Assembly: GCA_016201275.1 (NCBI GenBank)
Contig: JACQDB010000059.1
Span: forward strand, 1 to 47,284
Source of the DNA: Acidobacteriota bacterium
Lineage (GTDB): Bacteria > Acidobacteriota > Blastocatellia > UBA7656
Reading direction: 5' to 3'
Length of the DNA: 47,284 bases
The notes under the pieces are model-generated. The model was given only the letters and a program-made list of their open reading frames with translations, did not search any database and was not told where the DNA came from. Each line of letters starts with the position of its first letter. The first letter of the stretch is position 1. Both the position numbers and the translations under genes were made by a program. This document shows positions 1-47,284 of the stretch, one piece after another.

Positions 1-350
1 TTGGCCATTCGTCTGAATCCCCCCAACGGCAGTTGGGGGATGCTTAAAGTCCAGCCTACACACCCAGCCAGCAAAGTTTTTTTGCAATCCCCCCAACGGC
101 TGTTGGGGGATGCTTAAAGTTCAGCCTTGAGCCTCGGGCAAGGCTGAACTTTAACTATCCCCCGATTGCCATCGGGGGGATTAGTTGATGTTGCGCGGCG
201 TTTTGTAGGTTGGACTTTAACTATCCCCCGATTGCCATCGGCGGGATTGGTAGAGGTTGCGCTGTGTTTCGTAGGTTGGATTTTAACTATCCACCGACTG
301 CCGTCGAGGGGATTAGCAAGGCTGGTTCGTCTCTGAAAAATGTACAAAGT
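1..350. repeat. Composite palindromic repeat array, family A, copy i (cut by window edge)
   Basis: This 350-base stretch holds two forward units (near 17-60 and 88-125) of a hairpin unit whose core is CCCCAACGGCAGTTGGGG followed by ATGCTTAAAGTCCAGCC. A central turn (about 125-145) follows, then three reverse units (about 143-181, 208-250, 276-312). Forward and reverse halves are complementary, so the whole array can fold into one long branched hairpin. The right end, ATTAGCAAGGCTG then CTCTGAAAAATGTACAAAGT, is the same as in the copy at 28 kb. The first 53 bases match that copy, so the element continues left of the window. Short open frames inside it are translations of the repeat and are not called. 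Confidence 0.85.
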
Positions 351-418
351 CGCGCTAAGTCGCAATCATTAGGTGAGCGCGCAATCCTGCTCAACTGAGA
401 AGCGCGCCACCAAGCTGC

Positions 419-1054
419 TCAGGGATTTTTATCGCGGCTGATTTTTCTGGCTTTCAGGCGTTGGTTATGGGCTGCCGCCTTAAAGCGATTGCCACAAGTC
501 GCCATGCTGCACCAACGGCGGCTGTGATTTTTTGTGGTGTCGTAAAAGTGCAGAACGCAGGACTGGCTTTCGCACTTCTTCAGCAGGGAAAAGTCACCAT
601 AGCAGAGCAGGTCGCAAGCCGAATCGGCGACGGGAAAGAGTAGTTGCAGAGGCTTAGTAAAGTCTGCTTGAAAGCGTTTCTCAAAAACTCCTTTGCGATG
701 GCGGATTTCGGCATAGCCAACTTGATCGCGCAATCGCTCGTTGAGCAGCGCCAGCAGGCTTGACGGCACGTTTTGATTTTTAAGAATCCGTTCTACAGTT
801 TTCAGCAGCAAGGCGCGCAACGCTAAGGCGCTCTGAACCGCCTCTTGCGCTTCACGCTTTCCTCTCCACTCGATGAGCAACGCTTCCGCTTTCACGCTGT
901 CAAGGATTTGCGCGCCAATTGCCCAGGCCAGCAAGTCCGCGAAACTTTCGACTAGCTCCCAGGGTTGCCCATCGCGTCTTTTTTGCGTGTTGATAAAATC
1001 CAGACACAAATAATTACCGACAAACGAGAATTTTTTTTGCGCGAATTCTTCCAT
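419..1054 (-). CDS. CGNR zinc-finger / ABATE-domain transcriptional regulator
   Basis: Probable DNA-binding regulator of 211 residues. The N-terminal part begins with FSFVGNYLCLDFINT, the usual opening of the ABATE domain. The C-terminal part has a CGNR zinc finger: a Cys pair in KCESQSC, then WCSMATCGNRFKAAAHNQR, giving four Cys ligands and the name-giving CGNR. An ATG 12 codons further upstream (1090) is possible, but the one at 1054 has GAGG seven bases before it and puts the conserved opening near the N terminus, so it is preferred. The gene is divergent from the VOC/PNPOx pair and shares a control region holding a 12-bp inverted repeat. It probably regulates that pair and perhaps itself. 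Effector unknown. Confidence 0.9.
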   Translation of the reverse strand: MEEFAQKKFSFVGNYLCLDFINTQKRRDGQPWELVESFADLLAWAIGAQILDSVKAEALLIEWRGKREAQEAVQSALALRALLLKTVERILKNQNVPSSLLALLNERLRDQVGYAEIRHRKGVFEKRFQADFTKPLQLLFPVADSACDLLCYGDFSLLKKCESQSCVLHFYDTTKNHSRRWCSMATCGNRFKAAAHNQRLKARKISRDKNP

Positions 1055-1101
1055 CTCCAAGCCTCGCTTTACAAAAAAATTGCTAACCAATAAAAAACCG
1101 C

Positions 1102-1130
1102 TTGACAGGTTAGCATCAATAGCTTATAAC
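1102..1130 (+). promoter_or_regulatory. Sigma70-type promoter of the VOC/PNPOx operon
   Basis: TTGACA at 1102-1107, a 17-base spacer, then TATAAC at 1125-1130: a near-consensus housekeeping promoter reading toward the VOC gene. Predicted transcript start is near 1137, leaving a leader of about 45 bases before the ATG at 1182. Its -10 box lies in the left arm of the inverted repeat at 1125-1158. Confidence 0.75.
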
Positions 1131-1158
1131 CGTCAAAGTAATCGTCTTGACGGTTATA
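1125..1158. promoter_or_regulatory. Inverted-repeat operator candidate between CGNR regulator and VOC gene
   Basis: Perfect 12-bp arms TATAACCGTCAA (1125-1136) and TTGACGGTTATA (1147-1158) are separated by 10 bases. The left arm covers the -10 box and the right arm lies in the initially transcribed region, a usual repressor position. A degenerate third half-site, TTGACAGGTTAG, lies at 1102-1113 over the -35 box. The natural candidate to bind is the divergent CGNR protein (inference). Confidence 0.7.
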
Positions 1159-1181
1159 TAAAAATTTAAGGAGATTGAACT

Positions 1182-1649
1182 ATGAGCGAAGAGAAAGTCC
1201 ATGGTCAGGGATTTCAGACCGGGCATATTGGTTTGAATGTCAGCGATTTGGAGCGTTCGCGGGGTTTTTATCAAGCGGTTTTTGGATTTGAGGTGAGCGG
1301 GGAGTCGCAGGAAGCGGATCGGCGCTTCGTGTTTTTAAGCCGGGAGAAGACCTTGGTGTTGACGCTTTGGCAACAGAGCGAAGGGCGTTTTGACAAGAGT
1401 TTTCCGGGCTTGCACCACCTCTCTTTTCAAGTAGAGACGATTGAAGAGGTGCAGAAAGCAGAGCGCAAGTTGCGCGAGATGCAGGCGAAGTTGATTTACG
1501 ATGGCGTCGTGCCGCACGCCGAAGGAGGACAATCGGGCGGGATTTTTTTTGAAGACCCGGATGGCATTCGTTTAGAGATTTATGCGCCAACCGGCGCGCA
1601 TGACCATGCAGCGCCAACTCCCGGCGCGCCGTCCTGCGGATTTTTTTAA
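1182..1649 (+). CDS. VOC (glyoxalase/extradiol dioxygenase-like) family protein
   Basis: A 155-residue vicinal-oxygen-chelate protein with two beta-alpha-beta-beta-beta modules. Visible candidate metal ligands are H15 (GHIGLNV), H79 (GLHHLSF) and E132 (GIRLEIYAP), with the FFEDPDG turn before the last. These fit a metal-dependent glyoxalase, dioxygenase or drug-resistance fold, but the substrate cannot be read from sequence. The His-rich tail ends in PSCGFF. The start ATG has AAGGAG eight bases upstream. It is the first gene of an operon with the flavin-binding protein 31 bases downstream and lies under the promoter at 1102-1130. A role in detoxifying an electrophile or aromatic compound is only an inference from context. 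Confidence 0.93.
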   Translation: MSEEKVHGQGFQTGHIGLNVSDLERSRGFYQAVFGFEVSGESQEADRRFVFLSREKTLVLTLWQQSEGRFDKSFPGLHHLSFQVETIEEVQKAERKLREMQAKLIYDGVVPHAEGGQSGGIFFEDPDGIRLEIYAPTGAHDHAAPTPGAPSCGFF

Positions 1650-1680
1650 GCGCGCAAGGAAGGAAATAAGAGGAGCAGAT

Positions 1681-2586
1681 ATGAACGCTATTTACCACCA
1701 GGGAGAACTCACCGTTCAAGCGCTCGCAGGAGTGCAAGAGCTGGCAAGTCGCATTGGTAAATCTATAGGCTCGACGATTCCAGCGGCGGCACAGGATTTC
1801 CTGTGTCGCCAGCCGCTGGCAGTGGTCAGCACCATAGATCGCAAGCAGCGCGTATGGGCTTCCCCGTTGACGGGCAGGCCGGGGTTCATGCGCGTCATAG
1901 ATGAACAGAACTTGCAGATAACAGCCTTCCCTACTGTGGCTGATCCGCTCTATGAGAACTTGAAATTCAATCATCAAATTGGAGTGCTGGTAATCGAACC
2001 TGCGACCCGTCGGCGCATGAGATTGAATGGCGCAGCGGCCTTGCTGGCGGACGGCTCCCTGCATATCAAAGCCGCTCAGGTGTACGCCAACTGCCCCAAA
2101 TATATTCAGGCGCGGGAATGGGAATTTCGCGATGAGCAAACCATCCTAGACCAAAGTAGTGAGCGGCGCAGTCGCCTCAGCGGCGCGCAGCAGCAGTGGA
2201 TTGAGAAAGCCGATACGTTATTCATTGCCAGCCGCCACAGCGAAGGCGGCGCGGACGCTTCGCACCGTGGTGGCGATCCGGGATTTGTACAGGTAGTCAG
2301 TGACGAGTTATTGGTCTTGCCGGATTATGCAGGCAATAAAATGTTTCAGACCCTCGGCAATCTTCTTACCAATCCGCAAGCAGGGCTGCTGTTTATAGAT
2401 TTTGAGACAGGCAGCACCTTGCAACTTACCGGTGCAGCGCGGATCATTTGGGACCCTGCGCGTGTGCAGGAACGGGCAGGAGCCGAGCGACTGGTCGAAT
2501 TTGAGATCGAGGAAGTTCTTGAAACGACGAAGGCCTTGCCTTTGCGCTGGGAGTTTATGAATTACTCGCCGTTCAATCCGAAATAA
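1681..2586 (+). CDS. Pyridoxamine 5'-phosphate oxidase-like flavin-binding protein
   Basis: A protein of 301 residues of the PNPOx-like FMN-binding split-barrel group. Evidence: the FLCRQPLAVVSTIDRKQRVW strand pair, the NHQIGVLVIEPATRRRMRLNG segment, the YANCPKYIQ signature of this family and a second barrel repeat (GNKMFQTLGNLLTNPQAGLL). It is longer than classical pyridoxamine phosphate oxidase and contains two related barrel-like halves, so it is more likely a flavin-dependent reductase of small molecules than a PLP-biosynthesis enzyme. The frame is open upstream into the VOC gene, but ATG 1681 has GAGGAG at a good distance and follows the VOC stop by 31 bases. Co-transcribed with VOC. Confidence 0.9.
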   Translation: MNAIYHQGELTVQALAGVQELASRIGKSIGSTIPAAAQDFLCRQPLAVVSTIDRKQRVWASPLTGRPGFMRVIDEQNLQITAFPTVADPLYENLKFNHQIGVLVIEPATRRRMRLNGAAALLADGSLHIKAAQVYANCPKYIQAREWEFRDEQTILDQSSERRSRLSGAQQQWIEKADTLFIASRHSEGGADASHRGGDPGFVQVVSDELLVLPDYAGNKMFQTLGNLLTNPQAGLLFIDFETGSTLQLTGAARIIWDPARVQERAGAERLVEFEIEEVLETTKALPLRWEFMNYSPFNPK

Positions 2587-2981
2587 AATTTTCGGTGAAG
2601 TTTACCCACGGAGAACCGATGCGGTTGGGTCATTCGCCTGAGTCGCCTAGATGAAAATCGGGGGGATTGGCGACACACGAGCCAGCCGTTCCTAGCCCTG
2701 CAAGGGCGCAATCGCTGACCGCGTGAAGCCGTATTGCGCCCTTGCAGGGCTAGTTGTTGGGACTCGCGCTTTCCTGGCGCGATGCACCAGGCTATAGAAT
2801 TGCGCCTTTTCAGAGCGGCGACAAGGAAGCTTCTTTTTGCTGGCGTCTCACTTTTCATTGCACCCCAAGGAAGCAGGGATTCTGAACCCCTGGCAAAATT
2901 GCAAGAGCATTAAATTTATGGTGTACTGATCTCTCTGCCCAATCAGACAAGTCGTTAAAAAATACTTGGAGGAAAAATACG
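2587..2981. other. Gene-free stretch: decayed family A fragment and 21-bp palindrome
   Basis: No gene is seen here. Bases about 2604-2665 resemble the left part of the 28-kb family A array (ACGGAGAACCGATGCGG then TCATTCGCCTGAGT), so this looks like an old remnant. Bases 2692-2712 and 2733-2753 form a perfect 21-bp inverted repeat (CTAGCCCTGCAAGGGCGCAA and complement) with a 20-base loop, of the REP type common in large bacterial genomes. Confidence 0.7.
2692..2753. repeat. 21-bp perfect palindrome (REP-like)
   Basis: Arms at 2692-2712 and 2733-2753 are perfectly complementary with a 20-base loop. No T-tract follows on either side, so it reads as a REP-type element more than an intrinsic terminator. 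No second copy was seen in the window. Confidence 0.75.
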
Positions 2982-4031
2982 GTGAGATTGCTCATTGGTT
3001 GTATTTCTTTATTGCTGGCAACGGTTTCTATATGCGAGGGGGCTTCTATACAGCAGCCTACAGCTTCGCCCTCGGCGCGTTTTCAACCTTCTGTAGTCTA
3101 TGACACGGCGCGAAAAAAAATGCTGTTGTTTGGCGGCATGGATCAGGACGGCAACTTCTTGGGCGACACCTGGGAATGGGACGGCAACGGCTGGCGTGAG
3201 GCGAGCCAAACGGGTCCCGCGCCGCGCAGTGGTCAGGCGATGACCTTCGATGCCCATCGCCGCAGAGTCATTCTCTTTGGTGGCGAAAACGAAAATGGCG
3301 CTCTTGCTGACACTTGGGAATGGGACGGCAACGGCTGGCAGCAGATTGCTGCCGTCGCTGCGCCTCCGCCTCGCAGTTCGCACCAAATTATTTACGACGC
3401 CGCACGGCGACAGGTGCTGATGTTTGGCGGTTTGGATTACCGAGCCGGACGCACCTACGGCGACACTTGGTTATACGATGGGCGCGCTTGGACGCCAGTC
3501 AAAGTTGCGGGACCAGCGCCGAGATTTCATCACGTCATGGTTTATGACGCGGCGCGTTCTCGCCTGGTGTTGTTTGGCGGCAACCTCGCCGAGCCTCCTT
3601 TGAACTTCGATAAATTCAAAGCCGGTTCGCGTGGCGATACTTGGGAATGGAACGGCAAAGGTTGGACGCAGATAAGCGCGACGGGTCCCGCCAGACGCGA
3701 CCATCACGCTATGGCATATGATGCGGCGCGAAGGAAGACCATCCTGTTTGGCGGCTTCTCCGAAGGCAAATATCTTGGCGATACTTGGGAGTGGGAGGGC
3801 AAGATTTGGCGGCAGATGGCGGCCAGTGGGCCGGAGGCGCGAGGCGGCAAGCCTGGCATGGCTTATGATGTGGCGCGTCGCAGAATTATGCTTTTCGGCG
3901 GTGGCGCGCCAGGCGCGGCGATGGGCGATTTGTGGGAGTGGAACGGCAAGCAGTGGCGTCGCGCTGTGATAGCGGCGGTGGCTGGCGACGCAACGCCAGC
4001 CGCGAAGCCTATAGCAACTCCTAGTCGTTAA
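2982..4031 (+). CDS. Secreted kelch-repeat beta-propeller protein
   Basis: 349 residues. A Sec signal peptide (MRLLIGCISLLLATVSICEG) is followed by six kelch repeats of about 48 residues. Each has the pattern YDxARrrxLLFGG, then GDTWEWDGNGW, then GPAPR; six blades make a complete propeller like the central domain of galactose oxidase. No catalytic domain is attached, so it is probably an extracytoplasmic binding or scaffold protein. The start is GTG, with TTGGAGG nine bases upstream; no ATG is better placed. The C terminus is an Ala/Pro-rich tail. The stop is followed after three bases by a family E element, so the gene is probably monocistronic. Confidence 0.88.
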   Translation: MRLLIGCISLLLATVSICEGASIQQPTASPSARFQPSVVYDTARKKMLLFGGMDQDGNFLGDTWEWDGNGWREASQTGPAPRSGQAMTFDAHRRRVILFGGENENGALADTWEWDGNGWQQIAAVAAPPPRSSHQIIYDAARRQVLMFGGLDYRAGRTYGDTWLYDGRAWTPVKVAGPAPRFHHVMVYDAARSRLVLFGGNLAEPPLNFDKFKAGSRGDTWEWNGKGWTQISATGPARRDHHAMAYDAARRKTILFGGFSEGKYLGDTWEWEGKIWRQMAASGPEARGGKPGMAYDVARRRIMLFGGGAPGAAMGDLWEWNGKQWRRAVIAAVAGDATPAAKPIATPSR

Positions 4032-4034
4032 GGT

Positions 4035-4143
4035 TATATAGCGCGTGTCGCAGAATTCCAAAACCGCCTATATCTTGTATATGGTTACACCAGCACACAC
4101 AATATCTAGGCAAAAAATCCTTTTATGCGACACGCGCTATATA
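4035..4143. repeat. Family E palindromic element, copy 1
   Basis: Perfect 18-bp terminal arms, TATATAGCGCGTGTCGCA (4035-4052) and its complement (4126-4143), enclose a second imperfect palindrome (CCTATATCTTGT to ACAATATCTAGG). It aligns over its full length, at roughly three-quarters identity by eye, with the reverse complement of 46839-46940. It starts three bases after the kelch stop codon and runs directly into a family B element. Non-coding. Confidence 0.8.
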
Positions 4144-4256
4144 GCGAATTTCATTTGTCCGCGACCGCGACACCTGCTTGAGAGGCAGTCTGTGATCACC
4201 GCACAGCGGTCACAGACTGCCTCTCAAGCAATCGCACACATCTGCAAGCCGCTATA
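4140..4256. repeat. Family B palindromic element, copy 1
   Basis: Ends are TATAGCG (4140-4146) and CGCTATA (4250-4256). The centre is a 21-bp perfect hairpin, 4175-4195 with 4210-4230 (TGCTTGAGAGGCAGTCTGTG and complement). The flanks (ATTTCATTTGTCCGCGACC, and CACACATCTGCAAGCC) reappear in inverted order at 44199-44297. It ends 28 bases before the downstream gene start, so E and B together fill the gap between the two genes. Confidence 0.85.
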
Positions 4257-4284
4257 TTCAGCACAGCAGAGCGAGGTTAAAGCG

Positions 4285-4719
4285 ATGATGATCTTTCAAT
4301 GGCTGACCGTCTTGAGCGCGGCCTTATTTGCGGGTGGGGCGCTGTACGTTTCCATAGTCGAGCATCCCGCGCGTCTAGGTATGGCAGTTGAGGCGGCGCT
4401 GGCGCAGTTTCGTCCAAGCTATCGGCGCGGCGCGGTGTGGCAAGGGGCGTTGGCGGTCATCTGTCTATTGTCGGGAGCCTTGGCTGCGCTGCTGGCGTCG
4501 GATTGGGCATGGGCATTGGGCGGACTAACGGTCGGGGCAGCAGCGCCTTTCACGTTGCTTTTCATTATGCCGATCAATCGCAAGTTGCTCGATGAGGCTT
4601 TGCCTGCCGAGGGCGAGGCAAGGCGATGGCTTCAACAATGGGGATGGCTGCATCTGGTACGCAGTGTCCTTGGAGTAGTTGGCTTGGTACTTTTATTGAC
4701 GCGAGTTTTCTTGCGGTGA
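4285..4719 (+). CDS. DUF1772-like (anthrone oxygenase family) membrane protein
   Basis: 144 residues with four predicted membrane helices (about 4-24, 51-70, 74-96, 122-142). Family marks include YVSIVEHPAR at the end of helix 1, MPINRKLL after helix 3 and the WxxLHxxR stretch before helix 4, as in DUF1772/anthrone-oxygenase-like proteins. Biochemical function in bacteria is not established. The frame is open far upstream, but that part is only the E and B elements. ATG 4285 (or the adjacent 4288) has GCGAGG nine bases before it. It stands alone. Confidence 0.8.
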   Translation: MMIFQWLTVLSAALFAGGALYVSIVEHPARLGMAVEAALAQFRPSYRRGAVWQGALAVICLLSGALAALLASDWAWALGGLTVGAAAPFTLLFIMPINRKLLDEALPAEGEARRWLQQWGWLHLVRSVLGVVGLVLLLTRVFLR

Positions 4720-5036
4720 GTTTGCGCTTTTCGTCGCCAGTTGAAATCTCTACAGACTTTTTTTCGACGGCCAAAGATCACCTGTACGAAGATGACGGTA
4801 GCAGCATTCTTTTGCCATAACGAATTTGGCGCTGTGATAAACGGCAGGCGCTTGCTTCGCGAGATGCCAGGTTTTATGATGTCGGGGTCAGCCTACTACC
4901 TTGTGAGCCTGAGCCGCTCAGGTTATACAAATAAAAATTCGTTTGAGGCTCGGTCAGAGCAGCAAATTTTGCTTGAGTAAGGCAATGCAAGAGGTTCTGC
5001 TCGTCCATCGAGGGTTCTCTACATCGGAGGTTTGTG
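4720..5036. other. Gene-free stretch of about 300 bases
   Basis: No convincing gene, long palindrome or RNA is seen. Open frames here lack family resemblance and a ribosome binding site. The last bases carry the CGGAGG site of the next gene. Confidence 0.6.
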
Positions 5037-5480
5037 TTGAAACCAACAACACTTCTGCGGATCGCTTCGGTTCTGGCGTTTCTTCAACTCCTTGCTCACA
5101 CCTTTCTTTTCCTGCGCGCCAGTCCCAGTCATGGCGTAGAGGAGGTCGCCGTAGTCGAAGCCATGAAGACGCATTACTTTAACTTTGGCGGCTTCACGCG
5201 AAGTTACTGGGATTTCTATTTTGGCTACGGAATCTTTGCGGCGTTTAATGTGTTTATCGAGGGCGTATTGTTCTGGCAACTCGCTACGGTTGCCAAGACA
5301 GAGCCTTCGCGGATTAAACCTATGGCGGCCTTGTTCTGTTTTGCCAATATTGTTTATGCACTCTTGTGCTTGAAATTTTTCTTCATCATCCCGGTTGTTC
5401 CAGATGTTGCTCTCGCCATCATCCTGGCATTGGCGTATATCGCGGCACGGCAAAAACGCAATGACCGGCGGCTATACTAA
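5037..5480 (+). CDS. Small four-helix membrane protein, function unknown
   Basis: 147 residues, four hydrophobic helices (about 7-27, 61-82, 98-117, 121-138) and a conserved-looking polar loop MKTHYFNFGGFTRSYWDFYFG after helix 1. I do not recognise a named function; proteins of this shape occur as uncharacterised membrane proteins in many soil bacteria. The start is either TTG 5037, six bases after GGAGG, or GTG 5034, only three bases after it. The spacing favours TTG. It lies 32 bases upstream of the SMP-30-like gene on the same strand and may be co-transcribed with it. Confidence 0.75.
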   Translation: MKPTTLLRIASVLAFLQLLAHTFLFLRASPSHGVEEVAVVEAMKTHYFNFGGFTRSYWDFYFGYGIFAAFNVFIEGVLFWQLATVAKTEPSRIKPMAALFCFANIVYALLCLKFFFIIPVVPDVALAIILALAYIAARQKRNDRRLY

Positions 5481-5512
5481 GGCGAAATAAGAATACTTTG
5501 AATTGAGCCTTG

Positions 5513-6796
5513 ATGAAGAAAAAACTGCATTTTCTCGCGCTGTTTCTGCTGTTGCACAGCCTGGTGATTTTTCGCGTAAGCGGACAGCAGCAAGCTGATC
5601 CTTTTGCCGCGGCTTCGCTCACCTATAGGAATAAAGACTATGCGAAGTTCCTGGAGAATATGCTGCTCATCAGCAAAATCGCGCCGGACAATGTAGGGCT
5701 GCTTGAATTTCTCGCTAAAGCTTACGCGCTCAATCACCAGCCCGAACAGGCGCTCGAAGTATTGCGCGCCATTGCCGCCTTGGGTGGCGTCGCTAATCTT
5801 GGGCATAACGACTTCAGCAGTCTCAAAGACCATGCGGCATTGCCTGCCCTCGAAGCCGCCTTGCAAAAAAATCGCACGGTCGTCAACAAGAGTGTTCTGG
5901 GGTTTACGCTGGGCGAAAAAGACTTGATACCGGAAGGCATAGCCTTTGACCAACAGAGCGGCGATTTTTATCTTGGCAGTATTTATAAGCGCAAGATCAT
6001 ACGTCTTTCGGCAAGCGGCAAAAAAGCCGATTTCACCGCGCCTCAACAAGACGGCATGATGAATCCGTTGGGTTTGAAAGTTGATGCCGTGCGTCGCCAT
6101 CTATGGGTATGCGTCTCTTCCGATGAACGCGATAAAGAAAACGGCGCAGCCGCTATTTTCAAATATAGCCTACGAACCGGCAAGCTGATAAACAAGTATG
6201 AGGTAGGCAATCAGCCACAAGCTCACCTGTTTAACGATCTTGATATTCAACCCAACGGCGATGTCTATTTCACCGATAGCCTCAGCGGCGCAGTGCATAA
6301 AATATCTGTGGCAACAGACCGGCGCGAAGAATTTATTGCCGCCGGTACGTTTACCTACCCCAACGGCATCGCCTTAGCAGGCAAGTTTTTGTATGTCGCT
6401 GACGAGCGCGGCATTCATCGCATCGAGATTGCCAACAAAAAAATTCAAACGCTTCGCCGTCCAAACCATATTGCCTTGGCGGGTATGGACGGTTTGTACT
6501 GGCATAACCACACCCTCATAGGAGTGCAGAACGGTTTCAATCCTGAGCGCATCGTGCAGATCAAATTGAATCCGGCAGGCGATCAGGCGGTGAGCCTGAC
6601 ACTGTTGGAAATGTTGAACCCGTGGTTTCTCATACCGACGACGGGGGCGCTGGCGGCGGATGGATTTTATTACATCGCCAACAGTCAGTTGCGAGCCATC
6701 AATGGCAAGGGTGAGATCACTTCGCCGGAAAAATTAGCCGAGATTGTGATTCTTAAAATCCCTCAAGCGGCTTACACGGTCGCCGCCAAGCAATAA
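5513..6796 (+). CDS. Secreted SMP-30/NHL-type beta-propeller protein with N-terminal helical repeat
   Basis: 427 residues. A signal peptide (MKKKLHFLALFLLLHSLVIF, cleavage near SGQQ) is followed by a TPR-like helical segment (about 30-115: YRNKDYAKFLENML, AKAYALNHQPEQALEVLRA). A six-bladed propeller follows (about 135-420) with the phrases LIPEGIAFDQQSGDFYLGS, HLFNDLDIQPNGDVYFTDS and TYPNGIALAGKFLYVAD, typical of SMP-30/gluconolactonase/LRE proteins. The E (PEGIAFD), N (FNDLDI, YPNGIAL) and D positions could form the divalent-metal site, so a lactonase-like role is possible but unproven. ATG 5513 is chosen over the TTG immediately before it; the ribosome binding site is weak. Confidence 0.85.
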   Translation: MKKKLHFLALFLLLHSLVIFRVSGQQQADPFAAASLTYRNKDYAKFLENMLLISKIAPDNVGLLEFLAKAYALNHQPEQALEVLRAIAALGGVANLGHNDFSSLKDHAALPALEAALQKNRTVVNKSVLGFTLGEKDLIPEGIAFDQQSGDFYLGSIYKRKIIRLSASGKKADFTAPQQDGMMNPLGLKVDAVRRHLWVCVSSDERDKENGAAAIFKYSLRTGKLINKYEVGNQPQAHLFNDLDIQPNGDVYFTDSLSGAVHKISVATDRREEFIAAGTFTYPNGIALAGKFLYVADERGIHRIEIANKKIQTLRRPNHIALAGMDGLYWHNHTLIGVQNGFNPERIVQIKLNPAGDQAVSLTLLEMLNPWFLIPTTGALAADGFYYIANSQLRAINGKGEITSPEKLAEIVILKIPQAAYTVAAKQ

Positions 6797-7350
6797 GGAT
6801 GGTGGCTAAAATAGCCTGCAAAAGGTGAGTGATTTTCCAATGCCCGGTGCGGACGGTGGTCGCCTCTCGCGGGCAGAGCAACCACAGAGGTCGCCTGTAC
6901 CAGCAAGCAAAAACGGCACGAAAGAAATCGTCCATAGAAGCCATGCTAGTCGCTTTATTGAAGGCGTAGAAGGGTCTTTGTCTGCTCACTGCCGCAGCGC
7001 TCGAAGCCCTTGCGAAGCCAGCTTTTTTATATTGTGCATCCCCGATTCATCCCCTAAAATGCCGAGAGCATGAGATGGAAAGTCGGGTAGGAGTTCTCCA
7101 AAAAATTTCTCATAAATCTTAGAGTATTGCTTATAGCGCCTACGAAAGGAGCTTTCTGATTCACGCTGGAAGAGTCTGTAGAGGTGGCGGCTCTTGGAGC
7201 TTGGTTCTTTGATTTGGCAACCCGAAAGGGCGTTGGCGGTTGCTGGTCGCAAGGCGCGGCGGTGCTGGGCAGCACGCTTCGTCAGAACGGCGCACCAGCG
7301 GCGCTGTGTCATGCGTGAGGGTTGCCCTGCCATGTGAGGAGAAGGAATTT
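6797..7350. other. Gene-free stretch of about 550 bases
   Basis: No gene is called. A minus-strand open frame at 6986-7333 has a middle part that reads somewhat like protein (SSFRRRYKQYSKIYEKFFGE), but it shows no recognisable family and no start signal; it could be a relic. The last 20 bases contain GAGGAGAAGGA, the ribosome binding site of the kinase gene. Confidence 0.5.
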
Positions 7351-10125
7351 ATGCAAAGCCGGCAATGGCTAGCGGCTATGTTCGATGCAGTAGCAGAGGG
7401 GATCGTCGTTGAAGAAGATGAGCAAATCGTCTTCGTCAACCAGAGCTATTTGCGAATGCATGGGTATGCAGAGCCGCAAGAGTTGCTCGGCAGTTCGGTC
7501 TGCCGTTTTCTGGCTGCCGCAGATGCAGAGCGTATCCGTGAATATGGCCGAAGGCGGCGACGCGGCGAAGACGTACCGGCCAGCTATGAATTTCAAGCGG
7601 TGCGTAAAGATGGCAAAATCATGATTTGTGAAGCCGCGCTCTCCAGTTTCGCCCTCGATGAGCGCTTCTATCTGCTCACCACGCAAAGAGACATCACCGA
7701 GCGCAAGCAAGCCGAAGAGACCTTGCGGCGCAGCGAACAGCGCTTCCGTACCATTGTCGAAGATATGACCGATAGCTATTGGGAGACCGATCTGAGTGGC
7801 AGATTCACCTTCTTCAATAAACAGGTGATGGTAGATCAACGACGCAAAAGAGAAGAGATTTTGGCGTTAGGCAAAGACAATCCTCCGGAAGATGAAGAGA
7901 ACCACAAAATCATTACCGACATTTTCAAACAGGTCTATCACACCGGAGAATCGGTCAGAGGGGTGATCTATGAAATGATTCGCGGCGATAACACCCGCTA
8001 TTTTGTCGAGACCACGGTCTCGCTCATCCGCGACCCCGACGGTAAACCGGTGGGCTTTGGCGGCAGCACCCGCAACGTCAGCGAGCGCATTCAGACCGAG
8101 AAAGAATTGCAGCAAGCCAAGATCGCCGCCGAAGCGGCCAATCAGGCCAAGAGCGAATTTCTTGCCAACATGAGCCACGAGATTCGTACTCCCATGAATG
8201 GCATCATCGGCATGACGGAACTGGCGCTGGAAACCAAGCTCGATGACGAGCAGCAAGAATATCTCAATCTGATTCAATCATCCGCCGATTCCCTGCTCGT
8301 CTTAATCAATGACATACTGGATTTCTCCAAGATTGAGGCCGGAAAATTAACCCTCGACTGCACCGATTTCAGTTTGTCCGATAGTCTCAACAACGCCATC
8401 AAAGCGCTGGCCTGGCGGGCTTATCAAAAAGGTCTGGAGTTGGTCTGTGATCTCTCCGCCGATATTCCAGAGATGTTGATTGGCGATGCGGCGCGGTTGC
8501 GCCAAGTGGTCATCAACCTGGTCGGCAATGCCATCAAGTTCACCGAAGAAGGCGAAATCGTCATCAGCGCGGAAGTCGGCGCGCAAACCGCTGACGAAGT
8601 GATTGTCCACTTTGCCATCAGCGATACCGGCATAGGCATTCCCGCCGAAAAGCAGGCGCGCATCTTCGAAGCCTTCGAGCAAGCCGATGGCTCGACGACG
8701 CGAAAATATGGCGGCACCGGTCTGGGGCTGGCCATCTCTGTGCAGTTGGTCAATATGATGGGCGGCAAGATTTGGGTAGAAAGCCAGGTCAATCACGGCA
8801 GCACCTTTCATTTCACCGCGCAGTTCAAATTGAGCCAGATAGCGGCAATCGCCCATCACAATGTGAGTCTGGCGGATCTGCGGAATCTCCGTGTCCTTAT
8901 AGTAGATGATAACGCCACCAATCGCCGCCTCCTCCAAGCCTTGTTGATGAGTTGGCAGATGACGCCGACGCTGGTGGACACAGGGACAGCGGCCTTAGCG
9001 CTGTTAAAGGAACGGCAGCCGAGTCAGAACCCTTTCCAATTGGTGCTGCTCGATTATCAAATGCCAGAGATGGATGGGCTGACCGTGTTTGAAGAGATGC
9101 GCGCTGAGGCGACGCTGGCCGATACCCCTGTCATCATGTTGACCTCAACGGCGCAGCCGGGAATGGCTGCCCATTGTCAGCAATTGGGCTTGGCTGGTTA
9201 TCTGACCAAACCGATTTTACAAAGAGACCTGCTCGAAGCCATCACCATGGTTTTGAGCAAAGATAGTTTCATCCGCCAGCAAGTCGCGGTGCAGGAGCAG
9301 CGCGTCGCCCCCAACAGCAGCCCGAATCGGCTGCGGATTTTACTGGCCGAAGATAACAAGGTCAATCAATTGCTGGCCGTCAGAATGCTGGAAAAACGCG
9401 GCTACATGGTGACTGTCGTAGCCAATGGCAAACTAGCCGTGACCGCTTACGAGCAGGAGCGCTTCGATCTGATTCTTATGGATGTGCAGATGCCGGAAAT
9501 GAACGGTTATGAAGCCACGGCGCGGATTCGCCAGTTGGAAAACACCAGCCATCTGCACATTCCGATTGTTGCCATGACCGCCAAAGCCATGAAAGAAGAC
9601 CGCGAGGAATGTCTCAAGGCTGGCATGGATGCTTATCTCTCGAAACCTTTTCAGATCGGCGAACTGGTGCAGATCATTCAAAATTTGGTCGCCCTGCCAG
9701 CGGCGCAAGAAGATGGAGAGTCAGCCGATCACCTGAACCTTGACGCTTTGGAAGATGCCAGAGTCATCGTCAACGAGTCGGAATTACTGATCAGCGTGGA
9801 CGGGGACAGGCGTTTTCTGCGTTCCATTGTAGATGAATTCCTGGCCGGTTACGACGCGCAGTTATCCGAACTCGGCGAGTGCATCCATCATAAAAAGAGC
9901 CAACGCCTGTATGAGTTGGCACACTCTTTGAAAGGCGCTCTGGGAATGTTGCGCGCCGAAGCCGCTTGCGAAGCGGCACGGCGACTGGAGAAGAGCGGAC
10001 GCGAAGGCAATCTCACTGAAGCCAGTTATCTGCTTGCCATCTTTGAAGGCGAACTGCAATTGCTGATTCCGGCACTCGCCAAAATCACCGCTGAGTCTGT
10101 GGACGAGCGCCTTAGTTGTTCTTGA
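7351..10125 (+). CDS. Hybrid sensor histidine kinase (PAS-PAS-HisKA-HATPase-REC-REC-HPt)
   Basis: 924 residues, no membrane segment, so a cytoplasmic sensor. Order: PAS 1 (about 5-118), PAS 2 (about 128-250), HisKA with phospho-acceptor H276 in [15 protein letters not shown], HATPase_c ([11 protein letters not shown]-box, [16 protein letters not shown]), receiver 1 with D568 in [11 protein letters not shown], receiver 2 with D711 in [11 protein letters not shown], and a C-terminal HPt with H858 in AHSLKGALG. This is the full BarA/TodS-type relay, able to pass phosphate His-Asp-His to a separate regulator. All key residues are intact. Start ATG 7351 has AAGGA five bases upstream; the frame is open earlier but that part is low in family resemblance. 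No response-regulator gene is adjacent. Confidence 0.95.
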
Positions 10126-10590
10126 GCCAATCGGCAGAGCAAGCAAAAAGAGGCGCTCTGGTAGATTGCGTGAAGGCACTCAACATATAGAGGTCTCTAA
10201 GGCAATCGCATACAATATCTTGTGAGTCTGCATATGCCCTGCCAGAGAGCCAAAAAAGAGGTTTGGCGCGTCGCCTTCAAGCTCCTGGCCTTACGTTAAG
10301 ATTGGGCGTGCAGGCATCCCGCCCGCAGGGATTCACAATCTTGCGGACCAAGAGGTACGCGCTCGCTGTAAGCATCTCCTTTGACCGAATGCCGTTGGCC
10401 TGTAGGCGGGGCGCTAATTCTCGTTCTTTCGCTTTCGCATAAAAATTTGGTAGTGCGAAAAACGTAAGGCGCGACCGGCGCAATTGGTTGCTGGTCGCGC
10501 CTTACGTTTTTCGCACTACCAAAAGTTTTCCGGAGAAGTTATCGCTACGATTTTTCTTTGTGCACCTACCCAAAATTTTAGGAGGCATCC
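10126..10590. other. Gene-free stretch with palindromes
   Basis: Contains a small palindromic repeat (about 10298-10342, AAGATTG to CAATCTT around GTGCAGGCATCCCGCC) and the very strong hairpin at 10446-10523. No open frame here is convincing. The last bases carry AGGAGG for the following gene. Confidence 0.6.
10446..10523. repeat. 31-bp perfect inverted repeat
   Basis: Arms 10446-10476 and 10493-10523 match perfectly over 31 bp (TTTGGTAGTGCGAAAAACGT then AAGGCGCGACC), with a 16-base loop. The stem contains A- and T-runs but no terminal U-tract after the hairpin, so it resembles a MITE-like palindrome rather than a plain terminator. It lies about 70 bases upstream of the next start codon. Confidence 0.8.
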
Positions 10591-12375
10591 ATGACTGAGA
10601 CAAAAAATGAGACCAGACCGCAGCACGCCGGGAGAAAAACCCGCGCCCTGAAATTGGCGCTCTGCTGCCTGTGCCTGAGCTTGGCGTTGTGGCTGAGGCT
10701 GGCTCCAACTGCCGCCGCACCGCCACCGCAATCCGAGGTGGAGCATCTGCTAGAGACCTTGGAACAAGAGCAGTGGGCGGATTGGCAAGAACCCCAAAAC
10801 GCCGCGCAAAAGTTGGCAGAGATGGGCAGTTCCGCCGTCAACCCTATCTTCAAGGCGATGATGGCGAGCAACAGCAACCGCGCCCTTTACTGGATGGAGT
10901 ACGCGCTTTATCAAATGGCTGAACGCTACGCCACGCGCCTCAATGAGCCGCAATCCCCTATGCCCATATTGATTGCCGCGCTCGACGATCTGCATAGGCC
11001 TTACGATCTGCGCCGTCTTGCAGGGCGATTGCTAGGCAAACTCGGCGACACACGCGCCGTTGCATCGTTAAGCAAAAACCTCAACGATGGGCGCGTCGCT
11101 AAAGACGTAGCCCATGCTCTTGGACAGATCAAAAGCGCTGCCTCGCGCCAAGCTCTAGTCGCTCGTCTGACGACGCTTGAAGGACGGCGCGAAAAGAGCG
11201 ACGCGCTGCGCTTGGAGCTTATCGAGGCGCTCGGTCAATTGGGTGATGCGCGAGCCTTGCCGGTGTTGCGTCGGGCGGCTTCTGCACGCGAGACCACTGT
11301 GCGCTCGGCGGCTGTTGAAGCGATGGCGCACATCCGTGGCGCGGCTTCGGTTGCGGCGCTTAAACAGACAGCGGCGCGTGAACAAGATGCACAGGTCAAA
11401 CAAGCCTTGCGGCTCAGTTTCCTGCGCTTGGGGCAACCGCTGCCAACGGCGCTTGAACAACGCGCCGATGCGGACATCAAAACCATCTCTTGCCAAGGCT
11501 GCCACGCCCAGCTTTACACGGACTTCATCACCAGCGCCCACAATCTCAAAGGCCAACTGACCTGCGTCACCTGTCACGGCGAAAGCATCAAGCATCAAGA
11601 CAGCTACGGCAGCCGTCCGCCGGATCGCCCTTACGCTGGCGCGACTATTTCTCCATTATGCGCGCAGTGTCACGAGCAGATGAATCTTCCGACCCTCGAA
11701 CGCGCTATGAGCGGACGCCTACGCCACACCTTCGCGTTCCGTGGGCGCAGCAAAACTAGCGAAGCGGCGCACGGCGAAACTGTCACGTTGACGGAGAATT
11801 TCGAGCGCGGCGGAGCGCGCAACTGGGAAGCCGTCAACCCTACGGACTGGCGCATTAAGCGCGACGGCAACAATCAGGTTTACGCCCTCTTTCGCCACTT
11901 CACTAACGGCGTGCCTCGGCGACCCGTGCAACTATCGCTGCTCAAAACGGCAGCCTTCACAGACCTCACTTTCGAGGTTCGGGTGCGAAGACCCGAGCTA
12001 AAATCGGAGTCCTTGATTCTGGTCTTCGGCTATCAGGATGAGACGCATTTCTACTACGCACATTTGTCACTAGACCCTTCGTCAAAGACCTTGGTACACA
12101 ATGGTCTGTTCATCGTTGATGGTGCGCCGCGTCGCAGAATCGGCACGATGGATGCCGCCGCGATTTTGCCAGATACCAACTGGCATCGCATAAAAATCGT
12201 GCGCGAGACCAGCAGCGGACGCATTGCGCTCTATGTTGACGACGCCACGAAACCGACGCTCGAAGCTCTTGACCACCGTTTCAGTTGGGGGCGCATAGGG
12301 CTGGGCGGCTTTCATGAACTCGGCGACTTTGATGATATAAAAATCACTGGTCTCGCAGTTCCCGGCAGGCAATAG
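10591..12375 (+). CDS. Exported HEAT-repeat / three-haem cytochrome c / LamG-like fusion protein
   Basis: 594 residues. A long n-region and hydrophobic helix (about 21-43) send it across the membrane. Residues about 45-285 are HEAT/PBS-lyase-like repeats (LGKLGDTRAVASLSKNL, IEALGQLGDARALPVLRRA, EAMAHIRGAASVAALK). Then come three CxxCH haem sites: CQGCH at 301, CVTCH at 325 and CAQCH at 357, with nearby His (AHNLKG, SIKHQD) as possible distal ligands. The C-terminal about 200 residues are a concanavalin/LamG-like jelly roll (TENFERGGARNWEAV, FGYQDETHFYYAHLSL, IALYVDD, GRIGLGGFHELGDFDDI), as in DUF1080-type domains. It is probably a periplasmic or surface redox protein with a binding domain. 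ATG has AGGAGG six bases upstream. Confidence 0.9.
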   Translation: MTETKNETRPQHAGRKTRALKLALCCLCLSLALWLRLAPTAAAPPPQSEVEHLLETLEQEQWADWQEPQNAAQKLAEMGSSAVNPIFKAMMASNSNRALYWMEYALYQMAERYATRLNEPQSPMPILIAALDDLHRPYDLRRLAGRLLGKLGDTRAVASLSKNLNDGRVAKDVAHALGQIKSAASRQALVARLTTLEGRREKSDALRLELIEALGQLGDARALPVLRRAASARETTVRSAAVEAMAHIRGAASVAALKQTAAREQDAQVKQALRLSFLRLGQPLPTALEQRADADIKTISCQGCHAQLYTDFITSAHNLKGQLTCVTCHGESIKHQDSYGSRPPDRPYAGATISPLCAQCHEQMNLPTLERAMSGRLRHTFAFRGRSKTSEAAHGETVTLTENFERGGARNWEAVNPTDWRIKRDGNNQVYALFRHFTNGVPRRPVQLSLLKTAAFTDLTFEVRVRRPELKSESLILVFGYQDETHFYYAHLSLDPSSKTLVHNGLFIVDGAPRRRIGTMDAAAILPDTNWHRIKIVRETSSGRIALYVDDATKPTLEALDHRFSWGRIGLGGFHELGDFDDIKITGLAVPGRQ

Positions 12376-12743
12376 GCAGGAAGCCGTGAGGAACAACAAC
12401 CGGAAAACTTCACCACGAAGATCACGAAGATCACGAAGCCATAACATCAATCAATCACCTTGGTGTTCTTTGTGTTCTTCGTGGTTAGTAAACTGGTTTG
12501 ATTTTCAATCCCTTACTTGCTCCATAACTCATCAAGGAAATTTGTAGAGCAAATTGCGCTGCGGTTTGCCCGACCAATTCACGACCGCCACAAAGAACAG
12601 CTCTCAACTTCAGGTTTGCCGTGTGCGCCCTGAAATAAATTTCTGCCCCTCTAAATCAAGCCGTGCCAGACGACCAATATAATCATCCGGCGCTGCTTGC
12701 TTTAGAGGGAAACTATCAATCACTCAAAACCACAGGAGGCGCT
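12376..12743. other. Gene-free stretch with ACCACGAAG-type palindrome
   Basis: Imperfect 23-bp arms ACCACGAAGATCACGAAGATC (12412 on) and a near-complement ending 12485 form a hairpin of the dispersed ACCACGAAGnACACGAAG type; a related palindrome lies at 35.8 kb. An open frame runs through 12663-12743 into the next gene, but no start there has a ribosome binding site. Confidence 0.6.
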
Positions 12744-14507
12744 ATGCGTCACAAAATTATAGTTGGTCTGCTTATCAGTCTTTTCCTCTTCGCCCGCCCA
12801 GTCATCGCCGACGATGTGGGCCCGAAGCATCTGCCAGCGCGCTATTTCTGGTTATTGGAAACCGGCTGCGCGCAAGTCGAAGCCCGCCTAAATGCCGAGC
12901 CGGAAGCGACGCTCAAAACCCTCGAAGCGCAGCCCGGCTGGATTCATTTCCCTTACGCAATTCTGGCTCCGGTCGTGCTGTATGCGAAAAAACATCCCGC
13001 CAATACGCATTATCACGAGGCGAAAATGCTGGCGCTTGCCATTCGCATAGGCGATTTATTAGCAAGCGAAAATGAGAAAGGCGTCTATGAGCCGCGCCTC
13101 GATAGCGATTGGGACACCTATATGTGGCTCGAAGCTTATCGTCTGCTCGGCGACAAATTGGGTGCAGAACGCCAAGCCCGTTGGAAACGCGAGATTCTCA
13201 AAAACATCGTGCTGCTCGAAGAAGAATGCACTCGACGTTTCGATTTTCCGGGCTATCATTCGCCCTTCCTAGGCACTTCGCCGAATCACTATTCGCAGCA
13301 TTCTTCGATCCTCTATCTTGCCGCCAAAGTCTTCGGCAATCCTCAGTGGGAAGCCTTGACGACCAAGATACTGCGTCGCTTTGCCACCCAAGAACAAGCC
13401 CCCGATGGCTATTGGGGCGAACATAATAATTCCGGTCCCACCGTCGGCTACAATCATGTGACGCTCACCGGACTGGGATTATATTGGGAACACAGCAAAG
13501 ACCCTGTGGTGTTGCCGGCAATACGCCGCGCCACCGACTTTCACAAATACTTCACCTATCCTGATGGCACAGTGGTCGAAGTCATCAACGACCGCAATCG
13601 CTATTGGGAGCCGCTGGCATGGGGCGAATTTGCCTTTACCAATTTCGCTGACGGTCGCCGCCTCGCAGAATTTGCAGCGAACTTTGTCAGCTTTGCCAAA
13701 CCCAATATCCCTGCACTTGGGCGGCTGGCGCAGGACGCGCTCTACTATCACGAAGGGGCGCTTGCTCCGATTCCGCAAGATCAGGTGAACTACTTTCATC
13801 AGATGAAAATCCCCGCAGGCATTCGCAAGACAGGCCCCTGGGTAGTGGCGCTCTCCGGCATACTCAGCACTCAGGCGGTAGTCAATCAATACTACCTGGA
13901 TCGCCAAGGCAGCATGAGCATTTTTCATGACAAGCTGGGCTTGATCATCACCGGAGCCAATTCCAAACGCCAGCCCGAACTTGCCACCTTTCTTGAAAGA
14001 CCCTTGGGAGGCGTCTATCATCTGCCGACCGTCAGCCGTTTGCAGATGAACGCCGATACTGACCGCCTGTCTTTGGCTTATCACACCTTCTTCACAGACC
14101 TCTACACGCAGGTGATTTCAGACAACGAGATAACCTTTCGCTACGCTATCACCGGCAAGGGGCCGCCTTCGGAAGAGGCGCGTTTGAATTTACAGCTATG
14201 CCTTAAAGAGGGCGAGGTCTTGGAGACCGGCGCGGGACGCAAGATCACTTTGAGCGGCGACAAGATAGAGCTTTCGCCATCTGAGATTGGCGGCTGGATC
14301 AGTCATCGCGGTTGGAAGTTGAAAGTTGATCCGACTGCTAGATTGGTGTGGCCAATGATTCCCTACAACCCTTACTTAAACGGGCCGGAAAAGAATCTCG
14401 ACCATGCGGTAGGTGTGCTGATCGTGCCGTTGCGTTTGAAGGAAAATGAAAAATACTACATACGCCCAGGCGAGCAGGAAATCACTTTCGTGTTGACGAC
14501 GAAATAA
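12744..14507 (+). CDS. Secreted heparinase II/III-like (alpha/alpha toroid) polysaccharide lyase candidate
   Basis: 587 residues with a clear signal peptide (MRHKIIVGLLISLFLFARPV, cut near IA-DD). The first about 350 residues are helix-rich with aromatic and polar phrases typical of an alpha/alpha toroid (WDTYMWLEAYRLLGDKLGAE, PNHYSQHSSILYLAAKVFG, GYWGEHNNSGPTVGYNHVTL). The last about 200 are beta-rich, ending in a domain like the antiparallel sheet of polysaccharide lyases. NHYSQH and GYNH offer His/Tyr residues suited to beta-elimination, but I cannot assign the active site or substrate. ATG 12744 follows AGGAGG by four bases; an in-frame GTG 27 codons upstream is unsupported. Confidence 0.75.
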   Translation: MRHKIIVGLLISLFLFARPVIADDVGPKHLPARYFWLLETGCAQVEARLNAEPEATLKTLEAQPGWIHFPYAILAPVVLYAKKHPANTHYHEAKMLALAIRIGDLLASENEKGVYEPRLDSDWDTYMWLEAYRLLGDKLGAERQARWKREILKNIVLLEEECTRRFDFPGYHSPFLGTSPNHYSQHSSILYLAAKVFGNPQWEALTTKILRRFATQEQAPDGYWGEHNNSGPTVGYNHVTLTGLGLYWEHSKDPVVLPAIRRATDFHKYFTYPDGTVVEVINDRNRYWEPLAWGEFAFTNFADGRRLAEFAANFVSFAKPNIPALGRLAQDALYYHEGALAPIPQDQVNYFHQMKIPAGIRKTGPWVVALSGILSTQAVVNQYYLDRQGSMSIFHDKLGLIITGANSKRQPELATFLERPLGGVYHLPTVSRLQMNADTDRLSLAYHTFFTDLYTQVISDNEITFRYAITGKGPPSEEARLNLQLCLKEGEVLETGAGRKITLSGDKIELSPSEIGGWISHRGWKLKVDPTARLVWPMIPYNPYLNGPEKNLDHAVGVLIVPLRLKENEKYYIRPGEQEITFVLTTK

Positions 14508-14524
14508 AGTTGTCGGGTTCGGAA

Positions 14525-14571
14525 ACTTTTTTGTTCGGCGCAGGTGTGACGATCTCGCCGAACAAAAAAGT
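14525..14571. terminator. Hairpin, probable bidirectional terminator after the lyase-like gene
   Basis: Perfect 16-bp arms ACTTTTTTGTTCGGCG (14525-14540) and CGCCGAACAAAAAAGT (14556-14571), loop 15 bases, 18 bases after the stop codon. The GC part followed by a T/A run on either strand suits intrinsic termination in both directions. Confidence 0.6.
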
Positions 14572-15012
14572 GTATCAACTGTGAGCGCGCAACTGATATG
14601 CTCATACCACGATGAGGGCGGAGGAACCCACCCTCATCGCAGGGGCATTCAGTTCTCGTTTCATTAACCCCTTGATGAATCAAGGGGTCAGCGAGATGCG
14701 GCAACTCTGCACGAAAGTTATGAATCCCTACTTGAGAGGCAGTTGAGAAAACTGAATAATTTCATTGTGATGACGCTGAAAGAAAACCGACCAGCCTACA
14801 TAAATAGGTAGTATCAGAAGCAATATCCGAATCATTCGGGGAAAAAATTTGAGACAGTTTGTCGCATGGCGCAACAGAGTGACGTCTTGCGCCCTCGATA
14901 TTTCACCTGAAGGCGTTAAGAAGCCATAGCCTGACCATGATGGAGGGCGGCCATGAAAAACGTCCGCGTTTACGCTTGAGCTACTGCTTGGTCGCTGCTT
15001 TACTTCAGGTCA

Positions 15013-15079
15013 TCGCTTTGATGGCAAGGCTTCGATGACGCCGCAAATCGCCCGTCGGGTGATGGAGATGTTCCGCCAC
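15013..15079 (+). pseudogene. Fragment of a NarL-type response-regulator gene
   Basis: Bases 15020-15079 match 23400-23459, inside the intact response-regulator gene of this window, at 55 of 60 positions, including 38 identical bases in a row starting with ATGACGCCGCAAATCGCC. Translated in the same frame it gives FDGKASMTPQIARRVMEMF, the linker after the receiver domain. Similarity stops after the His of MFRH. The frame continues without family resemblance to a stop at 15146. No receiver or HTH is left on either side, so this is a relic of a duplicated regulator. Confidence 0.8.
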
Positions 15080-15343
15080 CTCTTCCCTTTGATACCTGCC
15101 TACGGTTTATTATCGGCTGTGCCAAATTCCTACTTGCGTAGGCGGTGACTGATTTTCGCAGTTGTACTATTTCTCTATAGAGTGTCACGAATGCTGGGAA
15201 AATGTTTAGCGAGAAGGAGAAGGCAAGGAAGACTTATTGAATGAATAGCAAGAAAACAATTACCTTCTTCCTGCGTGTCCACCTGCTTCGGCAATAACCG
15301 ATTCCCCCCAATTTTTAATTTCACTATGGAGTATAGATCACTA

Positions 15344-18300
15344 ATGATAGCTCGAAAATTTGTCCAAGGAAGATGGTATGCAATGGCAGTGCTGTTTGTC
15401 GCAACGGCTTGCCTGATGACTATGATGATCGTAAGTCGCCGCGTTCACACGGCAACCTCAGAGGCTATGCCTGCGCTGCGCGGAGAAGAGGCGGTCAATT
15501 ATCTCAAGCAACAAGGGCTGCATACGTCGCTTGGCGAAGCGATAGCGGCGGCGCGTTACGGCGTCCATTGGAGCAAGCATACGCCTTGGAAAGAATTGCC
15601 CGGAGCTTTTTATGCAGGCAATCCGGCGCAGCAGATGACGGCGTTCTTCACAGGGGAAGGCATCCACCTTGAAGCGAAATCGGCAAGCGATGATAAAGCG
15701 AAATCGGCGAGCCAAGATAAATGGCAAATGGGCATGAAGCTGACCGGCTTGGGCTACGGCGGACGCCTTTTGGTGGTCGCTGCGGGCGAGATGAAAGTCA
15801 ACGGCAACCGCGTAGAGATTAAAAAGAGCATCAAGCGTCAAGACACCAGAGGCGCGAGTCAGGAGTCGAGAGAGGAGAGTCTGAGAGCCTCCGACTTCAG
15901 TGGTGAGAGTCAAGACCTCGGACTCACCGAGTGGTACGTCAATCGCGCCGAGGGCATCGAGCAAGGGTTCGTCATCAATGCCGCGCCGGGTGAGCGCCGA
16001 GAAGGCGAGTGGTTGAAATTGCGGCTGACACTGGAAGGCGATTTGCAGGCGCAGCTTGCCGATGATGGCGAGGCGGTTGACTTGCTAACCAGAGGCGGAG
16101 AGAGAAGGCTGCGTTATGACAAGCTGCACGTCACGGACGCGACGGGGCGGGAGTTGGCAGCGCGTATGAGAGTCGAAGGCGGGGAGGTGATGCTGGAGGT
16201 GGAGGAGAGCGAGGCGGTCTATCCGTTGACCATAGACCCAGTGTTTTCACAGCAGCAGAAATTGACCGCCTCAGACGGCGCGGCGGGTGACCAGTTAGGC
16301 GCCTCAGTCGCCATCAGCGGCGAGACTGTGGTGGTTGGCGCTTTCACTGACGATGTCGGGGCGAACGCCAATCAAGGCTCGGCGTATGTGTTTGTGCGGA
16401 ACGGGGCGGTGTGGAGTGAGCAGCAAAAATTGACCGCCTCAGATGGCGCGGCAAGTGACCAGTTAGGCACCTCAGTGGGCATCAGCGGCGAGACCGTGGT
16501 GGTTGGCGCAGCCTTTGACAATGTTGGGGCGAACCAAGATCAAGGCTCGGCATACATCTTCGTGCGGAACGGGGCGGTGTGGAATGAGCAGCAGAAGTTG
16601 ACCGCCTCGGATGGCGGGGTGAATGGCCAGTTCGGCACCTCAGCGGGCATCAGCAGCGAGACCGTAGTGGTGGGCGCTGCTTTGGCGAATTCTGGTCAAG
16701 GCTCGGCGTATGTGTTTGTGCGGAACGGGGCGGTGTGGAACGAGCAGCAGAAATTGATCGCCGCAGATGGCGCGACGAATGACCGGTTCGGCTTCTCTAT
16801 TGCTATCCGCGGCGAGACCGTAGTGGTAGGCGCTTTCAATGACGCTAACGGGGCGAATTTCGGTCAAGGCTCGGCATACATCTTCGTGCGGAACGGGGCG
16901 GTGTGGAGCGAGCAACAAAAGCTGATCGCCTCAGACGGCACACTGGCTGACAGTTTCGGCAGATCAGTGGGTATCAGCGGCGAGACCGTGGTGGTCGGCG
17001 CTTTCAATGACACTAACGGGGCGAATATGTTTCAAGGCTCGGCATACATCTTCGTGCGGAACGGGGCGGTGTGGAGCGAACAGCAGAAATTGACTGCCGC
17101 AGACGGCGCGACGGATGATAATTTCGGCGCCTCAGTCGCCATCAGCGGCGAGACCGTGGTGGTCGGCGCTGCCCGTGACGATGTCGGGGCGAACGCCAAT
17201 CAAGGCTCGGCATACATCTTCGCCTGCACCAACACGCAGCAATGGGTGGAGCAAGCCAAGACTACCGCCTCAGATGGCGCGGGGGGGGACGAGTTCGGCA
17301 CCTCAGTCGCCATCAGCGGCGAGACCGTGGTGGTTGGCGCTCCTGCTGATGATGTAGGGGCGAACCTCGATCAAGGCTCGGCGTATGTCTTCGTCAGAGT
17401 TGGGGCGGTGTGGAGCCAGCAGCAAAAGTTGACGGCATCAGACGGCGCGGCATTTGACAATTTCGGCTTCTCGGTCGCCATCAGCGGCGAGACCGTGGTG
17501 GTTGGCGCACCCTTTGACGATGTCGGGGCGAACCCCGATCAAGGCTCGGCGTATGTCTTCGTGAGAACGGGGGCGGTATGGAGCCAACAGCAGAAATTGA
17601 CTGCCGCAGATGGCGCGGTGGATGATAATTTCGGTGCCTCAGTGGGCATCAGCGGCGAGACCTTGGTGGTCGGCGCTCCTGCTGATGATGTAGGGGCGAA
17701 CACCAATCAAGGCTCGGCATACATCTTCGTGCGGAACGGAGCGGTGTGGAGCGAGCAGCAGAAGTTGATCGCCTCAGACGGCGCGGCGGGTGACAGTTTT
17801 GGCACCTCCGTTGCTATCAGCGGCGAGACCGTGGTGGTCGGCTCTCGCGTCGACGCTGTCGGAGCGAACCTCGATCAAGGCTCGGCATACATCTTCGTCA
17901 GAGTCGGGGCGGTGTGGAATGAGCAGCAAAAATTGACCGCCTCAGACGGCGCGGCGAGTGACCAGTTCGGCACCTCAGTGGGCATCAGCGGCGAGAGCGT
18001 GGTGGTTGGCGCAGCCTTTGACAATGTCGGGGCGAACAACGATCAAGGCTCGGCATACATCTTCGTGCGGAACGGAGCAGTGTGGAGCCAGCAGCAAAAG
18101 TTGACTGCATCAGATGGTGCGATTTTTGACAATTTCGGCAACTCAGTTGCCATCAGCGGCGAGACCGTGGTGGTCGGCGCTGCTCTTGGCAATGTCGGGG
18201 CGAACAACAATCAAGGCTCGGCGTATGTTTTCGTCAGAGTCGGGGCGGTGTGGAGCGAGCAGCAGAAGTTGACCGCCTCAGATGGCGCGGCGGCTGACTT

Positions 18301-19255
18301 CTTCGGCTTCTCAGTCACCATCAGCGGCGAGACCGTGGTGGTTGGCTCTCGCTTTGACGATGTAGGGAACGTGGCTAATCAAGGGTCGGCGTATGTCTTC
18401 GTCCGTCAGTGCATAAATAACACGAATAACACGCCTCCGACGATCACTACTTCACCGGTCACGCTTCAGCAAGGGCAGTCCCTCAGCGGCGCAGGCATCG
18501 CTACGGTTTCCGATAACCAAGACGCGGCTTCTACGCTCGTCGTCTCGGTGATCTCCAGCACCACTGCCATAGGCGTTACCCTCACCAACATCGCCAACAC
18601 CAGCGGCGCGATTACTGCTAACCTCGCGGCAAACTGCGCGGCAAGCGGCGGCAAGGTGCGCTTGCGGGTGACCGACAGCGGCGGCTTGTTCACTGACACA
18701 GACCTGCAAGTGAATGTCACGCCGAATAACACTCCACCGGTCATTACTTGCCCTGTGAGCTTGGGGGTGAAGACGGCAAACCCCGGCAGCACGACGGTGG
18801 TGGTCAACTACCCGCCGCCTACAGCCACAGACGACTGCGGTGTGCCAAGCGTGGTCTGTCTGCCGCCATCGGGTTCGGCATTCCCTTTGGGAACGACGAC
18901 CGTCACTTGCACAGCGACCGACAATACAGGCAACACGGCGCAGTGCAGCTTCACGGTGACGACCTTCGACATCTGTTTGCAGGATGATAGTAATCCTGCG
19001 ACCGTGCTGTTGTTGAATTCGTTGACCGGCGATTATCGCTTCTGTTGTAGCGGCACTGTCTTTGCTGGCAAAGGCAAGGTGAAGAAACAAGGCAGTACCT
19101 GCACCTTGACGCATAACGCCGTTGACCGTCGCGTGATTGCCAAACTCGAAGGCGCGTTGAACCGTGGCACGGCATCTTTGCAATCACCTGTAGGGACGAC
19201 GCGCTGCGCCATCAGTGACCGCGACATTCGCAATAACTCTTGCGTGTGCCAATAA
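15344..19255 (+). CDS. Giant secreted FG-GAP/integrin-like repeat protein with HYR domain
   Basis: About 1303 residues. The N terminus (MIARKFVQGRWYAMAVLF then VATACLMTMMIV) is a signal or anchor. Next is a module of about 250 residues that ends YPLTIDPVF, common before such propellers. Then 13 repeats of about 56 residues (16250-18410) with the pattern QQKLTASDGAA-D-FG-SVAISGETVVVGA-DDVGAN-NQGSAYVFVRNGAVW. These are FG-GAP blades, close to two seven-bladed propellers. Repeat 3 lacks several residues (SGQGSAY); repeat 6 has a diverged end (CTNTQQW). A cadherin/Ig-like domain, a HYR domain (DDCGVPS, TCTATDNTGNTAQCSF) and a Cys-rich C-terminal domain follow. Probably a surface adhesion protein. 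Starts at 15326 or 15383 are also possible. Confidence 0.85.
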   Translation: MIARKFVQGRWYAMAVLFVATACLMTMMIVSRRVHTATSEAMPALRGEEAVNYLKQQGLHTSLGEAIAAARYGVHWSKHTPWKELPGAFYAGNPAQQMTAFFTGEGIHLEAKSASDDKAKSASQDKWQMGMKLTGLGYGGRLLVVAAGEMKVNGNRVEIKKSIKRQDTRGASQESREESLRASDFSGESQDLGLTEWYVNRAEGIEQGFVINAAPGERREGEWLKLRLTLEGDLQAQLADDGEAVDLLTRGGERRLRYDKLHVTDATGRELAARMRVEGGEVMLEVEESEAVYPLTIDPVFSQQQKLTASDGAAGDQLGASVAISGETVVVGAFTDDVGANANQGSAYVFVRNGAVWSEQQKLTASDGAASDQLGTSVGISGETVVVGAAFDNVGANQDQGSAYIFVRNGAVWNEQQKLTASDGGVNGQFGTSAGISSETVVVGAALANSGQGSAYVFVRNGAVWNEQQKLIAADGATNDRFGFSIAIRGETVVVGAFNDANGANFGQGSAYIFVRNGAVWSEQQKLIASDGTLADSFGRSVGISGETVVVGAFNDTNGANMFQGSAYIFVRNGAVWSEQQKLTAADGATDDNFGASVAISGETVVVGAARDDVGANANQGSAYIFACTNTQQWVEQAKTTASDGAGGDEFGTSVAISGETVVVGAPADDVGANLDQGSAYVFVRVGAVWSQQQKLTASDGAAFDNFGFSVAISGETVVVGAPFDDVGANPDQGSAYVFVRTGAVWSQQQKLTAADGAVDDNFGASVGISGETLVVGAPADDVGANTNQGSAYIFVRNGAVWSEQQKLIASDGAAGDSFGTSVAISGETVVVGSRVDAVGANLDQGSAYIFVRVGAVWNEQQKLTASDGAASDQFGTSVGISGESVVVGAAFDNVGANNDQGSAYIFVRNGAVWSQQQKLTASDGAIFDNFGNSVAISGETVVVGAALGNVGANNNQGSAYVFVRVGAVWSEQQKLTASDGAAADFFGFSVTISGETVVVGSRFDDVGNVANQGSAYVFVRQCINNTNNTPPTITTSPVTLQQGQSLSGAGIATVSDNQDAASTLVVSVISSTTAIGVTLTNIANTSGAITANLAANCAASGGKVRLRVTDSGGLFTDTDLQVNVTPNNTPPVITCPVSLGVKTANPGSTTVVVNYPPPTATDDCGVPSVVCLPPSGSAFPLGTTTVTCTATDNTGNTAQCSFTVTTFDICLQDDSNPATVLLLNSLTGDYRFCCSGTVFAGKGKVKKQGSTCTLTHNAVDRRVIAKLEGALNRGTASLQSPVGTTRCAISDRDIRNNSCVCQ
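16250..18410 (+). repeat. Thirteen tandem 168-bp coding repeats (FG-GAP blades)
   Basis: Near-identical DNA repeats with a 168-base period, most carrying ATCAGCGGCGAGACCGTGGT and GATCAAGGCTCGGC or close variants. Third-codon bases are also largely conserved, which points to recent duplication or gene conversion between blades. Prone to copy-number change and to assembly error. Confidence 0.9.
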
Positions 19256-19556
19256 AAAAAAAGCAAGAGCTTGACCAGGTAGCTCTTCAGAGGTTGTGCC
19301 TCGCCTTGGCTTCAACAGCCAACGATGGGCTTGGGTAATTTCAAACAGGGCGTTTTAACGTGCTTTTCAAATGGGCTAAAGAAGCACGTTGAAACGCCCT
19401 AAGAAAAATCTGGTGAACTAATCAAAATGGCAGAGCCGCACAGCGCCCTTGCCTGATAGTCCCTTCTCTATCAGTCGCACTTTATACCGCAAAGCTCTCT
19501 TGACTTGCTGTTGCATAAAAAATAGCATTCCTGCATTGAAAATCAGTGTAAAGAAT
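19256..19556. other. Gene-free stretch with terminator-like hairpin
   Basis: The arms AGGGCGTTTTAACGTGCTT (19347-19365) and AAGCACGTTGAAACGCCCT (19382-19400) pair over 19 bp with one G-U position and a 16-base loop; AAGAAAAATC follows. It is a probable terminator or REP-like palindrome between the FG-GAP and kinase genes. A run of A follows the FG-GAP stop. The frame upstream of 19557 is open but has no start signal. Confidence 0.6.
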
Positions 19557-22500
19557 ATGCCGGAAGCTAAATTATTTTTATCAAGAAGGATTGAGAAATC
19601 GCTCTCTTTCAAGCCGTCTCTTTTGCTTCTGAAAACTTTCTTTTCAGCGTTGCTGCTTCTCTGCTTGATGATTTTCTATGAGGCAAACGCCGAGCAGTTG
19701 TCAGTAAAAAACTACACTATTGCTGATGGGTTGGCGCGCGACTACATCAGTTGCATCAAGCAAGACTCTCACGGCTATATGTGGTTTTGCACGAGCGAAG
19801 GCATCTCGCGTTTTGACGGGTATGAATTCACCAACTATGGACTTGCAGAAGGGCTGCCCCATCGGTTTGTGACAGACTTTCTTGAAACCCACGAAGGCAT
19901 TTATTTGTTTGCCACCAACGGCGGACTGCTGCAATTTAATCCCGCAAGTATCAATGCAAGCGGCTCTCACTTTTCGGTTATCCCGCTTGACCAGAGCGGA
20001 AACTCAAAACGCGTATCCAGGCTGATTGAAGATGAGACTGGCGCTCTCTGGTGCGGAACGGCGAACGGTCTCTATCGCCTAATCAGAACGGCAGAGGGCT
20101 GGCAATCTACCTTGATTGATCTGCCTCTCCCCCAAAAAGATTTCGTGCCAGAGGTGAGTGCGCTGGCGTTTGATAAGCAAGGTTCTTTGTGGATTGGAAC
20201 AGGTGCAGGTCTTTACCGCCTTTTACCGGATGGCAGGATTAAACGATATACAACGCAAAATGGTTTGTCTCAAGATGGTATCAGTGAGTTGTTGTTTGAC
20301 CGAGAGCAACGAATGTGGGTTGGCACAGGCGATGGCTTGACGCTGCTGGTAAAAGACCCGCGACCTGATGAACAAATTGCCGAGCGGGTTTATCGAATCA
20401 AAGACGGATTGCTGAACAACTTCATCCATGCTTTGTTTCAATCCGCCGACGGGAATATATGGATAGGCACGCGCAGCGGATTGAATCTACTGGTAGAGCC
20501 TAAAACGAATAACGGTTTATCCTTTCAGTCTTACACCACCGCGAACGGTTTACGAAACACTAACATTTGGGACATCGCCGAAGACCGCGACGGAAATCTT
20601 TGGCTCGGCGCTGAAAGCGGCGGCGTGATGAGGATTCCGCCCGTCGGGTTTACCTCTTTTTTCGAGACCGACGGGCTTGGCAGTGATCGCATCAGTCAAC
20701 TATTTTCCGACCATCAGGGCAATGTTTTTGTGTTAGTCAGTAGGTTTGACAGTTTAGCCCCTGTTATTGGACGTTTCGTTGAACACCGATTTGTAAAAGA
20801 AACTCTGAACTTGCCGCCAAAAACACAAACTACCTGGGGCTGGCATCAACTCATCCTGCAAGACCAGAAAGGCGATTGGTGGATTCCCACAGTGAAGGGT
20901 ATCTTTCGTTTTTCCGGCAACAAATCTTTTTCCGAACTAGCCAAGGCAAAACCGACGAAGGTTTATACGACCAAAGACGGCATGAATGGCAATGCGGTGT
21001 TTCGTCTGTTTGAAGATGGGCGCGGCGATTTATGGTTTTCAACCCTTGATGGCGATTTCCTTGCGGTTCAACGCTGGGAAAGAAGCGCAGACAAAATCCA
21101 TGTTTATAGGTTGCAAGAGAGTGATCTTTCTCCGAGCGCACCCACCGCTTTCATCAATGACAGTGAGGGGAATTTATGGATGGGGTTTTACAATGGCGGC
21201 GTTGCTCGTTATGCAAAAGGACGATTTACTTTCTACACTGAAAAAGATGGCGTCCCCGCAGACTTTGTAAGAGGTCTTTTTTGCGACAGTAAGAAACGGC
21301 TGTGGATTGCCACCAATAGCGGTTTGGTTCGTGTTGATAACCCGCTTGCAGAGAAACCGCAGTTCGTACTGCTGACCACCAAAGATGGTCTCTCAAGCAT
21401 TCAAGTAACCACCATAACCGAAGACCTGTGGGGGCAAATTTATTTAGGCACAGGGCGCGGCATTGACCGCCTAGACCCTGAGACATTAAGAATCAAACAC
21501 TATACAACTACCGACGGTTTAGCTGATAACTTTATCAATGTCTCCATGAGAGATGCACAGGGAACTCTCTGGTTTGGAACCCTGCACGGTCTCTCTCGTT
21601 TCGTCCCTGAACCAGACCAGCCACGTCCGCCGCCAGTCATCGTCGTCAGCGGCTTGCGAATCGCTGGCGTCAAGCAAACCCTTTCAGAACTTGGACAGAC
21701 AGAGGTAACGATTCCAGATTTAAGCTACAGGCAAAATCAATTGCAGATAGATTTCGTAAGCCTCAGCTATGCCCCTGGCGAGGCGCTTCATTATCAATTC
21801 AAGTTTGAAGATTCAGGCAGCGATTGGAGTGTGGCGGCGGAACAACGCACCATCACGCTGGCGAATTTGTCTTCGGGGAATTACCGCTTTCTGGTTCGCG
21901 CCATCAATTCGGATGGCGCTATCAGTTCGCAGCCAGCAAGCGTTAGCTTCAGAGTGTTGCCGCCGATCTGGCTGCGCTGGTGGTTTTTCTCTTTGGCGGC
22001 GCTGGTCTTGATTTCTGCGGTTGTCACGATGGCGCGTTTGCGTAATGCCAGACAGCGCGAGCGTCAACAGTCATCTGAAGCGTTGCGACAATCTAAGGAA
22101 CAGCGCCTCCTTGAATTGGAGCAAGTGCGGCGACGTATCGCCACCGACTTACACGATGACGTAGGGTCGAGCCTTACACAAATCTCTCTGCTCAGTGAAG
22201 TAGTGCGGCAAAGTGTCGGGGGCAATGGCAAGGCAGTAAATAGACCTTTAACTTTAATCGCACAAATTTCACAAGAGTTGATTGATTCGATGAGCGACAT
22301 CGTTTGGGCGATCAATCCGCATAAAGACAGGCTCAATGATTTGAGTCAGCGTATGCGCCACTTTGCCAGCGATGTTTTAACTGCCCGACAGATTGATTTT
22401 CGCTTTCGCACCCCCGATGAAGAGCAGGACATCAAGGTGGGAGCCAATGTGCGCCGCGAAGTGTTCTTGATGTTTAAAGAAAGCATCAACAACCTGGTGA

Positions 22501-22748
22501 AGCATTCGCGTTGTGGGAAAGCCGAGATTGAGTTTGGCATTGAAGCGGAGCGCCTGTATCTGCAAATCAGCGATGACGGTCAAGGCTTTGACGCTTCGCA
22601 AAAGAGTAGCGGCAACGGCTTACAAAGTATGAGCGAACGCAGCCATAGTCTTGGTGGGAAATTTGAAATCACCTCAACGCCGGGGCAAGGCACAACGCTG
22701 AAGTTTTTGATTCCCATAAGTCAAGCCGACGAAGCTAGAAACTCTTGA
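19557..22748 (+). CDS. Two-component regulator-propeller sensor histidine kinase (Reg_prop / Y_Y_Y / HisKA_3)
   Basis: 1063 residues. A signal-anchor N terminus (LLLLKTFFSALLLLCLMIF, then EANAEQLS) is followed by a large periplasmic part of two seven-bladed propellers built of Reg_prop repeats (DSHGYMWFCTSEGISRFDG, KQGSLWIGTGAGLYRL, EDRDGNLWLGAESGGVMRI, DAQGTLWFGTLHGLSRF). A Y_Y_Y domain (about 720-790), one membrane helix (about 805-825) and a coiled coil lead to a HisKA_3 domain with phospho-acceptor H866 in TDLHDDVGSSLTQ. The HATPase domain has KESINNLVKHS, DDGQGFD and GNGLQSMSERS. It senses an external ligand, in relatives often a carbohydrate, and should phosphorylate the NarL-type regulator encoded 250 bases downstream. 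Start at 19557 has only a weak ribosome binding site. Confidence 0.93.
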   Translation: MPEAKLFLSRRIEKSLSFKPSLLLLKTFFSALLLLCLMIFYEANAEQLSVKNYTIADGLARDYISCIKQDSHGYMWFCTSEGISRFDGYEFTNYGLAEGLPHRFVTDFLETHEGIYLFATNGGLLQFNPASINASGSHFSVIPLDQSGNSKRVSRLIEDETGALWCGTANGLYRLIRTAEGWQSTLIDLPLPQKDFVPEVSALAFDKQGSLWIGTGAGLYRLLPDGRIKRYTTQNGLSQDGISELLFDREQRMWVGTGDGLTLLVKDPRPDEQIAERVYRIKDGLLNNFIHALFQSADGNIWIGTRSGLNLLVEPKTNNGLSFQSYTTANGLRNTNIWDIAEDRDGNLWLGAESGGVMRIPPVGFTSFFETDGLGSDRISQLFSDHQGNVFVLVSRFDSLAPVIGRFVEHRFVKETLNLPPKTQTTWGWHQLILQDQKGDWWIPTVKGIFRFSGNKSFSELAKAKPTKVYTTKDGMNGNAVFRLFEDGRGDLWFSTLDGDFLAVQRWERSADKIHVYRLQESDLSPSAPTAFINDSEGNLWMGFYNGGVARYAKGRFTFYTEKDGVPADFVRGLFCDSKKRLWIATNSGLVRVDNPLAEKPQFVLLTTKDGLSSIQVTTITEDLWGQIYLGTGRGIDRLDPETLRIKHYTTTDGLADNFINVSMRDAQGTLWFGTLHGLSRFVPEPDQPRPPPVIVVSGLRIAGVKQTLSELGQTEVTIPDLSYRQNQLQIDFVSLSYAPGEALHYQFKFEDSGSDWSVAAEQRTITLANLSSGNYRFLVRAINSDGAISSQPASVSFRVLPPIWLRWWFFSLAALVLISAVVTMARLRNARQRERQQSSEALRQSKEQRLLELEQVRRRIATDLHDDVGSSLTQISLLSEVVRQSVGGNGKAVNRPLTLIAQISQELIDSMSDIVWAINPHKDRLNDLSQRMRHFASDVLTARQIDFRFRTPDEEQDIKVGANVRREVFLMFKESINNLVKHSRCGKAEIEFGIEAERLYLQISDDGQGFDASQKSSGNGLQSMSERSHSLGGKFEITSTPGQGTTLKFLIPISQADEARNS

Positions 22749-22777
22749 AAATTTATAACTGATTACCATCAATTACT

Positions 22778-22845
22778 GGTTATTTGTTACTGGTTATTTG
22801 TTACTGGTTGTGGCTACGCAAACAAATAACCAGTAACAAATAACC
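22778..22845. repeat. 25-bp perfect palindrome built from a tandem 14-mer
   Basis: Arms 22778-22802 and 22821-22845 are perfect complements with an 18-base loop. Each arm contains the tandem word GGTTATTTGTTACTGGTTA. It sits 30 bases after the kinase stop and before the regulator gene, so it may attenuate or terminate transcription between partners. Confidence 0.75.
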
Positions 22846-22997
22846 GAATAATGAGAGTCGCTATAAATTTGTAAGAATAATTGAGCAGCCTACATAATTA
22901 TGCTGTGTCAAAATTCCTGATTCGTAGTATAAAAATAGGTACTCTATATTTGGTTTCCGCAATCAACGGTTTCCCTTAAAGAGCCAGGACGAGATCA

Positions 22998-23675
22998 ATG
23001 ACCAACGATGCCGCCGCAACTTCAGAGACTACCAGCAAGCTGCCTATCAAGGTTGCGATAGTCGAAGACCAACGCAACATCCGCGAGTGCCTCTCTTTTT
23101 TGGTGAGCGGCACCGATGGACTTACCTGCACGGGAAGCTATCGCACTATGGAAGAGGCGCTGGAAAAAATTGCCCACGCGCTGCCTGATGTCGTACTCAG
23201 CGATATAGGGCTTCCCGGCATGGATGGCATCAAAGGGGTGCGGATTTTGAAAGAGCGCCATCCGAATTTGCTGATCTTGATGATAACCGTTTATGACGAT
23301 GACGAGCGCATCTTCGATGCCATCTGTGCCGGTGCTTCTGGTTATTTACTGAAGAAAACCCCACCCGCTAAATTGATCGAGAGCATCAAAGAAGCCTTTG
23401 ATGGCGGGGCTCCAATGACGCCGCAAATCGCCCGTCGGGTGATGGAGATGTTTCGCCACGATCTCCCTACTGAACGTGAGGAATATAATTTGACGCCGCA
23501 CGAAAGGCGCTTGCTCAAGTTATTCGTGCAAGGTCATAACTATAAGACAGCCGCCGCAGAGCTTGGCGTTTCCATCAACACGATCAATTTTCACGTCCGC
23601 AATATCTATAACAAACTGCAAGTCCATTCGCGCTCGGAAGCCGTAGCCCTGGCTCTGAAAAATCGTTTGGTCTAA
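22998..23675 (+). CDS. NarL/FixJ-family response regulator
   Basis: 225 residues. Receiver domain at about 17-135: acidic pair E23/D24 (IVEDQ), phospho-acceptor D69 (LSDIGLPGMDG), T97 (LMITVYD) and K119 (GYLLKKTPP). A linker (MTPQIARRVMEMF) and a LuxR-type HTH (about 160-222: LTPHERRLLKLFVQGHNYKT, SINTINFHVRNIYNKLQVHS) complete it. All residues for phosphorylation are present, so it should be a transcription factor activated by the upstream HisKA_3 kinase. ATG 22998 has AGGACGAG before it. Part of its linker is duplicated as the relic near 15.0 kb. Targets unknown; the adjacent large secreted proteins are candidates. Confidence 0.95.
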   Translation: MTNDAAATSETTSKLPIKVAIVEDQRNIRECLSFLVSGTDGLTCTGSYRTMEEALEKIAHALPDVVLSDIGLPGMDGIKGVRILKERHPNLLILMITVYDDDERIFDAICAGASGYLLKKTPPAKLIESIKEAFDGGAPMTPQIARRVMEMFRHDLPTEREEYNLTPHERRLLKLFVQGHNYKTAAAELGVSINTINFHVRNIYNKLQVHSRSEAVALALKNRLV

Positions 23676-23816
23676 TGCGTCTGCTTAATTTTCTCTGCAC
23701 CAAATGCAGTATCACAGGCCGTAACAATACCTGTGCCTGCGCTGCGAGAGTATAGAGCAGGTTGACGAACGCGCCCCCGCGACTTTTCAGAATGTCGCAA
23801 GCATCGCGCCTCAATC

Positions 23817-23836
23817 CGAGCCGTCGGGACGGCTCG
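23817..23836 (+). terminator. Possible terminator hairpin after response-regulator gene
   Basis: Nine-bp perfect GC-rich arms with a two-base loop, followed by TCTTATG. The T-tract is short, so termination strength is doubtful. Confidence 0.4.
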
Positions 23837-23953
23837 TCTTATGAATTAGCCGTCAAGCCCTGCCCATTATCGAACCTGGCAGAACTTTTCCCTCGACCTA
23901 TTTCTCTACCGCCGCCTGAAATCGGCGAATGACAGCTTGATGCAAAAAAATAC

Positions 23954-23983
23954 TTGCCTCACTATACGCGATAGTAGTATCTT
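23954..23983 (+). promoter_or_regulatory. Promoter and palindromic operator candidate of the PadR-ABC operon
   Basis: TTGCCT (23954-23959), an 18-base spacer and TATCTT (23978-23983) form a plausible sigma70 promoter. The palindrome GATAGTAGTATC (23970-23981, arms GATA/TATC) overlaps the -10 box and could be a PadR binding site, giving autorepression relieved by a drug or metabolite (inference). Confidence 0.45.
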
Positions 23984-24017
23984 GTACACCGAAAATTACT
24001 GGACGGGAAAAATGCTT

Positions 24018-24551
24018 ATGTCAACCATTGATTTAATCCTTTTGGGCTTACTCTTAGACCAGCCGATGAATGCTTACGAACTGGCTCGACTGATAGACGA
24101 AAGACAGGTCGGGCGGCTTTTGAAAATCAGCACGCCAGCCATCTATAAAAGTTGCAAACGCCTTTTTGATGCAGGGCTCCTCAATAAAACCACCGCGAAA
24201 AAAGGCGAACAACCGGAGAAGGCGATTTACACCATCAACAAAAAAGGCAAGGAACGCTTTGCCGCCTTGATGCGACATTTCTCCTCCAACATCACACCGT
24301 TTTTTCTGGACTTCAACGTCTTTTTGTGGAATCTCGAAAGAGTCCCCAAAGAAGATGGCTTGCAGATGTTGGACGCCTTGCACGACGAGCTATCGAACCT
24401 CAAGCAATGGATTATTCGCCATGAAAAAGAGGATTGCGCCGATGCTCCGTTCGCTACCAAAGCGATTGTCAAACAGTACCGCATGACGATTGCCACGTTG
24501 CTCAAATGGAGTACAGAAACCATGCGAGATTATAAGCAACTAAAGAAATAG
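24018..24551 (+). CDS. PadR-family transcriptional regulator
   Basis: 177 residues. The winged-helix N-terminal domain (MSTIDLILLGLLLDQPMNAY, then ELARLIDERQ, ISTPAIYKSCKRLFDAGLL, GEQPEKAIYTINKKGKERF) is the PadR fold. The helical C-terminal half is a PadR/vinculin-like dimerisation region. PadR proteins next to MacB-type ABC genes usually repress them until a toxic compound is bound. The stop is 11 bases before the ATPase start, so it is co-transcribed with the transporter. ATG 24018 is preferred because it gives the usual family N terminus; ATG 24012 is two codons earlier and nearer the GGACGGG stretch. Confidence 0.9.
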   Translation: MSTIDLILLGLLLDQPMNAYELARLIDERQVGRLLKISTPAIYKSCKRLFDAGLLNKTTAKKGEQPEKAIYTINKKGKERFAALMRHFSSNITPFFLDFNVFLWNLERVPKEDGLQMLDALHDELSNLKQWIIRHEKEDCADAPFATKAIVKQYRMTIATLLKWSTETMRDYKQLKK

Positions 24552-24562
24552 GAGAACTCATT

Positions 24563-25255
24563 ATGTCCAACTTCATTCAATTCAATCAGGTTTCCAAATG
24601 GTTCGAGTCCCCTGCCGGTCGCTTCGCGGCGTTAAAAAATATTGATCTCAAAATCGCTCAAGGAGACCACGTAGCCATTGTCGGCAAATCCGGCAGCGGC
24701 AAGTCTACGTTGTTGAATATGCTGACCGGCATAGATCATCCGAGTCAAGGAACCGTCACCATCAATGCCAACCAAGTGCATGGGTTAAACGAAAGCCGTC
24801 TGGCAAGGTGGCGCGGCAAAAATGTCGGCATCGTCTTTCAATTCTTTCAACTGATTCCTACCCTCAGCGTTTTGGAAAACCTGCTGCTGGCGATGGACTT
24901 CGTCAACGTCATCCCTCGCCAAGAGCGCCAGCCACGCGCCGAGATGTTGTTGGAGCAAGTCGCGGTTTCGCAACACGCCGCCAAGTTGCCCGCTGCCTTG
25001 TCTGGCGGCGAACAACAACGAGTGGCTATCGCTCGTGCGCTGGCAAACGACCCGCCGATTCTGGTTGCCGACGAACCGACAGGCAATCTCGATAGCAAGA
25101 CCGCTCAAGATATTTTAAGGCTATTCGTGCAACTGGTTGGCGACGGTAAAACGGTTATCGTAGTGACTCACGAAAAGGTCTCCGACACAGACTACGACCG
25201 AATTATTTCGCTTACCGATGGCACGATTAGCAGCGATAAAAGGAGAGCCGCATGA
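24563..25255 (+). CDS. ABC transporter ATP-binding protein, MacB/LolD type
   Basis: 230 residues, a single nucleotide-binding domain: Walker [11 protein letters not shown]-loop [12 protein letters not shown], signature [15 protein letters not shown], Walker B ILVADEP followed by TGNLDSKT, H-loop VVTHE. Family 3.A.1.122-like ATPases of this kind pair with FtsX-fold permeases and drive mechanotransmission rather than classical import. ATG has GGAGAA eight bases upstream. It overlaps the permease gene by four bases (ATGA). Confidence 0.95.
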
Positions 25256-27621
25256 ACGCAGGAGTTAAAAAAGCTTTGAGCGATTTGCGTCTCAACCCGG
25301 GACGCACCTCGCTAGTCATTCTCGCTTTGGTCATAGGGTTGTGGGGCGTCGGCTCTATTTTGGTGTCCTACACGGTTTTGAAAAATGACTTGAACGAAAA
25401 CTATAAGAGAACCCATCCGGCTCAAGTCGTCGTGACTTCAAAAGATTTCAAGCGGCTGGATCTGACAGCCTTTCGAGAGCGACCAGAAATCGAGAGCGCC
25501 GAATTTCGCGACCTCTCCATCCAAAGAATTGAGGTGCGCCCGAATCAATGGATTCCGTTATGGCTCTTTGGCGTAGAGGATTTCAAGCACTTCAATCTGG
25601 CGCAAGTTTATAACCAAAAAGGCAATACAATCCCTGAGCCGGGAAGCATACTCATCGAACGCGATGGGCAAAACGTCTCTAATCTAAAGATCGGTTCACG
25701 CGCCAGGGTTCGCGTCGGCGGCAAGATAATCGAAGTTCCGATTAGCGGTATAAGTTTCGATCCCGCCCAAGCCCCTGCGACTCAAGACGCTTTTATTTAT
25801 GCCTACACCGATAAACCAACCTACGCTCAGATCAGTGGAGAAGCCGCTAATCAACGATTGATTTTTCGCTTGAAAAACGTCAACACGAAGCCGCAGGCTC
25901 AAGCGGTAGCCAATATCATTTTGGAGGATTTCGCGCGAACTGGCATCGCCGTGGAATCCTTCAACATTCCCAAGTTCAATGAACACCCGCATCAGTTTCA
26001 GTTGAACACTCTGTTGTTACTCAATGGCGGCATAGGATTGCTGGCATTGCTTATGGGAACGGTTTTAGTGTCGCAATTGATGGGAGCAATTTTAGCCCAG
26101 CAAATGCGCCAAATCGGTGTGCTGAAAGCTATCGGCGCTTCCCGTTGGCAGACCCTTAAAATCTATTTGACGATGACCCTGATACTGGGCGTCGCAGCCA
26201 CCGTCATCGCCATACCTTTAGCGGTGGTGTCGGGCTATGGGTTCGCTGGATTTGTCGCCAAGACGCTGAACTTTGAAATTCTCACCACCTCGCTGCCGCT
26301 CATTTCATATATCTATCTCATCGCCGCCGGTTTGTTGCTGCCGGTTTTGTTATCGCTTCCGGCATTGCTCAAAGGCACTAAGGTATCCGTGAAGGAAGCC
26401 CTCTCAGATTACGGCATCAATCAAAATACCTCTGCTGATAAAGCTGGAACCTTGACTCGTTTGCCGCTGTCGCAAAGTATGCAGCTTGCTTTTCGCAATA
26501 CCTTGCGGCGCAAAAAACGTCTGGCGATTACCGTAGCGACGATGGCGCTCGGCGTAGCAATCTTCAGCACGGGCTTCAATGTACGGCAAGCCCTCGTAGT
26601 CTTTTTGTCGGATTCGCGAGACGCCATGAAGCACGATGTCCAAGTGGTGTTCAAAGACCCAATGCCACTCGAACAAGCTCTCTCGCCGTTTCAAGCTATA
26701 AGCAATGTTGGTCGCATAGAAGCGTGGAATGGTGGGCGTGGTCGTCTGCAAACCGGCGTCGTTGCGACCACCGGCGGCATAGGCATTGTGGCTCTACCTT
26801 ACGATACCGATTTGGTGAAATGGGAGGTCATCCGAGGGCGCTGGTTGCAGAAGTCGAATGAACTCGAAGTCGTAATCAACCAACAAGCCGTGGAAGTATT
26901 GGGAAACCCTGTCACCGGCGAGTATCTTTCGATAACCATCAAAGGCACACCATTGAAGGTTAAACTGGTCGGCGTGGTGAAAGAGTTTGATGTAGCGAAA
27001 ATTTATATGGACAAAGATCAATATGATGCCGAGGTCAACCCCGATCATTTGATTAACAGCTTGATGTTTGTTGCCGCCGACAAAGACTTTGACAAAATCA
27101 TCGCCTTGAAAAAAGAGATTGAGCAAGCTATTGAGCCATCCGGTTTGAGCATTCTCTACGTGATGTCGAAAGCCGAGCGCGCAAAAATCATTTACGATCA
27201 TTTGAACATTATTCTTACGATGATTGCTTTTTTAGCTCTGCTGGTGTTGGTGGTCAGTGCGCTCGGCATGGCTTCGGCGACGGGCATCAACATTATGGAG
27301 CGGACGCGCGAAATCGGCGTCTTGCGAGCCATTGGCGCGACTCCGAAAATGATTTATGCCTTGTTTGTCACAGAGGGCATGGTGGTCAGCATCGTCAGCA
27401 TTATTTTCGGGTTGTTGTTGGCGTTGCCCTTGAGTGTAGTGGCTTCGGCGTTCTTTGGGTATTTGATCTTGGGAGGCGGAACACCGTTGAACTATGCTTT
27501 CAGTAATCCTGGGTTGGTGATTACCTTGTTGGTCACTTTAAGTTTTGGTTGGTTAGCCAGCCGCATTCCGGCGCGTCAAGCAGTCAAGGTCTCAACGCGA
27601 GAGGCGCTTTTATATGAATAA
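25252..27621 (+). CDS. FtsX/MacB-type ABC permease (double FtsX domain)
   Basis: 789 residues. Helix 1 near 20-40, a periplasmic MacB-type core domain, then three helices (about 255-380) in the first FtsX domain (QMRQIGVLKAIGASRWQTLK). A second half repeats the layout: helix at about 425, a second periplasmic domain and three helices (about 655-785) with REIGVLRAIGATPKMIYALF. Both coupling phrases, IGVLKAIGAS and IGVLRAIGAT, contact the ATPase. The duplicated form of about 800 residues is typical of transporters with no separate outer-membrane factor encoded nearby. Translation is coupled to the ATPase by the ATGA overlap. Substrate unknown: a peptide, lipid or antibiotic is likely. Confidence 0.93.
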   Translation: MNAGVKKALSDLRLNPGRTSLVILALVIGLWGVGSILVSYTVLKNDLNENYKRTHPAQVVVTSKDFKRLDLTAFRERPEIESAEFRDLSIQRIEVRPNQWIPLWLFGVEDFKHFNLAQVYNQKGNTIPEPGSILIERDGQNVSNLKIGSRARVRVGGKIIEVPISGISFDPAQAPATQDAFIYAYTDKPTYAQISGEAANQRLIFRLKNVNTKPQAQAVANIILEDFARTGIAVESFNIPKFNEHPHQFQLNTLLLLNGGIGLLALLMGTVLVSQLMGAILAQQMRQIGVLKAIGASRWQTLKIYLTMTLILGVAATVIAIPLAVVSGYGFAGFVAKTLNFEILTTSLPLISYIYLIAAGLLLPVLLSLPALLKGTKVSVKEALSDYGINQNTSADKAGTLTRLPLSQSMQLAFRNTLRRKKRLAITVATMALGVAIFSTGFNVRQALVVFLSDSRDAMKHDVQVVFKDPMPLEQALSPFQAISNVGRIEAWNGGRGRLQTGVVATTGGIGIVALPYDTDLVKWEVIRGRWLQKSNELEVVINQQAVEVLGNPVTGEYLSITIKGTPLKVKLVGVVKEFDVAKIYMDKDQYDAEVNPDHLINSLMFVAADKDFDKIIALKKEIEQAIEPSGLSILYVMSKAERAKIIYDHLNIILTMIAFLALLVLVVSALGMASATGINIMERTREIGVLRAIGATPKMIYALFVTEGMVVSIVSIIFGLLLALPLSVVASAFFGYLILGGGTPLNYAFSNPGLVITLLVTLSFGWLASRIPARQAVKVSTREALLYE

Positions 27622-28415
27622 AGTCGGTTGACGCACAAGGCTTGCTTCTCGCTTGCTGCGTCAGCTTCAGAGTGATTGATTGAACAAGGCAACGCTCCTT
27701 TTGTCGTCACCTTCGATGTCACTGCTTCCCTGGCTCCCTGTGGTTTCATCGCCGACAAGGAGACGCTTTCAAAAGCGGCACGCTTGCATTTGCAGCAACG
27801 CCTTAGCTCGACTTTGTACAATTTCAGATTGGACAACACCAATCAAGCGCTGACGTTGCGGCTCGCGCCTGGAATTATTGAACCCCAGCTGTTGAGGGGA
27901 GGTTCAATAATTCTAGGGGTTGAAAAAGCCAATGAAATCAGGCTGCTTCGCCGCTGAAAAATCTAGCAACGGAGAGCCGAGGCAGTGAGGCAATTCATCT
28001 GAGTCCCCCCAACGGGAGCCGAGGCGGTGAGGCCATTCGTCTGAATTCCCCCAACGGAAAGTCGAAGCGGTTTGGCCATTCGTCTGAATCCCCCCAACGG
28101 CAGTTGGGGGATGCTTAAAGTCCAGCCTACATTCAGCCTTGGGCATCGGGCAAGGTTGGACTTTAACCATCCCCCGACGGCAGTCGGGGGGATTCGTTTA
28201 TCGTTGGCAGTGTTTCGTAGGTTGGACTTTAAGCATCCCCCGACTGCCATCGGGGGGATTAGCAAGGCTGCTTCGCCTCTGAAAAATGTACAAAGTCGAG
28301 CTTAGGGAGATGGGAAAAAATAGCATACGGTTGAGAAGCGGTCTGTGACCGCCAGTCCAGCGGTCACAGACCGCTTCTCAACGGCAATGATGGGATTATA
28401 TTTTCTTTCTCTTCC
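27622..28415. other. Intergenic region of about 790 bases with family A and C elements
   Basis: Holds a short hairpin AATTATTGAACC to GGTTCAATAATT (27873-27912), the family A array copy ii and the family C element that runs into the stop of the next (minus-strand) gene. The plus-strand open frame at 27676-27957 shows no family resemblance and crosses the hairpin; it is not called. Confidence 0.6.
27969..28296. repeat. Composite palindromic repeat array, family A, copy ii
   Basis: The left part is three decayed copies of a word of about 47 bases (ACGGAGAGCCGAGGCAGTGA then GGCAATTCATCTGAGTCC). Next come an intact forward unit (28089-28130), a central turn (CAGCCTTGGGCATCGGGCAA, near 28133) and two reverse units (about 28150-28195, 28215-28262). 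The right end, CTCTGAAAAATGTACAAAGT, equals that of copy i. Bases 28073-28125 match the start of this window. Confidence 0.85.
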
Positions 28416-28420
28416 CTAAG
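28301..28420. repeat. Family C palindromic element, copy 1
   Basis: Ends CTTAGGGA (28301-28308) and TCCCTAAG (28413-28420). The core hairpin TTGAGAAGCGGTCTGTGACC (28331-28352 with 28360-28381) has 22-bp perfect arms and a 7-base loop. The flanks AAAAAATAGCAT and TTATATTTTCTTTCTC recur in copy 2 at 37.7 kb. Its last bases supply the TAG stop codon (28416-28418, minus strand) of the neighbouring membrane-protein gene. Confidence 0.85.
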
Positions 28421-28961
28421 AGACTGATGCAGTAGGCGTAGAGGTAGGAGCCTCGCTGCCCATTAGTCGGCGCGCTGCAAGTGAGCGCGCAAACAGCACA
28501 GACTCTACCACGAGCAGCACAGAGGAAATCGCCAGCGTCGTTCCGCCGCGCAGAATATCCGCCATCGCCAGACGCATCGGCGCGAAACCGCCGGATTGCG
28601 AATGCAGCCAGAACGCCGCTATCGCCGCCCCACTCAAAAGCGAACCGAGAATGTGCAGCAAGTATTCCGCCGATGGCAGACCACCAAGCGAGGCTCTCGA
28701 CCGGCGCTCGATCAACACATCTGCCAACGTGTTGGCGAGGTCGGCCACGAACAACGCGAGCAACAGTCGGCGAGCCTCGGAGGGTGCGAACATCACCACC
28801 AAAAGCATGGCGATGAACAATGCCGCACGAGCCAGATGAGTAATCTCTTCAGCGACGCTTGCAGGGCGACGATAAAGCCGAAAGCGATAAAGGTGGAAGT
28901 AAACAACATCAAGGCCGCCGATGAGCGATGCCGCCAGAAGCAGTTCGAATATAGTCTTCAT
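28416..28961 (-). CDS. Membrane protein of unknown function, third gene of ArsR operon
   Basis: 181 residues with about five hydrophobic helices (1-20, 45-62, 65-85, 105-122, 140-160) and basic loops. I recognise no named family. Its start overlaps the hydrolase stop by four bases (ATGA), which argues strongly that it is real and translationally coupled. The last few codons (APTSTPTASVS) are low in complexity and the TAG stop lies inside the family C element. The element may have trimmed the original C terminus. Confidence 0.8.
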   Translation of the reverse strand: MKTIFELLLAASLIGGLDVVYFHLYRFRLYRRPASVAEEITHLARAALFIAMLLVVMFAPSEARRLLLALFVADLANTLADVLIERRSRASLGGLPSAEYLLHILGSLLSGAAIAAFWLHSQSGGFAPMRLAMADILRGGTTLAISSVLLVVESVLFARSLAARRLMGSEAPTSTPTASVS

Positions 28962-29992
28962 TTTGGTTGTCCGGTTTTTACAGTTGAGTCCTCGGCGAAG
29001 AAGCGAAGCAAGGCCTCGGCATACGCTTCAGGTTCTTCCTGCATAGGCATATGCGCCGAGTTTTCCAGCCACTCGAGGCGCACGAAGCCGGGTATATCCT
29101 GAGCCAATCGCTCGGCAATCGCTGGCCCGAAGTTGGTGTCCTGCCTGCCCCACAACAGCAACGTAGGGCGATTGAAGCGTCGCATCCCGTCAACGGCGCG
29201 AAGCGTTTCCAGATTATGCTCACGATCCAGTTGCCAGTGATAAAACTGCCGCAAGCGCAGCCAACGCGTCGAAGAGGCGATGTGCGGACGAACATAGGCA
29301 GCAAGAACTTCGTCGGTCAGCACCTTTTGATTGTGAACGGCGACGCTGAAGACATCGCGTTGAACGGCGGTGAACCCTATGGCGGTGCGAAAGACAGGGC
29401 TGCGAATAGAATTGGTGATGGATTTCAGATAAGTGATCTCCGGCGCGCTAGGCCACTGGTCATAAGCTTCGGCGTTGGTCAAAACGAGGCTATGAATTCT
29501 GTCAGGATAATACTTCATCATCAGTTGAGCGGTCGCGCCGCCGTGATCGTGACCGACTATGCGCGCCTTCACGATGCCGAGTTTGTCCATCAAGCCTACG
29601 ACCATCTTCATCTGATTGGGCAGGCGATAATCATCGCTCAAGCGCACCACGGTGTCGCCCAGGCCGAGGAGGTCAGGAGCAATTACTCTGTAATGTTTGG
29701 TGAGACGTGGAATCACATCGCGCCATTCATAAGCGTGAAACGGACAGCCGTGCAGCAGAATGACCGGCTCGCCTTCGCCTTCATCTATATAAGCGACGCG
29801 CCACGTTTCGACTTCTATGAACTTTTTATTTTTAGAAAACTCTTCCATAGAAGATTCGCCGGGAAGCGAGGCGAACACTTCGCGGTCGGTGTGAAAATTG
29901 CCTGCTCGGATCGCCGCCACTGTCCAAAGCGAGGCCGCACCCATTACTATGGCGATGAGAGTGTAAGATAATCGCTTGAGGCGTTTGCTCAT
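28958..29992 (-). CDS. Membrane-anchored alpha/beta hydrolase with Asp nucleophile (dehalogenase/epoxide hydrolase-like)
   Basis: 344 residues. One N-terminal helix (RLSYTLIAIVMGAASLWTVA) anchors or exports it. The fold marks are LLHGCPFHAYEWRDVIPRL (oxyanion HGxP-like), the nucleophile elbow GHDHGG with Asp instead of Ser, acid D in LLWGRQDTNFGP and catalytic His in NSAHMPMQEEP. An Asp nucleophile is seen in haloalkane and fluoroacetate dehalogenases and epoxide hydrolases, so C-halogen or epoxide hydrolysis is likelier than ester cleavage; the substrate is unknown. ATG 29992 overlaps the ArsR gene by four bases; the longer frame upstream is the regulator read in another frame. Confidence 0.9.
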   Translation of the reverse strand: MSKRLKRLSYTLIAIVMGAASLWTVAAIRAGNFHTDREVFASLPGESSMEEFSKNKKFIEVETWRVAYIDEGEGEPVILLHGCPFHAYEWRDVIPRLTKHYRVIAPDLLGLGDTVVRLSDDYRLPNQMKMVVGLMDKLGIVKARIVGHDHGGATAQLMMKYYPDRIHSLVLTNAEAYDQWPSAPEITYLKSITNSIRSPVFRTAIGFTAVQRDVFSVAVHNQKVLTDEVLAAYVRPHIASSTRWLRLRQFYHWQLDREHNLETLRAVDGMRRFNRPTLLLWGRQDTNFGPAIAERLAQDIPGFVRLEWLENSAHMPMQEEPEAYAEALLRFFAEDSTVKTGQPK

Positions 29993-30357
29993 GATTTTCC
30001 TTTTGGTCGCCGCGCCGGGCGACGAGTTTTCGGGGAGTGATGGGACTCCGGTTCTGTACCTTCGGGGTGTCCGCCTTCGAGACCCGCGCAGCAGTTTTCG
30101 GTCAAAAACCGGAGCAAGGCGCTGGTCTGTTTCCAATCAACGGCATAAAAGATGAATCGCCCTTCCCGACGAGATTGCAACAGTCCGCAGCGCGCAAGCG
30201 TGTCGAGATGGTGCGACAACGATGAGTTCGGGAGTCGCACCCGCTTGAGGATGTCCTCTACACAGGCACCCTCTGGGCCGGCCTTGACCAGCAGCCTGAA
30301 GACCTGAAGCCGCACCTCCTGACCGAGCGCGCTCAACATGGATATGTATTTTTTCAT
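29989..30357 (-). CDS. ArsR-family winged-helix regulator
   Basis: 122 residues. The ArsR HTH is clear: MLSALGQEVRLQVFRLLVKA, VEDILKRVRLPNSSLSHHLD, TLARCGLLQSRREGRFIFYA. The C terminus has ENCCAG and an HPEGTEPESHH tail, whose Cys and His could bind a metal or sense redox, though the usual ELCVC metal motif is missing. It is the first gene of a three-gene operon in which each junction is a four-base ATGA overlap. The promoter and an 8-bp inverted repeat lie immediately upstream, suggesting autorepression. The predicted transcript start is only 3-4 bases before the ATG. Confidence 0.93.
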   Translation of the reverse strand: MKKYISMLSALGQEVRLQVFRLLVKAGPEGACVEDILKRVRLPNSSLSHHLDTLARCGLLQSRREGRFIFYAVDWKQTSALLRFLTENCCAGLEGGHPEGTEPESHHSPKTRRPARRPKGKS

Positions 30358-30360
30358 TTC

Positions 30361-30396
30361 GACATTTCTTATATCATCGAAATGTCAGCGAGTCAA
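30361..30396 (-). promoter_or_regulatory. Promoter and operator of the ArsR operon
   Basis: On the minus strand TTGACT (30396-30391), a 17-base spacer and TATAAG (30373-30368) make a near-consensus promoter. The inverted repeat GACATTTC-N10-GAAATGTC (30361-30386) covers the -10 box and spacer, the usual place for an ArsR operator. Confidence 0.75.
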
Positions 30397-30453
30397 TAAA
30401 TATCGAAACCCGTGGGCGAAAAAAAACCGCTCAGGGAAAAGGAAGACAAGGAA

Positions 30454-32934
30454 ATGACAAGAAGACCTACGGTTGTTCTGCTTTATCTGTTGGTAATTCG
30501 TCTATTAATAACGGCGATGTCCGGCGCGACTTTCGCCTATGGGTTTCCACCTGACGCCCCTGCGTTAAAGCCTGGTTCCTCTACGCAAGCCGACGAACCG
30601 CCCTATAAAATCTCTGCAACCCCCGCCGCTGATTTCAAACAGTCGCCGCAAACCGGCTACACACGCAAACATTGGGAGGCAATTTTCGCTCGCCTATGCT
30701 TGGGCTACTCCACGCATTTGAGCGCAGGGAAAGCGCGCACCACTTACCCAGGGCAACCCAGTAGTAAACCGGAGCAGGACAGTCGTGAGGGAGCCGCGCG
30801 CATCATGCCCATGATAGGCGCTTGGCTGCACGACCCGCATCGCCCCTCGCGCATAGAGTATGCCGGTCAGGTCTTAGACCTCGAAGACCTCATGCGCCAA
30901 TCGCTCCTCAGCGGCACAAACCCGCAACACGCGGATTACTGGGAAGCGATGAAAGATTACAGCAGCCAGCTTGTCGAAGTGGCGGACATCGCGCTTTTCG
31001 TCTGGATGACCAAAGACCGCATTTTCAATCGCCTGAGCAAAGACCAGCAACAGCAGATCATCAACTGGCTGGCTCAAGTAGATGGCAAAAAGGTTTATGA
31101 GAATAACTGGTTTCTCTTTCCAGCTATCGCGCAAACTGTTCGCAAGCTGCTGGGCTACCCTTATCCTGCCGCCGAACTGGAAGCCAACCTGCGTGAGATT
31201 GATAACTTTTATGCCGGAGACGGATGGTTCCGCGACGGCAACGAGATGGCGACCTTTGAATATTATAACGCTTGGGAGATACACTTTCACACGCTGCTCT
31301 GGGTCTGGATGGATGGCGCAAGCAATCCCACGCGACGCGATGCTTACACCAAATATAGTCGCGCCTTCCTGCATCATTTCCCTTATTTCTTTGGCGCGCA
31401 TGGCGGCTATCCGGCATTCGGGCGGTCGCTCACTTATCGTTTCGGAGTGCTTGCGCCTATGCTGCTGGCGCGACGAATGGGCATCTCTCCGCTTGATGCA
31501 GGGTTGACGCGACGACTGGCAAACGGGGACTTAAAATTTTTTATCGAGCGGGGAGTCATAGATGAAAATCATGTGTTGACGGAGGGCTTTTCCGGGGCAA
31601 GCGTTCGCCCTCTGGAGACTTACTCAGGGACTGGTTCGCCGTATTGGGCAACGCGAGCTTTCATGGCTTTCCTGTTACCGCCGGATGATGAATTCTGGAC
31701 AGGGCGCGAAGGCAAGTTGCCCATAGAGATCGCAGATTTCTCTCGCCCGATTCCGGCAACCGGATTCTGTTTGATCGGCGACCGTGCCACAGGACAGGTG
31801 CAAATATTAAGCGCCGTCACGTCGCACTCGCTCAATGCTCGCCAGAACTATCAGGCAAAGTACGGCAAGTTCGCTTATTCGTCGCACTTTCCTTTTAACG
31901 TGCTGCCGGTTGATGACAGCTACGCTTTTGATTCCATGCTGGGGCTTACAGAAGACGGGCGAAGTTTCGGGCATCGCGGCATGAGCGATTTTGGAGAGTC
32001 TGGGACAGGCTTCATTTTTGAACGCTTCACCGAGGAGACCAAAGGCGGAGAGCATCGCATCAACACGGCGGTCATTGCCAAAGGTGATGCGCTGGTTCGC
32101 CTTCATCGCGTCACGCCACACAGCGGCGTTGCCATCAAGGCTCACGAAGGAACTTATCCGCTGGCGCTCAACGGCAAGCTGACCAAGACGAGCGGCGATG
32201 ATTGGGTGTATGCTCAGTCGGATGCCGGAGCGGTCTTCATTCGCGCGCTCTTTGGGTTCGATGAGACAGGTCAATTCGAGGGCTTCAAAGGACGAACCGA
32301 TTTGAACATGGCATGGGAAAACTCCGCGCAAGCCTCTGTCAGAACCCGCACACAACGCAGCGAAAAATTTGAGGTGGCGAGTCTGACACTGGCTCGTCCT
32401 CGTCCGTTTTCTACGGCTTGGGCGCGGTCTTTGGTCTCGGCAATCAAGCCTGAAAACGGTGGTTGGACAATCAGTTTCAGCGATGGCGAACAGGCGTGGG
32501 TGAGCCTTGAAGACGAACCGGCGCAGCGTTCCATTGCGCTCAACGGCGTGACTGCATCAGGCAAGATCAGAATGCTGCGCGTCACTCGCGGCGGCGCAAT
32601 TATCGGCGGCTGCGGAGTGCAAAAGGTTGTGCGTTCGCAGAGCCGCGAAGTGATTTATGAGAGCGCCACGCCGGGGCTGTTGATGATTGAGTTGGGTCGT
32701 GCCGAGTACCGCTACACGCTGTCATCGGCTGCAATGGTAGCGCGACCAAATGGACAGTCAGTCAGTGCGCGCGCTCTACAAGTAGATGGGAGTTGGCGCG
32801 ACTGCACTGCCGAAATCGAAAGGCGCGGCAAGCAAATCGCGCTCTCCGAAGTTGTGGTGAACCAACACAGCAAGCAGCAAGGGCTTTCGCTGGCACAATT
32901 CATTATTGGCGGACGAAAAATTGGCAGACAATAA
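30454..32934 (+). CDS. DUF2264-domain exported protein (polysaccharide-active candidate)
   Basis: 826 residues. A signal peptide or anchor (VVLLYLLVIRLLITAMSGAT) precedes a DUF2264 domain of about 350 residues starting TGYTRKHWEAIFARLCLGYS. Further marks are MKDYSSQLVEVADIALFVW, NNWFLFPAIAQTVRKL, YAGDGWFRDGNEMATFEYYN, HFHTLLWVW, HHFPYFFGAHGGYPAFGRSL and TYRFG. The family is an alpha/alpha-toroid fold related to GH88/GH105-type glycoside hydrolases and lyases. The C-terminal half is beta-rich. It is followed by the GH42 gene, so a shared carbohydrate pathway is likely. ATG 30454 has AAGGAA before it; the frame is open upstream without a better start. The stop codon abuts a family A array. Confidence 0.85.
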   Translation: MTRRPTVVLLYLLVIRLLITAMSGATFAYGFPPDAPALKPGSSTQADEPPYKISATPAADFKQSPQTGYTRKHWEAIFARLCLGYSTHLSAGKARTTYPGQPSSKPEQDSREGAARIMPMIGAWLHDPHRPSRIEYAGQVLDLEDLMRQSLLSGTNPQHADYWEAMKDYSSQLVEVADIALFVWMTKDRIFNRLSKDQQQQIINWLAQVDGKKVYENNWFLFPAIAQTVRKLLGYPYPAAELEANLREIDNFYAGDGWFRDGNEMATFEYYNAWEIHFHTLLWVWMDGASNPTRRDAYTKYSRAFLHHFPYFFGAHGGYPAFGRSLTYRFGVLAPMLLARRMGISPLDAGLTRRLANGDLKFFIERGVIDENHVLTEGFSGASVRPLETYSGTGSPYWATRAFMAFLLPPDDEFWTGREGKLPIEIADFSRPIPATGFCLIGDRATGQVQILSAVTSHSLNARQNYQAKYGKFAYSSHFPFNVLPVDDSYAFDSMLGLTEDGRSFGHRGMSDFGESGTGFIFERFTEETKGGEHRINTAVIAKGDALVRLHRVTPHSGVAIKAHEGTYPLALNGKLTKTSGDDWVYAQSDAGAVFIRALFGFDETGQFEGFKGRTDLNMAWENSAQASVRTRTQRSEKFEVASLTLARPRPFSTAWARSLVSAIKPENGGWTISFSDGEQAWVSLEDEPAQRSIALNGVTASGKIRMLRVTRGGAIIGGCGVQKVVRSQSREVIYESATPGLLMIELGRAEYRYTLSSAAMVARPNGQSVSARALQVDGSWRDCTAEIERRGKQIALSEVVVNQHSKQQGLSLAQFIIGGRKIGRQ

Positions 32935-33375
32935 ACTTTGTACAGGCGAACAAGATTTGCCAATCCCCCCAACTCCCGTTGGGGGATGCTTAAAGTCCAA
33001 CCTACAAGACCAAGTGAACAAGCTTTGTCAATCCCCCCAACGGGAGTTGGGGGATGCTTAAAGTCCAACCTACGCAACTAGGTGAATAAGGCTTGCCAAT
33101 CCCCCCAACGGGAGTTGGGGGAAGGTTAAAGTCCAACCTACGAAACTAGGCGAATAAGGCTTGCCAATCCCCCCAACGGGAGTTGGGGGATGCTTAAAGT
33201 CCAACCTTGCCCAATGCCAAAAGCGAAGGCTGTAGGGAACTGTAGGCTGAACTTTAACCTTCCCCCAACTCCCGTTGGGGGGATTGAAAAAAAATCTAGG
33301 TGCTTGCGGTGTAGGTTGAACTTTAACCTTCCCCCAACTCCCGTTGGGGGGATTCAGGAGAATTTCCTAACCACC
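32935..33375. repeat. Composite palindromic repeat array, family A, copy iii
   Basis: It begins at the base after the DUF2264 stop with ACTTTGTACAGGCGAACAAG. Four forward units have a 67-68-base period (near 32964, 33032, 33100, 33167; core CCCCCAACGGGAGTTGGGGG then ATGCTTAAAGTCCAACCTAC). A central turn (about 33205-33245) is followed by two reverse units (about 33250-33293 and 33320-33353). The right end, GATTCAGGAGAATTTCCTAA then CCACCTC, resembles that of copy iv. Short frames inside it are repeat translations. Confidence 0.85.
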
Positions 33376-33421
33376 TCAACTTTGCGTTGGTAAATTTTTC
33401 AGAGACCACCCTAGATGAAAA

Positions 33422-33560
33422 GTTGAAGAGCAATAAAATGGAAAATGAAAATTTGGCAGATGAAAAACTGGAGAGTCATAAAATGGAAAACGAAAATTTG
33501 GCGAGTGAAAAACTGGAGAGTCATAAAATGGAAAATGAAAAATTGGAGGGCAATAAAATG
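33422..33560 (+). repeat. Four tandem ribosome-binding-site-plus-ATG modules before the GH42 gene
   Basis: In-frame ATGs at 33438, 33483, 33528 and 33558 are each preceded, at similar spacing, by a purine-rich site: GAAGAGCAATAAA, GGAGAGTCATAAA (twice) and GGAGGGCAATAAA. The first two intervals are 45 bases and nearly identical, encoding MENENLADEKLESHK-type peptides; the last is a shorter version. Confidence 0.85.
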
Positions 33561-35681
33561 AAGCACGAAATCAAGGGACTGCCATTTGGCATACAGTATT
33601 ATCGAGCGCCGACGCCGTTTGTCGAAGAATGGGAAACCGATTTGCAACGCATCAAGGATATGGGCTTCACCATGATTCAAGTGCGTCCGCAATGGCGTTG
33701 GCACGAACGCCGCGAAGGCGAGTTTGTCTGGGACGATTTAGATCACCTGTTTGATGTGACGGCTCGTTTGGGTTTGGGGGTGATGGTGCAATTCATGCTG
33801 GAAACCGCGCCCACTTGGGTCTATCAAAAACATGAGTGCTATCGCGTTGACCTCTCAGGCAACAAGATATTGCCAAGCGCCAACGGGGCTTTTTATGTTG
33901 GCGGCTGGCTTCCTTGTTTCGACCACGAGGGCTTGCGCGAAGAAGGGGCGCGATTTTTGCGCGTCGCCGTCGAGCGTTACCGCGACCGCGACAACCTGTT
34001 GTTGTGGGAAGCCTGGAACGAGCCGCGCAGCCGTCCGGTCGGAGAGTGTTGCTGTCCGACTTCGCGTCAAAGCTATCGCCGCTTCGTGCAACAAAGACAC
34101 GGCAGCATAGAGGCTTTTAATGATTTCTTCGGCAAGGCTTACGACAGCTTCGCCGAAATTGAACCGCCGAGTAGTTACACCGATTATTCGGAGTTATGGC
34201 TATGGCGGCAATGGGCTATGGAGAGTGCGGTCTCGCGGGTTGAGTGGGCTTACCAAGCAATTCGCTCTGCCGATGACACGCACCCGACGATGGCTCACGT
34301 CGGAGCCAACTCGCTTGGACAAGACATCCTTGGCGATAGTTCCGACGATTGGGCGACGGCGCGAGTGGTGGATTTTTACGGCACCAGTCTGCTGTTTTTC
34401 ACCGGCGATTTTCTGGAGTTCGACAACATCGAAGGCGAAGCGGTTTTTTCAAGCTCTACGTGGCGCGATAACTACTACGTGATTTCGATGGGCGCCGACT
34501 GGCTGCGTAGCGTCAGCCCTTACTACTGGATCAACGAAATCTACACCAACTCATTTTTCTACACCACGCCGGACATCGAAGGCGATGACTTGCGCTTTCG
34601 CATCTGGCCCTACGTGGTGGGCGGCGCGAAGGGCGTGGTCTTCTGGCAGTACAAATCGGAGCGCGTAGCAAATGAAAGCGGTTGCGCCGGACTGGTAGGC
34701 ATCGGCGGCGAGATCACCGAGCGAGCGCAGGCTTGCGCCATCGAAGCCAAACGCATATACCAACACGCCGACGCCTTGCGCGACTTTCAACTTGATGCGG
34801 CTCAAGTCGCCATCGTCTATGACATTGAATCTGATCTAGCTTCGCGTGTAGAAGAAACCAACGGCGGGAACTTCCTCGCAGGCACGGTCAAATACACTTA
34901 TAAATCGGCGCTCAAGGGGGCGTACAATCTTTTTTGGCAGGCGCGTGAGCCTGTAGATTTTGTCTCGACCCGCGAGTTGGAAAAAATTTTCGCCTACCGT
35001 TTAGTTTATCTGCCAGAGATGTTAATAGCCGACGAGCGCGTGGCGCAAATCCTGAAAGAGTATGTCGAGCAAGGCGGAATGTTGATCGCCGAAGAAGGGC
35101 TGGGACTGCGAGACAAGCGTTGCTGGATGAGTACGCGAGCGCCTGGCGCGGGGTTGGATGAATTGTTTGGCGTGTTGCAAATCAAGACCTCCATACTGCG
35201 CGAGCCTGTGGCTATTGAGTGGAACCAACTGACGCTGCCAGTGACGGCGCGACGCGCCAGTTTGCAAGCAAGCGGCGGCGACACTGAGGCGCAGTGGGCG
35301 GAAGGCGGAGCCGCTGTGGTGACTTCCACAAGCGGCAAGGGCAAGACCTTGCTGATGGGTTTTCATCCGGGGATATGTTATACAGAAACGCGAGATGAAA
35401 ATTACATAAAGATGGCGCGTGGTTGGTTGCGTGAATGCGACATCCAGCCTTTGGTTGAAGCGGAGGAGAGCGACATCGTGCAATGGCGAGCAGGTCACAT
35501 TCAAGGCGAGCGAGCTATCTTTCTGCTCAACTACGAAGCGCATACGGTGCGCGTGAAGATCAAGCTGGACGGCTTAGGCAGCAAGCCGCGTGATTTGTTT
35601 GCCAACGCGCAAATGGAATCACAGGCTGATGGGCTAACGGTCATGCTGCCGCCGCGAGAAGTCTGCTGCTTGATAGGTTGA
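33558..35681 (+). CDS. GH42-type beta-galactosidase
   Basis: 707 residues from the last of four tandem starts; longer forms from 33528, 33483 or 33438 add 10 to 40 charged residues. The (beta/alpha)8 barrel shows FGIQYYRAPTPFVEEWETDL, IKDMGFTMIQVRPQWRWHER and FDVTARLGLGVMVQF. The acid/base is E155 in WEAWNEP, and the nucleophile is probably E327 in WINEIYTNSF. A trimerisation/glutamine-amidotransferase-like domain (about 435-625, YVEQGGMLIAEEGLGL) and a short C-terminal beta domain follow, as in GH42. There is no signal peptide, so it is cytoplasmic and acts on imported galactosides. It follows a family A array and the DUF2264 gene. Confidence 0.9.
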   Translation: MKHEIKGLPFGIQYYRAPTPFVEEWETDLQRIKDMGFTMIQVRPQWRWHERREGEFVWDDLDHLFDVTARLGLGVMVQFMLETAPTWVYQKHECYRVDLSGNKILPSANGAFYVGGWLPCFDHEGLREEGARFLRVAVERYRDRDNLLLWEAWNEPRSRPVGECCCPTSRQSYRRFVQQRHGSIEAFNDFFGKAYDSFAEIEPPSSYTDYSELWLWRQWAMESAVSRVEWAYQAIRSADDTHPTMAHVGANSLGQDILGDSSDDWATARVVDFYGTSLLFFTGDFLEFDNIEGEAVFSSSTWRDNYYVISMGADWLRSVSPYYWINEIYTNSFFYTTPDIEGDDLRFRIWPYVVGGAKGVVFWQYKSERVANESGCAGLVGIGGEITERAQACAIEAKRIYQHADALRDFQLDAAQVAIVYDIESDLASRVEETNGGNFLAGTVKYTYKSALKGAYNLFWQAREPVDFVSTRELEKIFAYRLVYLPEMLIADERVAQILKEYVEQGGMLIAEEGLGLRDKRCWMSTRAPGAGLDELFGVLQIKTSILREPVAIEWNQLTLPVTARRASLQASGGDTEAQWAEGGAAVVTSTSGKGKTLLMGFHPGICYTETRDENYIKMARGWLRECDIQPLVEAEESDIVQWRAGHIQGERAIFLLNYEAHTVRVKIKLDGLGSKPRDLFANAQMESQADGLTVMLPPREVCCLIG

Positions 35682-36014
35682 TGAGTATGGTCTCAAAAAT
35701 TCGGGGAGTTTGGAGTACCGCCTTCAGGCTAATGGCATGAAGTTAAGCGCGAGATTTTTTTCACCACGAAGGACACGAAGAACACGAAGCAGAAAAAAGA
35801 GAGTGTTGTTTAACTGCTTCGTGCTCTTGGTGGTCTTCGTGGTTCAAAGATTCCCTTAACTTCATGCCATTAGCCTGAAGGCGGAAGCTTCCGCCATCGC
35901 GATCTTCCGCCCTGTTGCGCGCTACTCCAAACCTTCTCTAGCTTTCTGGTTCCCCGATTTTTCGAGACGATACATTGATGAGGCGCTGAGGCATAGCAAA
36001 AAAGGAGGTAAGAA
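35682..36014. other. Gene-free stretch filled by a nested palindrome
   Basis: Apart from the 167-bp element at 35718-35884 nothing coding is seen. The final bases AAAGGAGGTAAGAA are an excellent ribosome binding site for the next gene. Confidence 0.65.
35718..35884. repeat. 167-bp nested palindromic element
   Basis: Perfect 30-bp terminal arms (35718-35747 and 35855-35884; CCGCCTTCAGGCTAATGGCA then TGAAGTTAAG) enclose a second palindrome of the ACCACGAAGGACACGAAG type (about 35763-35844). The inner type also occurs alone at 12.4 kb, so it seems to have been inserted into the outer one. Confidence 0.85.
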
Positions 36015-37271
36015 ATGACTATTTCACGGAGACAATTTTTTGAATGGCTGACGGTTGGCGGTGGCGGCTTGCTTGCCGGTTCTTCGACCAAAGCCGAAAA
36101 CATTATGGAGAACTTCGCCGAGCCTGCCTTGTCGCAAAAGATGGGCGTCGGCACACATCTGGGCAACCTGCACGCCTTCGTGCAGAAGCAGGCGGATCGC
36201 TCGCCGCTGGAGTTATCGTTTCTGCATCCTGAATTCCGCGACCTGAAAAAGTGGCAGCCACGCGCCCGCGCCAAAGTCTTCGAGCATCTGTTCTACACGC
36301 CGCCGCCAATCGCGCCGCAGCCGCAATTGATAAAGCGCACGGATCGCGGCGACTACATCGAAGAATACCTGACGTTTCAGACGACACCCGATCAGCGCAT
36401 TCCGGCTTACGTGCTGATCCCCAAAAACGTCCGCCTGCCCGCCCCCGGCATCGTCGTGCATCACAGCCACGACGGGCGCTATCTTTGGGGCAAAGAAAAA
36501 GTGGTTGAAGTTGACAACGAGCATCCTGTGTTGACGGAGTTCAAGCAATGGCGCTACGGCGGCAAGAGCATCGCTGCGGAATTGGCGCGGCAGGGCTACG
36601 TGGTAATCGCCATTGATATGCTTTTCTGGGGTGAGCGTCGTATGTTGCTTGATGACGATCCGCCAGTCTATAGGGAGCGTCCTCTGAGCATGACCGAAGA
36701 ACAGATCAACGCCTTCAATCAGCGTGCCTCGCAGTACGAATACCTCGTAGGGCGCAGCCTGATGGTAGGGGGCGTGACCTGGCCAGGGGTGACCATGTGG
36801 GATGACATACGGACTCTGGATTATCTGGCGTCACGACCGGAGGTTGATCGGCGGCGGCTCGGTTGCGTGGGTTTGTCTGTGGGGGGCTACAGGAGTTATA
36901 TGCTGGCGGTACTCGACGAGCGCATCAAAGCGACGGTTAATGTGGGCTGGATGACCTCTTTCGCTTCGCAGATCAAGGCGCACATCGTGCATTCCACCAG
37001 TCTCTCTTTTAACATGGTCGGCCTGTATCGCTACATGGATTTTCCTGACCTTGCGGCATTGATTGCGCCGCGCGCTGCGCTCATCATCAATGGTTCGCAA
37101 GATCATCTCTTTTCGCCCGAAGGCGTGAAAGCGGCGTTCGACAAGATCGGGCGTTTGTATGCCAAAGCGGGAGCGGCGGATCGCCAACGCTGTAGCCTAT
37201 ACGACACGCCGCACGAATTCAATTTGGAGATGCAAGCCGAAGCCTGGAAATGGCTCAAGCAATGGGTGTGA
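36015..37271 (+). CDS. Tat-exported alpha/beta hydrolase (acetyl-xylan-esterase / dienelactone-hydrolase-like)
   Basis: 418 residues. The N terminus, TISRRQFFEWLTVGGGGLLA, has a twin-arginine motif, so it is probably exported folded. The hydrolase part has a possible oxyanion strand IVVHHSHDG, the nucleophile elbow GLSVGG (Ser), acid D in INGSQDHLF and His in TPHEFN, a full catalytic triad. WDDIRTLDYLASRPEVD before the elbow is typical of large dienelactone-hydrolase-like and acetyl-xylan esterase proteins. It likely removes esters from plant or microbial polysaccharide, in keeping with the GH42 and DUF2264 neighbours (inference). The start has AAGGAGG at good spacing. Confidence 0.9.
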   Translation: MTISRRQFFEWLTVGGGGLLAGSSTKAENIMENFAEPALSQKMGVGTHLGNLHAFVQKQADRSPLELSFLHPEFRDLKKWQPRARAKVFEHLFYTPPPIAPQPQLIKRTDRGDYIEEYLTFQTTPDQRIPAYVLIPKNVRLPAPGIVVHHSHDGRYLWGKEKVVEVDNEHPVLTEFKQWRYGGKSIAAELARQGYVVIAIDMLFWGERRMLLDDDPPVYRERPLSMTEEQINAFNQRASQYEYLVGRSLMVGGVTWPGVTMWDDIRTLDYLASRPEVDRRRLGCVGLSVGGYRSYMLAVLDERIKATVNVGWMTSFASQIKAHIVHSTSLSFNMVGLYRYMDFPDLAALIAPRAALIINGSQDHLFSPEGVKAAFDKIGRLYAKAGAADRQRCSLYDTPHEFNLEMQAEAWKWLKQWV

Positions 37272-37653
37272 AACGTCGGATGAATCGCCGCTTTCAACCA
37301 GCATATAGCGAGCAGGTGCTTGCACTTGTCCGTTAGCGGCTAGCGGACAAGTGCGATCCTGCAAAAGAATTTTAGTCCGTAATGGACAAGCGCAAGTGCC
37401 TGTCAAAGAGTAAAAACTCAAACTGGTGAGTAGTGTAAGCGCCTGCGGACGCCGCTTGATTTTATGAGCGATGCGTAGGCGAATGTTGAGGCGCGGCGCA
37501 GCGGCACGACTGCTGCGCCGCGCGTCAAAAGCGCAAAAGCTTCTCGCCTTCGGCAAAGCCGCCCCCTCCTGCTTCACAAACGGTAGAGCCGCGCACCTCG
37601 TGGCATAGCTGCTCGCCTTCTGCTTCCACCTGCTTTTTATTTTGCCAACCTTC

Positions 37654-37683
37654 TTGACAGATTCCTACCAGTCGGTATATATA
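37654..37683 (+). promoter_or_regulatory. Promoter and TetR operator of the export operon
   Basis: TTGACA (37654-37659) and TATATA (37676-37681 or 37678-37683) form a strong promoter. The spacer contains ATTCCTACCAGTCGGTAT (37661-37678), with the dyad TACC-N4-GGTA usual for TetR/AcrR operators. The same 18-mer recurs, inverted and with 15 of 18 matches, before the permease gene at 38478-38495. Confidence 0.8.
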
Positions 37684-37718
37684 CAAAAGCGTCAGGAAAA
37701 AATTGAATATCGAAGTCA

Positions 37719-37837
37719 TAAGGGAAGCGGCAAGAAATAGCATCCCGTTGAGAAGCGGTCTCTGACCGCCAGTCTCGCGGTCAGAGACCGCTTCTCAAGG
37801 GGAATTGGGGGGTTATATTTTCTTCCTCTTCCCTAAG
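37719..37837. repeat. Family C palindromic element, copy 2
   Basis: Ends TAAGGGAAG and CTTCCCTAAG. The core TTGAGAAGCGGTCTCTGACC (37748-37769 with 37777-37798) has 22-bp perfect arms and a 7-base loop. The flanks AAGAAATAGCAT and TTATATTTTCTTCCTC equal those of copy 1 with few changes. It lies inside the tetR leader, and its end CTAAGAGG forms the ribosome binding site of tetR. Confidence 0.88.
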
Positions 37838-37846
37838 AGGTAAACG

Positions 37847-38458
37847 ATGGCGGGACAGAAAACCAAATGGAAAAAGATGCCCGAAGAGGTGCGCCGCGAG
37901 GCGATTCTCAACGCCGCGCGAAGCCTCTTCGCCGAGCAAGGCTACAACCAGACTTCTATGAATCAGGTCGCAGCCCAAGCCGGTTTGACCAAAGGCGGAC
38001 TCTATTTTCACTTCGAGAATAAAGAGCAGCTTTTTGAAGAAGTGGTGCGCTACCTGCTCGACTTTGAGCGCGGCGAATTAGCCGAACAGATAGACACCCT
38101 CGCTCCGATTGATCGGCTCAGGGGCTTTCTGAATTTATGGCTGGAGCAGCTTGTCTCAGAGTCTGGCAAACCGGTCAGCGACTGGCGCATCTTCTTCGAA
38201 GCCTGGGACAAGCCCGCCACACGCGACTACATCATCGCTTTCTACAGCAAGGCGCGGCGCTATCTCGTAGATGTCATACGCAAGGGGCAGCGGCGCAAAG
38301 AGATTCGCGCCACTCAGCCGCCCGAAGTCCTGGCGGTGATGGCTATCGCGCTGCTCGATGGGCTAGACCTGCAAACCGAAATCCATCGGCAGGACGCCCG
38401 CCAAATGGTTCGCGGTCGTCGGGTCATCGAAGCCTTTCTGGAAGGACTGCAACCGTAA
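37847..38458 (+). CDS. TetR/AcrR-family regulator of the export operon
   Basis: 203 residues. The HTH region REAILNAARSLFAEQGYNQT, SMNQVAAQAGLTKGGLYFHF, ENKEQLFEEVV is standard TetR; the helical C-terminal part would bind a ligand. It is the first gene of a five-gene cluster (regulator, permease, ATPase, adaptor, outer-membrane factor). Its presumed operator occurs in its own promoter and again just before the permease start, so it probably represses both. The ribosome binding site AAGAGG, seven bases before ATG, comes from the family C element. Confidence 0.93.
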   Translation: MAGQKTKWKKMPEEVRREAILNAARSLFAEQGYNQTSMNQVAAQAGLTKGGLYFHFENKEQLFEEVVRYLLDFERGELAEQIDTLAPIDRLRGFLNLWLEQLVSESGKPVSDWRIFFEAWDKPATRDYIIAFYSKARRYLVDVIRKGQRRKEIRATQPPEVLAVMAIALLDGLDLQTEIHRQDARQMVRGRRVIEAFLEGLQP

Positions 38459-38477
38459 ATTTTTTTGGCTCACAAAC

Positions 38478-38495
38478 ATTCCGTCCGGTAGGAAT
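38478..38495. promoter_or_regulatory. Second TetR operator, overlapping the permease ribosome binding site
   Basis: ATTCCGTCCGGTAGGAAT, whose reverse complement matches the operator at 37661-37678 in 15 of 18 positions. The AGGA inside it is also the likely Shine-Dalgarno site of the permease gene (ATG 38503). Repressor bound here could act as a roadblock to transcription coming from the tetR promoter. Confidence 0.75.
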
Positions 38496-38502
38496 TAAAA
38501 AT

Positions 38503-39636
38503 ATGGTTTCACTTGCGCGTGCGACTCTTAGATATGAATGGAAGCGTTATCTGGCGGCGGTTCTGGCAGTGGCTTTCTCAGGGCTTTTGACGCTGGTTCA
38601 ACTCGGTCTGCTACTCGGTATGTTCGGCACGGTGTCGGCGGTGATTGATAACACCAGAGCCGATCTGTGGGCGGGATTCCCAAACACGCCAAGCTTCGAT
38701 CTGGGGCGAAGCATCTCCAGACGCAATGAGGCGCTCCTGCTCGCGCACCCTGAGGTGGTCGCAGTCGAGCGATTCCTGATGGGCTATGGAGACTGGCGCA
38801 AACCCGATGGCAGCCCTGAATCAACGGTGATCGTCGGCGTGGACTTGAGAGAAAACGGGCTGGGGCTTCCCATATCGGTTCCCGCCAATTTACGACTGGC
38901 GATGGAAGAGCCTGGGGCTGTGCTGGTTGACCGCGCAGAGTTGGGCAAGCTCAAAACCCACAAGGGGCAATCCATCGAAATCAACGGCAAGCAAGCCAAA
39001 GTGGTCGGTCTGATTTCTGGCTTTCGCAACATCGGAGGACCCTATGTTTTTTGCTCTCTCTCCACCGCTCAAAAACTGCTTGGAACGATTGGCATGGAAA
39101 CAGACCTGACCACATACCTCCTCATCCGTTTGCGCGACCCGCGCAGGGCTGAAGCAGTCCGCCATCAACTACAGGCGCAAGACGACCACCCGCCGTTTAT
39201 GGTGTGGACGGCGAAAGAATTCTCGCAGCAATCTCAGGTTTACTGGCTGCTGGAGTCAGGGGTTGGGGCAGGCTTCGGATTTTCTTCCCTGCTGGGATTG
39301 ATGGTTGGAATCGTCATCACCAGCCAAACTCTTATGTCCGCCATCAACGCTTCTCTGCGAGAGTATGCCACGCTGCGGGCGCTGGGAGTTTCTCTTTGGT
39401 CGCTGTGCGCGGTCGTGCTTGAGCAATCGTTCTGGGTGGGGCTGCTCGGTCTGACCTTGACAGCCATAGCCACTGCGGGAGTCTGGATGCTGGCGCATAC
39501 TTATCACGTCGCCATTAACTTTCCGTTGTGGGCGATGCTTGGCACAGCACTCATGACTCTGGTGATTGCGATAGGCTCAGGGCTGCTGGCTCTGCGGGCG
39601 CTTTTCAAAGCCGAACCGGCGGAGTTGCTCAGATGA
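38503..39636 (+). CDS. DevC-like FtsX-fold ABC permease
   Basis: 377 residues: helix 1 (about 16-40: LAAVLAVAFSGLLTLVQLGL), an extracytoplasmic domain (about 45-235) and three helices near the C terminus (about 260-285, 305-330, 345-368) with the FtsX phrase YATLRALGVSLWSLCAVVLE. The size and the short MacB-core domain (SVIDNTRADLWAG-like start) match DevC-type permeases of heterocyst glycolipid exporters. With the downstream ATPase, adaptor and TolC protein it would form a tripartite pump. It overlaps the ATPase gene by ATGA. A longer open frame upstream runs inside tetR and is not used. Confidence 0.92.
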   Translation: MVSLARATLRYEWKRYLAAVLAVAFSGLLTLVQLGLLLGMFGTVSAVIDNTRADLWAGFPNTPSFDLGRSISRRNEALLLAHPEVVAVERFLMGYGDWRKPDGSPESTVIVGVDLRENGLGLPISVPANLRLAMEEPGAVLVDRAELGKLKTHKGQSIEINGKQAKVVGLISGFRNIGGPYVFCSLSTAQKLLGTIGMETDLTTYLLIRLRDPRRAEAVRHQLQAQDDHPPFMVWTAKEFSQQSQVYWLLESGVGAGFGFSSLLGLMVGIVITSQTLMSAINASLREYATLRALGVSLWSLCAVVLEQSFWVGLLGLTLTAIATAGVWMLAHTYHVAINFPLWAMLGTALMTLVIAIGSGLLALRALFKAEPAELLR

Positions 39637-40400
39637 TAAATGAAATTTCAACTACTGAAAATCAGCCAATGCCGCACGAGCAGGCGACTATTTTTTGCCG
39701 TGACCTTCGCCGCTCGTTCACCACAGGAGCCGTAAGGACGGATGTTTTGCGAGGTCTTTCGCTGGAGATATTTTCCGGCGAGTTGACCCTTGTCATGGGA
39801 CCTTCAGGTTCAGGCAAAAGCACTTTGCTGGCGATTCTCAGCGGCTTGCTCAAACCGGATGCGGGAAGCGTTCGCGCTCTAGGAACAGACATACTCAAGC
39901 TCGACTCCGGCGAGATGAATGGCTTTCGCCTCAAGCATTGCGGCTTCATTTTTCAAGGCTTCAATCTGTTCCCCGCGCTGACCGCCATCGAGCAAGTGAT
40001 GTTAATCATGAAGTACGCCGGGATGGGCGGCAAAAGCGCCGCAGAGACGGCTATGAAGGCGCTCACCGAAGTGGGTCTCGAACACTGCGCTCATCTGCGT
40101 CCGCTGGAGTTGTCGGGCGGCGAAAAGCAGCGCGTTGCCATCGCTCGCGCACTGGTCAAGAACCCTGCGCTGATCTTTGCAGACGAGCCGACCAGCGCCC
40201 TCGACAGCGCCAGCGGAGAAACCGTGACCGCCTTGCTGCGCCGCGCCGCTCGCCTGCACCGCTCCACAGTCGTCATCGTTACTCACGATCCGCGACTGCT
40301 CAAACACGCCGATTGCGTGCTTCATCTGGAGGACGGACAAATCACCAGCCACGAGCGCGCGCCGGAAATCGCATCTATCGAACAAGGAGTTATTGCATGA
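39633..40400 (+). CDS. DevA-like ABC ATP-binding protein
   Basis: 255 residues. Walker A GPSGSGKST, Q-loop FQGFNLFPALT, signature [15 protein letters not shown], Walker B LIFADEP followed by TSALDSASGE, H-loop IVTHD. It is of the LolD/MacB/DevA class that pairs with FtsX-fold permeases. The N-terminal extension NEISTTENQPMPHEQATIF precedes the usual domain start. ATG 39633 overlaps the permease stop and its own stop overlaps the adaptor start, so the three proteins are translated in coupled fashion. Confidence 0.95.
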   Translation: MINEISTTENQPMPHEQATIFCRDLRRSFTTGAVRTDVLRGLSLEIFSGELTLVMGPSGSGKSTLLAILSGLLKPDAGSVRALGTDILKLDSGEMNGFRLKHCGFIFQGFNLFPALTAIEQVMLIMKYAGMGGKSAAETAMKALTEVGLEHCAHLRPLELSGGEKQRVAIARALVKNPALIFADEPTSALDSASGETVTALLRRAARLHRSTVVIVTHDPRLLKHADCVLHLEDGQITSHERAPEIASIEQGVIA

Positions 40401-41494
40401 AAAATCTGGAAAGCGTTTCCACTGATGAAGCTGTGCCACGCCCCGGACGCCGCCGCCGATTGCTATGGCTGTTGGGACTTTTGGGAATCGTTATCACCTT
40501 CTTATTTTTCGGAGCCTCTGTCATGAGACCGGACGGCGAAGCGGAAAACGGCGAGGAGCGCGACACCATTTCGCTATACGCCGCCATCGCCAGAGGTCGC
40601 GTGGATGTCGAAGGCGGCATCATCCAACTGGCAGCCCGACGCGATGGCATCATCAAAAAATTCTTCGCAGAGGAAGGAGATTTCGTCAAAGCCCATCAAA
40701 TTCTCGCGGCGCTTGATGACCGGAAAGAGCGCCTAGACCTCAAGCTGGCATTGAAAGAAATGGAAGAAGCGGTTGGGCATATCGCTCAAGCGGAAAAGCA
40801 ATTGGCGCAAGCCGCTCTCTTGCCTGAACTCAACGCCGCCACCATCGCTCAACTAGAGGTCGAGACGCAAGCGGCGAAGCGAGAGGAAAAGCGGCTACGA
40901 GAACTTCTCGCCGTCAAAGCCGCTCCGGCGGCTGAATGGGAAGCGGCGAAAGACCGCACGGCTGTGGCTGAAATAAAATTGAAAGAGGCAAGAACGAAAG
41001 CTCGTTATGAGAGCCTTCACGATGTGCGTGAGCGGCTGGCTTCGGCTCATGCGACGAAGCTCTCGGCTGAAGTCCGCGCTCAGATCGCGCAGTACGAAAT
41101 CGAGCAACGCTTAATTCGCGCGCCTATGGATGGTCGCGTCATCCGTCGTCTGGCTCGCCCCGGCGATGGCGTTAGCACGCTCAATGTCACGCCTCTCTTT
41201 TGGTTCGCTCCCGAATCGCCGCGCATCATTCGCGCCGAACTCGAAGAGCGATTCATCACTTCGGTCAAACAAGGGATGAAAGCTGAAGTCGTCATCGAGT
41301 CCGACGAGTCGCAGACTTTTACGGCGACTGTTCACCGATTGGGGTTGTTGTTCGGACCGAGAAAGCCGGTCACCGATGATCCATATGAACGCTTCGACGT
41401 GCGTGTTACAGAATGCGTTCTCACCATCGCCGACGCCGCGCCTCAACTGCTGCTCGGTCAGCGCGTGATGGTGCGATTCAGGAAGGAGCCTTGA
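40397..41494 (+). CDS. DevB/HlyD-type periplasmic adaptor (membrane fusion protein)
   Basis: 365 residues. One N-terminal membrane helix (LLWLLGLLGIVITFLFFGAS), a split barrel-sandwich/biotinyl-like domain (GGIIQLAARRDGIIKKFFAE, EGDFVKAHQILAALDD; second half RLIRAPMDGRVIRRLARPGD) and a helical hairpin between them (about 110-230, rich in Ala, Glu and Lys heptads). A beta-barrel domain follows (MKAEVVIESDESQTFTATVH). It links the DevC-like permease to the outer-membrane factor encoded next. ATG 40397 overlaps the ATPase stop; the longer frame upstream is a shadow of the ATPase gene. Confidence 0.93.
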   Translation: MKNLESVSTDEAVPRPGRRRRLLWLLGLLGIVITFLFFGASVMRPDGEAENGEERDTISLYAAIARGRVDVEGGIIQLAARRDGIIKKFFAEEGDFVKAHQILAALDDRKERLDLKLALKEMEEAVGHIAQAEKQLAQAALLPELNAATIAQLEVETQAAKREEKRLRELLAVKAAPAAEWEAAKDRTAVAEIKLKEARTKARYESLHDVRERLASAHATKLSAEVRAQIAQYEIEQRLIRAPMDGRVIRRLARPGDGVSTLNVTPLFWFAPESPRIIRAELEERFITSVKQGMKAEVVIESDESQTFTATVHRLGLLFGPRKPVTDDPYERFDVRVTECVLTIADAAPQLLLGQRVMVRFRKEP

Positions 41495-41496
41495 TT

Positions 41497-42939
41497 ATGC
41501 GTAGAGTCATTCATCTCTGTTTCGCTTTTATCGCCGTGGCGATTCTTGCGGCGCTGTCAGGCTGCGCTGTCAAATCGAAATATGTTCGCCCCGCTGTCAA
41601 CACGCCTGTGAAGTGGACTACTCATTCTCTCATCAGCCCGTCGCAGGTCATAGAGCCGGAGTGGTGGAAGAATTTAAGAGATGGCGAGCTTGAGGCGCTG
41701 ATGGCGCAAGCCCTGTCAGGGAATCTCGATCTCAAAATAGCGGTCTCTCGAATCCGCCAGTATCGCGCTCTTGCCGGAGTCGCGAAAGCTGATCTTTATC
41801 CCACGGTCAGCGCCGACGCTTCCTTCGAGAGGAGCAAGGGTTCAGGCAGCACGTTGCTGACCAAGGAATTGAAGTCACAGGGTTTCGATTCGCTGACCAG
41901 ACCCTCCAATCTTTTTTCCGCGCCCCTCGAAGTGGCGTATGAAATTGATTTTCTGAGCCGCGCCCGTTTGTCCAAACAGGCTACAGGAGCCGATTTCAAG
42001 GCTACGGCTGAAGAGGCTCGGGCGATTTTTCTGGCGCTGGCAGCGACCGTTGCCGCAAGCTATTTCGAGATTCGCCAGATTGATGAGCAAACCACGCTGC
42101 GCCAGAAAGCCATGAGCCTGAGTCGTTCTACCCTAGACATTTTGAAGGCGCGATATGAATCCGGTTTGACCGGCGAGACAGACCTTTTGCGTCAACAAGC
42201 TGAACTGGCAGGGTTGGAAGCGGAGAAAGCCGAGCTTGAGATTCGGCGCAAGGAAGCAGAGAACAGGCTGTGCGGACTTTTGGGAAAGAACCCCGGCGAG
42301 ATAGCCTTTGCGCCAAGAGAGCTTCGACAATCGCTAGCCATTCCTTCGGTTGCTGCGGGCATTCCTTCCGCGTTGCTGCAACGACGACCGGACATACTGG
42401 CGAGCGAACAACGTCTGATTGCCGCCAATGCTCGCGTCGGCGAAGCGCGGGCAGCCTTCTTTCCGCGCATCTCCTTGACTGGCAACTTCGGCTACCAAAG
42501 CAGCGCCCTGAAAAATCTTCTTTCCGTCGGGAGCATAGCCTGGGGGCTTGGTCCGCGCATTCACATTCCTATATTTGAGGGAGGGAGGAATCGCGCTCGT
42601 CTGGAATCGGCAAAAGAGGAGAAAGAGCAGGCCCTCAATCACTACAAGCTGACCGTGCTGCGCGCCTTCGAAGAAGTCGAGAACGCTCTGGCAGCCATCG
42701 AAGGGCATGAGCGACAACAGGCACATCTGACAACGGCGCGAGACAATCTCAGGGAGGCGCATCGTCAAGTGGCGGCGCGATTTGAGAAGGGCGCGGTCTC
42801 TATGCTTGAGGTGCTGGAAGCGGAAAGGAGCCTGCTCGCGGCTGAGGAGCAATTGCTCTCTGTTTACAGGCTGCGCCTTGATGCTGCGATTTTTCTTTAC
42901 AAAGCTCTGGGCGGTGGATGGGGAAACGAACTCCCATGA
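41497..42939 (+). CDS. Outer-membrane efflux lipoprotein (NodT/OprM, TolC family)
   Basis: 480 residues. A lipoprotein signal peptide ends in the lipobox LSGC (MRRVIHLCFAFIAVAILAAL then SGCAV). Two repeated outer-membrane-factor halves follow: EWWKNLRDGELEALMAQALS, GNLDLKIAVSRIRQYRA, and in the second half ALLQRRPDILASEQRLIAAN, ARVGEARAAFFPRISLTG. RFEKGAVSMLEVLEAERSLL is the typical C-terminal helix. It is the exit channel of the pump. It starts two bases after the adaptor stop, with AAGGAG upstream. It is the last gene of the operon; a family A array follows after 28 bases. Confidence 0.95.
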   Translation: MRRVIHLCFAFIAVAILAALSGCAVKSKYVRPAVNTPVKWTTHSLISPSQVIEPEWWKNLRDGELEALMAQALSGNLDLKIAVSRIRQYRALAGVAKADLYPTVSADASFERSKGSGSTLLTKELKSQGFDSLTRPSNLFSAPLEVAYEIDFLSRARLSKQATGADFKATAEEARAIFLALAATVAASYFEIRQIDEQTTLRQKAMSLSRSTLDILKARYESGLTGETDLLRQQAELAGLEAEKAELEIRRKEAENRLCGLLGKNPGEIAFAPRELRQSLAIPSVAAGIPSALLQRRPDILASEQRLIAANARVGEARAAFFPRISLTGNFGYQSSALKNLLSVGSIAWGLGPRIHIPIFEGGRNRARLESAKEEKEQALNHYKLTVLRAFEEVENALAAIEGHERQQAHLTTARDNLREAHRQVAARFEKGAVSMLEVLEAERSLLAAEEQLLSVYRLRLDAAIFLYKALGGGWGNELP

Positions 42940-42967
42940 GTTTCGATTATGAATGACCCGATCTCTA

Positions 42968-43256
42968 AGAGCGTGTTTGGAAATTATGTGCCTGGCGAAT
43001 CCCCCCGACGGAAGTCGGGGGATGGTTAAAGTCCAGCATATAAAACGGAGCAAAAGATCAGCGAATCCCCCCGACGGAAGTCGGGGGATGGTTAAAATCC
43101 AGCCTTCGCCTTTGGCATGGTAAGGTTGGATTTTACCCATCCCCCAACTGCCGTTGGGGGGATTGAAAAAAGCCTAGTTGCCTGCTGTGTAGGCTGGGCT
43201 TTAACCATCCCCCAACTGCCGTTGGGGGGATTTAGGCGAATTTCCAAACACCCTCT
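42968..43256. repeat. Composite palindromic repeat array, family A, copy iv
   Basis: Terminal inverted repeats AGAGCGTGTTTGGAAATT (42968-42985) and AATTTCCAAACACCCTCT (43239-43256), 17 of 18 matched, enclose two forward units (core CCCCCGACGGAAGTCGGGGG then ATGGTTAAAGTCCAGC), a central turn (CCAGCCTTCGCCTTTGGCAT, near 43101) and two reverse units (near 43120-43165 and 43192-43232). It is the clearest complete copy: symmetrical, 289 bases, non-coding. Confidence 0.88.
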
Positions 43257-43393
43257 AAGCAGTAAGGCAACAGGTAAAAGGCAAAAGTAAAAAAGCAATC
43301 GAGCCGCGAGCTTTACGTTGTTGATATGCCTGAAAGCTTCTGCTGCTTATTTTGTACAACCATGTTTTCCAAATCAAATCAGGAGGAACCACT

Positions 43394-43840
43394 ATGCACA
43401 ATTTATCAATCATCTTGCTTGCCTGCGCTCTCGGCGTGAGTTTTTTGCCGCAAGCCTGGGCAGAGAAATTTGAAAGCCTCACGTTCTCGGATAGCGCCGC
43501 TGTTGTGTGGCAATCATCGCCAAGTCCGTCTGCGGATGCGAAGATCGAAGGCGTTTATGACGCGGAGATAACCGACCCCAAAGAAGGCACTATGCGTTTC
43601 GTCCTCATCATCAAAAAGGATGGCGACAAGCTGGCAACTGAAGTTAAGGAGGTCGGAGGCGACGAAGATTTCACCATCCTCGGAATCAAACTCGAAGGAG
43701 ATGCAGTCACTTTGTTAGCCGCTTTTCAGGGATTCCCTTTCGAGATGAACGGCAAGCGATCAGGCGCTGAGATGAGCGGGAAATGGGAAGCCGACCAGGA
43801 CTCCGGCACCTGGTCAGCTAAAAAGCGCACAGGAAATTGA
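43394..43840 (+). CDS. Small secreted protein of unknown function
   Basis: 148 residues. A signal peptide (MHNLSIILLACALGVSFLPQ, cut after AWA) is followed by a beta-rich domain of about 100 residues starting KIEGVYDAEITDPKEGTMRF. Strand-turn phrases such as VLIIKKDGDKLATEVKEVGG, IKLEGDAVTLLAAF and GAEMSGKWEADQDSGTWSA resemble the small lipocalin-like folds seen in many secreted hypothetical proteins. No named function. ATG 43394 has AGGAGG seven bases upstream. It stands alone, between the family A array and the palindrome-rich region. Confidence 0.85.
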   Translation: MHNLSIILLACALGVSFLPQAWAEKFESLTFSDSAAVVWQSSPSPSADAKIEGVYDAEITDPKEGTMRFVLIIKKDGDKLATEVKEVGGDEDFTILGIKLEGDAVTLLAAFQGFPFEMNGKRSGAEMSGKWEADQDSGTWSAKKRTGN

Positions 43841-43974
43841 GCCGTCGCCGGGAGGTTTACGCGCACGGTCATCAGCGTTTTCAGCGGTCATGAAAAGTGA
43901 GGTCGAGCCATCAGCAATCTACAACCAACGAAACCCTTTGGCAGAACGCTTACTTTTCATGACCGCCGATGCTT

Positions 43975-44172
43975 GCGGCTCTGCCGCTTTGATGTGCGGA
44001 CAGGCTATGCCTTTCCGTAAGCTGCGCTCCCCACTCTCGCGGCTGCGCCGCCCACAGGCTCTGCCTCCAAGCTTTTCTGAGGCGCAGCCTCTTGTGCGGC
44101 GCAGCCGCGAAAAAGGAGAACCAGCCTACCAGAGAGTCGCAGACTCTCCGCACATCAAAGCGGCAGAGCCGC
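43975..44172. repeat. Nested (palindrome within palindrome) element
   Basis: Perfect 26-bp outer arms (43975-44000 and 44147-44172; GCGGCTCTGCCGCTTTGATG then TGCGGA) enclose 14-bp perfect inner arms CGCGGCTGCGCCGC (44038-44051) and GCGGCGCAGCCGCG (44096-44109). Smaller complementary words (GGCTCTGCCTC, GAGGCGCAGCC) lie inside those. Confidence 0.85.
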
Positions 44173-44198
44173 ACCGCGTTCAACTCTCACAAAAAGGT

Positions 44199-44297
44199 TA
44201 TAGCGGTTTGCAGATGTGTGCGATTTGTTGAGAGGCGGTCTGTGACCGCCGCCTCTCAACAAGGTGTCGTGGTCGCGGACAAATGAAATTCGCTATA
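44199..44297. repeat. Family B palindromic element, copy 2
   Basis: Ends TATAGCG (44199-44205) and CGCTATA (44291-44297). It is the inverted counterpart of 4140-4256, with the same flanks (TTTGCAGATGTGTGCGAT, and GTCGCGGACAAATGAAATTC). Its core hairpin is shortened: arms 44225-44238 and 44249-44262 only, so part of one arm has been lost. Confidence 0.85.
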
Positions 44298-44375
44298 AGC
44301 CGCACTGGCGAGTCGAAAGGTGACCTCATAGACAAACAAGTTCAACTCTCACAAAAAGGTTGAGCCGTTACACCA

Positions 44376-45320
44376 TCAATGTCCGAGCGCCTCGCCTTCG
44401 ATGTCGCGCACCAAGTTCAAGATGAACATTTCGTTGAAGCCGTGCCAGCTTCCATACTTCTCGCGCATGGGGTAGTAAACCGTGTTGAAGTAATTCGCCA
44501 TCTGGTCGTCGCGGACACCTAGAGAGCCGTACTTCTGTATGGCTTCTCGCGCCAGCCTGCGCCCGTCTTCCATCATGTCTCGCCAAGCGATAAGGTCTTG
44601 CCGCGTGCCGTAACCGAAATGCGAAGGAACGAAAGTTTGAAAGTCGAGCGCGGCTAGGCGATTGAGCGCCGCAAGATACCCCGGCGCGTAACGGTCTGGC
44701 ACACCGGCGGGCGCAACGCTCTTCACCAATCCGAGGTCTGCCGTAAACACCAGCCTCTCTGATGGAAGATGAAAAGCGTAAAGCGTATCGGTGTGCGAGA
44801 GACCCATGTATAGAGCCTTGATCTCGCCCCCCCCAATGTTTAACGTCGTATCGCCAGCGATCAGGCGCGTCGGCTCTAGCACATCTTGATGCTCGAACTC
44901 CTGCCAATAGGTCGGGCATTTTTCATGCGCTATGACCTCGGTCGGAGCCAACACAGCGCCGCCGCGTGTGTGGTCTAAGTGATAATGCGAGTAGATAAGC
45001 GTGTGAACTTTTTTATCTGGGAACCGTTGGTCTAATTCTTTCTTGAGCGCCGTCGCGGCCTCGGAACCCATAGGGTCTATGACCACCAGTCCAACATCCG
45101 TGACGATGATAAGATTGCGATACCAGTTCCACTGAAAGGTATAGACCTTGTCGCCAATCTGCTCGAACTTTGTCCCGTCAATTTCGGCTCCGTGAAAGTA
45201 AGGCTCCACCGTGGTCATGACTATCTTGAGAACGATGGCTCTCCACTTAACCGTGGTCAACAAGACTGCTCCGACTAACAAAACTGCCACCGTCAATATA
45301 ATCAGTAGGCGTTTTTTCAT
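44376..45320 (-). CDS. Membrane-anchored MBL-fold metallo-hydrolase
   Basis: 314 residues. An N-terminal helix (LLIILTVAVLLVGAVLLTTV) anchors it. The metallo-beta-lactamase fold is shown by NLIIVTDVGLVVIDP, the zinc motif HYHLDHTRGG (HxHxDH), the later ligands H in LSHTDT and D in VFTADLG, and H in PSHFGYG near the C terminus. The fold hydrolyses many substrates (lactams, thioesters, lactones, alkyl sulfates); the substrate cannot be named. ATG 45320 has AAGGAG six bases upstream and overlaps the stop of a small upstream gene (ATGA). The pair is divergent from an AraC regulator, its likely activator. Confidence 0.92.
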   Translation of the reverse strand: MKKRLLIILTVAVLLVGAVLLTTVKWRAIVLKIVMTTVEPYFHGAEIDGTKFEQIGDKVYTFQWNWYRNLIIVTDVGLVVIDPMGSEAATALKKELDQRFPDKKVHTLIYSHYHLDHTRGGAVLAPTEVIAHEKCPTYWQEFEHQDVLEPTRLIAGDTTLNIGGGEIKALYMGLSHTDTLYAFHLPSERLVFTADLGLVKSVAPAGVPDRYAPGYLAALNRLAALDFQTFVPSHFGYGTRQDLIAWRDMMEDGRRLAREAIQKYGSLGVRDDQMANYFNTVYYPMREKYGSWHGFNEMFILNLVRDIEGEALGH

Positions 45321-45544
45321 GATGCACTCCTTGATTTGTGGTGAACTCGATTTGCCAGCTTGAAGTCTAAAACGCCGCTCTCGCGACGATAAGAAAGCCG
45401 ACCATAAAAACTCGTTTGGTACGAACCTAAACTTGCGGTTCGCATCATCGCTAGTGGTTTGACGAGGGCGAGTCCCCACAGCGTATAGACAATCATTGCA
45501 AGGTTCAAAATGAACATAAACCACGCAGATATAGTTTCAGACAT
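45317..45544 (-). CDS. Small single-helix membrane protein coupled to the MBL hydrolase
   Basis: 75 residues. One hydrophobic helix (ISAWFMFILNLAMIVYTLWG) is followed by a basic cytoplasmic-looking tail (SYRRESGVLDFKLANRVHHK). No known family. It is judged real because its stop overlaps the MBL start as ATGA and AGGAG lies 11 bases upstream of the ATG. It may help place or regulate the hydrolase (inference). The frame is open further upstream into the AraC control region, which is not used. Confidence 0.6.
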   Translation of the reverse strand: MSETISAWFMFILNLAMIVYTLWGLALVKPLAMMRTASLGSYQTSFYGRLSYRRESGVLDFKLANRVHHKSRSAS

Positions 45545-45568
45545 TTGGTAAATCACTCCTGTTCTGTT

Positions 45569-45590
45569 ATATTCCGAAGTCACAGAATAT
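45569..45590. promoter_or_regulatory. Operator candidate between MBL operon and AraC gene
   Basis: ATATTC (45569-45574) and GAATAT (45585-45590), spaced by 10 bases, form a perfect dyad centred in the short divergent gap. A TATAAC-like -10 for the minus-strand operon overlaps its left arm, but no good -35 is seen, as expected for an activator-dependent promoter. Confidence 0.5.
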
Positions 45591-45611
45591 CGCCGAGGAA
45601 TAGTTTTAACA

Positions 45612-46619
45612 ATGCTCAAAACAACTGATAATTTTGCTGAAACGACTAAAATCTATGGATGGAGCGACGTTTTAAGCGAAGCCCTTAAATATATGCGAAT
45701 CAGCGGCAGCCTCTTGCTCAGAGAGTCTTATAGGTCTCCTTGGTCGGTCGCTATTCCAACGGCTGACCGGCTCGGCGCGTTGCTAGGGGTAAGCGTAGGA
45801 GCGCGTGTGGTTGCCTTTCATTTAGTCGAACGCGGACACTGCGAAATCAAGCTCAAAGGTGGCAAGGTAGCGGTTATCGAGGCTGGCGAAATGGCGCTTT
45901 GCTTTGCCGGTGTTGCTCATCACATATCGCAAGGCGCGAATCCGAAATCCTTGCCCATCGAAACCATATTGGCAGGTGGCGGCAATGTCTTCCGCCCCGG
46001 CAAAAGCCTACAGGCGCGCGGCGCATCGCTGATGTGCGGGGTGTTCTTGCTCCATGATACTTTTCTCAATCCCTTGTTTGCAGCGTTGCCACCGTTGCTG
46101 CGTGCCAACGTCGCTCACCCTGGCGGATTCAACAGCTTGTCAGGGCTTGCACACTTGATGGCTCAAGAGATAGATCGCAAATCGCTGGGCAGCGGGTATG
46201 TGATTGAGCGGTTGTTAGAGGCGTTGTGCGCTGAGGCTATACGTTCACACATTGAGACGCTTCCACGCGAGGCGGCAGGTTGGTTGAGCGGCATCAAAGA
46301 CCCTATCGTTGGTCGCGCCATTGCGATGATCCACGCGCAGCCCGGCGATGAATGGTCCGTCAACCGACTGGCGCAAGGGGTAGCCATGTCGCCTTCGCGT
46401 TTTGCGGCTCGCTTTACTGCGGCGCTGGGCGATAGCCCTATGGTATATGTGGCGAAGTGGCGTATGAAGATTGCCTGTCAGCTTCTCTATGGAACGCAAC
46501 AAGGCGTTGCTCAGATTGCTGCAGAGGTGGGCTACGAAAATCAAGCGGCGTTCAATCGCGCCTTCAAGAAGCTTGTGGGATTACCACCGGCGGCTTGGCG
46601 AGCAAGCAAACATTCGTAA
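45612..46619 (+). CDS. AraC-family regulator with N-terminal cupin domain
   Basis: 335 residues. The first about 200 are an AraC-binding/cupin_6-type sensor (VVAFHLVERGHCEIKLKGGK, IEAGEMALCFAGVAHHI, SLMCGVFLLHDTFLNPLFAA). The last about 100 hold the two HTH motifs (WSVNRLAQGVAMSPSRFAAR, GVAQIAAEVGYENQAAFNRA, then FKKLVGLPPAAWR). This subgroup often sits next to the enzyme gene it controls; here the divergent neighbours are the small membrane protein and MBL hydrolase. ATG 45612 has GAGGAA about 12 bases upstream, a weak match. Ligand unknown. Confidence 0.93.
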   Translation: MLKTTDNFAETTKIYGWSDVLSEALKYMRISGSLLLRESYRSPWSVAIPTADRLGALLGVSVGARVVAFHLVERGHCEIKLKGGKVAVIEAGEMALCFAGVAHHISQGANPKSLPIETILAGGGNVFRPGKSLQARGASLMCGVFLLHDTFLNPLFAALPPLLRANVAHPGGFNSLSGLAHLMAQEIDRKSLGSGYVIERLLEALCAEAIRSHIETLPREAAGWLSGIKDPIVGRAIAMIHAQPGDEWSVNRLAQGVAMSPSRFAARFTAALGDSPMVYVAKWRMKIACQLLYGTQQGVAQIAAEVGYENQAAFNRAFKKLVGLPPAAWRASKHS

Positions 46620-46715
46620 CCGCGCCTTTCCATTGCGCCGCGCATTTGCTGCGCGTGAAGATTACGCGGCTCGGCTGAGGTATAGTTTTGCAAAAAATAT
46701 TTGCCGGGAGAATAA

Positions 46716-46841
46716 CTAGAGCGGTTTTCATATGTGTACTGCCCCCCTATCGTTGAGCAGCGGTCTTCGACCGTGCGAAGGTCTTCGACCGCCGCTCAAC
46801 GGCTTTGAGGTTTCCGTAATCTCAAACAAAAACCGCTCTAG
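46716..46841. repeat. Family B element, diverged copy 3
   Basis: Perfect 13-bp terminal arms CTAGAGCGGTTTT (46716-46728) and AAAACCGCTCTAG (46829-46841). The left flank TAGAGCGGTTTTCATATGTG resembles that of copy 2 (TATAGCGGTTTGCAGATGTG). The core is CGTTGAGCAGCGGTCTTCGA (46751 on) to CCGCCGCTCAACG (46789-46801), a variant of the B/C core. Confidence 0.75.
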
Positions 46842-46940
46842 AGCGTGGCGCAGAAATGGATGCTTTGTCCATATCTTGTGGGTGATAGTTTAACCATCTA
46901 CAATATATGGGCGGTTGCTGAAATTCTGCGACGCGCTCTA
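46839..46940. repeat. Family E palindromic element, copy 2
   Basis: Arms TAGAGCGTGGCGCAGAA (46839-46855) and TTCTGCGACGCGCTCTA (46924-46940), two mismatches. An inner palindrome CCATATCTTGT to ACAATATATGG lies within. Its reverse complement aligns with 4035-4143 from end to end. It shares three bases with the family B copy to its left, as copy 1 shares bases with the B copy to its right. Confidence 0.8.
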
Positions 46941-47085
46941 GTTACTCTGGTGAAACCTTCAGCAGCCTTGTCCCTACGCCTTTGCATGAATTCAATTGGC
47001 GGTAGAGCTAAACAAGTCATGCGGAAGCAGGAACGCTTGACCCTATAGTGGTTTGCAGTCGGTTGCGACCCAATGTCAGTAGCCC

Positions 47086-47132
47086 GACCGTGAGGGAGGG
47101 CTTAATTACGCAGCCAGCCCTCCCTCACGGTC
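47086..47132. repeat. 17-bp perfect hairpin
   Basis: Arms GACCGTGAGGGAGGGCT (47086-47102) and AGCCCTCCCTCACGGTC (47116-47132), loop 13 bases, followed by TTACTTTTA. It could terminate transcription but no gene ends nearby. Confidence 0.6.
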
Positions 47133-47178
47133 TTACTTTTACCCATAAGTCAGAACTTCATCAACTGCGATAGTTTTT

Positions 47179-47284
47179 TAGCCCGCGAAGCGGGCGTTAG
47201 CATAAAGCCCAGTGCGTCAGCGCTGGGTAAATGCGAAACCATCTCTCGCTAGCCCGCGAAGCGGGCGTTAGCATAAAGCCCAGT
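47179..47284. repeat. 71-bp tandem repeat with GCCCGCGAAGCGGGC palindrome, cut by window end
   Basis: The 35-base word beginning TAGCCCGCGAAGCGGGCGTT occurs at 47179-47213 and again at 47250-47284. Each holds a short palindrome (AGCCCGCGAAGCGGGC), and CCCAGTGCGTCAGCGCTGGG between them is a third hairpin. The array probably continues beyond the window. Confidence 0.75.

Follow-up and report, generated by a model that had tools for sequence, protein, structure and literature searches.

REP-like hairpin arrays inside terminal-inverted-repeat elements, with a candidate fused two-domain Y1 partner, in an Acidobacteriota genome

We propose that the DNA analysed here, a window of 47,284 nucleotides forming the whole of contig C112 in a 6.84-Mb genome of 162 contigs (G000), probably records two layers of mobile DNA: REP-like units with a fused Y1 partner, carried inside elements bounded by terminal inverted repeats (TIRs). 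The inner layer would comprise a REP-like repeat with 16 nt between its GTAG and its GC-rich hairpin, and a two-domain Y1 protein in which domain 1 would supply the catalytic Tyr and a metal-binding Gln, and domain 2 the HUH pair, such that the chain might act as a single-chain IS608-type dimer with one of the two trans active sites kept. Such a protein could bind the single-stranded hairpin and cut next to it, and in this way units could multiply or disperse to form ‘forward...reverse’ arrays. The outer layer would consist of TIR elements without a transposase gene (one at 42970-43254, with about 100 CTCGACTTTGTAC-type ends elsewhere) that have the arrays as their cargo, their insertion at 5-bp targets resembling CTNAG being probably the work of an IS701-type DDE transposase. 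Three points here are our inference: recognition and mobilisation of the units by the two-domain protein, the composite nature of its active site, and the role of an IS701 transposase in moving the outer elements.

The element at 42970-43254, here called element iv, was delimited by direct reading and a repeat search of 42960-43265. Its left TIR, AGCGTGTTTGGAAATT (42970-42985, plus strand), and its right TIR, AATTTCCAAACACCCT (43239-43254, minus strand), are 16 bp long and match at 15 of 16 positions, and an exact 5-bp target duplication, CTAAG, lies directly outside both ends (42965-42969 and 43255-43259). Placed by the repeat search and a unit profile, two forward units (F, hairpin first; F1 at 42998-43040 and F2 at 43064-43106, minus strand) are followed, after a short central turn (43107-43122), by two reverse units (R, GTAG first and then the hairpin; R1 at 43123-43164 and R2 at 43189-43232, plus strand), with F and R units 87-88% complementary. 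An earlier, sequence-only reading of this stretch had given the terminal repeats 18 bp and one mismatch; the mismatch stands, but the true length is 16 bp and the claimed ends were two bases too wide on each side, since CTAAG lies directly outside the 16-bp repeats and part of the duplication had thus been included. Likewise, GTAG had been put about 18 bases before the hairpin, and R2 in fact reads GTAG, 16 nt, GC-rich hairpin, GATT.

The ends of element iv are rare, because a 17-base pattern made from them, allowing up to two mismatches, gave 15 matches in the genome against one for the control, with mismatch-free matches across the whole genome only at the two ends of the element itself; the idea that they define a common family was accordingly rejected. 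Other arrays sampled have different ends, except that in L075 (contig C47) one similar end adjoins a unit. Compared with the common-family elements described below, element iv has different ends, but the length and type of its duplication are alike. A 150-bp element at L073 also has ends similar to those of element iv. No alignable empty site was obtained, since the gene to the left has a best relative just 36% identical in the seven family genomes searched; element flanks joined in a script matched, in the portion of the genome searched, only the ends of other repeat families.

Element iv is flanked by reading frames on one strand, one ending at 42939 and the next starting at 43352, and is overlapped by an antisense frame (42334-43140). 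A 287-nt single strand of the element folds as one long hairpin (z = -13.04), with none of 200 shuffles equally stable, and an Rfam scan of the window returned no family at the gathering score. One might argue from this fold, and from its position between same-strand frames, that these repeats serve the host chiefly as structured DNA or RNA, as bidirectional terminators for example, and that their mobility is ancient or secondary; roles for REPs in termination and mRNA stability are indeed described in a passage of PMC6006769. We find this improbable as the main explanation, as the copy number, the target duplications and the variety of locations all point to mobility in the past, with which a host role would still be compatible.

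Four arrays are located in the window by the unit profile, FFRRR (16-314), FRR (28087-28260), FFFFRR (32962-33354) and FFRR (42998-43232), which confirms the number given in the sequence-only reading and shows its range of 2F/2R to 4F/2R to be slightly too narrow. The FRR array sits within a complete 494-bp common-family element on the plus strand (27807-28300, or 27802-28305 with the CTTAG duplication on each side), which has CTCGACTTTGTAC-type ends, a structured left part and 43-bp repeats. FFRRR lies in the right part of a second common-family element (1-354, plus strand), with a right end at about 354 and the remainder cut off by the start of the contig. From the repeat search, unit profile and flank alignment, the FFFFRR array sits amongst diverged outer sequences (32944-33377) with ends that are not delimited.

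Several further repeats were noted in passing. At 27870-27915, and at the same place in other common elements, there is a long conserved hairpin, GGAATGATTGAACCTC...GAGGTTCAATCATTCC, in which paired changes can be made out by eye. Another dispersed family, GTTGAGAAGCGGTCTGTGACCGCC-like together with its complement, occupies 28304-28422, 37721-37839, 44227-44250 and 4177-4227, and also adjoins an array-bearing element in L027. The frame at 15275-19255 contains about 13 tandem repeat copies (16192-18405), spaced mostly at 168 bases (56 residues), and degenerate short-period repeats in multiples of 15 bases (33416-33563), in a frame starting at 33387, adjoin the FFFFRR array. At the contig end (47179-47284), two identical 35-base GC-rich repeats, TAGCCCGCGAAGCGGGCG..., lie 71 bases apart and possibly represent another REP-like family.

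The unit itself recurs across the genome. A search with it, which the sequence-only reading had proposed, gave 423 matches to the 25-base pattern GTAGGNTGGNNTTTAANCATCCCCC at up to three mismatches, and none when the pattern was read backwards. We ran the unit profile over the window and 59 loci (L002-L030 and L039-L068), leaving out antisense hairpin matches below 20 bits, and found the order F*R* in all 47 distinct arrays sampled, so that the BIME-like pairing of inverted units previously suggested holds throughout this sample; both orientations are present in each of the 39 arrays away from contig edges. Spacing is regular: of 127 same-strand neighbours, 64 have a period of 66 and all except one fall within 65-72, and the F-R gap is 9 nt in 35 of 46 cases. 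Among 99 distinct units, stem positions 26 and 35 pair in 91 and positions 28 and 33 in 89, where shuffling reached at most 78 for each in a control that ignores relatedness among units; these 99 were gathered by a consensus pattern, and very diverged units are missing from them. The pairs covary, one being A-T in 46 and G-C in 44 units, the other C-G in 64 and T-A in 24. We make no claim for a second small stem between GTAG and hairpin, positions 6 and 17 being without clear coupling (T-C 33, T-G 29, C-C 20 and C-G 14 of 99). As with REPs and BIMEs, then, we see a high-copy, short, GC-rich palindrome, opposite units nearby and a Y1 gene between inverted copies, but GTAG stands mostly 16 nt from the stem, and not, as GTAG or GTGG, at the hairpin foot.

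Alignment of the sequences flanking the arrays reveals sharp common borders, with the terminal repeats CTCGACTTTGTACAATTTCAGA / TCTGAAAAATGTACAAAGTCGAG beyond them. Across the genome, the right-end pattern matches 101 times (control 0) and the left-end pattern 83 times (control 1), and amongst the loci examined there are 39 distinct complete common-family elements of 362-709 bp, counts having been deduplicated across strands. Their TIRs match, ungapped, at 13-21 of the first 22 bases. Both flanks are available for 38 elements, of which 20 show an exact duplication of 5 bp, CTTAG in eight instances, and 18 do not, although eight more agree at four of five positions; shuffling gave a mean of 3.0 and a maximum of 10, and exact duplications at other lengths from 2 to 10 numbered 0 or 1. 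The suggestion that element iv is a non-autonomous mobile element is upheld by its TIRs and exact duplication, together with those of the 20 larger unit-bearing elements. The idea that its terminal repeats form part of a REP/RAYT mechanism is not supported: they resemble the repeats of TIR elements with target duplications, as DDE transposases make, and would appear, judged on sequence, to belong to a different transposition system.

These same duplications bear on whether the Y1 protein alone might move the units, in which case the arrays would be REPIN/BIME clusters of the usual kind, and both the terminal repeats and the 5-bp duplications would be coincidental. The REP-like order, the GTAG motif and the Y1 gene between units would all be expected, but 20 exact duplications exceed the shuffled maximum of 10, the boundaries are sharp and shared, and IS200/IS605 elements are described, in a part of PMC2817692, as having neither terminal inverted repeats nor larger target duplications; we give this explanation very little credence indeed.

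The two-layer reading calls for a transposase acting on the outer ends. No transposase gene was recognised between CTCGACTTTGTAC ends in the loci read, nor was one found there between ends identical to those of the common family. The genome search found four DDE_Tnp_1 genes. One of them, L195 (contig C135), belongs to a 1.3-kb element that has CTCGACTTTATCCAT ends between two copies of CTTAG, and this gene encodes an IS701-family transposase (NF049999, 289.6 bits, cut-off 170). The ends of the element agree with those of the common family over the first 9 bases only, and the CTTAG duplication is common to both; because of these nine terminal bases and the shared duplication, we suggest from sequence comparison that an element of the L195 type is the likely kind of partner for the outer elements. 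On C22, another IS701-type gene, which holds a stop, adjoins a CTCGACTTTGTAC-ended element from the outside.

The common-family end pattern is present in 8 of 56 genomes, with 87 matches in G000 and one to five in each of the seven others, all of the latter at 2-3 mismatches; in G011, a 177-bp element (L205) has ends similar to the CTCGACTTTGTAC type and ACGGA on both sides. Several common-family elements adjoin the ends of other repeat families. At L005 (1772-1836), L141 (1522-1585), L047, L002 and L008 (1772-1833) we noted repeat families starting AGAG[CG]GTGTCGCA or GGATTGTGGA, which directly follow a TTAG- or TAAG-type duplication and have array-bearing elements at their ends. Such positions suggest nested insertion at CTNAG-like sites.

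G005, a relative of the same family as G000, gave no matches to the common-family end pattern. Its arrays run forward then reverse in the 21 loci looked at, L216 excepted, and a scan of 26 loci gave only five array-bearing elements with paired GG[TC]AGTGTCYTAA-like ends. Read by eye, two of these five have exact 8-bp duplications, one being the element seen in both L119 and L123 (GAAATTAT) and the other that in L215 (AGAGCCTG); L114, L221 and L224 have near-matching duplications. From the elements of G000 and G005 taken together, it follows that REP-like arrays are the cargo of TIR elements with unrelated ends in at least two genera.

Turning to the inner layer, there are eight Y1_Tnp matches in the genome, two of which are halves of a single reading frame on contig C80. 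This two-domain gene is preceded by forward units, and a reverse unit overlaps its stop codon; on sequence, the product of the gene probably acts on these flanking hairpins. No outer terminal repeat stands beside the gene within the 8 kb examined, where the one match, at 3 mismatches, is about 3.7 kb away. The RAYT link drawn in the sequence-only reading thus finds support in a Y1 gene between inverted units, as does the mobility of element iv in its own ends, but the enzyme is not a canonical RAYT, for it has two fused Y1 domains and an IS200-type Tyr motif, and scores below the cut-off of the RAYT model.

Strong full-length matches to the two-domain protein occur in 4 of 58 genomes (G000, G004, G005 and G022) and the unit pattern in 7 of 58, with an overlap of three, so that co-occurrence is imperfect; G022 has different hairpins beside its copy of the gene. 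Named records yielded relatives at 18 loci, some of them the G005 and G022 records themselves, from Acidobacteriota (Blastocatellia, Pyrinomonadaceae and others) and Planctomycetota (mostly Pirellulaceae); L181, L185 and L189-L192 match the query only in part, and the L192 protein has a single domain. The gene is frame-shifted or interrupted in L165 (G004), L178 and L188, which suggests decay in some lineages.

A script for GTAG and hairpins was run over 13 loci, including L178 with its interrupted frame; it required perfect stems and so missed diverged units. Downstream of the gene, GTAG precedes a hairpin in R orientation by 15-17 nt at 11 of the 13, and upstream, in F orientation, the two are 16-18 nt apart at eight. 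By this script, L179, L184 and L186 have no upstream GTAG unit; L183 and L187 have none at the expected distance and orientation, L187 having none at all and L183 units at other distances only. Units in the opposite orientation were also seen, one at L081 and two at L186 upstream, and one at L183 downstream.

This arrangement helps in weighing whether the TIR elements alone are mobile, in which case the hairpins would be passive filler in a MITE family moved by a DDE transposase, and the flanked Y1 gene would be a chance capture. The DDE-type duplications of the common family, and an IS701-family element sharing its terminal 9 bases, are as one would then expect. Inverted GTAG-16 nt-hairpin units nevertheless stand on both sides of the Y1 gene at 8 of 13 loci, in two phyla and with hairpins that vary between loci, and the G005 arrays sit between unrelated ends; we think it unlikely, though the most serious of the alternatives, that TIR elements account for everything.

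The two-layer reading rests further on the protein, for which we aligned 12 genes from nine genomes. In domain 1, Tyr122 and Gln126 are kept in 12 of 12 and HxH is absent from all (HLR, QFR, HIR, NLR, HVQ, DVK and so on), whereas in domain 2 HxH (HUH) is kept in every sequence and Gln at Tyr+4 in none. The Tyr position of domain 2 holds F or W in six sequences and Y in the other six, never with Gln four residues on; because of these six, that position alone does not exclude a second active site. All 12 have the Tyr motif YxxxQxxHHxY, with no N-P of the kind that ends class 2 RAYT motifs such as YIxxNP, as given in table rows of PMC6006769. The Gln four residues past the catalytic Tyr is the metal ligand typical of an IS200/IS605 TnpA, while the single Y1 domain of a RAYT, holding HUH and Tyr together, is replaced in all 12 by a split between domains. 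The G000 protein, which has two Pfam Y1_Tnp stretches, scores 146.6 bits against NF033573 (IS200/IS605 TnpA; NCBIfam cut-off 55) and 57.5 bits against NF047646 (RAYT; cut-off 80).

In IS608, as set out in a portion of PMC5934647, the active site is formed in trans by the Tyr of one monomer and the HUH of the other, and a passage of PMC6006769 gives the third metal ligand as the residue about four places after the Tyr (Gln in IS608). The split seen here suggests one composite active site and is what would be left by a fused dimer with a single remaining site, domain 1 then giving Tyr and Gln, and domain 2 the HUH. An AlphaFold2 model of the L175 protein (mean pLDDT 91.8, pTM 0.87) resembles ISDra2 (2xma_A) over residues 8-126 (Z 12.2, rmsd 1.4, 118 aligned) and IS608 (2vju_A) over residues 148-275 (Z 12.1, rmsd 2.2, 126 aligned); the E. 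coli RAYT 4er8 ranks below these IS200-type enzymes (Z 6.9, rmsd 2.6, 108 aligned), unrelated folds at Z of about 5 having been disregarded. VIA-align ranges like 8..275, by their ends alone, hint that the last helix of domain 2 may pack on domain 1 in the model, and they carry no weight in our reading. In a tree of domains, domain 2 forms one supported clade and domain 1 another that also takes in L188, the N-terminal part of which belongs to an interrupted two-domain gene; with tree support of 89/65, the protein could have arisen either by duplication or by fusion of two lineages.

Synthesising these findings, we lean, by a modest margin of confidence, towards a new REP system: one with a half-dead, fused-dimer Y1 enzyme and a single composite trans site, with GTAG 16 nt from the stem, found in Acidobacteriota and Planctomycetota, and with arrays that, in two genera at least, have come to ride in unrelated TIR elements of DDE type, so that spread would follow two independent routes. 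The mechanisms of REP dissemination are called poorly understood in the abstract of PMC8266576. A natural two-domain enzyme in which HUH lies apart from Tyr would open two points to direct testing, namely one versus two active sites in REP processing, and the need of a GTAG guide to touch the hairpin; that TIR elements in two or more genera enclose REP-like arrays also hints at a second route for such repeats, to about 100 sites. Titles and abstract openings in searches of an open-access library yielded no paper on a fused two-domain Y1/RAYT protein, and none describing REP arrays carried by TIR elements that show target duplications.

Of known systems, REP/BIME/REPIN repeats and their RAYTs (REPtrons) share with ours the high-copy GC-rich hairpins, the GTAG, the inverted pairs and clusters, and a Y1 gene between inverted copies. 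They differ in that GTAG stands at the hairpin foot there and 16 nt away here (distances of 1-2 nt are reported for some subclass 2.5 REPs in a passage of PMC6006769), and in that our enzyme has two fused Y1 domains with an IS200-type Tyr motif, and the arrays are TIR-element cargo. Within the TnpA_Y1 classes, as described in parts of PMC6006769, the Y---Q--HH signature of subclass 1.2 is that of domain 1 here, this subclass being said to have no IS properties and to occur mostly in Cyanobacteria and Bacteroidetes. Class 3, found mainly in Planctomycetes, Acidobacteria and Proteobacteria, likewise has flanking atypical hairpins, but with NHVH, a model length of 178 aa and the foot CnGA; unlike either, our proteins hold HUH and Tyr in separate domains of one chain. 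Unexpectedly long proteins were, by the account given in that same source, discarded as gene fusions or annotation errors.

The TnpA dimers of IS608 and ISDra2 match each half in fold, and in the Gln four residues after Tyr, but here the halves are fused, one site is apparently kept, and we saw no mobile IS possessing left and right ends. Bacterial MITEs and IS701 elements offer the parallel for the outer layer, with short TIR elements lacking a transposase gene, target duplications and many copies; the cargo, a REP-type array of variable unit number, sets ours apart, as does a candidate partner IS whose ends match over the first 9 bases only. A further comparison is with the TIRYTs and TIRtrons of PMC3733652, parts of which describe long inverted repeats around Y1 genes, including in Acidobacteria, as well as REP units adjoined to unrelated stem-loops in Pseudomonas. 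In that work the TIRs flank the Y1 gene itself, with no target duplication mentioned in section 16, whereas here the TIR elements, themselves without a Y1 gene, carry REP-like arrays.
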